A DNA stretch of 64,000 bases, taken from positions 20,106,974 through 20,170,973 of the forward strand of contig NC_089724.1 of NCBI RefSeq assembly GCF_035083965.1. Direction: 5' to 3'. Each line of letters starts with the position of its first letter. Within the stretch, counting starts at the first letter, position 1. Of the stretch, positions 1 to 64,000 are shown in pieces. This DNA is from Branchiostoma lanceolatum (taxonomy: Eukaryota; Chordata; Leptocardii; Amphioxiformes; Branchiostomatidae). Made by a program: the position numbers and the translations under genes. The notes below the pieces were generated by a model. That model was not told where the DNA came from. It ran no database searches and worked only from the letters and a program-made list of their open reading frames with translations.

Positions 1-2342
1 TAACTGGCTAGCATTGAGCTAGTTATCCTTTTGTTCTAATGGATCATCGTTCTTAACTCTAATCGCCTTCCGCTCAACAAATAACGGTATTATAATCATG
101 CCCAACTAATCTGTGCCAATCACAGCGTTGTAATGTTATTACATGGGGTTATATAAAGTGTTTCAGCGTTCAAATAGATAACAGCGTAATAATTCTAGCT
201 TAAAACTACAATCCCCTTGCTTTACTGACTATCTCAGCAATTAACTGGATTCGGTCATGTCGTTCGGTCAATGGTGTGTGACAGAGGCTCTTATCGAAAG
301 AATATCATAAAGGCGTCCTTCTTGATTGAAAATGGTGAGGCTATTTCATGAGTGCCTCGAGAAATAAAACACTCCCTGTAGTTGATAGCACCATGGATCC
401 ACAAAGATACGTGCCTTTAGGACGGGAAGAGCCGTAATTTTGAATATTGCAGAGATCGCAGCACAAGATTAATCTTTATGCCGCCAAATGATTCGACATG
501 TTAAACATGTGAAAAAGTGACGAAAAGTATGAAACAAGCTTGATTAAGCCACAATTTAACATTTTCTTGTAGTCGATGTACTAGCTAATAGATGATAACA
601 CCTGTTCTACATCAATGATGCCCGCAATCGTGTTGCGAGTCGAGTGCAACTGTGCAGCGGTTTCCAATCTTTGTGATACCATAATCAGCAGTAACGCAGC
701 GTCCTGGTGATATCGAACATTTCAATTACCTAGGCTTGTGGAAGAAGCAACTCTCCACGACAGCAGGATTGCTGAACTGTGTTAATTCCTACTCTACATG
801 TGGCCATGGACTGTGACGACACAGCAATCTCCCTTACTACCAACAGGATTAAAACAACATGCAGTTTGGAGACTTAGGGCTTACCATATATATGATTACA
901 ACGCGTGAGGTTATTGTAACATAATATGGTTTTAATCCGTACGGATTCATGAATTGACTTTGATGTTTCTCGATTGTGTAATGATGTCTCATATTCCTTG
1001 ATGTATCCTTGCTGCGCTGCAGGTAATGTTACCGTGTATCAGGTTATCAGGGACGTCTCGGTGATAAAACTCAAATCTAAATCCAATTATATCACTCTAG
1101 CCGCCTACTGTGGGTTTCGTGTCATTTTACCATTAACAACGTTTGAAATTTGATATTTCGTTTAATGTCAGACCCGACAGCGCCCCTCCTCCAATGGCAT
1201 TTACTCTGGGCTAATAGCGGCCGATGTGCAAAACCGTGCACCTCATTTGCCATAGCGAGTCATAAAGGTTCTAATCGTGATGGGGCTTTAATGGCAGGGC
1301 GCTCTCCAGAGGGTAGGTGCCAGGCTTGTGACTTTGTGTCAGATCAATGCCCCGGCACAGCCAGGCATGCGAACGTGCCGAGCTAGTCGTAAGCCGTGTA
1401 CTTATTAATGAAGCTTTGTACATTCTTTCAAATTCAGCCGCCGATCATTTGCCACTAATTTCTGTTAATGCCATCATTCGTAATAGTGTCATGTTTTCCA
1501 ACACATTTCAAGTCAGGTTGAACGCGCTGTTCGTCGCATAACAGGAATCTTCAAAATGTGAGCTTATTTTTCCGATTTACCGTTTTTCCTGGAGTTATTC
1601 TTGAGGGTGCACGCAGATCATTATGTAGGCTGAAACCCAATGTACCATTGTATACAGTTAACTTCCCCCAATTGTGTCGCCAAGAGTCAACAGATGTTTC
1701 TTCGAATTGGTTAGATGGAGTCTCCCAGGCTAGGTCGCTCATATTGTATGCGAAGAGAAGGCTTTCTGCAACACCGTGTCAATACAAACCTTGCTTTCCT
1801 CTAACTTCTGACTCAGCCTCGTGCTTGTAGAGTGTAACATCTAATTGACACACGAAAGCTTCGGCTTGTCCATCATATGAACACGGGGTTACAGAGGGAT
1901 TAAATGTTCTTAGTGCTGTGCATTACTCGTGACCCTTTTACGTCAATGGGTTTTAGCGGCAAGGTCCAACTCACTTTTCATCACGGACTTTGTAACAGAG
2001 GGTATATTTAAGGATCTATCCAAAACTATCCCGACTCTCGTGCCTTATATTAACCAAGGAGAAGACATTCATGATGGTGGATAGCTATAGACGTTAGACA
2101 ATTGACTTAACGTAAGCTCCTCGATAAAGTTCACAAAGCACATTCCCTCAATTGGATATTTCTTCTCGACTTCACGAGTATGTATGACTCTGAATGTGGG
2201 TAAATGTTTCACTAATATTTCACATCATACAATCATTAGACAAATCAGCAGAAAGTAGAATCTGAAAGAGCTATGTCAGAAGTAGCCAACAGCCGAATTC
2301 TCGCAATCAATACATAAGCAACAAGAGTCTTAGGACCCAAAA
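1..2342. other. Intergenic or intronic stretch with no recognisable gene
   Basis: The only open frames here are short and start mostly at non-ATG codons. None resembles a protein family I know or has matching splice signals. It may contain the missing first exon(s) of the mucin-like gene that follows, but I cannot pick one out. The texture is evenly mixed, with few long A/T runs. Confidence 0.4.
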
Positions 2343-3512
2343 TCTCCATGAAACTTTTTTTATTATTAAACCAGTTCCCCCCATTCTATATCGCTCAATG
2401 GTATGACCCCCGGCCACCTGTTGGGGGCTTTAGAGAAGTGACCCACTTTCGCTATTGATAGCTACTAACAGCTGTTAGTAGTGCCACAATATACAATGGC
2501 CAACACTGCAAATATAGATTTCCCCATTTCTTAGGCAAATTAAGTCCAATTTGCATAATTTGCACTTCATTGTATACATCCCTCTCTAAGCTACCTGCCA
2601 AGTAAATAACATGAAAATCTGTCGCTCCTTTCTTCAGTTATCCCCCTTAGAAGATTTTGACAAATACGCCATTGCAGTTCCAGTGACACATACCAGGGGG
2701 CCCAAAATCGACCTTTGCCTTTCTCCTCCTGACACCTACCCACATACCAAATATCATTACAATTCATTTACACGTTCTCCAGTTATGCTGACTTTACGCA
2801 TCCGGTGACACATACATACACACACGGTGACACAAACATACACACACGCGCACACACACGCAAACACACTAACTTTGCATGATTTGCACTTCAGTGTGTA
2901 CATCTAAGTCCAACCTATCTGCGTACCAAATAACATGAACATTTGTTGTTCCTCTCTTTAGTTATTCTCCTTTAGAACATTTTTACAAATAGGCCATTGC
3001 AGTTCCAGGGACACAAACCAGGGGGCCAAAAATCGACCTTGACCATTCTCCTCCCAGCGCATACCCACATACCAGATATCATTACAATCCATCTACACGT
3101 TCTACATTTATGCTGACTTTAAGCATCCAGCGACACACATGCAAACGATTTACCTCCTTACTTATGCAAATTCAGTCTCATTTGCATAGTTTGCACTTAA
3201 GTGTGTACATCTTGATCTAACCTACCTGTGTACCAAATAACATGACGATCTGTCAATCCTCTCTTCAGTAATTCTCCATTGAAGATTTTTGCAAATACGC
3301 CATTGCAGTTCCAGTCACACATGCCAGGGGGCCCAAAATCGACCTTGACCTTCCTCCTCTTAACACCCACCCACATACCAAAAATCATTACAATCCATGT
3401 ACAGGTTCTACAGTTATGGTGACTTTAAGCATCCGGTGACACATACATACACACAAACACCAAACGCACGCAAAACAGTATCTCCATGAAAAAGCCTTTT
3501 TTCATGGAGATA
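2343..3512. repeat. Repeat element: three tandem ~310 bp units, ending in a hairpin
   Basis: Three related units follow one another. Each has a TTTGCAT-TTGCACTT start, a (C/G)AAATAACATGA core near 2603, 2929 and 3235, then a CCATTGCAGTTCCAG block and a CAGGGGGCC(C/A)AAAATCGACC block. Spacing between copies is about 327 and 306 bases; the difference comes from a CA-rich microsatellite after the first copy (about 2815-2870). The block is bracketed by TCTCCATGAA at 2343 and an inverted version, TTCATGGAGA, inside the hairpin at 3479-3512. This suggests terminal inverted repeats of a non-autonomous mobile element. I could not find a convincing target-site duplication, so the element boundaries are inferred. 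Confidence 0.65.
3479..3512. repeat. Perfect 15 bp inverted repeat with 4 base loop
   Basis: TATCTCCATGAAAAA is followed by GCCT and by its exact reverse complement. The hairpin closes the tandem-repeat block just upstream. Its TCTCCATGAA half also occurs alone at 2343, at the other edge of that block. Confidence 0.8.
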
Positions 3513-3789
3513 ATGACAGCAAAAAGCAGAAATATAAAGTTATCATTGTAGCTATACTGAAAAAGTAACTAATTGTCACTAAGACAGATATGACCAAAGT
3601 CACCAAACGCAGCATGTGAACTTAACTTGTCCAAGGTGTAAACAGTACTGCCAATGGTGGTACTTTAGGACAGCTAATAATCTAGCACCAAGGACAGACA
3701 AAAAACAAAGATTTGCACGACTTAAGCAACACGGAAGGACGCACCGTTATCAGTTAGAAAATCTGTTTTCATTTTTGTTTTCTACTCAG

Positions 3790-6700
3790 GCCACTATCCT
3801 GTTCCTGGTTGCTCTAGCCTTTGCTGCCACAGCCACGTGTCTGGTTGTATGGAGGGTGTACTACAATGGTGACCAGTGTCCACCTGGGCAGCTGAGAAAG
3901 GTAAGCACGTCATTACTTGGTTCTCGTGATTCTTAAAACATAGAGCAATAATACAAACCATATCATTGGTAAAAAGTGGAGATACTGTATGTACTTGCCA
4001 CCGCAATCAATTCCCTGACCACAGTGTAGAAATCATTCACATAAAGTACAGTTGTTTTGCTTGTTTGTGTTTTATCTGAGTTTTGTTTAGAAACAGAAAA
4101 CTTTCCAAAATGTGTTACTTTCAGTGCGAGAGGTATTGTATTAAAAGAAAATATTATACTTGGCACAAGTTGCAACGTATGATGTATCTCATTGTCACTC
4201 TAAGAGAACAGATAACATCACTGTGTACCATTTCTTTGAATTGGATTCCAACCCAGATAAGCATAGCCTGCTTTAATAGGTGCGTCGCTAAAGCCTGGAT
4301 CAATAAGCCCGCTGTATCTACTTTAATGTCTAGTACTTCTCAAGAAGTACATCGTTATGTTGGCAGGAAGACTTTACTTGTTTATAAGTCTGACCACCGC
4401 GCAGATAGCGGCCTCTTCTCGCTCCCTTGCCCGCGTATGCTGCTCAACAGTGATCGCACAGCGTGATAGCCGCTGAGCTTTGCCGCAACACGCTGATAAG
4501 CACAGAGTGATGGAAAGCAGAGTGCTCGCCAGATGACGTTAGATATGAATCATGCACGCCCGACAGGAAGTTCACTATCTGGAAGACTAAAGGGACGACT
4601 CCTTGCCATTTTGTGTTTGGTTATTGTCTGACCTCCAGATGTTTTAAACCTTTGAGGGATGATACCATGAAAATCAAAGTGATGGAGGAAGGAAATGATA
4701 TATTTCTTGTAATAATGATGTCATGCCGTGGGCTTAAGTAGACATACGGGCTTTTATACCACATAAAATCAACTTATGAGAGCTAGGCATTGCCTCTGGG
4801 GTTAATCTTTTACTCTTCTCCGGCATTTTCAGCATATTTGCTACTACTCCAGGGAGTACAGAGAATACCGTATGCACAGTAAAAGCGCAGAGACTCAGCC
4901 CATTAAGAGACCTGGCATACATAGCCTATGCCATAGGTTCAAAGGCGTTTTTGTTGCAACTCACATCCTGGGAGTTTCACGTATCATTCTTGATGCTACT
5001 TAGTTTACAGTGAAAGAATTCGATGAAAGGTAGTGCGAAAGATTCTTAAGGTGGATGGGCCATTCGTGGAGCAAAATGCGTCCCCAGGTATGGAAAATGA
5101 ATACCCTTACACACAAAAATATATGTTTTCTAGTTCTTTTCCCTTAATCTTTTGCTCAGTAAGTATTAGTAGAATTAAAATGTACTCCAGTATACGAATC
5201 TATCTTCTTTTTTAACATATTTTATTCAGGAGAGACTACGTAGATATTCGCACCACGTACGACATCTAAAATAATGTGACAGCTACCTACAAATGCAATC
5301 CGGGCCCAGAACATAACTGTGCAGATCAGTCTGCTTGACTACTCGGTACTTCGTTGGACATGTTTTGAGATGGCTTGTACTGATAGATACATTACAAGCT
5401 AGAGGATCTAGGAACATATGGGTAATTTGACCACGATCTTTGACCCTGCATCGGCATATTTCTTCATTTCATAGCAGTTCCAAGGTTTACATTAGTTTTA
5501 CGACAATATGGATCTGCGTTATTCGGGTACCTGTAAACCTTTATGGCATGTATTTGTGAAAATCTCAACAACCAATTCTTTGATCGACAGCAGCTGCTTG
5601 GGAGCTTATTAGCCATTATTTTTACACGTTGATAATTCCATGGGATTTAAAAAGACGTGGATACTTAAAATGCCCTTACGGTGTCCTTAAGGTGTCCCAT
5701 AACCGCCTCTTGCCATTTTTACTACCTGTGCTCGTTAAATGACCGGATGTAAATCTTTATAGAATACTTTAGGAACTCCCTTACCGATTTTACGCAATCC
5801 CCAGAAATGTCGACACAAATGGCCGGGGAACATTAGTACGATATATCGATTTTCCCTTCGCACCGTCACGTTTTTGGAAAAGCAATTCACCTTAATCCCT
5901 CTCAATAGAACGCCCGAGGAAGTAATGTGAGATATGTGCGGAAGATTCTCGAGCTCCTGCCAAAATCTAAATGTCAATGTCGAAAACCTAGCATCGAGCA
6001 AAGTGCAGATAACTTTTATAGCTTTCCCCTTGCAAGGTTCGAATGGAGTGGAAACAGAAGGCTTTGCATTGGAATGGATGTGCCATAAAATGTATCAGAT
6101 AGGTTGAATTTCCGCCAGGATAGAATGCAAGGCGCAGGACTGAGCTTGCAAATGTGTTTCCTGACGCAGATCTGTATTCCATGTGCCCGGTGCGTAGGCG
6201 GATGACGATCTCACACTTTATCTATCAGGTGTATGTCGAGATTGATCCTCTTCAATCCGGAAACAATGACATATATCCTACACACTTCAAGGAATACTAC
6301 GGAAAAGAAAATCTTGCACAAAGAAGAAGTTCTTTGCATAGTGTTATGTTCCATTTACAAAAGCCTTATGGACAACACTGAAGCTCATTTCAGGTATTGT
6401 TGGTATAATCACTTCAAAGGTTTTTGTTAAGAAAGATGAAATACTCATGAATTTCAAATGTCAATTACATAGATTTTTGCGAGGAAAGATGAAACAGACG
6501 GATTTGAAGTATGAAATAAAAAAAAACTTTTTATGGAGAAAGATGAAATACTCGGATTTGAAGTATGAATAACAGACTTGTCCACAGATCGTGACATTAG
6601 CCTTGCACAGTGTGCCCAGGGTTTAGTTCCGCCCACAGATGTACTTACGGAACCATTTATTTGCCGTCTGATGACGCAAACGGAAAGGACGACGTGCGTC

Positions 6701-9700
6701 GGATCCCGTCCGTTTGTCATTCTGTGTGACAATGTGTACTTTATGAAGCTACTGTAGAAGTCTGTATTGCTCGTAATGGATCCAAATCGTTTGTCAACGA
6801 GATTTATAGCCTGTACGTAACCCCAAATGGAAAGATAAGTCAAGGCTCTAGACACTAGCATCCGGAGTGGCCACATCAAAGACGGGGACTTAGCAGTTAA
6901 GTGACAGGAATCAGATCAAAACATCACCGATATGCACCGATATGCATTTCAAAACGCCACCGATACTGCAAAGTATATACAGTGATCCGCAGACTCCATT
7001 CAGCCAAAAACAGACTATCTCTTCTAATCCCGGCATACGACCAATATCTACTTGTTTAGCAAGTAGGTGATGGTCAATGTATTCTGATAAAACATTTCAA
7101 TATCAGAACATAGAGTTGAGACACAAGAGGAGACACCACAGTGTTCCGATATTAATTAAAGTGGAAGGTGCAGTGGATACACTTTTCAGGAATTTAAGTT
7201 TTCAATCATCATCCAATGACTTGAGAAAGATAGGCAATTGGCACTCTGTATTTTATCTTGCATAGCAAAGTGTCCTCCATCCTCCATCTGTCGTAGTAAG
7301 AAGTTGCTCTTTGATAACATGCCAACCTTTAATAAAGAGGCTTGGTAGGGGACTTGAGTTACCCAAGGGCGAGGGTACGAAGGAGTTTTCTAATAAGGGT
7401 GTTTATGGACAACTTCAAAATAGTAAGACAAAAGGCCGGGTTAAAATCTACCCCAAAACAACCATGGCGTCAGTAAACTTAGCACCCGAGGAGAGACTTG
7501 GAAAGGGTAAATCAAATTCAATGAATTGATGAAATGAAAACTTGTGAATGCCACAGTGGGTTGGTACCATGCTGGTACAGCATTTTGCACACGCCTGCAC
7601 CAAGCAATATAGGGCTTTCCACTTTGTGTTGAGTGTTTGTTAAAATGCACACCCATACGTTTAAACTCTGTCTACGAAAACGACACGTGCAAGCACTTCA
7701 TAGAAGTGGTCTCAACCGGTAATCAACGGACAGAAGTGAAAGCTTACGTCTCAGCAGAATGCTATGTAACAAGCACGTTTCATGTACATGGGGGTGTTAA
7801 GAAATCCGGGTGTTAAGGCTTACCGCATTTGGCATAGGAAGTGTAGAAGAGGAAAGGATCAGGGTAGACATGCCGTGGGAGGATGACACATGTTCTTATC
7901 AAAGTCATGTACTGCTGCTTCCCAACCCACCCACCAGTCATTTCTGTAGTAATAACGCCTACGCCAAGAGAAAGACACAATAGGATTAGTCGGAATAAAG
8001 CTTAACTAGATGGAAATTTGACTCACGTACTATTGATTGAGGGCGTGTTCATCTCCAGAATGTTCTCTTAAATCTTTGGCCAACAGCTTCCTTTAAAATA
8101 AAAACACATTAAATTCTGGCGGTAGGACCGGTATTGCACAGGACCGATATCAATACGCATGGTCACCAGAAAGCAGAGTACGTCAGCAAGGCAAAGCACT
8201 TCGACGTTATACGCTCGTTCTCATTTAAATGTACACATTTTGTAACTTCCGTTACCGTTTGAAGTAAGACGTTCCTGACATTACGTTATGCCACATATTA
8301 GGTGCCAAACTGTAGTTTTTAAAAGCCAGAAAAGTTTTAAGTCGTCATAAAAACGACAGTTTGGTACCTTATATGTGGCATATCTTAATCTCAGGAACGT
8401 CTTACTTCAAACGGTAATGGAAGTTACAAAATGTGTACATTTAGATGAGAACGAGCGTATAGTTAGAACAACTACGCGGGCAGCTATGAGGGATTATGGC
8501 ATCTTCGTAAACCTCTGAATATATGGGCTGTATACCAACAGTTTAGGTTATATTATGTCACAAGATCTATTAATCTTTATTCTTCCACGGGACTCCTTCG
8601 TTACGCACTATCGAATTAAAGTGCTCATCGAGCAACGCTATTTTGAATTTTGAACAGCTTTTGCTAGCCACAAAAACAACATAAAGCCGCATCTTCGTGA
8701 TTTGAAAGGGCACCTTCCATGTCACCTTCATTACTTAGAAAGTTGTACAGATTGCTTATGGCAGATTGTTTATAACAACACACGGACCGCGTTATGGAGG
8801 CGTTCACACGGCAACCTGTCCATGGTTCTGATTTGTGGGTTGTTTTCACTCGGCAGTTGTGCAGGTTTTTCCCCAGATGGACAGACGTTAAGCCAAGTCT
8901 CTCATATAACAGGTACATTATGCCTGTTTGCTGTAGATAAAGCCGTTAAGGTCCACCTTGGCGAGGTCTTTAAGATGGGATTCCTGTTTTTCTATTGGAC
9001 AAGGCGGTGACAAATGGTACGGTTATCCATTAGTTCTCTGTAATGGTGTCCTCCTTGGCACCTACAGTTCCCTGCGGAGCAACAAGTGCGAATTTCTTCA
9101 ACGTTCCTATAGCCGTGCCGTCTACAGATAAGACAGAAATTAGACGCCTTTGATCCCTCTTGTTATCATTTCAAAACTCGATGCAGTACAGCCATGAATA
9201 AAGGAGTCTATGGAGAATAGGACTAACTCATGTTGAGAAGAAAGGAACACAATGTGGACAAATCCTTAAGATAGTTATTCCAGTCCATTTGACGGTGACT
9301 TGTTACTTTCCCTCAAGGGATGGCTCTTCTGTCAATGGCGCATATCTACATTTTGTACATGTGTATGGCATTGGTGAAGTTCATGGCATTTGGATATCCT
9401 CTAAACTATAGCTCTGTAGAAATTTGTTATGCACGTTCATCTCGGTTGGCCTTGGATGGTGCAAAATGCTAATACAAACCAATAGGTAGATCCGATAGGT
9501 TTTCTAAGTCAGAATTTCGTTCTTACATGCAGATAGTCCTCCTGGTACGAGTTGCAGGTCTGTATGGACGAGATAAGAACTCGTACTTGCGCTGACCTAA
9601 TCATCACTGCCGGCAGGGGGATCATGTCGTCATCATCTCTTTTCATGTGGACAGGAGAGCAGAAAAGTAAAATATAGATGGAAACATCATCAGAACTATT

Positions 9701-12700
9701 CCCTTGAATTGCCAGATACTGTGTATATTTGATACGTACGTGTGGTTATTGGGGATTGAATACAACACTATTTAAGAGGAGCTCCTTTTCGGGGGGAAAC
9801 AGTATCAACAGGGGGTTGTTGTACGATTGCAAACACGATTTCTACAGAGCTGCTCTATCAACCGTATTATTGAATTTATTCCATGAATTTATCCCTGGTG
9901 CAGGGTAGCGACCTCTGAATCCCTGTCCCAACTTAACATTCTCCGCCCGTCGGTAACGTTCCCCGGGCTAAACTAGCAAATGTGAAGGGGTCGCCTGGTG
10001 CACTGACATCTCCATCGTTAAATGTCTTTTTAATATTGCGTCTGCTGTCCCCAGTCTCCCGCCTCGCAGCTAACTGTGCCTTACTCATCAATCCACTTCA
10101 ACTGGTGAATTGACGGCTCTTTCAGAAAGGTGCAACTTCGTTTTCGTATTCATTGTCAGCTGTAAGGGCAAGGCCGTCCCCGGAATGACTATTCCAGGAG
10201 TCGTTTACATGTGTGAGCAAAAATAGTGAATCACCATTACTGTTAAAATTTCCAACTCACTCTCAGACGTTTCGAAGAATATACAGAATGTCTGTGGGTA
10301 AGCTCTAGTGGTGATACATAGATGAACTAATACGAAATATCTGGATGCCTAGCTAACTTTTAACAACGCATCAGAATGGAACGAAAAGTGAGTTTGACTT
10401 GACGCTGTGTGGATTTTGCACAATTTCCCACTAAAAAGAAAAGAAACGCCCAAAAAACTGAAGGGTTTTCCTCGGTGAGATCAGTCCGTAATCAAATTGC
10501 TGGAAGGAGGCTTCAATTTGCCTACCCCTCTCCTCTTGGGAAGATTGCAAGCGAGTGATATTGAGGATGAGGCGTGGAGCCGATTTAGAGGCCGAACATG
10601 GTAACTGTGAACCATTTGGTGAACGTGACCAGAAATCATGATCCTCAGTAAAACGTTTTAACATTCCGGTCTCGGGAAGTTCCGTCAAAGCTAGACAGGT
10701 AAAATCTTGTTAATCTAACTTTCGCAGGAGAGCTTTTCTTCATTCCCTCAGCTTATTATTCGGTATCTTATATCTTGTAAATCAAACCATAATAGTAAGT
10801 ACCACAGGGAAACTTAACACCAACAGCCATTCGTCAATAGGCTTTATTGTTCAAGTTTCAATATAAATGACACAACTCCACGGCATAAAGAAACTTTCCT
10901 TTTTAACAGTCACAGCACATTCTACTTCTGCAAGTGTGCATCAAATCTATATGCCTGCGTTTCCTCCGCCATGCTTTATCGCCAAAAAAATCAATCTATG
11001 CCAAAAATATTTTACGCCTAATAGATCTTGCTCCGGAATTAACGTGCCTCTATATCTAGACTGTGTGTAATCGATTTTCAATTAATGGCCCAAGATTCAA
11101 TCAACAAGGAATAGGCCAGAAGAGGCATTACAACGGTACTTACCGCTATTTAATGGTTCCATGGCCTTGGCGAGAATAGGTGAGAAAATTTGGTATTGTG
11201 TGGACGATTTGTCTGAAGAGAATCACGTGACACGCCGTTAATTTCTTCCAGTTTTGTCACGCGAAAAAGGTAGCATATTGTTCGATTTTGATTTGCATAT
11301 CTTTACGTGGAAGATTGACAATTCAATTTACAGTCAAACAAACGATAGAAATACAAGGTGATCTTTGAAATACAATTTTTGTATTTACTAATTTTCCATG
11401 TGACATATATAACTTGGCACCCGAGGCTAAAATCGAAGAGTATTTGCTGCTGATGATTAACGTGCAGATCACATAAAGCTCCCGTTATCCTCCATCTGCT
11501 CATTAGAAGTTACGACCACGAGTTGAGACGTGTCAGCGACATTTTGGTTGACTCTTCTTTTGATCGGTGCTGTAGGCGCACAAAGATATTTCAACGGAAA
11601 TGTTGACCTCTGGCCTTAGAACTCCAAATAGGGATTGATCGGTTTGTTTGTTTATTTGTTTGTTCGTTTGTCTTAGCCAGCGCCTAGTACAATCAAAAAG
11701 TAATTAATGTTGGTCTATTTTGTCTATCGCAAAGCCGTACTAGTAGAGTAGCTTGAATGCAGTACCGTTTGTCAGCTGTGATAATTCTAGTCTTGTTAGG
11801 TTTCTCGTGGGAATGAAAGGGAGTTAAACTACCGCCCAAGAGTTAGTACTTTAAAAGACTGAGACAAATTGAATTCTATGCCTTCACGAGCCAGAGAATT
11901 TAGCTGATGTCGTAACTTGGTGGCATATATGAGTACCACGCTCTTTCGTCATTGACATAAAACTCAACGGCCTTACATCTCAATCCTACCCATCAAAGTA
12001 GAAACCGGTTTACTACAGTCATAAAACCACGCTAATTCTTGTTGTAAAGTCATGTAGAGTGTTGTCGTAAAATCACGGCGAGACCCAAGACACGCAAGGA
12101 TTAACGTCTCATCAGAACGGTGTCGTCCATTATCGTAAATAGGCACGTAGTTACATTGCAAGTGGGTGTAACGGCATAATGAAGGAAAGCGGTGGGATGG
12201 GAGCAGAGCCGAAGGTCACAACAGACGACCTTTGGAACATCAGCAGTAACAACCTGTACACGGACAGGAGTCAAACGTCTTGGTGGGAAGGCGCCTTGGC
12301 AAAGGTCTTTGTCTGTCCAAGTTATGAGGCAGACTGAACGGCCACGACACTTAATATACCTTTAAAAGCCTCGCCAAAGGACGTTATCATAACGAAGCTA
12401 AACTAGGAGACGTAGATTTCCCTCGTGTGCCACCGTTTTAAAGCAGGCAGAGATAATATTGACCAAGGACGCCCCATTACTTTCAACAGAATAGGTTCCT
12501 TCCCGGGCAATCCAGTTTTTTTCATCATGTTCTGATTGTCGGATGTGATACAAGCCTACTCACAAGGGGAGGCACTGATTACATTGCGGTAGAACTATCA
12601 AATCCAGATTTCATCCAGGGGGGCATCATTTTGTAGTCCGTACTTTGCATTGCCTGCCCCGAACCAGCTGTGAAAACGTCCGGACTTCCAAGACGTAGAC

Positions 12701-15700
12701 GAAGTAAGGACCTGCTAGTGCGCTGACTCTTAAGTTCTTCGACTTCGACGCATTTCATAAAATGTCGAAAAAGAAGATATTAGAATTAGAATAAATGCAA
12801 AACAATGGTGGTGCCAATATGTAGAGCTGACAGCACAATTGTGACGATTTATCTATGCTTGAAGGTAGTTTCTCACTCTATGGAGCTGATCCTGTGATAT
12901 AGTTTTTGCAATAAAGTCATTAGGTATAGTAGCCATTGACGTCGGCGTTTGACCAGGGATCCATCTTTCTCCAATCTTGGCGATACCGTACACGAAGCTA
13001 ATGTCGGACCGCTCAATAAAGTCTGCAGGGTGTTTCATAGCTTTGGTATACAAGCGCGGATTGCTACTTTAGCACATTTCTCACAGCATTAACGCTGTCG
13101 AGAATAGCCAGGAGTAGCTTATAGACTGAAACACGACCATAGAATCTACCGTGAAACACGCATGCATAATACCTCACTACATCTTTGGAACGATACATAA
13201 AACAGCTTGTGTGCTCCGTAAAGACAGCTCAGCATTGCTTAGTGGGATCGATATTATCTCTATGTCATCAATAACTGGATATATGACTGCATGTGCAAGG
13301 CACAGGATCTTCACAATTTATGATACATGTATTACTGAGTGTAGATGACGTTTTGGGGACAATGTGTGGACAGCATGTGTTAACCCTCGTTATACATTGA
13401 CCAATGTTTGCTTCTTTCGTATTTTCAAACGTGAGGGAACTAGTTCACTGTGGTGAGGAATTAGCAAGGGTGCGAGAGCCCAAAATATGCTCATCTACAT
13501 GTACATGCGGTGAGAGTTGTTTATCACCACCATATAGTATAGGATCAGTATTACTTCAAGTAGCTATAAGCCTCCTCTAACGCTTTCAGCTTTATATAGG
13601 CTGATAATTGTGACTCGTGACTGATGTGGCATGGAAGGAATCCAGTAATTCGCTATGTTAACAGAATACATACAAAACAGTCAACTATACCTCAGTCCGT
13701 CATCCTCAAAAGTGACAATCCACTTGCATAACTATCGAATTATATGACAAAGTGTCCAATTAATGTGGGATTATAGCGATCGTAGCAGACAATTTGGTTG
13801 GTCAATCTAGCTGCTGAAGCCACCCATAAATCTTTTTCCTGTCGATCGCAATAAAGAGTGCTGTTTCTCAAGTCTTTCCTCCGCTACAGATGCGGCACTG
13901 CAGGGTATCGTTTGGTCTTTCCAAAATCGACGAAGAAAATGACATATTATGTTGAATCTGGTCTCGTAAATTAACAGTAGCTAGCTATGAATCCAACATA
14001 TTCATTTGGAATATTGAAAATAAGATTCGTCCGTTTTAAGGAAGGAAACAATCAGCGGAAAGACATGAGGAGGAGGAATATGTAGAAACGTACGCACAAA
14101 AGTTCCGATAAGTTTCAGCTCAGTATAGCGTGCATCAAAGAAGAAACACTACCTCAACCACAAATGGTTTCTGCAAGATAGACTGGATTCTAATACGTAG
14201 AACATACAAAGCCGGAATACTAGTAATATACGTTGTCCACCAACTAGCAATGATTACACAGAAGAGCCGCACTATAAGATAGCATCTCGCCATCTCCACC
14301 AACGGTCGATAACGATTTTCTCCAGTCAGTATCAGCATGGCCCTGTATTTATTTTATTAGATAGCCAGGTTCACTGCCAAATTGCCGCCAACATCAGACC
14401 TGACGTTTAATTTACGGGCAACAGCTACGCCACCACTACAATGGGGGCCAAGGAAGTGATCGCGGGCCTATTTCTGGAAGATTGTGCGCGGTCCTTATCG
14501 ATCCAGACGGGGGTTTCAAGGCGGGAAGGCGAAATTGCATCCTTTCTACTTCATCAACCGCAGGCGGACAAGAAGTTTAGCTGCACCCAGGTTGCTAATT
14601 TCGAGGTATCGATCAGACACTTCCGACAAATCTACGTCAGGATTAAAATAACCATTATCTTACGGAAGGAAAGCTCTGGCGGGACTTACAGACCATCAGC
14701 CTCAGACATGCCCTGTGATACGTGGCCGAGGCCGCGAGGTCTATCTGTCGTGACCATCGTGTTGTGTTCTAGTGAATCTAGCCACACAAATAGGAAGCAA
14801 TTTACATCCCGGAAGTCTTATCTATTCGCAATGACGTAACGAAAAATGTATTTTGTTTCACAATGACGGTAAGAGCATGTTTTTTAAAACCCGCCCAGTT
14901 TTGATGTGAGAAAAACTGATGACCCGGGCGGAAATGAGAACGCAAGCCGGTCGATCGCTACCAATGCCATCGGCGACATTTCCCTCTGATAGATCCCTCT
15001 CTGAAGGGGCAGATGGGAATAGGGCCAATCATTGGCGCAGCGTGCATCAAGAACACCAACGACGTGCTTGTGTATATAGACCCTACATGTAACGACTAGC
15101 CTGTGTGTCACGTTTCCTTTCATCAGAGTTCATTACGGTATATCAAAGTTCTTGTTGGTTAATGAATATGGAAGCGCTGTGGAAATGGTATTCCAAATTT
15201 GCAATTGAAGAAAGGCAGAAACTTTATGTTGCTTCGCTTTCCTTTTACGGTGGAGTAAATCTGTGTGGTAAATATGTATCTTTACAAAAAGGCAAACCTT
15301 AGGAAGAAAACTACTGCCTTCAAACTTGTAGACGTTTTCCCGAATGCTAATACATTGGACATGTTTCTGTTTCCATAGGGCAACCGCTGCTTCTTCTCCA
15401 TCCACCGCACGCCTGGAGCCTACTACCCACGACCGAGCCCCGAACACTCTTCCGCCGCAAAGAACAACGTCAACGCGGAGAAAGGATCGCCATCGCACCG
15501 ACACATCCGTCCCGAGGGAAGGCATCCTGATGAGGTACGAAACAGTCTGGAAGCGGTGGCTACTCTCCGCCCACCATCTCCAGATCACCACAAAATACCA
15601 GTAGGTTGCCCAACGTGCTGTATTTGTTTGCTATCTTTTGGCTTAATCTTGACACCCCTCTTTTGTTTTCTCACACTATCTACGCGGTCATTTTGCACAG

Positions 15701-17567
15701 GTGTTGAAGACAGAGCACTGGTATCCCAAGCCGTTCTACCATGTCGAAACAGGCTTCTTCCCACCTGAGTGGCTCAAGCCAAGGCCCACTAAGCACGCTC
15801 CCACCACCTCCACCCACGATAACCCACCAAAGGTAAACACGAGCTAAACATGTGGACACATTTTAACTTTAAAGGTTGATGTAATAAGATCTATAAGAAG
15901 TTAGATTAACAGGTCAAAGTTCGGCTATTTGTCTTCTGTGGTACTTCAATGTTTTCTCTGAATCCGAGATAGACGTAATTAAGTAACCGATCTCACCAGG
16001 TAGTTACGGTGTTTTACAGGTCATTCAGAAGCCAACCGAGGTACCGCGAACCCGACGGCCCTTCAGTGGAATTTGGAAAGCCCTTGGGCTGACAACCGAG
16101 CAAACCGTGGTACCTACACCAACTCAGCCTGCCACTAGTACCAAACAACAGCAGACCACTACCGTTAAAGTCACCACGGAGAAGCCCCAAACCACGCGGC
16201 CACCCACTTCGGCGCCAAGCACCGAACCGGTAGCTGTAGCTCTTCAAAAAACCACACCTATCTCAAGCACTAAAATGGTTCAAATGACCACTACTCCAGC
16301 ATCGCCACCAACTACCAAGGCGCCTATAGTAACGACAACAGCCCCACAACCATTTACACCAACAACAAAGGCTGAGAAGACCCGTCAAGCGGTGTCCACC
16401 TACCAACCGCCCAAAACCACCAAACCTGAAATTGTCACCACCAGTAAACCAGCTACGACCACCACCGTGTTGGCCCGAGGGACAACAGCTAATAAAGTAT
16501 CACAGTCTGAAGCAACAACTCCAAAGCTGGTGCTAAATGAAGTTATCACAGCTAGCCAAATCTCTCTGGGCACACCAACGACAGCTCTTCCCCCGGCCAT
16601 GTCTACTATAACGTCACAAGTTCCCGTTAGTAGCACAAAATCGGCAAGAAAAACACCAGGCTCTCATGATGCAAAGAGTGCAGTTATCGCAACCACTGTT
16701 TCCCAGATGAAGCTGAAAACCACTGTGGAAACTAGTACCATCACACCGAAGTCTGAAGTCATCACGAAACACACCATCCGTCCCAGTATCCGAGGAACCA
16801 CGGCTCCTGTAACTCATCTCCCAACGGTTTCCACTGGCATCACTACTGAAGAAAATCGGATGCAGGGAGACCAACCTGTGCCTCCAAACACCCCTGTCAA
16901 GGTAACACCAGCGGCGACACAGAAACAAACGGTGACTCCAACAACTGTGAACGTCCTCCCCTCACCGACAACAAAGATACCAACCGAGTCAGCAGTACCA
17001 CCTACAGCGGCTGAGAAGAAGCCAACAACTGCTGTACCAACAAAACATACAGTTCCTGACCAGAAGACGTCCCAAACGGTGCCCATGGTTAGAATCGTAC
17101 AGGAAGCTGCCGACGTCACTAGTGCTCCTGACATAAAGACGACGACGCTGACCCGCCAAGTACCAGCTGTCGGGTCGAATAAAACGGAGGCCAGTAAGCA
17201 TGCGCCTGTAATTCAGCCCGAAGTGGCGAAGCCCACGTCCGTCATTACTACCTCCGCACCACAACCGCCACATCTGTCCACTCGGCCCTCTATTGAGTTC
17301 GTCGCCACGCCAACAGCTTACCGAACACCGTGGCACGCCGCCGTCACCTCTAGCTCTGACGACACATCGGTAGCCAATGAAAACGTGTCATCCATCACGG
17401 CAGTACATGATGACGCAACAGCCTTGGAGACAGCAATCGTGACGTCATCCACGCCCATCGAATTCTTCACCGCAACAGAAAGTATGACGCCGAAAGTTTC
17501 TCCCAGTGAAACTAAGCAGTCCACGCTCGCCTCTGTTATAAAGAGCACCGCTGATCGGGAGAAGTAA
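3790..17567 (+). CDS. Single-pass membrane protein with long Thr/Pro-rich mucin-like tail (5' end missing)
   Basis: Four exons were read: 3790-3900, 15379-15600, 15701-15832 and 16020-17567 (stop TAA). All introns are phase 0 with GT-AG ends and good polypyrimidine tracts. The first exon encodes one hydrophobic helix (about 22 residues, ATILFLVALAFAATATCLVV) followed by WRVYYNGDQCPPGQLRK. Joined to the next exon it gives CPPGQLRKGNRC, a possible disulphide pair next to the membrane. The second and third exons encode about 118 residues rich in Pro, His and aromatic residues (FYHVETGFFPPEWLKP). The last exon encodes 515 residues dominated by Thr, Pro, Ser, Val and Lys, with many TT and TTT runs, as expected for a heavily O-glycosylated stalk. 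No start codon in frame lies directly upstream, so at least one exon is missing; additional exons may hide in the 11.5 kb intron. I do not recognise the family. Whether the tail is extracellular is inferred from its composition. Confidence 0.7.
6427..6580. repeat. Short tandem repeat, about 55 base unit, three copies
   Basis: The core AAAGATGAAA followed by a GGATTTGAAGTATGAA-like half recurs near 6432, 6486 and 6539. The last two copies are closely alike and the first is diverged. An A-rich linker separates copies two and three. Confidence 0.6.
8208..8461. mobile_element. Foldback (MITE-like) element with ~110 bp inverted arms
   Basis: The left arm begins TATACGCTCGTTCTCAT and the right arm ends with its complement, ATGAGAACGAGCGTATA. 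Between them nearly the whole element pairs, with scattered mismatches and a loop of about 35 bases near 8318-8352. No open frame is present. The terminal TATACGC and lack of coding capacity fit a non-autonomous DNA transposon. I could not fix a target-site duplication, so the superfamily is open. Confidence 0.8.
11641..11674. repeat. TTTG microsatellite
   Basis: An interrupted (TTTG)n run lies within the long intron of the mucin-like gene. Confidence 0.7.
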
Positions 17568-18370
17568 TGTCTTTGACTGTGTACAGTGTTTGAACGTAAG
17601 ATGTCCACCACATTAATGTTTAATCACAACTTGTGGTAGTGAAATGTACAACGTTTCGTTCGGGAATTTGTTTACGCCATTGGAAAGATAAGAATACGCG
17701 TTACTAAAAGAAAATTTGGTGGACACGGCAAGATGGTCTAACTCATTTTTTCGGTGGCTAGATGCTTATGGAAGAGATCTAGACTTGAATATTTGGCGTT
17801 TTATACAATGTGGATGTTTCCGTTGAGAACGTGACGTTAGCTATTTGTCGTCGAGATCAAGCGATATCAGGGCACCTGTACCAGCACGTAGGATCAACAC
17901 ATGCAGTGGACAACCGGGTCATCGACAGTCGTGCTACTTGTGAGGTGGCATCTGTATCATTGGAACTATCATAGCACTGAAGCACAGAGAATCTACTTCT
18001 GATGTGGAATGTGGGAATAACTTTATCCAAAGAGCACATGTGAAACGTCTTCTGTTCTACTCATCACAGACCAATATTGGTGAAGTGCTTTCCGTAAATT
18101 ATGTGTGAAAAATTAGTCTTTACGCAAGGTCCAATAATCCATGCATCAATGTATAAAAACCACAAATGCCCTATTAAATCATCGCACATTATCCAGTACC
18201 AATCCATATCAAAGGAAAACACAAAAGAATTAATCAAAGGTTGTCACTTTTGGGACGACAGCTTTCTACCTTCGCTTCTGTATTTTTACACAACTAGTTT
18301 AGGAGACGACTATGAAATTACTTTGCGAAATGTTGGACGCATAATTACAATAAAGAAAACGTGAATAAAG
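17568..18370 (+). terminator. Probable 3' UTR and poly(A) signals of the mucin-like gene
   Basis: After the stop codon there is no further reading. Two AATAAA hexamers lie close together at 18349-18354 and 18364-18369, giving a 3' UTR of about 0.8 kb if used. This is inferred from the hexamers and the lack of closer ones. Confidence 0.4.
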
Positions 18371-21300
18371 TGCTCAAAATATTCTACTAGAATTTATAAA
18401 GACACATGAAACTTTTGCTGAATTGAAACATTTCAACACCTAATGTAGACTTTCGATGGTGCTTACAAAATTCTAACACGAAATCCCCACTTGTGACACA
18501 GCCAACATGTAACATAGCCATGAGAAGTACACTGATGATAAACTTCCTTGGACACTTTGTACATCTTTTCAGAAAGCCGCATGATATCAACGTGGAATGC
18601 CTGATTTTGTGAAATGGTTACTTAGGATATCCCTGACAAAATAATCAAAAGTAGCATTAATACTGTATCAATCGAGTTAGTGAAATCATTTTATAATAGA
18701 AGTATGTGAAACGTTGTACGTTATGTAAACATTGTCATGTTCTACCACCATCATGATGTTAGATATACTCAGTAAGAAACCAACCTCACGATAATACAGT
18801 CATCTTTTGAAGAATCACGCAACCAAAATGATACATATCTGGCAGACTGGTAACGCTCCGTGAGATCTGTGTGGAGAAAAATGGTAGTTCTAGACAAATG
18901 GTATAAATATATATATATCTCCATAGATGGAGGAAAAAGTGTACAATAATGGTATAGCATGTCGTTGTGGCAGGCGTTTCATTTTCGTGCAAATAAACCC
19001 GAACCAAGGATTGGTGGACGTTGCCTCAGTATTTGATTGTTCCTTCGGAGCAATGCAGCAATCGATTGAACCATGTTTCAAACAGAGGCGTGCACGTTTG
19101 TTGGTTCGTTGCCATTTGTCTCATGTAGAGATGACCGCATCTCGTGTTACACAGCAAATTTCCCGTTTATCAAACCCACTATCCACTAAACTATTTGTTA
19201 TCCGAATCCCAAGTGACAGGTAGAGACTCCCAGCAACATTGGCTTAATGGAACTAGCGCTGAACTTGGGGTTCCATTAGCAAGGTATACTTTAATCTTTC
19301 CTAGGTAATCATGGGTACTAAGAGAACAGGGATAAGGTCAGCTGAAGGTGACAGGGTATGGATGGGCTACTTAAAGGTAGCAATTTACCATACTTTTTCA
19401 TGACTGTATACGAATGGGCGCTGGAACAAAGACAGTACAAAGGCTAGGCAGAAATGGTCAGGCGCTAAACCACGCATAATGCTAGAAGAAACTTTGAATG
19501 ACAGGGAGAAACCCAAGACAGAAACTTACATACTCGTATTTTGGCATTTTAGGGATGGTCTCATAAGTTCACGTTCTTTCCAAAGTCCAGCCTCTATATC
19601 TTCTGCAGGAAGATGTTCCGTTTACATCTTCAGGCAAAAATGTTTTGCTATGAAATATAGAATAGAATAATCTGATAGAGCTATGAAATAAATGGAAAAG
19701 TGTCCGCCATTAATACGCTTCATTGTTATCCCACTGACCATTTCTAACAATAACAACAGCAAAACACTGAGGGATCATTCAGAACACAGTACAGAGGGTT
19801 GATTTGGTAGAGACAAATTGTTACGTTACATTCGACCCAAAATGCCATCAAAATGCGTCTTCATACGTTGATGGAAGCACTAGATGTTTCGAGGCACTCC
19901 CCAAATTGTGATACTGGTATCCATTTGACAGACGTACAGTACAGTTTAGAATGGGCCCGGGCCACAGAGTGGGTCCTTTATAACTGGTCTACTAGCCAAT
20001 TTGTGGCCGATCCGTCAGCAAATCTGCCAATAACCACGTCAACCACAGGAATCTCCTTGCCTTATATCATCCTCATGTGACAACCCTGTGACATTAAGAT
20101 TAACGGCAATGGTTGGTTACCAAGGTGATCCCGTTTAATGTGAATGCTCATTGGTGCAGGCTAGGCGAATGAACACCGTAACAAGGTAGGGTGATCAATC
20201 ATGGGAAACAAAAGACGTTATTCAGATTGAAGATGAGCTCCTGAATAGTGGGTACCATGCATCTTATGTATCAGAACTGACAAGGACCTTGTTTATCAAA
20301 ACCATCTGGATAATAAGGGCCGATAAAACCTTGTGGATTACGTGCACCGAGTCAGTGGTATGGTTTACAAAGTACGTGATCACAATACAAACCAATTTGC
20401 TTGCACAATTACAAGTAGGTCTATGAAAACCGTAGTTGTTAACACGCTAGAATACCTGTTACAAATCATTAGCAATAATACGATAGTATTTTGTATACTT
20501 ATTCAATTCGAGCATCATGCTTGTTATTTCAGCTTACGCAAAAAAGGAAGTTGAAACCAGCCCAACTTCTATCCACTGACACTAGATGAAATCTAGATCA
20601 AATCGAATAGCGGATCAACTCGGTGTAGCACCTCGCTCACACCCATCCCCCACGGTCCACCCCCACGTTCTATTCTCCATCTTTATTTTCCATTTTATCA
20701 ACACTACAGTTGTGTCCAGTGGATTTCGGGTAATTTACCTACATTTACACGTGTTTCTAGAAATACAGAAAGGATCTGTGGCCATTTTTGGTTGATGCAA
20801 ACACCATTTACAAGCACTGGGGATGACTTTGTACAGAAATATGCATGATATTGAATTCATGTCGTTGCAATTCTTTGTAAGGTGAAAATTACAGACACAA
20901 ACACAGGCAGTGTAAATCGACTGGAAAGCTGCACGGACCAACGTCAGATGTCTTCCAACACAGTTCTCCGCTAATTGCAGGGAAGACGTATATCTGACCA
21001 TGATCCAACCATCCTTCAACCGCTGTGCTGTAATCCCTTTTTGACAAGGACATAGCTCACTCCTGGTCCAAAGGCGGGATTGTTAGGGTATCTACTAACT
21101 ACATCTATCATGGACAGACACGGTATTGACCCGCGGGATGTTTTTTGTTCTTATGTAACTTGATTATGAAGACAAAACTTTGGCTTTCTGAGTCCATACG
21201 TGCGACCTGAACATGTTGAAATGTTATCTTTATGAATCATATGAGCTCTGAAATGACAAAGGCCATACGTGTTAAAGCATGAATGGTTCTTAATTTTTAT

Positions 21301-22887
21301 CACGGTGACCAGAATTTTCCAATGGAAATAACCCAGTGTTGACGGACGCATTCATGAACAGTATTAATGGCTCCATATCCCCCATGTCAAACATGCGAAT
21401 CTGTATCAGCACCAGATGTGAGCTGCATACACAGTAGCATCTTTCCAAAACCAAGCAGTAACAAAGCAGCCCAATTTTCAGCACCAAGGATACCTAAAAC
21501 TGCACTGGCATTTGGGAATGTATAATGATCAGGAACGGTCGCAACAGGCAGTGGTAGAATGCATTTCTCCGCTGGAACTAAGTAACGTGTTGACTAATAG
21601 ATTCAGTGGTAATGAACGTTCAACAGATACATCAACTGCTCACCGCATAACTCTTCAACTGATAGCAACAAACTTGTGTATGGTATTGCGTGTATCAAGA
21701 AACCACCCAAGTACACCTGCTGACATCAATATAATAATGGTATGTAAAAAAATCCTTATATTGCCTGAGAGTGTAGTTCCTCATCACTATAAGTCACAGA
21801 AAAGGTTGCTGATTAGGTCTCCTGTGCAATTACTGTCTCCACTGCCATGTCTAATCCGTTCCCTCTCACCGAGGGGATGTCTCCCTGCATCAATTACAGC
21901 ACATTTTACTCCGGAACTTGCTTAACAAGTCCAGTGTGATTCCACACAGAATAGCTGTAAGGCAGCCTGAGCCTCCATCCTAGCAACACTGCTTAATCCT
22001 TGGCGCTGGTGAGCGAAACATGTACAAGATTTTACGGTTTATTAGACAGAACCGACGTACATGATGCAGGCATACAAAACTTCCACACAAGCTACAGAGG
22101 CAAGCTGTCTGTAAACGTTGTTAGCAACAGCAGTGCTGAAGTGAAAAGCTATGGAATGAGAACAAAAAGACTGAAACCAAATTCGTTATTTGTTCTTTTG
22201 CCTGACAAAGGAAACATGACAATAATCTTTGAATGAGTAATGCACAAATGGGACTAATAAGAAATAGATTACAGGTTAAGGTGAACATGCAATGCCATTT
22301 GTATCAAAAGCTATTACCACAGCTTGTAATATCACTCTTGAATACAATTTACATTAAAATCAACTTATAGCTAATAGACCAATATGAGTAATACTGCTCT
22401 AAATTGTTGATCAATATTTCTATGATCATGTAGTTCATCAAAAAGTTCACGAAGGAACAGCAACATTGGCTGTGAAGCCAAGTTCTCATAGATATAGAAC
22501 TGATCACTTCTAGTTTCTCTGCTGCACAAATTTTAAGTTATAGCAACATACACGACACCCATACATAGCAATATTTCTGACATGAGCAGTTCATTTAGTT
22601 GTGTTTATCTGCTAATGATTCATTGTACGCTACAAATAGAACTGTGCACACAACTTAGCTTACTTCCTAAATAAAAGGTGTCAATATTCTGTAATGACCT
22701 GCACAAAAAAAAAAAAAAATCAGCACCTATTATTGTACGACAATACAGTGTGGCAAACAAACTCTGGAGTGTTTTCTGAAGAATATATGAGCTAAGAAAT
22801 TTGATTTGTGTAGTGAACATGTGAATTTTGAAAATTTACTGAAAAACATTCTACACTGCTACAACCCTCTACTGGATATAGTATACG
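18371..22887. other. Intergenic stretch with no recognisable gene
   Basis: Only short, unrelated open frames are present on both strands. No family was recognised, and there is no pair of splice sites that would join them convincingly. An A15 run lies near 22706. The stretch separates the mucin-like gene from the 3' end of the STX18 gene. Confidence 0.4.
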
Positions 22888-22893
22888 TTTATT
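22888..22893 (-). terminator. Candidate poly(A) signal of STX18
   Basis: AATAAA on the minus strand, about 340 bases beyond the STX18 stop codon. Confidence 0.35.
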
Positions 22894-23228
22894 TCTTCTG
22901 AATAATCTGGAGAAGATTCAATTACATATGACTTTGCTTGAGAAGCAATGAGCTCTTATCTGTAGACATTATCATACTCTTAACAACTTTCCTAGTTCTC
23001 TTTTTTTCAAAATCTAGTCATAAGGAAGTCAGTATACTGGGTGTTTCGAGTGATCAAAAGAGTGATCCTGTAGAAACAGAAGGATCACAAGCTGGCTGTA
23101 TCTGTTGTAGCTTGGGGTCATCTAAGGGTGATTGTGAGCAACTAGAACCTTGTCATTAGCTAACTACTGTACCACTGGTGTAACATTGATGTTAAACTTC
23201 CTGGTGTAACAGAGGAAGATGTCAGCTC

Positions 23229-26200
23229 CTAGCTGTACCACTCCAGGAACAGCAGTGAGAAGGAGCACATGACCAGGAAGAACAGGATCCACACACGAAA
23301 CCCTGCATCCTTCTTCATGGCCTGCACAAACAGAGGATTTCAGCACATTGAAAGGCAAAACACAACCGAACATTGCAGATTTCTTTTTCAATACTCTTCT
23401 GGTTTTCTCCTTCGATTTGTGTGATGACAGGTCAAGCTGCACTAAATCCTAGAAAGAGATTGTATCATGAAAGGTAACATAGCTTATATTTCGATCTTAT
23501 GAAAATTCTTCACATGCTAAGACAATTACTTTCATCATCATCATCTTGTCGTGAGAGTGTCACGGATGAACATCACCCTCCTCCTCAAGTCCTCCCTGTC
23601 CTCCATTGCTCTCGGTAGTTCTTCTAAATATAACTAACACAAGTAAATCTTCTCTATCTTGAACTGAAATGTACCCAAACCTTGTACATTGACATAGTTT
23701 GATTTTTCAATTTGGTCATGTGGTGTTTTCAGCTCTAGATGCAAGTGTTGGCCTAGAAAATGTTTCCAACTAAAAACACCACCCAGCTTCTTTCATCCTT
23801 GAACCAGTTCCATCACTGCCCACAAAGGTTCTGATGGATTGAGGCCCATTTTATCTTGACTATGTTGAATGAACATCAGGGCCTGCTGGGAATGGATCTG
23901 TCCCTGGCCAGGAAAGATTTACTGGACAAGGACAGAAATAAGGCCTGCTCATCTGTACATGTATCTGGCCAATGTCCTCTAGTACAATGTTCAGTTGGAA
24001 AGGTTTCATACTTGTTTGGCATTCCAGAAAACAGTTAGCAATCTTGATACTGTGAAGTATATAAAATAAATGAGAACTATCAATATAGTTTGACTGAATG
24101 CTGAAAAAACAATGTATGCATTCATAAGAAGTTAAAGACCAATGAGGAATGTTCGCCTGTTAGCATCATACAAATCTATGCTTCAAAACATGATGATTAA
24201 CACATTATCATAACTATGGAGTGTTTTTAATATCTATATTGCAGCATGGTGATTATTCATGCCACAAAAGGTCAGAAGTCTGTGGCAATGGGAATTGGCA
24301 TTACATAGACCACAGAAAATGTAGCCATCTGGGTTATGTTCCCAGTGTCCACCATGCTGTATAGAAATGAGTTACACAGGAGCCACTGAAACTAATATTA
24401 TTCCATGAGCTGAGAGCATGACCACTAGGCTAAGCTTCTCAAATGCATTGCAAGAGGTATGGAGTATAATGTGAAACATTGCTTCTGGCACTTCCTGATG
24501 TAAATAGGTGACAGACTGTCCTTTTCAGTGACCCTTTCTTCCTAGGTTAATTGAAAGAAAACTTCCTTTGGCTGGTGTGCTGTTTTCAAGGCTGCTGAGA
24601 TCGAGAAGGTATCTTTCAACTTTAAAATACCAAATACAATCACAACATAATGTTTCTGCAAGTCTGTTCAAGCACCATGGCAAAATGTCATGTTGTATCA
24701 GTTGTATGAACCTTGAACTGATTTCTAATTGACAAAGGTGCCTAAACGTGTAGTCATTTTCACTCTGGATTTTCCGCGAAGTAATGAAGTGGACAGAAAA
24801 AGAGCTGGAATGAAAGCTAAGTGTGGCTAAACTCTTGACCTGAACATAAGGCCACATTAACTTCATTTTTCAGATGGCATGATGCAGAGTGAGATTTTTT
24901 TTCTCTTCTAGGTACCAAACGCAATGTCTAGTTGGTGTTGCTGGGCTGTTATATAGCATAAGAACTGAAAGGGATTGTGACTTTTCTCCATTCATCCTAC
25001 AAGTTTTGTAAGTGGTATCATGGAGGTTATGAGGATATATGGACATCTGGCCCAAAGTCTAACACTGTCTTGTGCTGCCACAGCTATTGCATCAACATAG
25101 TTGACCTCACATAATCCACTATCAGTACAGTGCAAAACCTTTCCATTTGAGTTATGGTTTTGGTCTAAAGGGATGTCCTAAATATCTCTTAGGCTCTTAT
25201 CATATAGGAGAGGAACAGAAAGCCATTGTACCTTGTCAGCATAAAAGCATAGCCCTGCAGAAGGCACAGGATATCTGCCATTCAGCAAGACAGTGGCTTA
25301 GAGATTGGTCCATTAACAGCAGTATCAGACAGATATGGCAATAACGCAGAGACAGATAAAACTAAAAAGATGGCATGGGGACAAAACAGATGTGCAAGTT
25401 GGGCTGACAGATTTCTATGCATTGATGAAAGTGTTGATCAATGGCAGATTGTGTTGCACTGAATTATATATCATGCCTCCAGCAAAACTATGTGGAAGTT
25501 AAACTTATTTATGACATATTTGTGCCAAGAACCATCCATTCTCCTGAAAAACATACGCTAGTTGTTAGCCCTGTCGTGTGGTTTGTCAAGGGAAATTGTA
25601 CCTGTAATTTAAAGGTTTAAGTTTCAATCCTACAAGTAGAGATACCAGAGCCCAGGGCTGGTAGGTTTGATAGGGATGGGACTTCCATTTCACACTCAGT
25701 GGCTTCAGCAGGGTGTATAGATCAGTCCTGACCTTTGACCCAGAGGTTAATGGCTGCAGATATGGCTGAGTGAACTGGTGACTTCACCAGCAGCCAGATG
25801 GCAGACCAAGTAATGACTTGTGTCCAGGGCTTGGGGTCCCAATCTGAATGACCGATTCTCTGTAAAAATGACAGTTTCTTAAAAATGTTTTTCTGTTTTT
25901 GATTTATCAGAGATATATCAGACAGATGAACCTCAAGGATGTGCCCAAATATGGCAAACTCTTTAGTGCATAAGTCGTCATGACACACAATGATATTGAT
26001 CATGACGGGGTAACTGGCAAAGACTGAGAGCAGTGACAATGATTTTTATGATGATACAGAGTCAAGAAAGTGTCGGTTTCTCCATATCAAAATGTCCACG
26101 ATTGAAATTCCAGATTGGTAAGAGGACAGTTAACAACATTTTGAAGGTCTCATCAGGAAAACCCAGCTCCTTTTTTTTGTAATCACCAAATTATCTCTTA

Positions 26201-29200
26201 TCACAAATTTCTAGCCCAAGGCATACAGTGGATCAAGAAGGTCAGTTTGATAGGACTTTCATGAGGGGTTAAGACAATGCAGTTTTTTTTCTTCATTATT
26301 TCATAATTGAGAACAGATAACAGCACTATTACCACAATATCATGGGAGATCCTCTAGTGAGGCAAAAATCCAACTTCAGAAGAACCATGGATATTCTATA
26401 TGCAGTGTCACTAATATCCTTGGATGGACATGGTCTTAACCCTCATCAGCAGACCTGAGGACAAACCAATATTGCACTTTCCTTTCAATATGTAAAGGAG
26501 GCAAATTCAAAAGGCTAACTGGACCTGTGGGACATTCTGGCTATAAATCATACTTTTGTAGAATGCAATCGCAAAACATTGGCAAACCTGTCTTAATAAC
26601 GTAAATGCTGTATTGAGATAATTTGATCCATGAATTTCTGAACAATCTCTACAAAACAATCATATATCTAAAAGTGCAGATTAGCAAGTGATGCATGAAA
26701 TAGAAAATGAATTGCAGTGTGAACAATGATATCAATCAATGTTAATGCTGACATCAGCGCATTCATGACACGTACACTGATGTCTCAATTGTGTTTCCTA
26801 AGAGAGAGAAGGCCTGTGGAAACATCTGCTCTGTGCCTCTGATTAGTCCAATCAACAATTAGCTTTAATTAGCACAGATGTCAACTTGTTCACTAAGATT
26901 TATCAGTTGTAATTGTCCCCCGTGGACTTCATTTGCACAAATATTCAAGCTTGTAAATAAATCCCCTTCTTGGCCTAGACTGGGCCAATACCATACTCGG
27001 TTCCCAGGCCTCTTTACTGATAAAGATATAGCATCAGAGTTACCTCTTGTCGCATTTGTTAGTTAACTGACTGAAGATTCATATCATAATTAAGACAAAG
27101 GGAATCATTTTCCTATTCTGCTGTCAAATGATCTTATGATGCACTTTTCAAAAATGCAACAATATCTAACTGTTATAAAGTGATCAGGCTACAGGGTGCG
27201 TTGGGTACAATTTTCCAGGAGGAAAATTTCGAAAGAAAATCTTGATAACAGCTGTGTTGTCTCCTACCATGTTTAACCACTGAAACTGTCTACACTGATG
27301 CCTAGATCCCAGACAAACCAGTGAGCTAAGTTCAGGTGGCCTTTGCTCTACATTACAGTCAGCAGTTCTGATTACAGCTCCTGTTCCAGCGATACACGGT
27401 AGTCAAGATTAATTGACGAATTAATGCCCAAATTTACATGTATATTGGTTTTCCATCCCGTAGATAGATTGGACCTTCATTTCCCATATCAGTTAGATTG
27501 TCATGTCCTCCATGGATATTCAGTTTTCCAAGGTAGGAAATCAGGTTAGTATTAATTAGGGAATTCTATTCAGCCTTCTGAATACACTGATGGACAGATG
27601 GAACCGTTATTCCCGAAAGAATCTGTCAATCACTGATTCAGAAGACAGTATTGGACCACTTCAAATTCAGTCTTAATCAATGATAATCAGAGACAAAATG
27701 AAGATAAACATGCCACAAATATACAAATTTAGTACTTTCAGGATATGAAGTAGAATATATATACTGTATTCATTCTGTAAGAAATACGACTCTTTCCTGT
27801 TACTTTAAAAAACACCAAATAAAGTCAAAGATATCCTGAAAATTAACCAAAATATTATTTGACTAAGATCAAACTGTAAGGTACAATAAAGATTGTTATA
27901 ATATTGTAAGGATGTACACATGGATGGTGTCCATATGGTCAACCAGACATAATTGTAAGTAGATGTGAGGTGTGTCAGCTGATCGAGGTACACATGGGAT
28001 TCTGATATTTTGATGGAAGGAGTAGAAAAGGTTAAGGTAAGGTTTAGAGATTTCAAAGTGATTTAAGAAGCCAGTAACTTAATCTCACAAGCTTTACTAC
28101 CATAACAATATATTCACTACACTTCTTATCCACATATTCAAAAGGAAGCACTTATGATCATCAAAATATGACTTTAATTTTCTCCCAAATCAATGGAGAA
28201 CCTGGTGTGCAAAGATTGGCAATGAAAGGCCTTTCATGTATGAAAGAATTTAATGCATCACACCTCAGACCCCACCAGAGTGAGTTATTAAAAAAGCCCC
28301 CCCCCCCATGAAAAAGAAAAATCAATGTGCATCCTTTAAGATTAAAGGAAACCCCAACGGATGGCCTATTGATTATTGCCCAGTCCTGACTTACGGGGAA
28401 TTACATACGTAATTGCTCACTGAAATGGCAAAATCTATGCATTTTTCCTTGGGGACAGGCCCCCTCCCTGGCCTGGTATTCATGTGCAGTAATTGCCAGT
28501 GATGAGGTATAAGTACAGGTTAGAATGTCCAGCTGGGATGAGAGGAGGGGAGGGAGGCAGGCTGAGTGTCTCTAATGAAATGACAACATGGCAGAACAAT
28601 TCATTCTGCTTCACCACATATACAGGTCAGCTAGACTGCATGTTTATTTAAGAATTCAGATTTGGAAAGTTGCATGACTGTGACCAATCAATATTGTATT
28701 TTGAGACTTTTGAGTGGTTCTTTACAACAATGCACAGTCAAAACTTCCCAAGAAGACCACTCAGGGAACTGATACAATTTGGTTTATGTGAACAAGACAG
28801 TGGTCACTATAGACAGGATTCTAAATGCTTGTGTCAATAGAGAAAATTAGAACTGGGCCACCGAAAAGTAGTCACAATGGCCAGGTGGTTTTTATTGTCT
28901 CTAAGGTCTGACAGTATTGGATTTAAGGATTGGAAAAAGAGGAAAAGCATTAAGTTAATGTCATTTTCTGTCACTTCTTCACTCACACAGGTAAGTACAT
29001 GTACCTGTTGAGCTGTCCACATACATTGTACATGCACTCTGCCATAATGAGACTGCATGCTCAAGGAACACTGATTTTTGTTTTAATATATTTCAACAAT
29101 ACTTTCCTGTCACAAATGACAGTCATTTTTTGCTGCATCTCTTATCTCCAACACTATCTAATTGTTATATAAACAGTTCAAGCATAACAGGACGGTCAGG

Positions 29201-32200
29201 TTATCGGGTTGTCAAGCTAAAAGACAACTTGGCAAGCTTTCTACTTTGTTATGAAGTAGTCTTAAATGTTTGATGCCTTTACTACACATATATGCCGTGT
29301 TCCACTGTGACAACTCACCTCTCGGACTTCCTCATTCCCTTCTTTGATGTTTTCAGTGGACTGTACCACTGTGTCAGCAATTCTGTCTATCTCCACTTCC
29401 TGCGTGGGAAGAACTAAAGAAATCAGCTGCATCATACCGGGGAAATATGTCACACTTCAAACAGGAAATAACTAAATAAGGAAAGAATATCAAGCTTAGT
29501 TAATTCCTTCCTGTGTTGTTTAAAAGATGTCAAAAGACTTTGCAGCAGGATTTGACACTGCAGACAGACAAGGCTCACTCCATACCTGCTGCAGAACTTT
29601 ATCTGCAAATATCTCCTGGAGTCTAGAGATTTCCACCACCTTGCCTTCAATTTGTCTGAAAAACAAAGAGTAGATAGTGACAGATATGTAGCATGACCCC
29701 ACAACTGAACATTCTATTCTAACCCTAGAGTACCAGAAGAGTATGATGGAGGAAGGTCATGTCATGTAGATGTCATAGTAGGCCAAAATTACTTCAGGAA
29801 CTGTTGTGTAGTAAGGAGAATATATGTATTCAATCTGTAGGACCAATTGCGCAAACACAGTTAGAATTATCCAAACTGTGTTTCTACAGAAACCTTTGGT
29901 TATTCATAAGAGAAAAACAAGTAATGAGGACACTGCAGAAAGAGGACAGCCCCTTCCTTTCAACAGTTTTCACACATGTCTGGAACAATTGAGCTTTAAA
30001 CTTGAAAAACTCCCACCTGACTTCATCCACCAGACTGTTCATCTCATTGTACAGCCTCTCGTTCTCCTGCTCAAACTGGAACAGACAAGTTTTAATATGA
30101 GACACTCTTCCTCTTTTCCTCTGTGGTAGCTTCTGCACAATACATCAGCTGAGTGAAAGGTGTATAATAGATGGGGCCTTTCGAGAGTGCATGATTGATG
30201 GGACCCTTTAAGATGCATATGCTGGGGGTTAGCACCTTCTGTTCTTGATGAGCTCTGTTGTAGATCTTGGTTTTACCAACTTTGCTATATCATCATCCTT
30301 CCACAAATGTTCATTGCAGCAGATTGATGTTGTGATACAGTTTCATCAGCTGGCACTGAATGGAGAAGATCATGCTACATTTGCTTGCAAATATCACTCC
30401 ATTACACTTTTTTTACAGTAATGAGTACATCTTTCAAGTCATGTTTTTAAACTCCTTACTCTACTGGACTGACTATTCCAACGGGGTTGGAATATTGATG
30501 GCAAAAATGTAAGGATAAACTAATGATATGTGTTTATGGGGTGTCAAATAAATTGCCACCTAATTACTCAAGCTTAAATGGTTGTGACTAATGTATCATT
30601 TGTACTAGATACAAATGTAAATAAAATGAGCTGATGTTGCAACCTGTAAATGTGCCATATGGTAATGACTTGTATAATAATCACCTGCTGTGTATAGCAA
30701 AGGTCATATCTCTCCATCAACTCATGCTGATCATGCCTAGATCAATTTAAAGATTGTGCTATGGTGAGACTGGGGTGCCTGAACATGTGGTTCCAGCCTT
30801 AACGGCCACCAAGATGGAATATTCATAAACCTCTGAACAGGTGAAAGGAAAGGCCACTTTGAGTGATCCCTTCAGCTTACACCTCTCCCTGAATTCATTA
30901 GCATGGCCGTTACACCAGACACAGGCAATTACATCCAAAGCCAACGCTCTAGGTCTATTTCTACTCACTGCACAGTGCAAGATGCAAACAGAATACAAAA
31001 TTGATAACATTCGAAAGAGCTTTGAAAAATTAAGAGATTTGCTTTCACGGAATCTTACTATCATTCTTTATGCGTATATATGACATCAGATGCTAACACT
31101 TCAAAAGAACAAGTATAAGATGCAATGTTATCAGAAAAAGCTAAAACATACCATCTGTATTTCCTCAGGGGATAGTTCATCATCCTCGTCCTCTTCCAAA
31201 TATTCCATCAGAGGATCACCGGATGCTGGTGTATTTTTCATGACCTTGCTTTTGTCTCTCTCCTTGTCTCCTTCTTCACCATTCTGTTCTGGCCGTGCTC
31301 TCTTGTGTCTCTGTCGGAGCTCAGTCATGTCAGTGCCTGTTCTTCTGCCCTCAGGTTCTAAACGGGAACTTTCAAAAGCAAGCAAGTTAACACTCAATGA
31401 TGCTGACTCAATGATGCTGACTGTCTCAGTTGAAATTGTGTGAGGAAGCAGTGAGTATTAGTATATTTGAGGGTGGAAAAAACAGAATACATATACAGTA
31501 TATAACTATATACATTGTGTGTGTGTGTGTCAGGGCAGAGGTTGTGATCTTGCAGAATTGCAGAGTCTACTGTTGGAGAGCCCAAACAGGTAGGTTTGTC
31601 TCCCATTTCTAAAGCTTAGATTTCAAGTCAATCCATTGATCTAAAGTGGCATGAAAAGACATCAAAATGTTCTGTCTACTAGGGAGATATCTTCAAATTT
31701 ACAGACTCTGATTGGGATCTCTACTCGCATAATTGGCAATTCTGCCAAATTGCAAACTCTACTCTGACATATACATATGATTCAACAAGCAATAGTCCTT
31801 TGATTCTTACTCATGTGACATATATAACTAGTCATGGCAGACATGAAAAGAAAATGCCAGATTGCAATATTTGATATTCTTAGATAGTGTGCCATAGTAA
31901 CTCCTTTACATGCTTGAATGTACATGCAATCATGATTGAATAGCCTTCCCATTAAAACTGGTTTATTAGATCATTTGCGTATAGTCAAATCAAAGTGAAT
32001 CAATGTGCCATGTGCATCATCCTTATCAAGACGTTACAAAGACCTGGCTATCTGGATGCAATAATCGATACATGATGTATCTATAAATAATAGACAAAAT
32101 CTATAAATAATAGACACTCACATTCTTTTCCTGTCCACAACCCTTTTGACACGTATGGCCCTCTGCTCGCTGTATAGCTTACATACCGCTAAAGGAAAAA

Positions 32201-35200
32201 GGAAACAATACTTGACAAAAAGAATACTACTATGATACATACTTTGCAAAGATTATTCTTACTAAGCACACTGATGTAGATACTTTTTTCTACCATTGCT
32301 GGACTACTACTATAGTATACAGCTTCTTTTAATAACAGCAAAATATTCAGCACCATGGAAGGCACCTTCAACTTGCTGTTTATGATATGATTTTCAGACA
32401 CATTTTACAGATTTTTGCTGATATGTAGTAATTTGAAACAGTAGTCCAATTCCGTACAAGGTTGTTTTGTAACATGAATAATATTTTGCTTTAATGGCAA
32501 TGAAAAAAATTCATATCGTCTGAAACCTTCAGTTATGACAGCTCAATAGACAACAGTTAGTTACAGGTACAATAAAAACATAAAAGTACAAAATCAGCCA
32601 GTCATTATTCCTATAAACATGGCATTTGGATTAAAATATGGCAGAACAAGACTTTTGGTCAGACGTGTCAGTAAAAGTTTTTCCTTTCAAAAAAATTTCT
32701 AATTGGCATTAAATGCAAAGCTGCCCTTTCCCAAAATACTAGCAAATTTTCCAGGATACATTAACAATGTGAAATCAATATTGGATGAAATTTGCACCGG
32801 CTGTGGTCAAGCCTACAAGCTGAAATCTCAAATCCTCTCATTTCAGATATTTCCAGATAAAATTTTCACTTCAGGCCAACCTTGATGGGGAACTATTGAT
32901 TCCTGGGCAGGGCAGGAAGCCATACAAAGGGAGGGTGAGAGAGATAGATGTGCGTTGTGGGTCACCTATTGACCTGCCGATACGAGATGCAATTCTACTG
33001 CCGCAGGCTTTATTGTTCAGAGCCAGGCAAACTGGCCTCCAGCAGCTATTGGAAACGTCAAGTGCATATAAGAAGAGATCTGCCTTTCCACTTATATCAT
33101 CAGCATGTTTTCTTGGCCTCTTGTCTACATTCCACAATCACTTGCAATTGCAAACTGTATCCCACCCCCACCCCACATCTATCCTTTCTATTGTTCATAC
33201 AACAGCAATGAGACAGGATTTAACGAGAGATATTAGATACCAAACTGGTAGTACCTTTGGCTCAATATTGACAGCTCAATAGGCTGTTGGTACAGGCCAC
33301 ATCCAATGTGATCTTTAACTTGGGGGACGGCTATTTGGGCCAACTTTAAAATGACATTGCTGGGCAAGCTAGAAGCTGTGATTTATTTTGAATCAATAAA
33401 GTTAAAGTAGGGTTATAGCGAAGGTTTTGACTTGATGAAACATATAGGCTGATAATCATATAGGCTTCTATCAATAATTCAATGTTATAGGTATGCTTAA
33501 ATTATTCCAAGATCACATAAAACCAGAAGTTTTTCACACAACGTAACACCTTTCATTTTGAAATGAAAAAAAAAATGAAAATTTTACTCACTTGAATTTC
33601 ACAAGCTACGATATTCATTATGCTTAGGAATCTGTAACAAGTTAGTTATCTAATTTGTGACGTGATGACATTACCATCCATGATGATATAGTTCATTTGA
33701 AAAATACCAGAATATCCTATATCAGAGTACTTTGAGCTAGATTGGAAGATATCCCCATGATTGCAGGAGTCTCATGACCAAGTCTGGTGAATTTAGAAAA
33801 TCAGCAAAAATATCAGAACAGCTGAAGCTAAAAATTCAAATGAATCAAAGCCAATGTTTCATTATCTTTGTATATAATTCCTTGTTTGTAGTTGGTTTCC
33901 TTGGAAAACCCTTATGGCACCATGACAGAGTTTGTGGTTTTCACAGTAAGTACTGCACACAGATTTCAGCCAAGCCGGGGAAATAATGCAGTCTCTGAAT
34001 TCAACTGACTGATAAAGTCAGAAGGCACGACCATATGCATTTCTGATATTGCAAAGAGGCAATCATAATGCATTGTACTTGCTTTTTATTTCCTAGGAGA
34101 TGACATAACACAAGACATTTTGGCAGCAGTGAGTCACCAGATGGCCCACTGTGGGTGTAGGGTGACATGGATGGGGAACTGTTATGGAACACCCCTGCAA
34201 CTTCTCATGTTGCACTCTCTGACCTGTTAAATGCTTCAGTGAAGTTATTCATCACTGTCGGGCTGTCCGTATGTCAGGAGAGGAATCCCTGTCACTATTC
34301 AATATTATGCTGGGATGACACACCTGCGAACTTGGGGCTTGTTTCAATCTTGATGTTCTTTTCTACCCTCCTAACAAATGAAAAAAAAACCCCTAAGATA
34401 ATCATTTTGATTCGCCTGACAATGCAATATGGTAACTCCTTGTCATTGCTATTCATGATTTGTGTAAATGCCACTCAAATGATACTCCATAACTTGAAAA
34501 GTCACTGCTGACTAACAGAGAACTCTGTTCTTTCAGGGGAAGAAACACTGACTTTGAGACAGTCCCCCATAACTGTATGCAAAGGTAGAGTTCCAGAGGC
34601 CACATGGAATGGGCAGGTGGGCAATGCAGACAGCCGATAAATTCCACTTCCTGTTTTGTCAGATGTGATTACAATCAATTCCACACAGTGAACAGCCAAT
34701 CAGAATGCAAAGATGTGCGTCATGACAAATACCTTGACCATGAAGGATGACAGATATGAATATGTTATGGATCTGTTGGCCTCCACAGGCTTTGCTGACA
34801 ACCTATATACTTGGGCTTAAGTAATATCAACATCATCCATTAAAACATGGCTTTGAGACAGATATATGTACCACACTGCCATTGATAAGACCAGCAGAGA
34901 TACATGTAATTCTATAAGTCCTTCTGCAGAACAAACACTGAATGATGTAATCTCTTCCACGTGGAAGAGGGGGTCCTGGAGCTGGGACAACAGTTTTGGT
35001 ACACATGGAATATTACAGATTCAAACCAACAGGGTTGTGTTGGCATACATGTTAATCCATTGTAAGAAATCTACACTTAAAGCTACAAAAGATACAAGTT
35101 GTTTAGGATGACATGGTTTTACTGTCAGTCCCTTGAATTCATTAATAGAATCATGCACAATATCCATATAAAGGACCTAAATGTATATTTGTGTAAATAT

Positions 35201-37512
35201 AAATGTTTGAGTGCAATATTGAAGTGTATTCAAGATCATTTCATTAAGCATACACAGTACAATAATGGGTATACTCTATCTTTGTTGATACATAAAAGCA
35301 GTTGCCATTATCTCTTGTTATTGTTTCTTGGAAATCATCTATATTCATATGCGAATTCAGCCCTCACCTTTAAGATATGATTCCATGAGCTCAAACACCG
35401 CCTCTCTGTGGCTGCGCACTTGTTGTGGCATGGGCTGTTTCAGTACTGAAAACAAACAAACAAATGACCATGTACAAATTGTGACCAAAATATCTGTTCA
35501 AGGGACAATAATCATAATTTCTCAATAATGTGGTCATGTAGTTAGGGGAACAAGCCTAGCCTGATCATGGCAACACACTAGTACTGAGTTAGGTAAAATT
35601 TGTATATACAGCTGTCTATAGCCTAGGCACATACAGTTAGGCATAGTCACAACTAAGAAATATGTTTTTGATGCATGTCTTTCTACAGTTTGCCTTTAGC
35701 TATATAATCTATGATAGATAAGGTTTCATGGTGCAATAAAGTATAGTACGGCAAACAACAGTACAAATGTTTCAGCATTTCATCCTGTGGGGATACTCTA
35801 CACAGTACCTTCTGTTTTAAGAATCCTGATGGCCTCTGAGCAGGTGCGCATGAACGTCTGGGCATCATTGTCAATCTGGTCCCTCTCATTATCCGTCATC
35901 TTGGATACTTCTGATGTCAGATACCTGAGGGAATATTCATAGGAATAAATGTAGTCATTGGAGGAAAATAATCTACATTGATGATAGTACTTAGTACAGA
36001 ACTGTCTTTTTCTGAAAGGTTTGGATGAATAAATTTTAGCAGAGAAGCCTTAAGATACTGTAATCCAACATGGCACATATGACATGAAATGAAAAACCTG
36101 TATTACAGTGTATAGCTGACTTATCCTTGACTTAAGTTAAGTCAGGGATAAGTCAGCTATACACTGTAATACAGGTTTTTCATTTCATGTCATATGTGCC
36201 ATGTTGGATTACAGCGTACATCTGAACACATACGAAGATGCTGTTGCTTAACATGGTTGCCGGGATTCAGATTATTATCATGATGTCAATGAAAAGCCTC
36301 TATATCACAACATCATATGTGTTAACACGAAACGTTTATGATACTTACCCTGTAGCATCAATATAGTCCTTCCTGTGCTTCAGCAGGAAATCTCTCAACT
36401 TGCTGATATTCTGAACCTGAGAGAGAAAAATGAACAAGGAAACAACAACACATATGAGTCTTATGACACCTACATGTAAATGACATCAACAATAATAACA
36501 GCTTCAAAAATACATGTAAGTTATCTGACTTAGCCACTGTGTCAGTAAAGGAACAGGGAATGAATTAGAAATACATTATCATTTCTGTTTTCTGCAATAT
36601 TTCATGTGCCTAGTATTATATAACGTTAATGCTGCATGTACATGTAGAAGCTAGATGTAGTGACTGAACTATATGAGAACAGTTTAATTGTGAAAGACAA
36701 TGTATAAGATGTATTCTTACTAACTATCAAACATCTGTACAGCATGGTGTAGTCAAGTAACCAACATTCTATATTCTATGATTTTATGTGCAGCATAATT
36801 TGTCACGGCACATGACTGTGTGCATGTAATGTTGGCATTTTGACAGTGTCATTCATTTTCATGTGAATTAAGCAATAACTGTAGTTGTACTGAATATTGA
36901 TAGCTGGGCACGAATAATTATAGATATGATTTTTTGGACCATAACGATGATGCCATCAAGTTTTATTGCCCCTAGATAATATCATTTCTTCGAAGAAAAT
37001 ACAACACTTTGGTACACACCGCTGCAGTAAAAGTATGTTTTCCATGTGCATAATGATCAAAGCTACAAACGTACGTTCGCACATGATATCTATTGTCTGC
37101 AGTTATCAAGAAAGAAATGTACTAGTAATTGCCTAATCTTAGAAAAAAATCATTGTATAATACACTATCTGCACTTATAATAATGACATGTAAATTTCTG
37201 TTATACATACATGATGACATTATTGGTTAATGTCATTTTTACCAAATACCGTCATTTAACGTGAAAAACTGCCAGCTTGTACACGTCATCTGGAGACTCA
37301 TGGCCTCAGAAAATTAAACATGCAGTATTTGACGCATTCATTTGGGATTTTTGACTCACCACATCTTTTGCTCTGGCAACAAATTCTCCCCTAGGTCTTG
37401 GGTGAATTGATGCTGTAGTTTTTGCTTCTTCAGAACCAATGTTCAATATCTTATTGCGAGTTTTCACGGTTTTTATCGTCGCCTGAAACAAATTTGTACG
37501 ATCGACCGCCAT
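23229..37512 (-). CDS. STX18: Syntaxin-18, ER Qa-SNARE (complete, ten exons)
   Basis: Exons on the minus strand: 37512-37360, 36416-36349, 35924-35809, 35445-35368, 32188-32122, 31368-31152, 30075-30017, 29655-29586, 29399-29319 and 23321-23229 (stop TAG). Phases agree throughout and give about 333 residues; human syntaxin-18 has 335. The start [20 protein letters not shown] closely matches the vertebrate N-terminus. The N-terminal syntaxin-18 domain includes [14 protein letters not shown] and [15 protein letters not shown] charged acidic linker ([10 protein letters not shown]) precedes the SNARE motif ([18 protein letters not shown], then [20 protein letters not shown]). The zero-layer Gln appears to be Q276, the last codon of its exon. 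A C-terminal anchor ([20 protein letters not shown]) ends the protein. In the known family this t-SNARE works with Sec20/BNIP1, USE1 and SEC22B in Golgi-to-ER fusion. The 6 kb last intron carries enhancer-like sequence. The start codon sits inside an AAGATGGCGG motif. Confidence 0.95.
23322..29318. other. Last STX18 intron with enhancer-like sequence
   Basis: No coding exon was recognised. Around 26690-27060 and 27380-27660 are dense clusters of ATTA/TAATTAG cores, for example TTAGCTTTAATTAGC, next to unique, non-repetitive sequence. Another candidate lies at 28330-28520 (ATTGATTATTGCCC). They look like conserved regulatory elements, but only a cross-species alignment could show this. Confidence 0.35.
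36058..36214. repeat. 157 bp near-perfect palindrome in an STX18 intron
   Basis: The arms are 78 bases each with one central base (G at 36136). The left arm starts CTGTAATCCAACATGG and the right ends CCATGTTGGATTACAG. By eye only one mismatch is present, in the TTATCCTTGACTTAA / TTAAGTCAGGGATAA centre. There is no open frame. It is either a very young foldback element or an inverted-duplication artefact. Confidence 0.9.
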
Positions 37513-38560
37513 CTTGCCTGAAAATACACATCAGCTGTGGAATAGCTCATTTTATTAGAGGGGTAGCTTTTATATGATCTTTAAAAGATAATCCGCTAAA
37601 TAAAATGATAACATTATCTACACTTAATACGTCACCATGTAAGATTTCTAAGATTTTTTTTCTGATAGTCCACGGGCCCATGCAAAAGAACCCTTACCGG
37701 GACAGCCTATTCATTTTTCTAATCGTATAACCCAAATTGCCCTTTGACCCTTCTATTTTGACTCTGACATTTCTGATTTCATTGACGGATATTTTTCTCC
37801 CGGGATTTGTTGTTGATAGTTTCACTTCCCCTAACAGCACATGGAACTGACTGGATGTTCTGGCTAGTGTGGCTCTGTACGGATGTTTTCTGTGTCCAGA
37901 TCCATTCTGAAAGGTCATAAACGCAGAACGGAACCGAGACCAGCCTCCCGAGACAGCGGTTTCACAGGGAGTAGCTAGCGTGCCGTGTTTTGCGTGGGTG
38001 GAACTTTTGATGTCTGCCTTCCAAAGTTACGTTTGACAGTTGAACACGGGGGAACTAAAGACAGTAGCGTTTGGAGGATCGCGTGTAAGAACACATGTGG
38101 CGGCCGTGATACTATTATTCTTGCCCTACGGTAGAAAAGGGAACGGTAAGATAATTACGGAACACTTCAATTTTATTATGCTGTTTGCGTATACGTGCTT
38201 ATAACTTGCATATTATTAACGTAGTAATGTTTATGATCATGAACCAAGGCTGTGGACATATTTGAGAAATCAATCAACTTCTCGATTTATTTTTTAAAAG
38301 CCGTTTTGATATCAAAGCCGTTTGATTGTTATTGAGACTTAGCATTGATTGATGCTTTGTCATGTATGCCGTCGGTTTGTCAAGGTCAATATCTATTCTT
38401 GAGGTTATCTAATCTTTTGGTAGCCTCTGCACATGTTTTGAACTCAGTAATTTTCCAATCATTTGTCTGTCAGAAAATGTGACTGTGTTGTGACGACCAA
38501 AAAACTGTTAAGATGTGTGATTTTACGTACATTATTTAAAACTTTCTTGTTTTCTTGTAG
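37513..38560. promoter_or_regulatory. Divergent promoter region between STX18 and the Nudix/EF-hand/phosphatase gene
   Basis: The two start codons are 1,061 bases apart on opposite strands. A probable non-coding first exon of the plus-strand gene ends at 38145 before GTAAGATAAT. Its partner acceptor is TTTCTTGTAG at 38551-38560, 12 bases before the ATG. The transcription start itself is not visible. Confidence 0.45.
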
Positions 38561-38572
38561 GGTAGCAATATC

Positions 38573-41500
38573 ATGGCCAACACAAGAGGTGCCATAGCTG
38601 TCTTTGTTGCCAATAGTCCTTGCACAGAATGTCTCCTTACGTACAACGATGACAGAGGATGGTGGCTGCCCTACACAGAGGTGGAAGATGGAGAAGGTTT
38701 TGTGGAGGCAGCCACAAGAGTAGTCAGGGAGCAGTGTGGCATTGGTAAATACAAAAGAAGGAAATATCATTTCTGCAAATACTTTCTGCAAACAATGCAG
38801 TTGTATTGCAATCATATAGGTTCAGATTGCAAAACCTTCATGATGAAAATAGTATTTAACTGTTAGTGGTGCATGTCAATGATGAAGGCAACAAATCTGG
38901 TGTTTGTCTTGTCCTTCTCCCTGCTGCCTAACTCTGTAATCAATACACATGGTGCCAAAAGGCTACTTATAGGTACATGTATAAGTTTCCCTTTCTTTAT
39001 TATTTGACTCTACCAGGCCTAGATATTGATGGAGTTCTGGAGGTAAGACAGACAGCAGTGATGACATCATCCCATCCCAAGGTCATGGTGACCTTGTATG
39101 GCTCACAGAAGGGACATGAAGACAGCATACCTTTGGTGAGTATATATAGCAACAGTTGGTTATATTGAGGCCCACAAAATGATTTAATAATTCTCCTTTT
39201 AGACTGGCTGTGGTGTTTGAAAATAAAGATTGGAAGGTTCCTTACCAGTTGATTATATAGTGTTGCCAGTTGTCACTCATCTGTGTTGATATTGGATGTA
39301 TTCTTTGTCTTTCCTACCATGGCCAGGAACTGCAAAGCAAAGCATCATGGTATAATCTTCAGCAGTTACAGCAACTCTCTACTCAGGATCAAGGCCTTCT
39401 GGGACATGAGCCAATCAGCTGGTTCAGGCACGTACAGAGTGACAGCCATGTTGCCCCTCTCTCTGTCCTTCATTCCATCACCATGGCAACAGAGAGTGAC
39501 AGCTTCGAGGAACACGAGGAAAGTCTCCTCGAAGCTGCGAAGTTTAAGCAGGAAGAACAGGAAGAACTCTTGCAAGATTTCTACTCTGTGTGCTATCCCA
39601 GCATCACTATGGGGTGCCATACATTTGTCAGGTATTTTTCAGACAAAGAAGTGCCAATTGAAAAGTGCAGAAACCTCTTCACTGCATTTGATACTAGCAA
39701 TCATGATCTGCTAAATGCAAAAGACTTCTTGCTGGGCATGGCAGCTCTCCAACCTTGTGTCCCGCATGGCGGGATGCCTGCAGAAATTCGTTGCCGCTAC
39801 ATTTTCAGATACTACAACAAAAACTCTGATGGGATCTTGAAGCAAGAAGAGCTCCAGTCAATTGTTGCAGACATCTTTGAGTGCAAGGGGAGGCAGCTTA
39901 CAGCTAAAGAGTTAAAGGAAGAGACGTCCAAGGCTATAAAACTGTTTGGAAATGATGACAATGGTGAGGTGGCCCTTGCTGACTTTCTCAGTGCCGTGGG
40001 CTCTCTGAAATTCCGGGGTACCTCTCTGTTATTCCGATTACCTCATGACTTCACCAGAAGTCTGGACGCTAAGATGAATAATCTGGGGGCTGTAGGCAGG
40101 GATGTCCCTGATGCTGCCCCACGGAGAGAGAGAAAACCGTCAAAGAGAAAGAAATTTGACATTGGTGCTGAGTCGGACAGTTCAGGCAAGGAGTCAGATG
40201 TTGAGCTGCCAGATGTTGAAATTAAGTATGAGCTGGCTCTGCATTCAGTAAAGGTTGGTGTTGTTTTAAACGTTATATCAAGTAATGGTGAAATCTTAAA
40301 AGTTCGGGAGTTTTTATAATTTATTTTTTACTCAAACGGGTCACCACGTAACAAGACCTGAAGGTCACTTCAAGGTGTGAAGCGAAGGCCACTCCGAGGT
40401 TACATGTAATATATTATCAACAGAGAGATGTACCATGTATATGGAGAATACAAACAGTGTATTCCATGTCACCTAAACTGTTGTATTCTTTTTATGTCAT
40501 ACCCACCTGTTAATACGCGAAATGCAACAAAAAAATGTAAGAAATGTTCCACAGTGGCGCATGTGCAGAGCATTCAAATGAATTGATGGAAGCCTGTGTG
40601 ATGCAGTATGATACAGACGGGTCTGGAACACCCATATCAAATGTTATCATGGCCCAGATATGACATAGAGAAAGAAATGATATTTACACCCTACACATTC
40701 CATAACCTTCATAATACTTTTAACAAATAGCTACTGTGCACAATGTCTCATATTTTCTTTCCCTTCTGCTCTTGGTTAGGTGCGGAGGACAGGTGTTGTG
40801 TCGGATGTGAACACCCTGTGGGACCTACAAGGCACAAGTGCCCTGAGCCACAGCATTGGGACCGTTCTGGAGGGGGACAAGACTCGCTTCCAGCGCCTGC
40901 CGTCCGTACAGTGCTTCAACCAAAAGTCCCATCCCAACGAGATGTTGACTGGTCTACGCTACTTTGAACGTCCAGTCAAACGGCCTGATGGAACGCTTGA
41001 AAAGAAAAGTTTTGAATGGGGCCCTGTGAACAAGTAAGAAAAAAGATACTTTGCATTAAATGTTGCCAACTTTCAAGGGGCCAAGACCACATCAAATTGG
41101 TTTGGTTTGTACTATGTATACATGTATATAGAGTTGTCTTTTACATAATGTAAACCCTATCAGTAAGTGGCAAAATTTTGATAATCATATTGTCTGGATG
41201 ATGTTTTCTTTTGTTGCACTATCAATTCATGATTTTTAACAGTTGTAAGGCAAATGATTTTTTAGTCTTTATTATGGGAACAGGCTTTTTTCCTCTCGCT
41301 AACTCAATGTATATTATTATTATTTTAAGCACCTAAGAGTAGTGGTGCGGATCGGTCCGGCCGGACCGGTTCCGGACTTGTAAAACGTTTAGGTTCAAGT
41401 CCAAAAAAACCTAAACGTCTGGAAACAAGTCCGGACTTGAAAAAAAATTCTCTCACTCATACACTCTTTTTTGTTTTAAACCATCTTAAACCTTCCTTAA

Positions 41501-44065
41501 ATTGTGAAATTTGCACTAGAAAAATATGAAAACATTGCTGTTTTTGTGTTTATAACTGAACTTTTGTGTTAATTACTGACTGTATATAATTCCGTATATA
41601 CAGTTTTCAAATTACATGTAAAATATCTGCCAATATGCAATTTTACATGTAACACGAAAAAAATGTTCCAAAATTATTGTTCAGGTCCGGACTTTCAAGT
41701 CCGGACCTGAACCTAAACCTCTGGACTCGAGTCCGAACCTAAACCTAAACTCGGGTTTAGATCCACACCACTACCTAAGAGTTCGCTGCAGGGTGAAGGA
41801 ATGAACGTAATGTAAGATTTGTCCCCACTTCTACAGACCTGCCTTTGCCAAGTGTCTATTGTCCATCTGCCATGAGGTGAAGACTGTCTTCATGGATGAA
41901 CCTCGGCTGCTCAAAGTGCAGGCACCTGTTTACATACTAGGTGAGACCCAATCACAGACTCTGTATATCATCTCTGAAATGACCTGTACGGTTGATAACT
42001 GAGGAATGTATACTTGGTCTTGTGGTTAAAAAAACAGAAGACATAAATCATGAAAGCTAAGGCATAGCACCCTTTAGGCTATGAATTAGTAAACAAACTA
42101 TTTTTAGACTGAAGGTACATTGCGATTGAGTACTGTGCATTTGGATGAGAAACAAGCTATGCTTTATTTGCGCCCCTTTTCAGGTGACCTGCATGGAAAC
42201 TTCCAAGACTTGGTGTGTTTTGAGAAGGCCCTGTGGAGGATGGGCGTCCTGCTGACTCCTGCCTCCTTCCTGTTCCTGGGGGACTATGTGGACAGGGGAG
42301 AGTACGGCATTGAAGTGGTAGGTGTATTGTCCATGTTGAATATCCCTCCTGATTTGCCTATTCATTGTTTACTGTAGACTAATGTACAGCTTCTGGCTGT
42401 TTGCCATAGTGAACAGTCAGCATGTTCATTATGTTATATGTTATATTATGGTGGATAAGCTCTTCTTTTCGGTTCCTACCTTTTTACTAATTCAAAACTA
42501 GTTTTGCACTGTATAATTAATCGTATCTAGTCATATCTTCAATCTTTATTCATACAGATCAACATGGCATGAATACATGAACAACATACATGTACCCCTG
42601 AATTGCATTGATCTTATAATATAGTCCTATATATACAGTGAAAACAAAAAACAAAGACTGGGCATGAATACAAATCATTATGACTCAGTCTGCATTTATT
42701 TGTTTTACAGACAAAAGGTGTAGTGAAGAGAGGAATTGTACAGTCTGTTGTATATTTCCTATTGACAGTAACAACTACTGGCACTGTTCACTTTTTAAAC
42801 ACATTTCTGATCTCTATTGATTCCTTCTGTTCATCTGTACAGGTGGCCTACCTCTTTGCCCAGAAGCTGCTTGTTCCAGATAAGGTATTTCTTATCCGAG
42901 GGAACCACGAGCTGCGTGCAGTCCAGGAGAGGTTCTCCTTCCATACGGAGTGTCTTCAGAAGTTTGGTGAGAAGCTGGGGCTGGAGGTGTGGGAGACCAT
43001 TAACCAGTGTTTTGATGCCATGCCAGTCGCTGCAGTGGTCGACAACAACATCTTCTGCGCACATGGGGGGATCCCCAGCCTGTGGCACAGCTCAGGCCTG
43101 CTGGCAGACATGGAGAAGATCCCAGTACCACTGCGTGATCCAGAAAGCGAGAGTCCTTTGGCATGAGAACTGATGTGGGCAGATCCTGTATGTTTGTTTC
43201 TTTATGCTGTGTTTGTTTATCAAAGATAACCAGACTTCAACGATTACAATGCCAATGGCTGATGGAACAGTCACAAACACTATTGCAAGCTATCTCCATA
43301 ATTTTTTAGGAAAAATGTACAATGAGGTTGTTGTGTTTTTATTTAAGTTTTCTTTTAGTCATTTGCACTAATTTGACATTGTTTCGTTTTCGTTTTACTA
43401 CTTCAACATAGGAGACAAAATTTTGAGATATACTAACTTTTCTGCCAGTCTGTATAATTATGTAATTCTTGGTTAGTTACCACTGTTATTAGTTTAACTT
43501 AAAGAATAGTTGGTAGAGCTTGTAACCTGTCCTAAACTGACCCTTCTTTATGTCCATCAGCTAAGCTCTGATGACGTTGGTCCAGAGATGCAGGAGGAGC
43601 TGAAAACAAACCATGGCTTCACACAGAACCCCAAACGTGGGACGGCCCATGCCTTCAGTCACCAGGCCCTACAGGACTTCCTGGAGAGGAATGGACTCTC
43701 TCATGTAGTCAGGGCGCACGAGGTGCAACAGGCAGGATTCCAGGTAAGAACATGTGTTAGTGCTTAATGTGAATTCTGATGGGATTTTTGCTAAGGAAAA
43801 TTGTTATGCAAGCATTATAGGTTCTCTGAGAGCACATGTCAATTTGTGTGATCATCTACCACTAACTATGAGTGTTTTTTTCTCTCTGTCATTTAGTTAT
43901 AATAGAAATGAAATGAAACTGTTGACTGTTTTCTGCCAGGTACAGCAACATGGCAAACTACTGACTGTCTTCTCCTCCTCCCACTACTGTGGTGGGACTA
44001 ATGAGGCAGCGTGTGTGCTGGCTGACAGGAATAAGATTCGCACCATTCGATTGGACACAACCTGA
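38573..44065 (+). CDS. Nudix-like / EF-hand / PPP Ser-Thr phosphatase fusion, with one in-frame TGA
   Basis: Exons: 38573-38744, 39017-39135, 39327-40253, 40780-41033, 41837-41940, 42184-42317, 42843-43187, 43561-43743 and 43940-44065. All phases agree and would give 787 codons. Residues 1-145 form a Nudix-type fold: [20 protein letters not shown], then a hydrophobic strand pair, then [13 protein letters not shown] and GHEPISWF. The two Glu most important for catalysis are Val50 and Gln54, so hydrolase activity is doubtful. Residues 200-325 carry EF-hand loops near 219-230, 261-272 ([12 protein letters not shown], the best) and 305-316. A basic/acidic linker follows. The phosphatase motifs are GDLHGN (526), GDYVDRG (558), RGNHE (589), AHGG (643), RAHE (736) and FSSSHYCGG (757). 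Codon 678 (43164-43166) is TGA between PLA and ELMWADP, where related phosphatases continue. EF-hands lie N-terminal, unlike PPEF/RdgC, where they are C-terminal. The third exon joins the Nudix end to the EF-hands, so the fusion is not a mis-joined pair. A Ca2+-regulated phosphatase is inferred. Confidence 0.85.
41340..41773. mobile_element. Non-autonomous hAT-type DNA transposon in an intron
   Basis: A 434 bp element with ends TAGTGGTGCGGATC and GATCCACACCACTA is flanked by an exact 8 bp duplication, CCTAAGAG (41332-41339 and 41774-41781). TCCGGACT and TAAACCT motifs are repeated in both orientations near the ends. No open frame is present. Eight-base target duplications and TA-G ends with subterminal repeats are typical of hAT elements. 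It lies between phosphatase exons 40780-41033 and 41837-41940 and does not touch splice sites. Confidence 0.9.
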
Positions 44066-45819
44066 GTCAATGTTTTGGTATAGTCAAAAGATTATCAGTT
44101 CCAGCCATGACAGCTGATGAATTTCAGAGAAGAATTCTGAAAAGGTGTAACAAACTTCAACAGTGACATAATCTTTAAATCCTTTAAACATTATACTTTA
44201 GAATGGTTCAATCTTGCTTGGAATGTTTTGAAAAGAGCTGGAAACTGTCTAAAAGTGGTATTGGTAAGAAATATGTATGTTTATACATAAACCCATTACA
44301 TACAAAATAGGACATTGAACTGATCATAAGGCAGCTGTGTTGAAGGTCAGTTAGGATATAGGGAGCCAAAATGACAATAATGGCACATATTACAACTCTG
44401 GCTGTAAAGACAATGTAAGATCAAGTTAAATGCTCTGTGCCCAAAACTCCATTGAATAGTATGGGGCAAAAGTAGATGTCAACAAATCAAGGTCTGAGTA
44501 GGATTTTGTAAATATTTGGACAGATGCTTTACATACTGAAGAATTATATACAGACTGTACAACTTTAGGAGGCCATATCTGTAGATCTGATGATACACAC
44601 AGCAAGGGGGAGCTGGTACAATGTGATTGCCACACAGGATTGCCTGTGGTTTCTTAGTGCCAATTGTTCAGTGTGGATTGTTTATTTTAGCCAAGTTCAA
44701 GGTTCATTTGAAGACAAAGTGAAGAAGGTTGAGATGTTCTAATTACTAGAAAAGGTTCAGAAAAAATGTTCGTTTATACATGTAGGACATGAATTTCAGC
44801 AATTGTTGCTTAAGATGATATGTGAGATCACGGAAACAGCTTGCGAAGTACATTTTGCTTGTGTTTCATATGTGCTTGACATGTACACTGTTGCATTTTG
44901 ACATGATGTTTTGAATTTTATTGGTAGCTTTGTATGTTTTTTATCATAAAAATCTTTTTTAATTAATGTGCTGTGTTAGACATTTTGATATTGCTTCACA
45001 CTAATGTAGATCAAAGTGCATCTCATCATTTCTCATGTACTCTCTATATTGAGTATTTGGTATGTTTGGATCATAATGTTTACTGGATGTAATAGTTGTT
45101 TTATGCTGTTGTGCATGGAAGATTATTAAGTACTGTCTATCAATGATTCCACTGAGGCTCTAATATTGTTTATGGTATCAGTCATAGCTCAGTCTCTTAG
45201 TAGGAGCACAGTCAATACATTTCTTTCTCAGAATGCCTAAGGTTTGTTTCCTCATTGAAATATGTATCCATGATGATCCTTCCATGTTTGAGAAATTCTG
45301 TTTCAATATCACAGTTATGGTAGTATCTACTGTAGTCTATGTCCTACGTTGTTGGTGTGGTAGAGACAAGTATGCATATTCTCACTGATAAGCTTTTGAG
45401 GACTTAAAAGAATTTTAAATCCAGATTTAGAAATGTTTCTATTTTGTAGTATGTGCTGTAACCCATAGAAGCTTTGTGGTTATATGGATGCTTTTGCATT
45501 GGCACTGTTATGATTATCATGACTTATTGTCTGAAGTAAAGCTAGACATTGCAAAGGAAACCTTTTATTTCAAACATCTAAGCCAGTAATTATCAAGCAA
45601 TGCTCCAGACTGAGAGTTATCTTATATTTGTTAGGTCAGTGACCAGTTTTGTTTTGTACGATAATGTGTTTCTATTTTTGTACGTCTTGGTTCATATGGA
45701 AGGGAGTAATAAAATGTTCAAGTGTGAAGAATGTACAATATCGTTTCAGAGTCTTGGATTATTTTACAAAACAAGTAAAATTCTTTGTCGTTTTAACATC
45801 TGAAGACAACATTATCATT
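44066..45819. other. Convergent 3' untranslated region of the phosphatase gene and TANGO6
   Basis: There is no coding frame. Plus-strand AATAAA at 45708-45713 and minus-strand AATAAA at 45564-45569 would make the two 3' ends overlap by roughly 150 bases. No closer AATAAA for the plus-strand gene was noticed, so its 3' UTR may be about 1.7 kb. Confidence 0.4.
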
Positions 45820-52698
<6,879 letters not shown>

Positions 52699-52952
52699 TT
52701 TGTTCGGCCTTACAGTCGTAAAAAAAGTCTCGTCCTACGTAGCCACAGATTCGAATAAGAAATACAGCAGTAAAACTAAATAAATCATATAAAACTATTT
52801 AAGAACTTTTTTTACCATACTAGTTGTATTTTCTCACTGAATATCTTATCTATTTCTATCTATATGTATGATTAGAGATTATTACTCACAACGGGGGCCA
52901 ATAAAGTGCTATGTTCTGTATTAATGTCATATGACCGTACGTCACATTCAAG
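52699..52952. promoter_or_regulatory. Bidirectional promoter of TANGO6 and ATP6V0E
   Basis: Only 254 bases separate the start codons of two divergent genes. Both starts are embedded in YY1-like motifs: AAAATGGCGAC for TANGO6 on the minus strand and AAGATGGTGG for ATP6V0E on the plus strand. No TATA box was identified. A shared core promoter is inferred from spacing. Confidence 0.6.
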
Positions 52953-53892
52953 ATGGTGGGGGTAGCCATACCGCTGGTTGTGGTGACACTTTTTTGGCTG
53001 ATCATCGGCGCTGGAGTGCCGTGGGCCATCCCAAAAGGACCAAACAGAGGGTAGGGAAACTTAGGAATGTAATGAGTTTGTCATTTTAGCGAGAATTACG
53101 GCCAAAATAGATAATATTGGTACACAAATTTTGCCCAATCAGGCTGACCCCTATATGTCCACGCCCTCGCCCTCCCATCAGTTCACTACCATGATAACTG
53201 TTTTGTGTTCTGTTATTTCAGAGTCATCCAGACAATGATCGTGACAACTTCAGTGTGCTGTTATATGTTGTAAGTATGGCACACAATGCTTTGTCTTTGC
53301 TGATATCTTAATTTGCATTTGAATGTTGTTTGTCATAACGTACTCAACTAAGCCCTACAGCCAAGCACAGATTAAAAACCTAGCCAATAATAAAACCTCA
53401 TCGCAACCAACATGCACATCTTTGATCAAATCATTACTTTAAGCAGAGAATATGGGATACTTCTTTATGCTGCAATCATTGGCATAGGGTGTGAAAACCA
53501 TAGTGGTATGAAAAGAGAATTAGTACTGAGTAGTGTAGTCCACAACAGGCGCTGCCTTCCGAAACTGAAGGTGGTATCCAGGTATAAGGTGTGTGATGAT
53601 GATGGCTCATTCCCCGGGGATTATAGTGGGAAGGGGTTTAACAGGCCCTCAGGTGACGGAATGTAACCTGTAGAATAATGTACTACAGTGAGTGTATGTT
53701 GCAAAATTGTTGCCTTGAATGTTGATTTCATTGTTGAAATGACCTCAAAGAATGATTCGAACATAATATCTGTATGTTGATTTTGCTTACAGTTGGTTGG
53801 TGGCAACTCTAGCCCAACTGAATCCCCTGATTGGACCGCAACTGAAGAATACAGTCATCCAGTACATCAAGTGGACAGAGACAGAAGGATAG
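52953..53892 (+). CDS. ATP6V0E: V-type proton ATPase subunit e (V0 complex)
   Basis: Three exons: 52953-53050, 53222-53269 and 53793-53892 (stop TAG), phases 2 and 2, 81 residues, equal to human ATP6V0E1. The sequence starts [20 protein letters not shown], followed by [12 protein letters not shown], the family's most conserved block. It continues with a second membrane helix ([20 protein letters not shown]) and [13 protein letters not shown]. It is a small two-helix membrane subunit of the proton-translocating V0 sector in endosomes, lysosomes and the Golgi. The last ten residues differ from vertebrates. The stop codon is followed at once by GTAAAC, and TTGCAG occurs at 54167-54172, so a 3' UTR intron is possible. 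Confidence 0.95.
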
Positions 53893-56355
53893 GTAAACCT
53901 TATCTTCTCCTCCTCCAGATCAAGAGTTAAACCCTGTCCTTGTTAAAACGCATATACTGTAACTGATCAACACAAATGTTGATGTATACATCTAGACATT
54001 ACAGAAAATGTTTGATAACATTCTTGAAAGTTAAACCTTGATATGGTGTTTACATACTGAGCCATGCAGCTGAAGTTAATTTGGTTATATTCATTAACTT
54101 TGTCAGTCAAAAGAACAACCTAACTTGGACCTTTGTGTATTTTTATAATCTCCCTTATGCTTGATCTTGCAGTTATGGCCATCGGTGGAGGATATGTGCA
54201 ATGGAACACAACATACTTCAAGAGGGGAAAGTCTAGGAGTATAGAATTCTTGAAACATTGATATAATCTCATAGTAAACAAAAGAAAACTGCTTGAGTTG
54301 AGAATCTACTTAATTCGAGTGTGAAGAAAAATGACAATTGAATCTAAGAAATCAAGACTCTAGAATTATTGGAAAATTGTACATATTTACAGAAAAATAG
54401 TGATGACTCATTTGAAGTATCCATGTTGCTCTTCCCATGATATCCAGGCATTATACATGTAGTACTATGATTATAAAGGTAAAGATGGATTATGACTTTG
54501 AGGTTCTGTGACACTAGGGTATGTGTTATTTGTATATTTAAGTTGTATTCAACTGTGGGTTTGATATTTGATGACCATTTAGGTTTTCACTTTCTGTTCA
54601 AATGGTCCAGTGTACATGTACCTGATACATCCATCATACATCTGTAAATGACAACATGTATTTACTTGTGTGAGATGAACTCAACTTTGTTGAAAGTACA
54701 GAAAAAGACTGGCAGTATTGTAGTGTCCTGTGAGGTTGTTTCTCTGTGTTAGGTACTTGAAGTTGATGTAAGGTATAAACGAAAATAATGATTATGATGT
54801 TTTGTGAATCAGCAAACGTCTTTGTCTGTACATGTAGATCAAGTTGAGACAGTGGTGTAATAGACTTGTACCACAGCTATTAATGAATATATACCTTATT
54901 GTCTCGAATAAAGTACGCCCATTTCAAAATTCAGAAGGCACCACAAGTCATTGCTTAAGTCAGGGTGCATACTTTATTTGAGGTTATTGCCCGGACAAAT
55001 TGGAAATTTCGAAAAGGACCTCAAACCCTTGCTTAATCAAACCAAGAACCCAGCTGCGGTGCAACAATGCATGGCTCAATACCTGCCAATTTGCGAAGTT
55101 TGTAACTTGTTGTAGGCAATCCTCAAGTTTGCAGAGACGATGCTGGCAGAGTAAACAAGAGAAGCTTTTATGAATCTAAGGAATGGCATTATGTAGAAGT
55201 CCTTGATATAAGAAAAATGACCTGGAGATACATGTAATAGGAGGAACACCATAAATTTGAATATATCTTGTTCAAAATTTGTTGTATCAGTGGAGAAGGG
55301 GTGCATACTTTATTTGGGTTTTTTCACTTTACGTTTCAGTTCTGCAAATTTGTCTGGAACTAACCCCAAATCAGGGGTGCATACTTTAATTGGGGTGCGT
55401 ACTTTAATCGCACAAATGTTACTACTTCTGCTACAGAAAAATGGACCATGTTCTACATCATAGGTGTGCATAACATGTATTTGTAAATAAAACTGATCCA
55501 CCTGATTGCTTTCTCTTGTTTATGTCCCTGTATTATGATAAAATTGATGATTCATCACCACCATAATTCATAACCTTACAATATTTTCCAAACTTTTATA
55601 TCAAATTATACGGTCATGTACCTTCTGTATTTAAAAAAAAAAATTCTTACTGTCAGTGTCAGACTTAATTTCTTGTTCTAAAACCTCCCCATGCAACATT
55701 AGCACCCCTCATTTCCCAGTGCATGATTCTTCCTGGTCTATCACTGACCTCCAGTAACCTTTGAAGTCCTCTGCAGCCTATAAACTGAGACCCCAGGTGG
55801 CCATCACCAGCTCCAAATTACGACCTCCAATGAATAACCAATTTGTCATGCATAGAGCTACCTTTGCCAAAGGAACATTTTGACATGTGGTGATAAAAAG
55901 GTTATCATAAATCAATAATATATGTGTATACCTTATCAATATCATCCTTTTGATGAGTCGATTTCCATTTTTGGTATGAACTAGACATGAGTTTTTCACT
56001 TTTGTGTGACATTTATGTTTTTCCCTGATATATTTAAAACATGAATCCATTGCTTTTCTAGATCTTTTCAACCTTTATTTCTTCTCTCCATCTCATAACA
56101 TACTGTTTTGCAGAATACATAAATGATTACATTGTTTACATTTCTTACAAATGTATGTATTTGAGAAGTACTAGCTTAGGTAACCAATCTTTGGAACATG
56201 TCAGTAAAAGTTCACTCATAAAATCTAATACATGTACAAATGTATATGTACTACAATAATGATCATAGAAAGCAGTAGGCAACTAGCCTACATTATCTTG
56301 TTCTTCAAACATAAACTCTTCTTAGGGTAGTGGTCATGATCTCAAATAAGAGGAC
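53893..56355. other. ATP6V0E 3' UTR and intergenic stretch
   Basis: No coding exon was recognised. The stretch contains repeat-derived sequence at 54885-55415 (GTGCATACTTTATTT repeats). AATAAA at 55486-55491 is a possible poly(A) signal on the plus strand. The rest is AT-rich and unremarkable. Confidence 0.35.
54885..55415. repeat. Probable degenerate DNA transposon with repeated terminal motif
   Basis: GAATAAAGTACGCCC near 54905 is inverted relative to GGGTGCATACTTTATTTG (about 54963 and 55299) and GGGTGCATACTTTAATTGGG (about 55375), followed by GTGCGTACTTTAATCG. Repeats of one motif in both orientations at the edges of a 500 bp block without an open frame fit a decayed non-autonomous element. 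Ends and class are uncertain. Confidence 0.45.
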
Positions 56356-56363
56356 CCTTAATC

Positions 56364-56545
56364 TAGCCTCCTTCGCAGACTTCCTAGAACGGCGGCATAT
56401 GTAGGGGGGGGGCACACACAAGGGAGTTATGTTAGCCGAGGGGTGACCCCCTCGGCTACACAACTCCCTGGCTTACATAACTCCCTTGTGTGTGCCCCCC
56501 CCCCCTACATATGCCGCCGTTCTAGGAAGTCTGCGAAGGAGGCTA
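56364..56545. mobile_element. hAT-type foldback MITE with 8 bp target duplication
   Basis: A 182 bp inverted repeat starts TAGCCTCCTTCGCAGACTTC and ends with its complement. The outer arms are about 70 bases each. The centre carries a second small hairpin (AGCCGAGGGG, TGAC, CCCCTCGGCT at 56434-56457) and a third partial ACAACTCCCT copy. Flanks are exact direct repeats CCTTAATC at 56356-56363 and 56546-56553. The arms are nearly identical, suggesting recent insertion. It sits just beyond the OGFOD1 stop codon. Confidence 0.9.
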
Positions 56546-56601
56546 CCTTAATCATCATTCATTCAATATTGCATGGTTTCTCTTTCTGACAACTGCCCAC
56601 T

Positions 56602-58077
56602 TCACTCATAGTAAGCATTATAGACTTCAAAGAAGCTGCCATCTTGGTTACCACTCGTCTGTCTGTCTGTTGCCCTAGTGTTGATATACTTGACAAACCT
56701 CAGTGTGTCTGAATCTCTATACACCAGTGCCAGGGCATTGTCCTTAGGCACCACAGTTAAGAGTTCTTCATCCTCTCCTTTAGCTATGTATGACACATAA
56801 CCTCCGTAGTCACTCTTCCAATCTAGGGCATTGAGGTAAAACATGGAATCCAGGCAAAAATCATTGTTGTGAGGATCTTCGTCATGCATTAAAGTGTAGT
56901 ATCCATGTCTCCACCTGCGAACTTCGCCCCAACATTTTGGGGTGCCATGGCTGTCCTCTTCACCATCATCCTCTGATTGAAGAGTAAGTCCCGTAAGCCT
57001 GCCAAGTAGGAGGAACATAGCTTCAGACTGAAACATCTTTGCAACCTGCTGTACAAGCTCAGACATGCTGGTACTGTCTGCTTGCTCATAGTGCCTCTTG
57101 TTGAAGGGGCCTGTCTGGGTCCACTTCAGATCTTTGGCTTGTAGTGCAGTAGTTATCATCTGCACCTTGTCTTCCTTCAGGAAATCTTCCAACAGGATTT
57201 CCGAGTTGTCTTCAAAATCCTGCTGTATCCGAGCCAGGACTTCGTCATCAAAATAGAGTGGGTTGACCCAGTCTTCAACCATGTCAAAGTACCCATCTGT
57301 CCAGGGCTTCAGTGGGACTTTGGGCTCGGGACTCTGTGCAGGTCGGGCCAAGGGAGGCCCATGAAACCATCCTCCCATGGACAGACGGCGCTTATCTGTG
57401 GCTAGGACCTCTGCTACCTGGTGGAAGGAAGAGGCTGTCACTTCAAAGAAGACCAAGCTGTTCCTTGTTGGTAAGAGAGACTTAACCACCTTTTCTGGCT
57501 TGATCCGGCCTTCAGATGAGGAGAACAGGTCAAGTGTCCCTCCGTCTACCATGGTCCATGATGGAGGTGTGATGTAAAGAATGAAGGCGATGCGCCGCTC
57601 TTCCAGCTCATCATCATGGCAGAGCAGTGTGTCCGTGTGCTCATAGATAGAACTGGTAATGGCCACCTCATCATTCAGGGGAATTCCTGTCACCTCCACA
57701 AGCCAGTCTTTCATCTTCTCTTTCAATAATGACGCAAATGCACCTATTGAAGGACTGTCTGCTGTCTTCAGGTCATTGGTCTGCTTGAAACTGTAAAGGT
57801 CATTTGATTTTGTGTTGAAAGAGAGTTGGGAAAGATCAGTCTCCAATTTGGCGATAAACTCTTCTGAAAGGTAGTTCTTGATGATACAGTGACGGAAAGG
57901 CTTTGCTTGTAGTGTCACACAACTTGTCTCAACATCCAGACTTCTGGACCACGCGTCTTGGAGCTTCTCTGTGGTTTCTCCATCATGCAATGGCGGAGGA
58001 AGTTGGGGCTGAGTTTGATCACACTTTGCGAGCTTGACTTGGGGCCCTGAGGTACCGTCCTTTCGCCGTTTACTCAT
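56602..58077 (-). CDS. OGFOD1: OGFOD1-like prolyl hydroxylase of ribosomal protein uS12, intronless
   Basis: A single uninterrupted frame of 491 residues from ATG at 58077 (MSKRRKDG) to the stop at 56602; human OGFOD1 has 542 residues. The frame stays open upstream to 58104, but only from a GTG, so the ATG is preferred. The N-terminal half is a double-stranded beta-helix 2-oxoglutarate/Fe(II) oxygenase. Visible metal ligands are H154 and D156 (CHDDEL) and H219 (SSFHQVAEV); R231 (KRRLSMGGWFHG) would bind 2-oxoglutarate. The C-terminal half (from about residue 260) is the catalytically degenerate second oxygenase fold, including YYTLMHDEDPHN and LDSMFYLNALDWKSDYGGYV. Family function: trans-3-hydroxylation of a proline in ribosomal protein S23, affecting translation accuracy and stress responses. 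Vertebrate orthologues are multi-exon, so the absence of introns is notable. Confidence 0.92.
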   Translation of the reverse strand: MSKRRKDGTSGPQVKLAKCDQTQPQLPPPLHDGETTEKLQDAWSRSLDVETSCVTLQAKPFRHCIIKNYLSEEFIAKLETDLSQLSFNTKSNDLYSFKQTNDLKTADSPSIGAFASLLKEKMKDWLVEVTGIPLNDEVAITSSIYEHTDTLLCHDDELEERRIAFILYITPPSWTMVDGGTLDLFSSSEGRIKPEKVVKSLLPTRNSLVFFEVTASSFHQVAEVLATDKRRLSMGGWFHGPPLARPAQSPEPKVPLKPWTDGYFDMVEDWVNPLYFDDEVLARIQQDFEDNSEILLEDFLKEDKVQMITTALQAKDLKWTQTGPFNKRHYEQADSTSMSELVQQVAKMFQSEAMFLLLGRLTGLTLQSEDDGEEDSHGTPKCWGEVRRWRHGYYTLMHDEDPHNNDFCLDSMFYLNALDWKSDYGGYVSYIAKGEDEELLTVVPKDNALALVYRDSDTLRFVKYINTRATDRQTSGNQDGSFFEVYNAYYE

Positions 58078-58819
58078 GCTTAGTAGTACAGATGACCCAT
58101 GCACAGTGCCCTAAATTATGTACAACCAAACTGTTGTACATAAATGTCCAACTCTAAGCTTCTTCTTTGTAGTATTCACAGCAACCTAACCCTGAGAAAA
58201 GATTGACATATCCTGAAGACCCAATCGTTTTGAAGTCGAGACGTGGGTGCGATTGCCTCCAAAATGGTGTCTTTGGTGAAATATTCGGGAGTCACTTTGA
58301 ACATCTCAGACTACGTCCACCACATGTCCTTTCGCCATGTTGGTCCTGCCAAGGGTGAAGACCATTTTTTGAGGGGGGGATATGAATACTGTTTTCGAAG
58401 TTGTTTGCAACTATCTAAGAAGTTTTATCGAATAAGTAGTTAGGTCATTTTAATAAATATCTGGTTTAAAACCATTGGTGTATATTCATAGTTCTATCAG
58501 TAGCAGAGTTAGTGCCACAATTATGACGAACGAATTTTCCGTAGATCCCCTCAATAATGGTAAAATCCTGTGGGCGTGTCTATCCTGTCACACCCCTGTG
58601 GTAAATGGAACATTCTAATTTACTGTCCCAACATGCAACATTCCAACATGGTGTCGGGGGCATATTGACAATTTTATTTACGGACATTTTTGGGGTTTAT
58701 ATCAAAACATGAACGTTTTAACCAGTAACTATGTAATCTGATCCATGGAGGACCTTGGGGACATTCCATTGAAGTGAAGTCCTGCAGGATTTCTCCCCAG
58801 GAATTACGGAGGTGGCGCA
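58078..58819. promoter_or_regulatory. Divergent promoter region between OGFOD1 and the membrane-hairpin gene
   Basis: 742 bases separate the two start codons on opposite strands. It holds no credible coding frame. A CCAAAATGG motif occurs at about 58258. No TATA box was identified. Confidence 0.4.
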
Positions 58820-61782
58820 ATGCAGCCGGCGGCTCGGAAGATGAACCACCGCTATCGGAAGAAAGAAGATGACATAGAGAAGTGCGACCTTGGCGCACTG
58901 ATGCAAAACATTCGGCGGTTGCAGCAGTTCGCCGAGCCCGTTAGATGGTGCTGGGAAATCGGAGCGTCTATAGCAAGGTATTTTCGCTGAAAACTGCTTT
59001 TCTTTTAGAGATATGATCCTGGGAAATTTTGGTTATGTAAATGGTTTACGTTGCATAAACGATTGCCTTTAAAACGATTTGTTTACAAAATGATGCTGAT
59101 TTCGCCTCACAACATGTCTATTCCATAGTCTCTAAAGATTACATATCAATCCTCCCTTATGTATCATTGATTTTGTTTGCTTTTTTCTTAATAAACACAG
59201 TTGTAAACCGTAATCATAATAATGGCTAGTAGTAGTAGCATTTCACTGGCGTTTTGTAATGATAACACAGTCTGATCCATATTTGGTGTGAAATTAATTA
59301 CCAAAATTTCCACCAAACATCAAATAGAAACATTTAAGAATGGTTTTTATTGGTCAGAAATTACCCGCAATGGCAGCCTTTCTAGCGCTGAATTGATGCA
59401 GGTTTCACATAATACACAACATATACATATACAATATTTTATCCACACCTGCATTTTGTGGAACTGTCGCAAGGGTCTGGGCGGCTGCCATTCGGCGCCA
59501 CCAGGTGACCTCAATACGACCTTCCCCAACCGAAGTCAGGTACCCATTTACACCTGGGTGGAGTGAGAAAAGTCGTGTAAACAGTAAAGTGCCTTTCCCA
59601 ATGGCACAAGATCGGTGACATGACTGGATTCGAACTCGGGACCTCTTGGTTCTGAGCCGAACGATCTGCCCTTGCGCCACACGACCCTCCGGGCTTGATA
59701 GTTTATAACATATTCTGATAGTTTATAACATATTCTGGAATAAGTTCAGTTAAAGGAATATATATGTACCTATGAATGCTTTTTTTTGCTGCTGTAAAGC
59801 TAAAAGGAAATATATGTAAAACTAAAAGGTACATATATAGTCTAGACTGATATGCAGGGAATATGCACACCTGAACAAACTGTTTGCAGTAATATTATAA
59901 AGGCCCCCATTCATATGTCAGGTGACTTGTATGTACAAATGATGCATTATATGTGTCTGCAGTCTGCTTCAACAAGGGGGCGTGTCACACCTAATTGCCA
60001 CGGTCAGATTTGGGCCCGCTTTAGACTTGCCACGCTTAACTGAACTGATTCACTTTAACCGACCTGTGTTGCTTATTGTTACCGGTCTAAAGAGGAAATA
60101 AGCGTCATACTCATAGGTCGGTTTTTCATGGAACCAACCCAGACCGCATCCCAACCCTGGTCTGTACCGCTTCAGCGGGGGCCGTGCCAGTTCCTCTCTG
60201 TGTGTAAAGAGAAACCAGCTTCGGCGACGCTTAGGAGGTCATGATAATGATATGCTAATAAGCCTGCGCTAGCAATAGAGGCATATTTTCCTCATTCTGA
60301 AACGTTTGTGCAATTGTCATTGAAAGTTGTCAAATATTTCAAGTGCAATGGCCGTATGATGATGTCGAATGTTTCAAGTGCAATGGCAGTAAAATGATAA
60401 CATTTTCCAAGAGTGGACTGATTTCTTAAACAAAAATCCCTTTCAAAGTTAAACCATGAGTGTTGCCAATAGTAGTAGTATAGGCAACATTGGAAGACCA
60501 GAAAATCAGTAATTCAGTACCTGAAGGAAAATTTGTGGTGTATCAAACAGTGTTTGCACAGATGCTATCAATATGATGATAGTAAATTTGTATGCATTTG
60601 TTGTATTGATACATCGTAACCATAGTGTATTTATCATGATGTAATGGCATAACTATGCAATGACTTGCAAACAGCAATGATGAAATAGCCAAACTGACTT
60701 GACTGATGACTATCAAAAAAGCCAGCTGTAACATGAGCTTGGGGAGTGAATCTAATTTAATAGCTACCAAAGAATTAATTTTTCATGCCCATTGCTTTCT
60801 AGTGCTCAGCTGAAGAAGACAGACAGCAGACTACATTACAGTTCTTTATGAAATACTTTCATCTCACATTTAGATATTATTCCATCTTTTTCTATATTAC
60901 ATGTATTAGCTATAGACTGTTACTGCTAATAGATTTATTGAAAGCTAAAGCTGGCACACTTATAATTTATATGTGACCACTGGAACTACATACTAATGTG
61001 ACAGCTGTTGAGATTAGTGATGTGACCCTTTGTTATATTGTGGTGAGATGATTCATTGTTGGTAACTGAACTTTGACCTTCAGATGGAAGAGACCATGGT
61101 TGTCTGTCGGCTGCTGGTTGGTCAGTGTAGTCTTCTGTTACCTAGCAACATCAGGTGTGGATTTTTCATTTCTATCCTTTAATAGCATATATAATGCAGT
61201 ATGAATTATATCTTATCTGTACATTCTTTATCTCTCAGTGTGAACATCAGAAAAGAAAGGTCACAATGCATGTCATATAATCTGCTAACAGTACTGAAAG
61301 TGAAGTATGTGATTGTGGAGGAGAGATATTTATTAAATTGTTATTATTGTTATTAACAAATTTGAATATTTCAAATTGAGAACCTCTTAGTCTTACTTCC
61401 TCATACCTGACTATAGCTATCAGCGATTAAAATCCAATAAAACTTTAAGTTTAAGGAATCAATCAGTAATGAAAGTTCCTCTCATCTATCAAGCTCTTTT
61501 GCCTATTATGCTCTAGACAGCATTCTGTTTTCACATCAGCTATTACCAGAGCTGTTGTTATACAAAGTTGACTGTTGTGTTTATTGTATTTCCAGACACA
61601 CTGTTTCTGTTAGCGCTGCTTGTTCTGGGAGGGATGTTAGGTCTGGGCATGCTGCAGAGTTCCGCCCGTGGGTTCCGCTCCAAGCTGAAGCCAGGTGTGG
61701 GAGTGTCCAGCCAGGAGGGGGTACAGGGTCAGGGGACGGATGTACTACAGATCCACAACACCATAGCGGAGTTCAAACAGTT
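58820..61782 (+). CDS. Membrane-hairpin protein, 5' part (gene continues past the window)
   Basis: Three exons: 58820-58977, 61084-61154 and 61596-61782, all with GT-AG ends and matching phases (2, 1, 2). They encode the first 138 residues plus a split codon. The start is MQPAARKMNHRYRKKEDDIE, giving a basic/acidic cytosolic N-terminus. Then follow an amphipathic segment (LMQNIRRLQQFAEPVRWCWE) and two hydrophobic stretches (WLSVGCWLVSVVFCYLA and TLFLLALLVLGGMLGLGML), probably a membrane hairpin. The pattern N-x-RRL-x(5)-PV and the tryptophan spacing resemble the transmembrane region of GRAMD4 and the C-terminal membrane region of MCTP proteins, but similarity is too weak to name it. A coiled, polar segment begins after the hairpin (VLQIHNTIAEFKQL) and the reading runs into an intron. 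Remaining exons lie beyond the window end. Confidence 0.7.
59430..59693 (-). mobile_element. tRNA-derived SINE
   Basis: Read on the minus strand, the 5' part shows RNA polymerase III promoter boxes: an A-box-like GTGGCGCAAGGGC and a B box GAGTTCGAATCC. After it comes the block TTGGGAAAGGCACTTTAC, then CCACCCAGGTGTAAATGGG and TTCGGTTGGGGAAGGT. This tRNA head plus conserved central domain is typical of SINEs shared by many deuterostomes and lophotrochozoans. No clear tail or target duplication was found, so the 3' end is approximate. Confidence 0.75.
59697..59736. repeat. Two-copy 20 bp direct repeat
   Basis: GATAGTTTATAACATATTCT occurs twice in tandem, directly beside the SINE head. Confidence 0.8.
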
Positions 61783-61950
61783 GTAAGTATGTAGCACACA
61801 TCTGCAGAATTAGATATCAGGGGGAATACAGATGTACTATAGATCCACAACACCATAGCAGAGTTCAAACTGTTGTAAGTACATGTATCTAGCACACAGC
61901 TGCAGAATTAGATATCAGGGGACGGATGTACTACAGATCCACAACACCTT
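61729..61950 (+). repeat. Tandem duplication of an exon end with its splice donor
   Basis: The last part of the third exon, with GATGTACTACAGATCCACAA at 61739, recurs at 61831 and, partially, at 61925; spacing is 92 and 94 bases. The second copy keeps the frame-ending CAGTTGTAAGT context as CTGTTGTAAGT. The third is cut after AACACC. Copies differ by a few substitutions. Confidence 0.85.
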
Positions 61951-64000
61951 GTTCAGTATGTTTTTATTAGCAAAGTTGTGTTTGTATTGCACACAGTTCT
62001 CTCTAGCTGTTGTGGTTGTCAAAATACACTCATATCGATTGATAACGTTGTTTTGTAAATAATGTTTAGTCCAAAAGAATATGTGTAAATGTCTATTACT
62101 TTTGTTTTATAAGCTGGTCTATCTATAGATAATAGCAAATACATGCAAATACATATATCATGATGTATCTCTGATATATATCCATATTCAATCAAAGACT
62201 TTTTTCAAACAGTTTAGAAGAACAGTATACTTGATGCAGCAGACTATACAGTCATGTATATCATTATCAGTTAGCGTTTATTATTTTCTTTTTTGCTGTT
62301 CTCAGAGTCAGATTTTATAGTCAGATTTAAGTGCTTTTGTCTCAAGACAGACATTGGAATTTGTATATGGCTATATGTATAGCTACAAACCTGCAATATT
62401 GATAACATGTCACCATCCTGTATGCATTTTTAAGAGAAAGGGTCAAACTACCTAGTACTCATACATAAGCAGATGTTCTTGGGCACATGACAGGGTTGTG
62501 TGTTATTGATTTTTACTGCACAAGCCTCTCCTTCTGTATGGAAAACTGGGTTACATGGAAGGCATCAGCAGTTCCCCCTGGAGACTTGTGATGGTGCTTG
62601 TATTCAGGTTGTAGATCTAGAACAGATGGCAGGTTTGATTGACAGGAATGTGTAGATGTACATGAACATAGCCATATCATTATAAGATGGAGGGTTTTAT
62701 ATGATTCAAGGTTGACTCATACTTAGAATACAAATTAAAAGGGAAGTGGCAAATGTACAACCTTATAGGTACATGGGGTTAGATTTTAAAGAGAAAAAGA
62801 AACATGCAAATTGTTGTTACACCTGTCAACAACATCCTTAGATTTTTGCATAGAAGCAATTTCAAGCATTGCACTTTTATGATAGCTCTGGCAAGAATGA
62901 AGGCAAATTTCAGACTGATAACAATCTGTACATGAACTACTGTATTTGTATTAAAACCGACCTTGTTCTGGTTCTGGAGATAAAACGTGGAGCATTAGAA
63001 TTTGCCAGTGTCTATCCATCAGGTTATTGCCCAAGCATGAATAATGCATCCCCTGGCTTTTCAAACCTGTTTGAGGGGAATAAATAGCAATTACTTGGTA
63101 ATAATGGCACACTTTGCTGCCTGTCACCACCTCGTATGTGCCAACACCACTCTAACTGGGGAGTGTACAAGGTAGAAATCTGATTTGACCTTAATACATA
63201 CTAAAAATCTTAGTTGTTAATTTTTAATTTTTTTGCCTATCATTTGAAGGTAGATCAGAAGATACCTGCATCTGAAAGAATGTTGATTGCTGTAAATGAT
63301 GTGTGTTTCCTTAGAGGATGAAGTAACTGTTACATTGTGACGTCAGAGCTGTACTGATTGTTCTGGGACAGATCCCTTTGATACTGATAATGAATCGCAG
63401 GCTCATTTCATGTCTCTAAAAGCATTTGCCTGCTCTGGCGGAACATGGCCCGCTCCCAACATCGCTTGACCTTTAAGGGAAGGGAGATGATACCAAAAAC
63501 CCATTTAGATGGGATCAATGTAGTAAGCCCAGTAGAGCATGGCTGGTGGGATTAGATGATGTGAAAAAAATGTCCATCCACAAGGAAAGATGTACCTCCT
63601 TAAGCTGTACCAATCTTGGGACACTACATATTGGTTAGGCCATGTTGATTTGATTATATGGATGGCATCCACGCGCAATTTTCGTCCGTTTACAAAATAA
63701 AAACATTTTCCACTATACTGTAAATCATACAAAGCAGCTGCAAAGTGATCAAATATATACTGTAAATTGCCAAAAAAATATTGAAAAACGATACAAATGT
63801 CAAAGAATGGCAAAATCAATTCCAAAGTCAAAGAAAAAGAAGTGAAAATGAAGAATCTTAATTGATCTGACCATTGCCATTACAATATAACAAGAAGACT
63901 TATGGCCATTTTAACATTACCTTGTCCCATACTGTAATATATTACCGTAAAAATATAAATGGTACATGATGTACCATATATGCATATGGCAATCAAATTT
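61783..64000. other. Intron of the membrane-hairpin gene up to the window end
   Basis: Besides the duplicated exon fragments at its start, no exon with family similarity was seen. Short open frames on both strands have no recognisable content. Confidence 0.4.

Follow-up and report, generated by a model that had tools for sequence, protein, structure and literature searches.

The amphioxus locus appears, from its sequence, to encode a single-chain phosphatase of three modules, although in the copy carried by the window (the whole 64,000-nucleotide stretch of DNA analysed here) a stop codon interrupts the phosphatase. A chain of nine exons on the forward strand (38573–44065) has GT/AG borders at all eight introns and matching phases, and the joined exons encode, from the N- to the C-terminus, a Nudix fold, an EF-hand module and a PPP Ser/Thr phosphatase. 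The coordinates, exon phases and order of the three domains had been put forward in the original prediction, and they were borne out by the intron borders and by Pfam matches to all three domains. That prediction also placed the domains in one frame; the phases do match at every junction, but a TGA at codon 678, which it did not mention, interrupts the frame. Its proposal that one exon holds the last part of the Nudix fold as well as the EF-hands was correct, because the NUDIX match reaches residue 113 and exon 3 starts at residue 98. The join between the EF-hands and the phosphatase, which no exon holds together, is given solely by the exon phases.

Table 1 Features of the three-module phosphatase locus, in positions of the window.
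Feature	Positions	Strand	Content
Exon 1	38573..38744	+	Start codon and first half of Nudix fold, including degenerate Nudix box
Exon 2	39017..39135	+	Middle of Nudix fold
Exon 3	39327..40253	+	End of Nudix match, EF-hand module, charged linker
Exon 4	40780..41033	+	Linker from EF-hands to phosphatase; no Pfam match
Exon 5	41837..41940	+	Beginning of PPP catalytic domain
Exon 6	42184..42317	+	Metal-site motifs GDLHG and GDYVDRG
Exon 7	42843..43187	+	RGNHE and HGG motifs, four-residue insertion, in-frame TGA near end
In-frame TGA, codon 678	43164..43166	+	In exon 7, conserved PPP core, directly before ELMWADP
Exon 8	43561..43743	+	NPKRG and RAHE motifs
Exon 9	43940..44065	+	SSSHYCGG motif and terminal TGA
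AATAAA/ATTAAA hexamer, probable poly(A) signal	45708..45713	+	Sole such hexamer in 44066-45900

The phosphatase domain matched Pfam Metallophos at 79.5 bits (cutoff 21.5) and carried all of the motifs of PPP membership (GDLHG, GDYVDRG, RGNHE, HGG and RAHE) as well as YCGG; RAHE and YCGG are located downstream of the in-frame TGA. Among PDB matches to this domain, BSU1 gave the best single-domain score (E = 2.4e-55, 191 bits), and calcineurin A was also matched (E = 8.9e-51). Identity in a seven-sequence set was highest with calcineurin A (105/265) and BSU1 (100/252), and a four-residue insertion at GEKLGLEVW is present at full length in BSU1 alone among six references, with RdgC filling three of its four columns. 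The best tree, which was built from seven sequences, placed the PPP domain with PP2B (support 62–69%; AU 0.746 vs. 0.501 for a grouping with BSU1). On these sequence comparisons, calcineurin and Bsu1 are nearest to the domain and not separable from each other. The comparison with PPEF/RdgC drawn in the original prediction did not stand, since RdgC showed the lowest identity in the set (73/254) and PPEF/RdgC was rejected as the sister family on the same seven sequences (AU p = 0.0008); the weaker form of this relation, with the query inside a group of PP5 and RdgC, was not formally rejected (AU p = 0.060). Viral contigs searched with the PPP part upstream of the TGA yielded no relatives.

Like the amphioxus gene product, PPEF/RdgC proteins carry EF-hands and a PPP domain in one chain; their EF-hands are C-terminal, whereas those of the amphioxus gene are N-terminal, and YCG stands here where RdgC has YYA. 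With calcineurin the amphioxus protein shares, besides the catalytic-domain identity and the nominally best tree position, a common stretch around FTxNxxRG and an EF-hand module through which, by analogy, Ca2+ may control the phosphatase; in calcineurin, however, the EF-hands lie in a separate B subunit and not at the N-terminus of the same chain. The C-terminus of calcineurin A comprises a B-binding helix and calmodulin-binding and autoinhibitory regions, all of which are absent here, because the gene model terminates 22 residues past SSSHYCGG and leaves no room for them. The nearest published architecture is that of the EF-hand Bsu1-type phosphatases known from a fungus and several protists (PMC8249667). 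The Bsu1-class phosphatases in question, reported by Kerk et al. 2021, have EF-hands but lack Kelch repeats, and the authors' open-ended list of hosts includes Thecamonas, two choanoflagellates, Basidiobolus and Nannochloropsis (PMC8249667). The amphioxus gene resembles this set in pairing a PPP chain with EF-hands as accessory domain, in its top PDB score with BSU1 and in the insertion that, of the six references, only BSU1 shares in full; it differs in its Nudix part and its animal host, neither of which is named in the EF-hand Bsu1 passage in section 8 of that paper.

The in-frame TGA at codon 678 is the sole lesion seen in the model: the other codons are open, the exon borders keep GT/AG and the later catalytic motifs are retained. 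The 109 codons downstream of it, searched alone, still match phosphatases (PP2B, PP5, BSU1 and RdgC). Read as a stop, the TGA removes the last 109 residues, RAHE and YCGG included. Stops upstream of the last exon junction fall under the rule of nonsense-mediated decay, and since this one sits 204 bases upstream of that junction, decay of the transcript would be expected if it is a stop. At 0.5 bits, the donor of exon 7 scores lowest among the eight, and 3 of the 21 GT dinucleotides in exon 7 upstream of the TGA score at least as high; a bypass of the TGA through any of these three was rejected, as each would place the exon end no later than 42986 and lose the HGG motif. Three origins may account for the TGA: an error in the sequence, a nonsense allele, or a pseudogene of recent date. 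Because the downstream codons are still so clearly those of a phosphatase, it most likely reflects either a sequence error or a lesion of the window copy that is recent or allelic, and does not belong to the normal protein; with this TGA, the window copy may or may not make the full-length enzyme. A real inactive copy, in which a fixed or common nonsense TGA leads to a decayed transcript from a recent pseudogene or a null allele of a working gene, is unlikely though by no means negligible. It would fit a TGA within a conserved stretch, the weak model donor, the loss of conserved motifs with every GT that reaches this donor's score, and a selenocysteine insertion sequence (SECIS) signal not above background, but it has to be set against a single lesion in an otherwise preserved gene.

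The EF-hand module scored at the Pfam threshold (EF-hand_7, 30.6 bits for exon 3 by itself and 29.9 for a longer piece; cutoff 30). Three loops are recognisable (residues 219–230, 261–272 and 305–316), one of them near-canonical; the loops are partly canonical, with N at position 1 in one and G in another, and D as the last residue in two. In the PDB the module matched GCAP2, KChIP, NCS-1 and calcineurin B, and it aligns with four-EF-hand proteins. Its connection to the phosphatase would fail if two neighbouring genes, one giving a Nudix/EF-hand transcript and the other a separate phosphatase transcript, had been wrongly fused. Prediction errors are known in lancelet gene models (PMC4967905), the EF-hands and phosphatase share no exon, exon 4 between them is without a Pfam match, and intron 4 contains an ATTAAA at 41055. 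This arrangement is nevertheless improbable, given that the exon phases fit exactly, that EF-hand and PPP fusions occur elsewhere (PMC8249667) and that intron 3 has neither AATAAA nor ATTAAA.

The Nudix-type domain of the original prediction was recovered above the curated Pfam cutoff by profile search of the translation (NUDIX, 25.4 bits on residues 1–150; cutoff 21.1). Scores were 22.2 bits on the 677-residue piece, 21.7 on exons 1 and 2, and 19.6, below the cutoff, on exon 1 alone, and the best PDB sequence matches, NUDT18 and Ap4A hydrolase, were both weak. The Nudix box (residues 35–57) has the core RVVREQ at 49–54; compared with the consensus REUXEE (PMC6461439), the first glutamate is replaced by Val and the last by Gln, so that the core departs from the one that marks active hydrolases. 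Retained are the GE glutamate and one of the two glutamates in the EE pair. The box of human TRPM2, RILRQE, is inactive and also lacks the first REUXEE glutamate, and substitutions over these positions inactivate NUDT9 and impair hydrolysis by sea-anemone TRPM2, these published changes being double mutants that differ from the exact substitutions in RVVREQ (PMC6461439). Because the box is degenerate and without that first glutamate, a sensor or scaffold role is favoured over hydrolysis, and the Nudix domain is probably one of these and not a hydrolase. The likeness to the NUDT9-H domain of TRPM2 lies in a degenerate box within a larger signalling protein; there the domain is attached to a channel and here to a phosphatase, and its ADP-ribose ligand is only an analogy for the amphioxus domain. 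A dual enzyme with a still-active hydrolase would be in keeping with the Pfam-recognised fold, the retained glutamates and the NUDT18 structure chain 4hvy, which (natural or engineered) likewise has RVV where REV is expected, so that Val at this position need not alone mean a changed role. We nonetheless regard such activity as improbable, in view of the two lost glutamates and the NUDT9 and sea-anemone TRPM2 mutants.

That the TGA encodes selenocysteine is scarcely credible: a selenoprotein phosphatase would suit the Cys that PP1, PP2A, PP2B and PP5 have directly before the D of DxLWSDP (the place of codon 678 without gaps; the aligner set this Cys two columns to the left) and the lancelet selenoproteome, the largest animal one reported to 2012 (PMC3473315), but BSU1 carries Lys at the codon 678 column, the main text of PMC3473315 does not contain the word phosphatase, the Rfam search of 38500–47000 gave 13 matches up to E 10, none of them a SECIS, and a custom scan of 44066–46800, run without a positive control, gave 3 weak candidates vs. 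1 to 7 in 14 control pieces.

Taken as a whole, a single-chain Ca2+-switched phosphatase with a non-cleaving Nudix domain, in which the TGA is a sequence error or else a lesion of recent or allelic nature, is the best explanation, and we give it an even chance. Binding of Ca2+ to the EF-hands would shift their contact with the adjoining catalytic domain, and this shift would switch Ser/Thr dephosphorylation of protein targets, so that the protein would act like the calcineurin A/B pair joined covalently. The Nudix fold would bind a nucleotide-type ligand or a partner uncleaved and bias the switch, comparable to the degenerate NUDT9-H in TRPM2. Of the dual gating by calcium and a nucleotide or polyphosphate-type ligand in the original prediction, what survives as the best reading is a PPP phosphatase that responds to Ca2+ and carries a module derived from Nudix, but the Nudix box is degenerate and the PPEF likeness was lost. 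More tentatively, an animal lineage may keep an ancient EF-hand PPP phosphatase, known elsewhere from the protists and fungus of one survey (PMC8249667), fused to a dead Nudix domain that senses a second messenger of nucleotide type; such an enzyme would read Ca2+ and a metabolite jointly within a single chain and answer by dephosphorylation.

No report of a Nudix/EF-hand/PPP protein was found among the matches listed from open-licence PubMed Central text, and the main text of two papers on lancelet domain innovation (PMC4967905 and PMC6071037) mentions neither Nudix nor phosphatase. Ilborin (PMC8864356), a match by title, was rejected, as it combines EF-hands with a TIM barrel. The view that no animal protein had been described with this domain order holds among the listed matches, but an EF-hand PPP precedent exists (PMC8249667). 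EF-hands on a PPP phosphatase other than PPEF are thus already known, and what goes beyond section 8 of that paper is the addition of the Nudix part and the animal host. Should other animals prove to share the architecture, it would place a further Ca2+-controlled phosphatase beside calcineurin and PPEF/RdgC in animal signalling and offer an example, open to testing, of a degenerate Nudix sensor outside TRPM2. Animals may also have to be added to the protists and the fungus from which the EF-hand Bsu1-type set was named (PMC8249667).

The domain order Nudix, EF-hand, PPP phosphatase in this gene is real and unusual. The nine-exon chain stated or implied by the original prediction held up, with GT/AG borders at 8/8 introns and phases that agree. 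Its spliced frame comprises 788 codons, final stop counted, with a single internal TGA (codon 678), and the two alternative frames contain 27 and 50 stops, so the chain is coding rather than a chance product. Donor scores across the eight introns, based on donor weights, ranged from 0.5 to 7.2 bits and were lowest for exon 7. A lone AATAAA (45708) is the gene's probable poly(A) signal.

Features of the Nudix/EF-hand/PPP gene and its neighbours (nucleotide positions in the window unless residues are indicated)
Feature	Position	Strand	Remarks
Exon 1	38573-38744	+	GT/AG border, phase match
Exon 2	39017-39135	+	GT/AG borders, phase match
Exon 3	39327-40253	+	GT/AG borders, phase match
Exon 4	40780-41033	+	GT/AG borders, phase match
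Exon 5	41837-41940	+	GT/AG borders, phase match
Exon 6	42184-42317	+	GT/AG borders, phase match
Exon 7	42843-43187	+	GT/AG borders, phase match; holds TGA
Exon 8	43561-43743	+	GT/AG borders, phase match
Exon 9	43940-44065	+	GT/AG border, phase match
EF-hand loop 1	residues 219-230
EF-hand loop 2	residues 261-272
EF-hand loop 3	residues 305-316
Syntaxin-18-like exon	37306-37527	-	N-terminus match 31.0 bits, cutoff 30.6
TANGO6-like piece, RTP1_C1	47093-47743	-	Pfam
TANGO6-like piece, TANGO6_N	51033-52181	-	Pfam
2OG-Fe(II) oxygenase + Ofd1_CTDD frame	56605-58110	-	Pfam; 502 codons, uninterrupted

As predicted, the Nudix and EF-hand parts are joined inside one exon, since the NUDIX match extends to residue 113 and exon 3 starts at residue 98. 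Exon 3 alone matched EF-hand_7 (30.6, cutoff 30) and EF-hand_6 (26.1, cutoff 25) in Pfam, and the EF region matched 33 distinct PDB sequences at E ≤ 0.001, led by GCAP2 (1.7e-8) and KChIP2 (1.6e-7) and including NCS-1 (4.6e-7) and calcineurin B (7.8e-5), with the GCAP2, KChIP and NCS-1 alignments spanning ~130-155 query residues. By the usual loop rules, only loop 2 of the three is near-canonical. The join between EF-hands and phosphatase is based on exon phases and exon 4, a linker with no match in Pfam; neither AATAAA nor ATTAAA was found in intron 3, and a single ATTAAA is present in intron 4 (41055). This join is plausible because EF-hand Bsu1-type phosphatases are published: Bsu1s without Kelch repeats but with EF-hands are described by Kerk et al. 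2021 (PMC8249667), from hosts including Thecamonas, Monosiga, Salpingoeca, Basidiobolus and Nannochloropsis. The full set of that survey may also contain an animal host or a Nudix part. Intron 4 also carries nested inverted and direct repeats with AAGTCCGGACTTG-type units (41339-41774), which resemble a small MITE-type element; the 15-nt outer arms are 93% complementary and separated by 406 nt.

The phosphatase part matched Pfam Metallophos (79.5 bits). PDB scores for PPP chains were 191 bits for BSU1, at most 176 for calcineurin A, 169.5 for Chlamydomonas FAP15 and at most 165 for PP1; the nominal top entry, 9b9g (243 bits), combines two matched stretches of a calcineurin construct, of which the better scores 167. 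In a seven-sequence alignment of the query with six references, catalytic identity was 100/252 to BSU1, 105/265 to PP2B, 89/269 to PP2A, 88/269 to PP1, 82/268 to PP5 and 73/254 to RdgC. The corresponding tree paired PP5 with RdgC (97-99%) and placed the query beside PP2B (62-69%), while the AU test retained query+PP2B (0.746), query+BSU1 (0.501), query+PP2A (0.163) and query+PP1 (0.125). Placement within the PP5+RdgC group fell narrowly short of rejection (0.060), and sisterhood with RdgC was rejected (0.0008), at odds with the PPEF/RdgC comparison drawn originally. BSU1 alone has the full length of a four-residue insertion in the query (GEKLGLEVW vs GESYGFEAW), which PP1, PP2B and PP5 lack; PP2A fills one of its columns and RdgC three, so that the insertion is weak evidence. 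The query resembles PP2B around FTQNPKRG, and downstream of the TGA it gives a better score against PP2B than against BSU1. Sequence comparison thus gives conflicting family signals, in which calcineurin and Bsu1 appear nearest and an RdgC sister relationship is rejected.

The prediction of a one-frame phosphatase left the internal TGA (43164-43166) unreported. It directly precedes ELMWADP, where 6/6 reference phosphatases read WSDP. The 109 residues 3' of it, searched alone, matched PP2B (E = 7e-13, ordinary chain) and BSU1 (2e-10) as well as PP5 and RdgC, and retain the motifs NPKRG, RAHE and YCGG, so the TGA, if a lesion, is recent. It may be a sequence error, an allele or a pseudogene, and the integrity of this gene copy is in doubt. 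Read as a stop, it lies 204 bases (21 + 183) upstream of the last exon junction. SECIS was absent among 13 Rfam matches (E ≤ 10) in 38500-47000; a custom scan of 44066-46800, run without a positive control, gave three weak candidates (best -8.5 kcal/mol), and 14 control pieces of the window gave 1-7 each (best -3.9 to -19.0 kcal/mol). Skipping the TGA through an alternative donor was rejected: 3/21 GTs before it in exon 7 score at least as high as the model donor (2.3, 2.8 and 3.2 bits; exon ends at 42884, 42966 or 42986), and each drops the HGG motif.

Of eight reading frames scanned, four had a Pfam match above cutoff. The syntaxin-18-like exon lies upstream, head to head with the gene, and the two possibly share a promoter region; the TANGO6-like pieces lie downstream and are convergent with it. 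The oxygenase frame is presumably OGFOD1-like, and a 526-codon Thr/Pro/Ser-rich, mucin-like frame (15987-17564, +) had no Pfam match at E 0.01. Neighbours and introns fit an animal genome.

The Pfam NUDIX model scored 25.4 bits on residues 1-150 (cutoff 21.1; span 6-113), 22.2 on the 677 residues preceding the TGA, 21.7 on exons 1 and 2, and 19.6, below cutoff, on exon 1 alone. The best PDB matches, both weak, were NUDT18 (E = 0.001) and Ap4A hydrolase (0.011), and no NCBIfam score was near family cutoffs. The Nudix box core (residues 49-54) reads RVVREQ vs the consensus REUXEE. According to PMC6461439, NUDT9 loses activity when its core is mutated to RILGEE or REFGKK, human TRPM2 (RILRQE) is inactive as well, the TRPM2 NUDT9-H domain binds ADP-ribose, and gating of the sea-anemone channel is intact despite disrupted hydrolysis. 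By analogy with these data, the Nudix domain of this gene is likely a non-hydrolytic sensor of a putative ligand, although the inactive NUDT9 forms in that text are double mutants and the solved NUDT18 chain 4hvy has RVV too.

Our search of open-licence PubMed Central text gave no recognisable report of a Nudix/EF-hand/PPP protein among the papers listed, and the word Nudix is absent from the main text of a 2023 follow-up to Kerk et al. (PMC10214084). The domain order is partly foreshadowed by the EF-hand Bsu1-type phosphatases, and the degenerate Nudix part is the newest element of the architecture.
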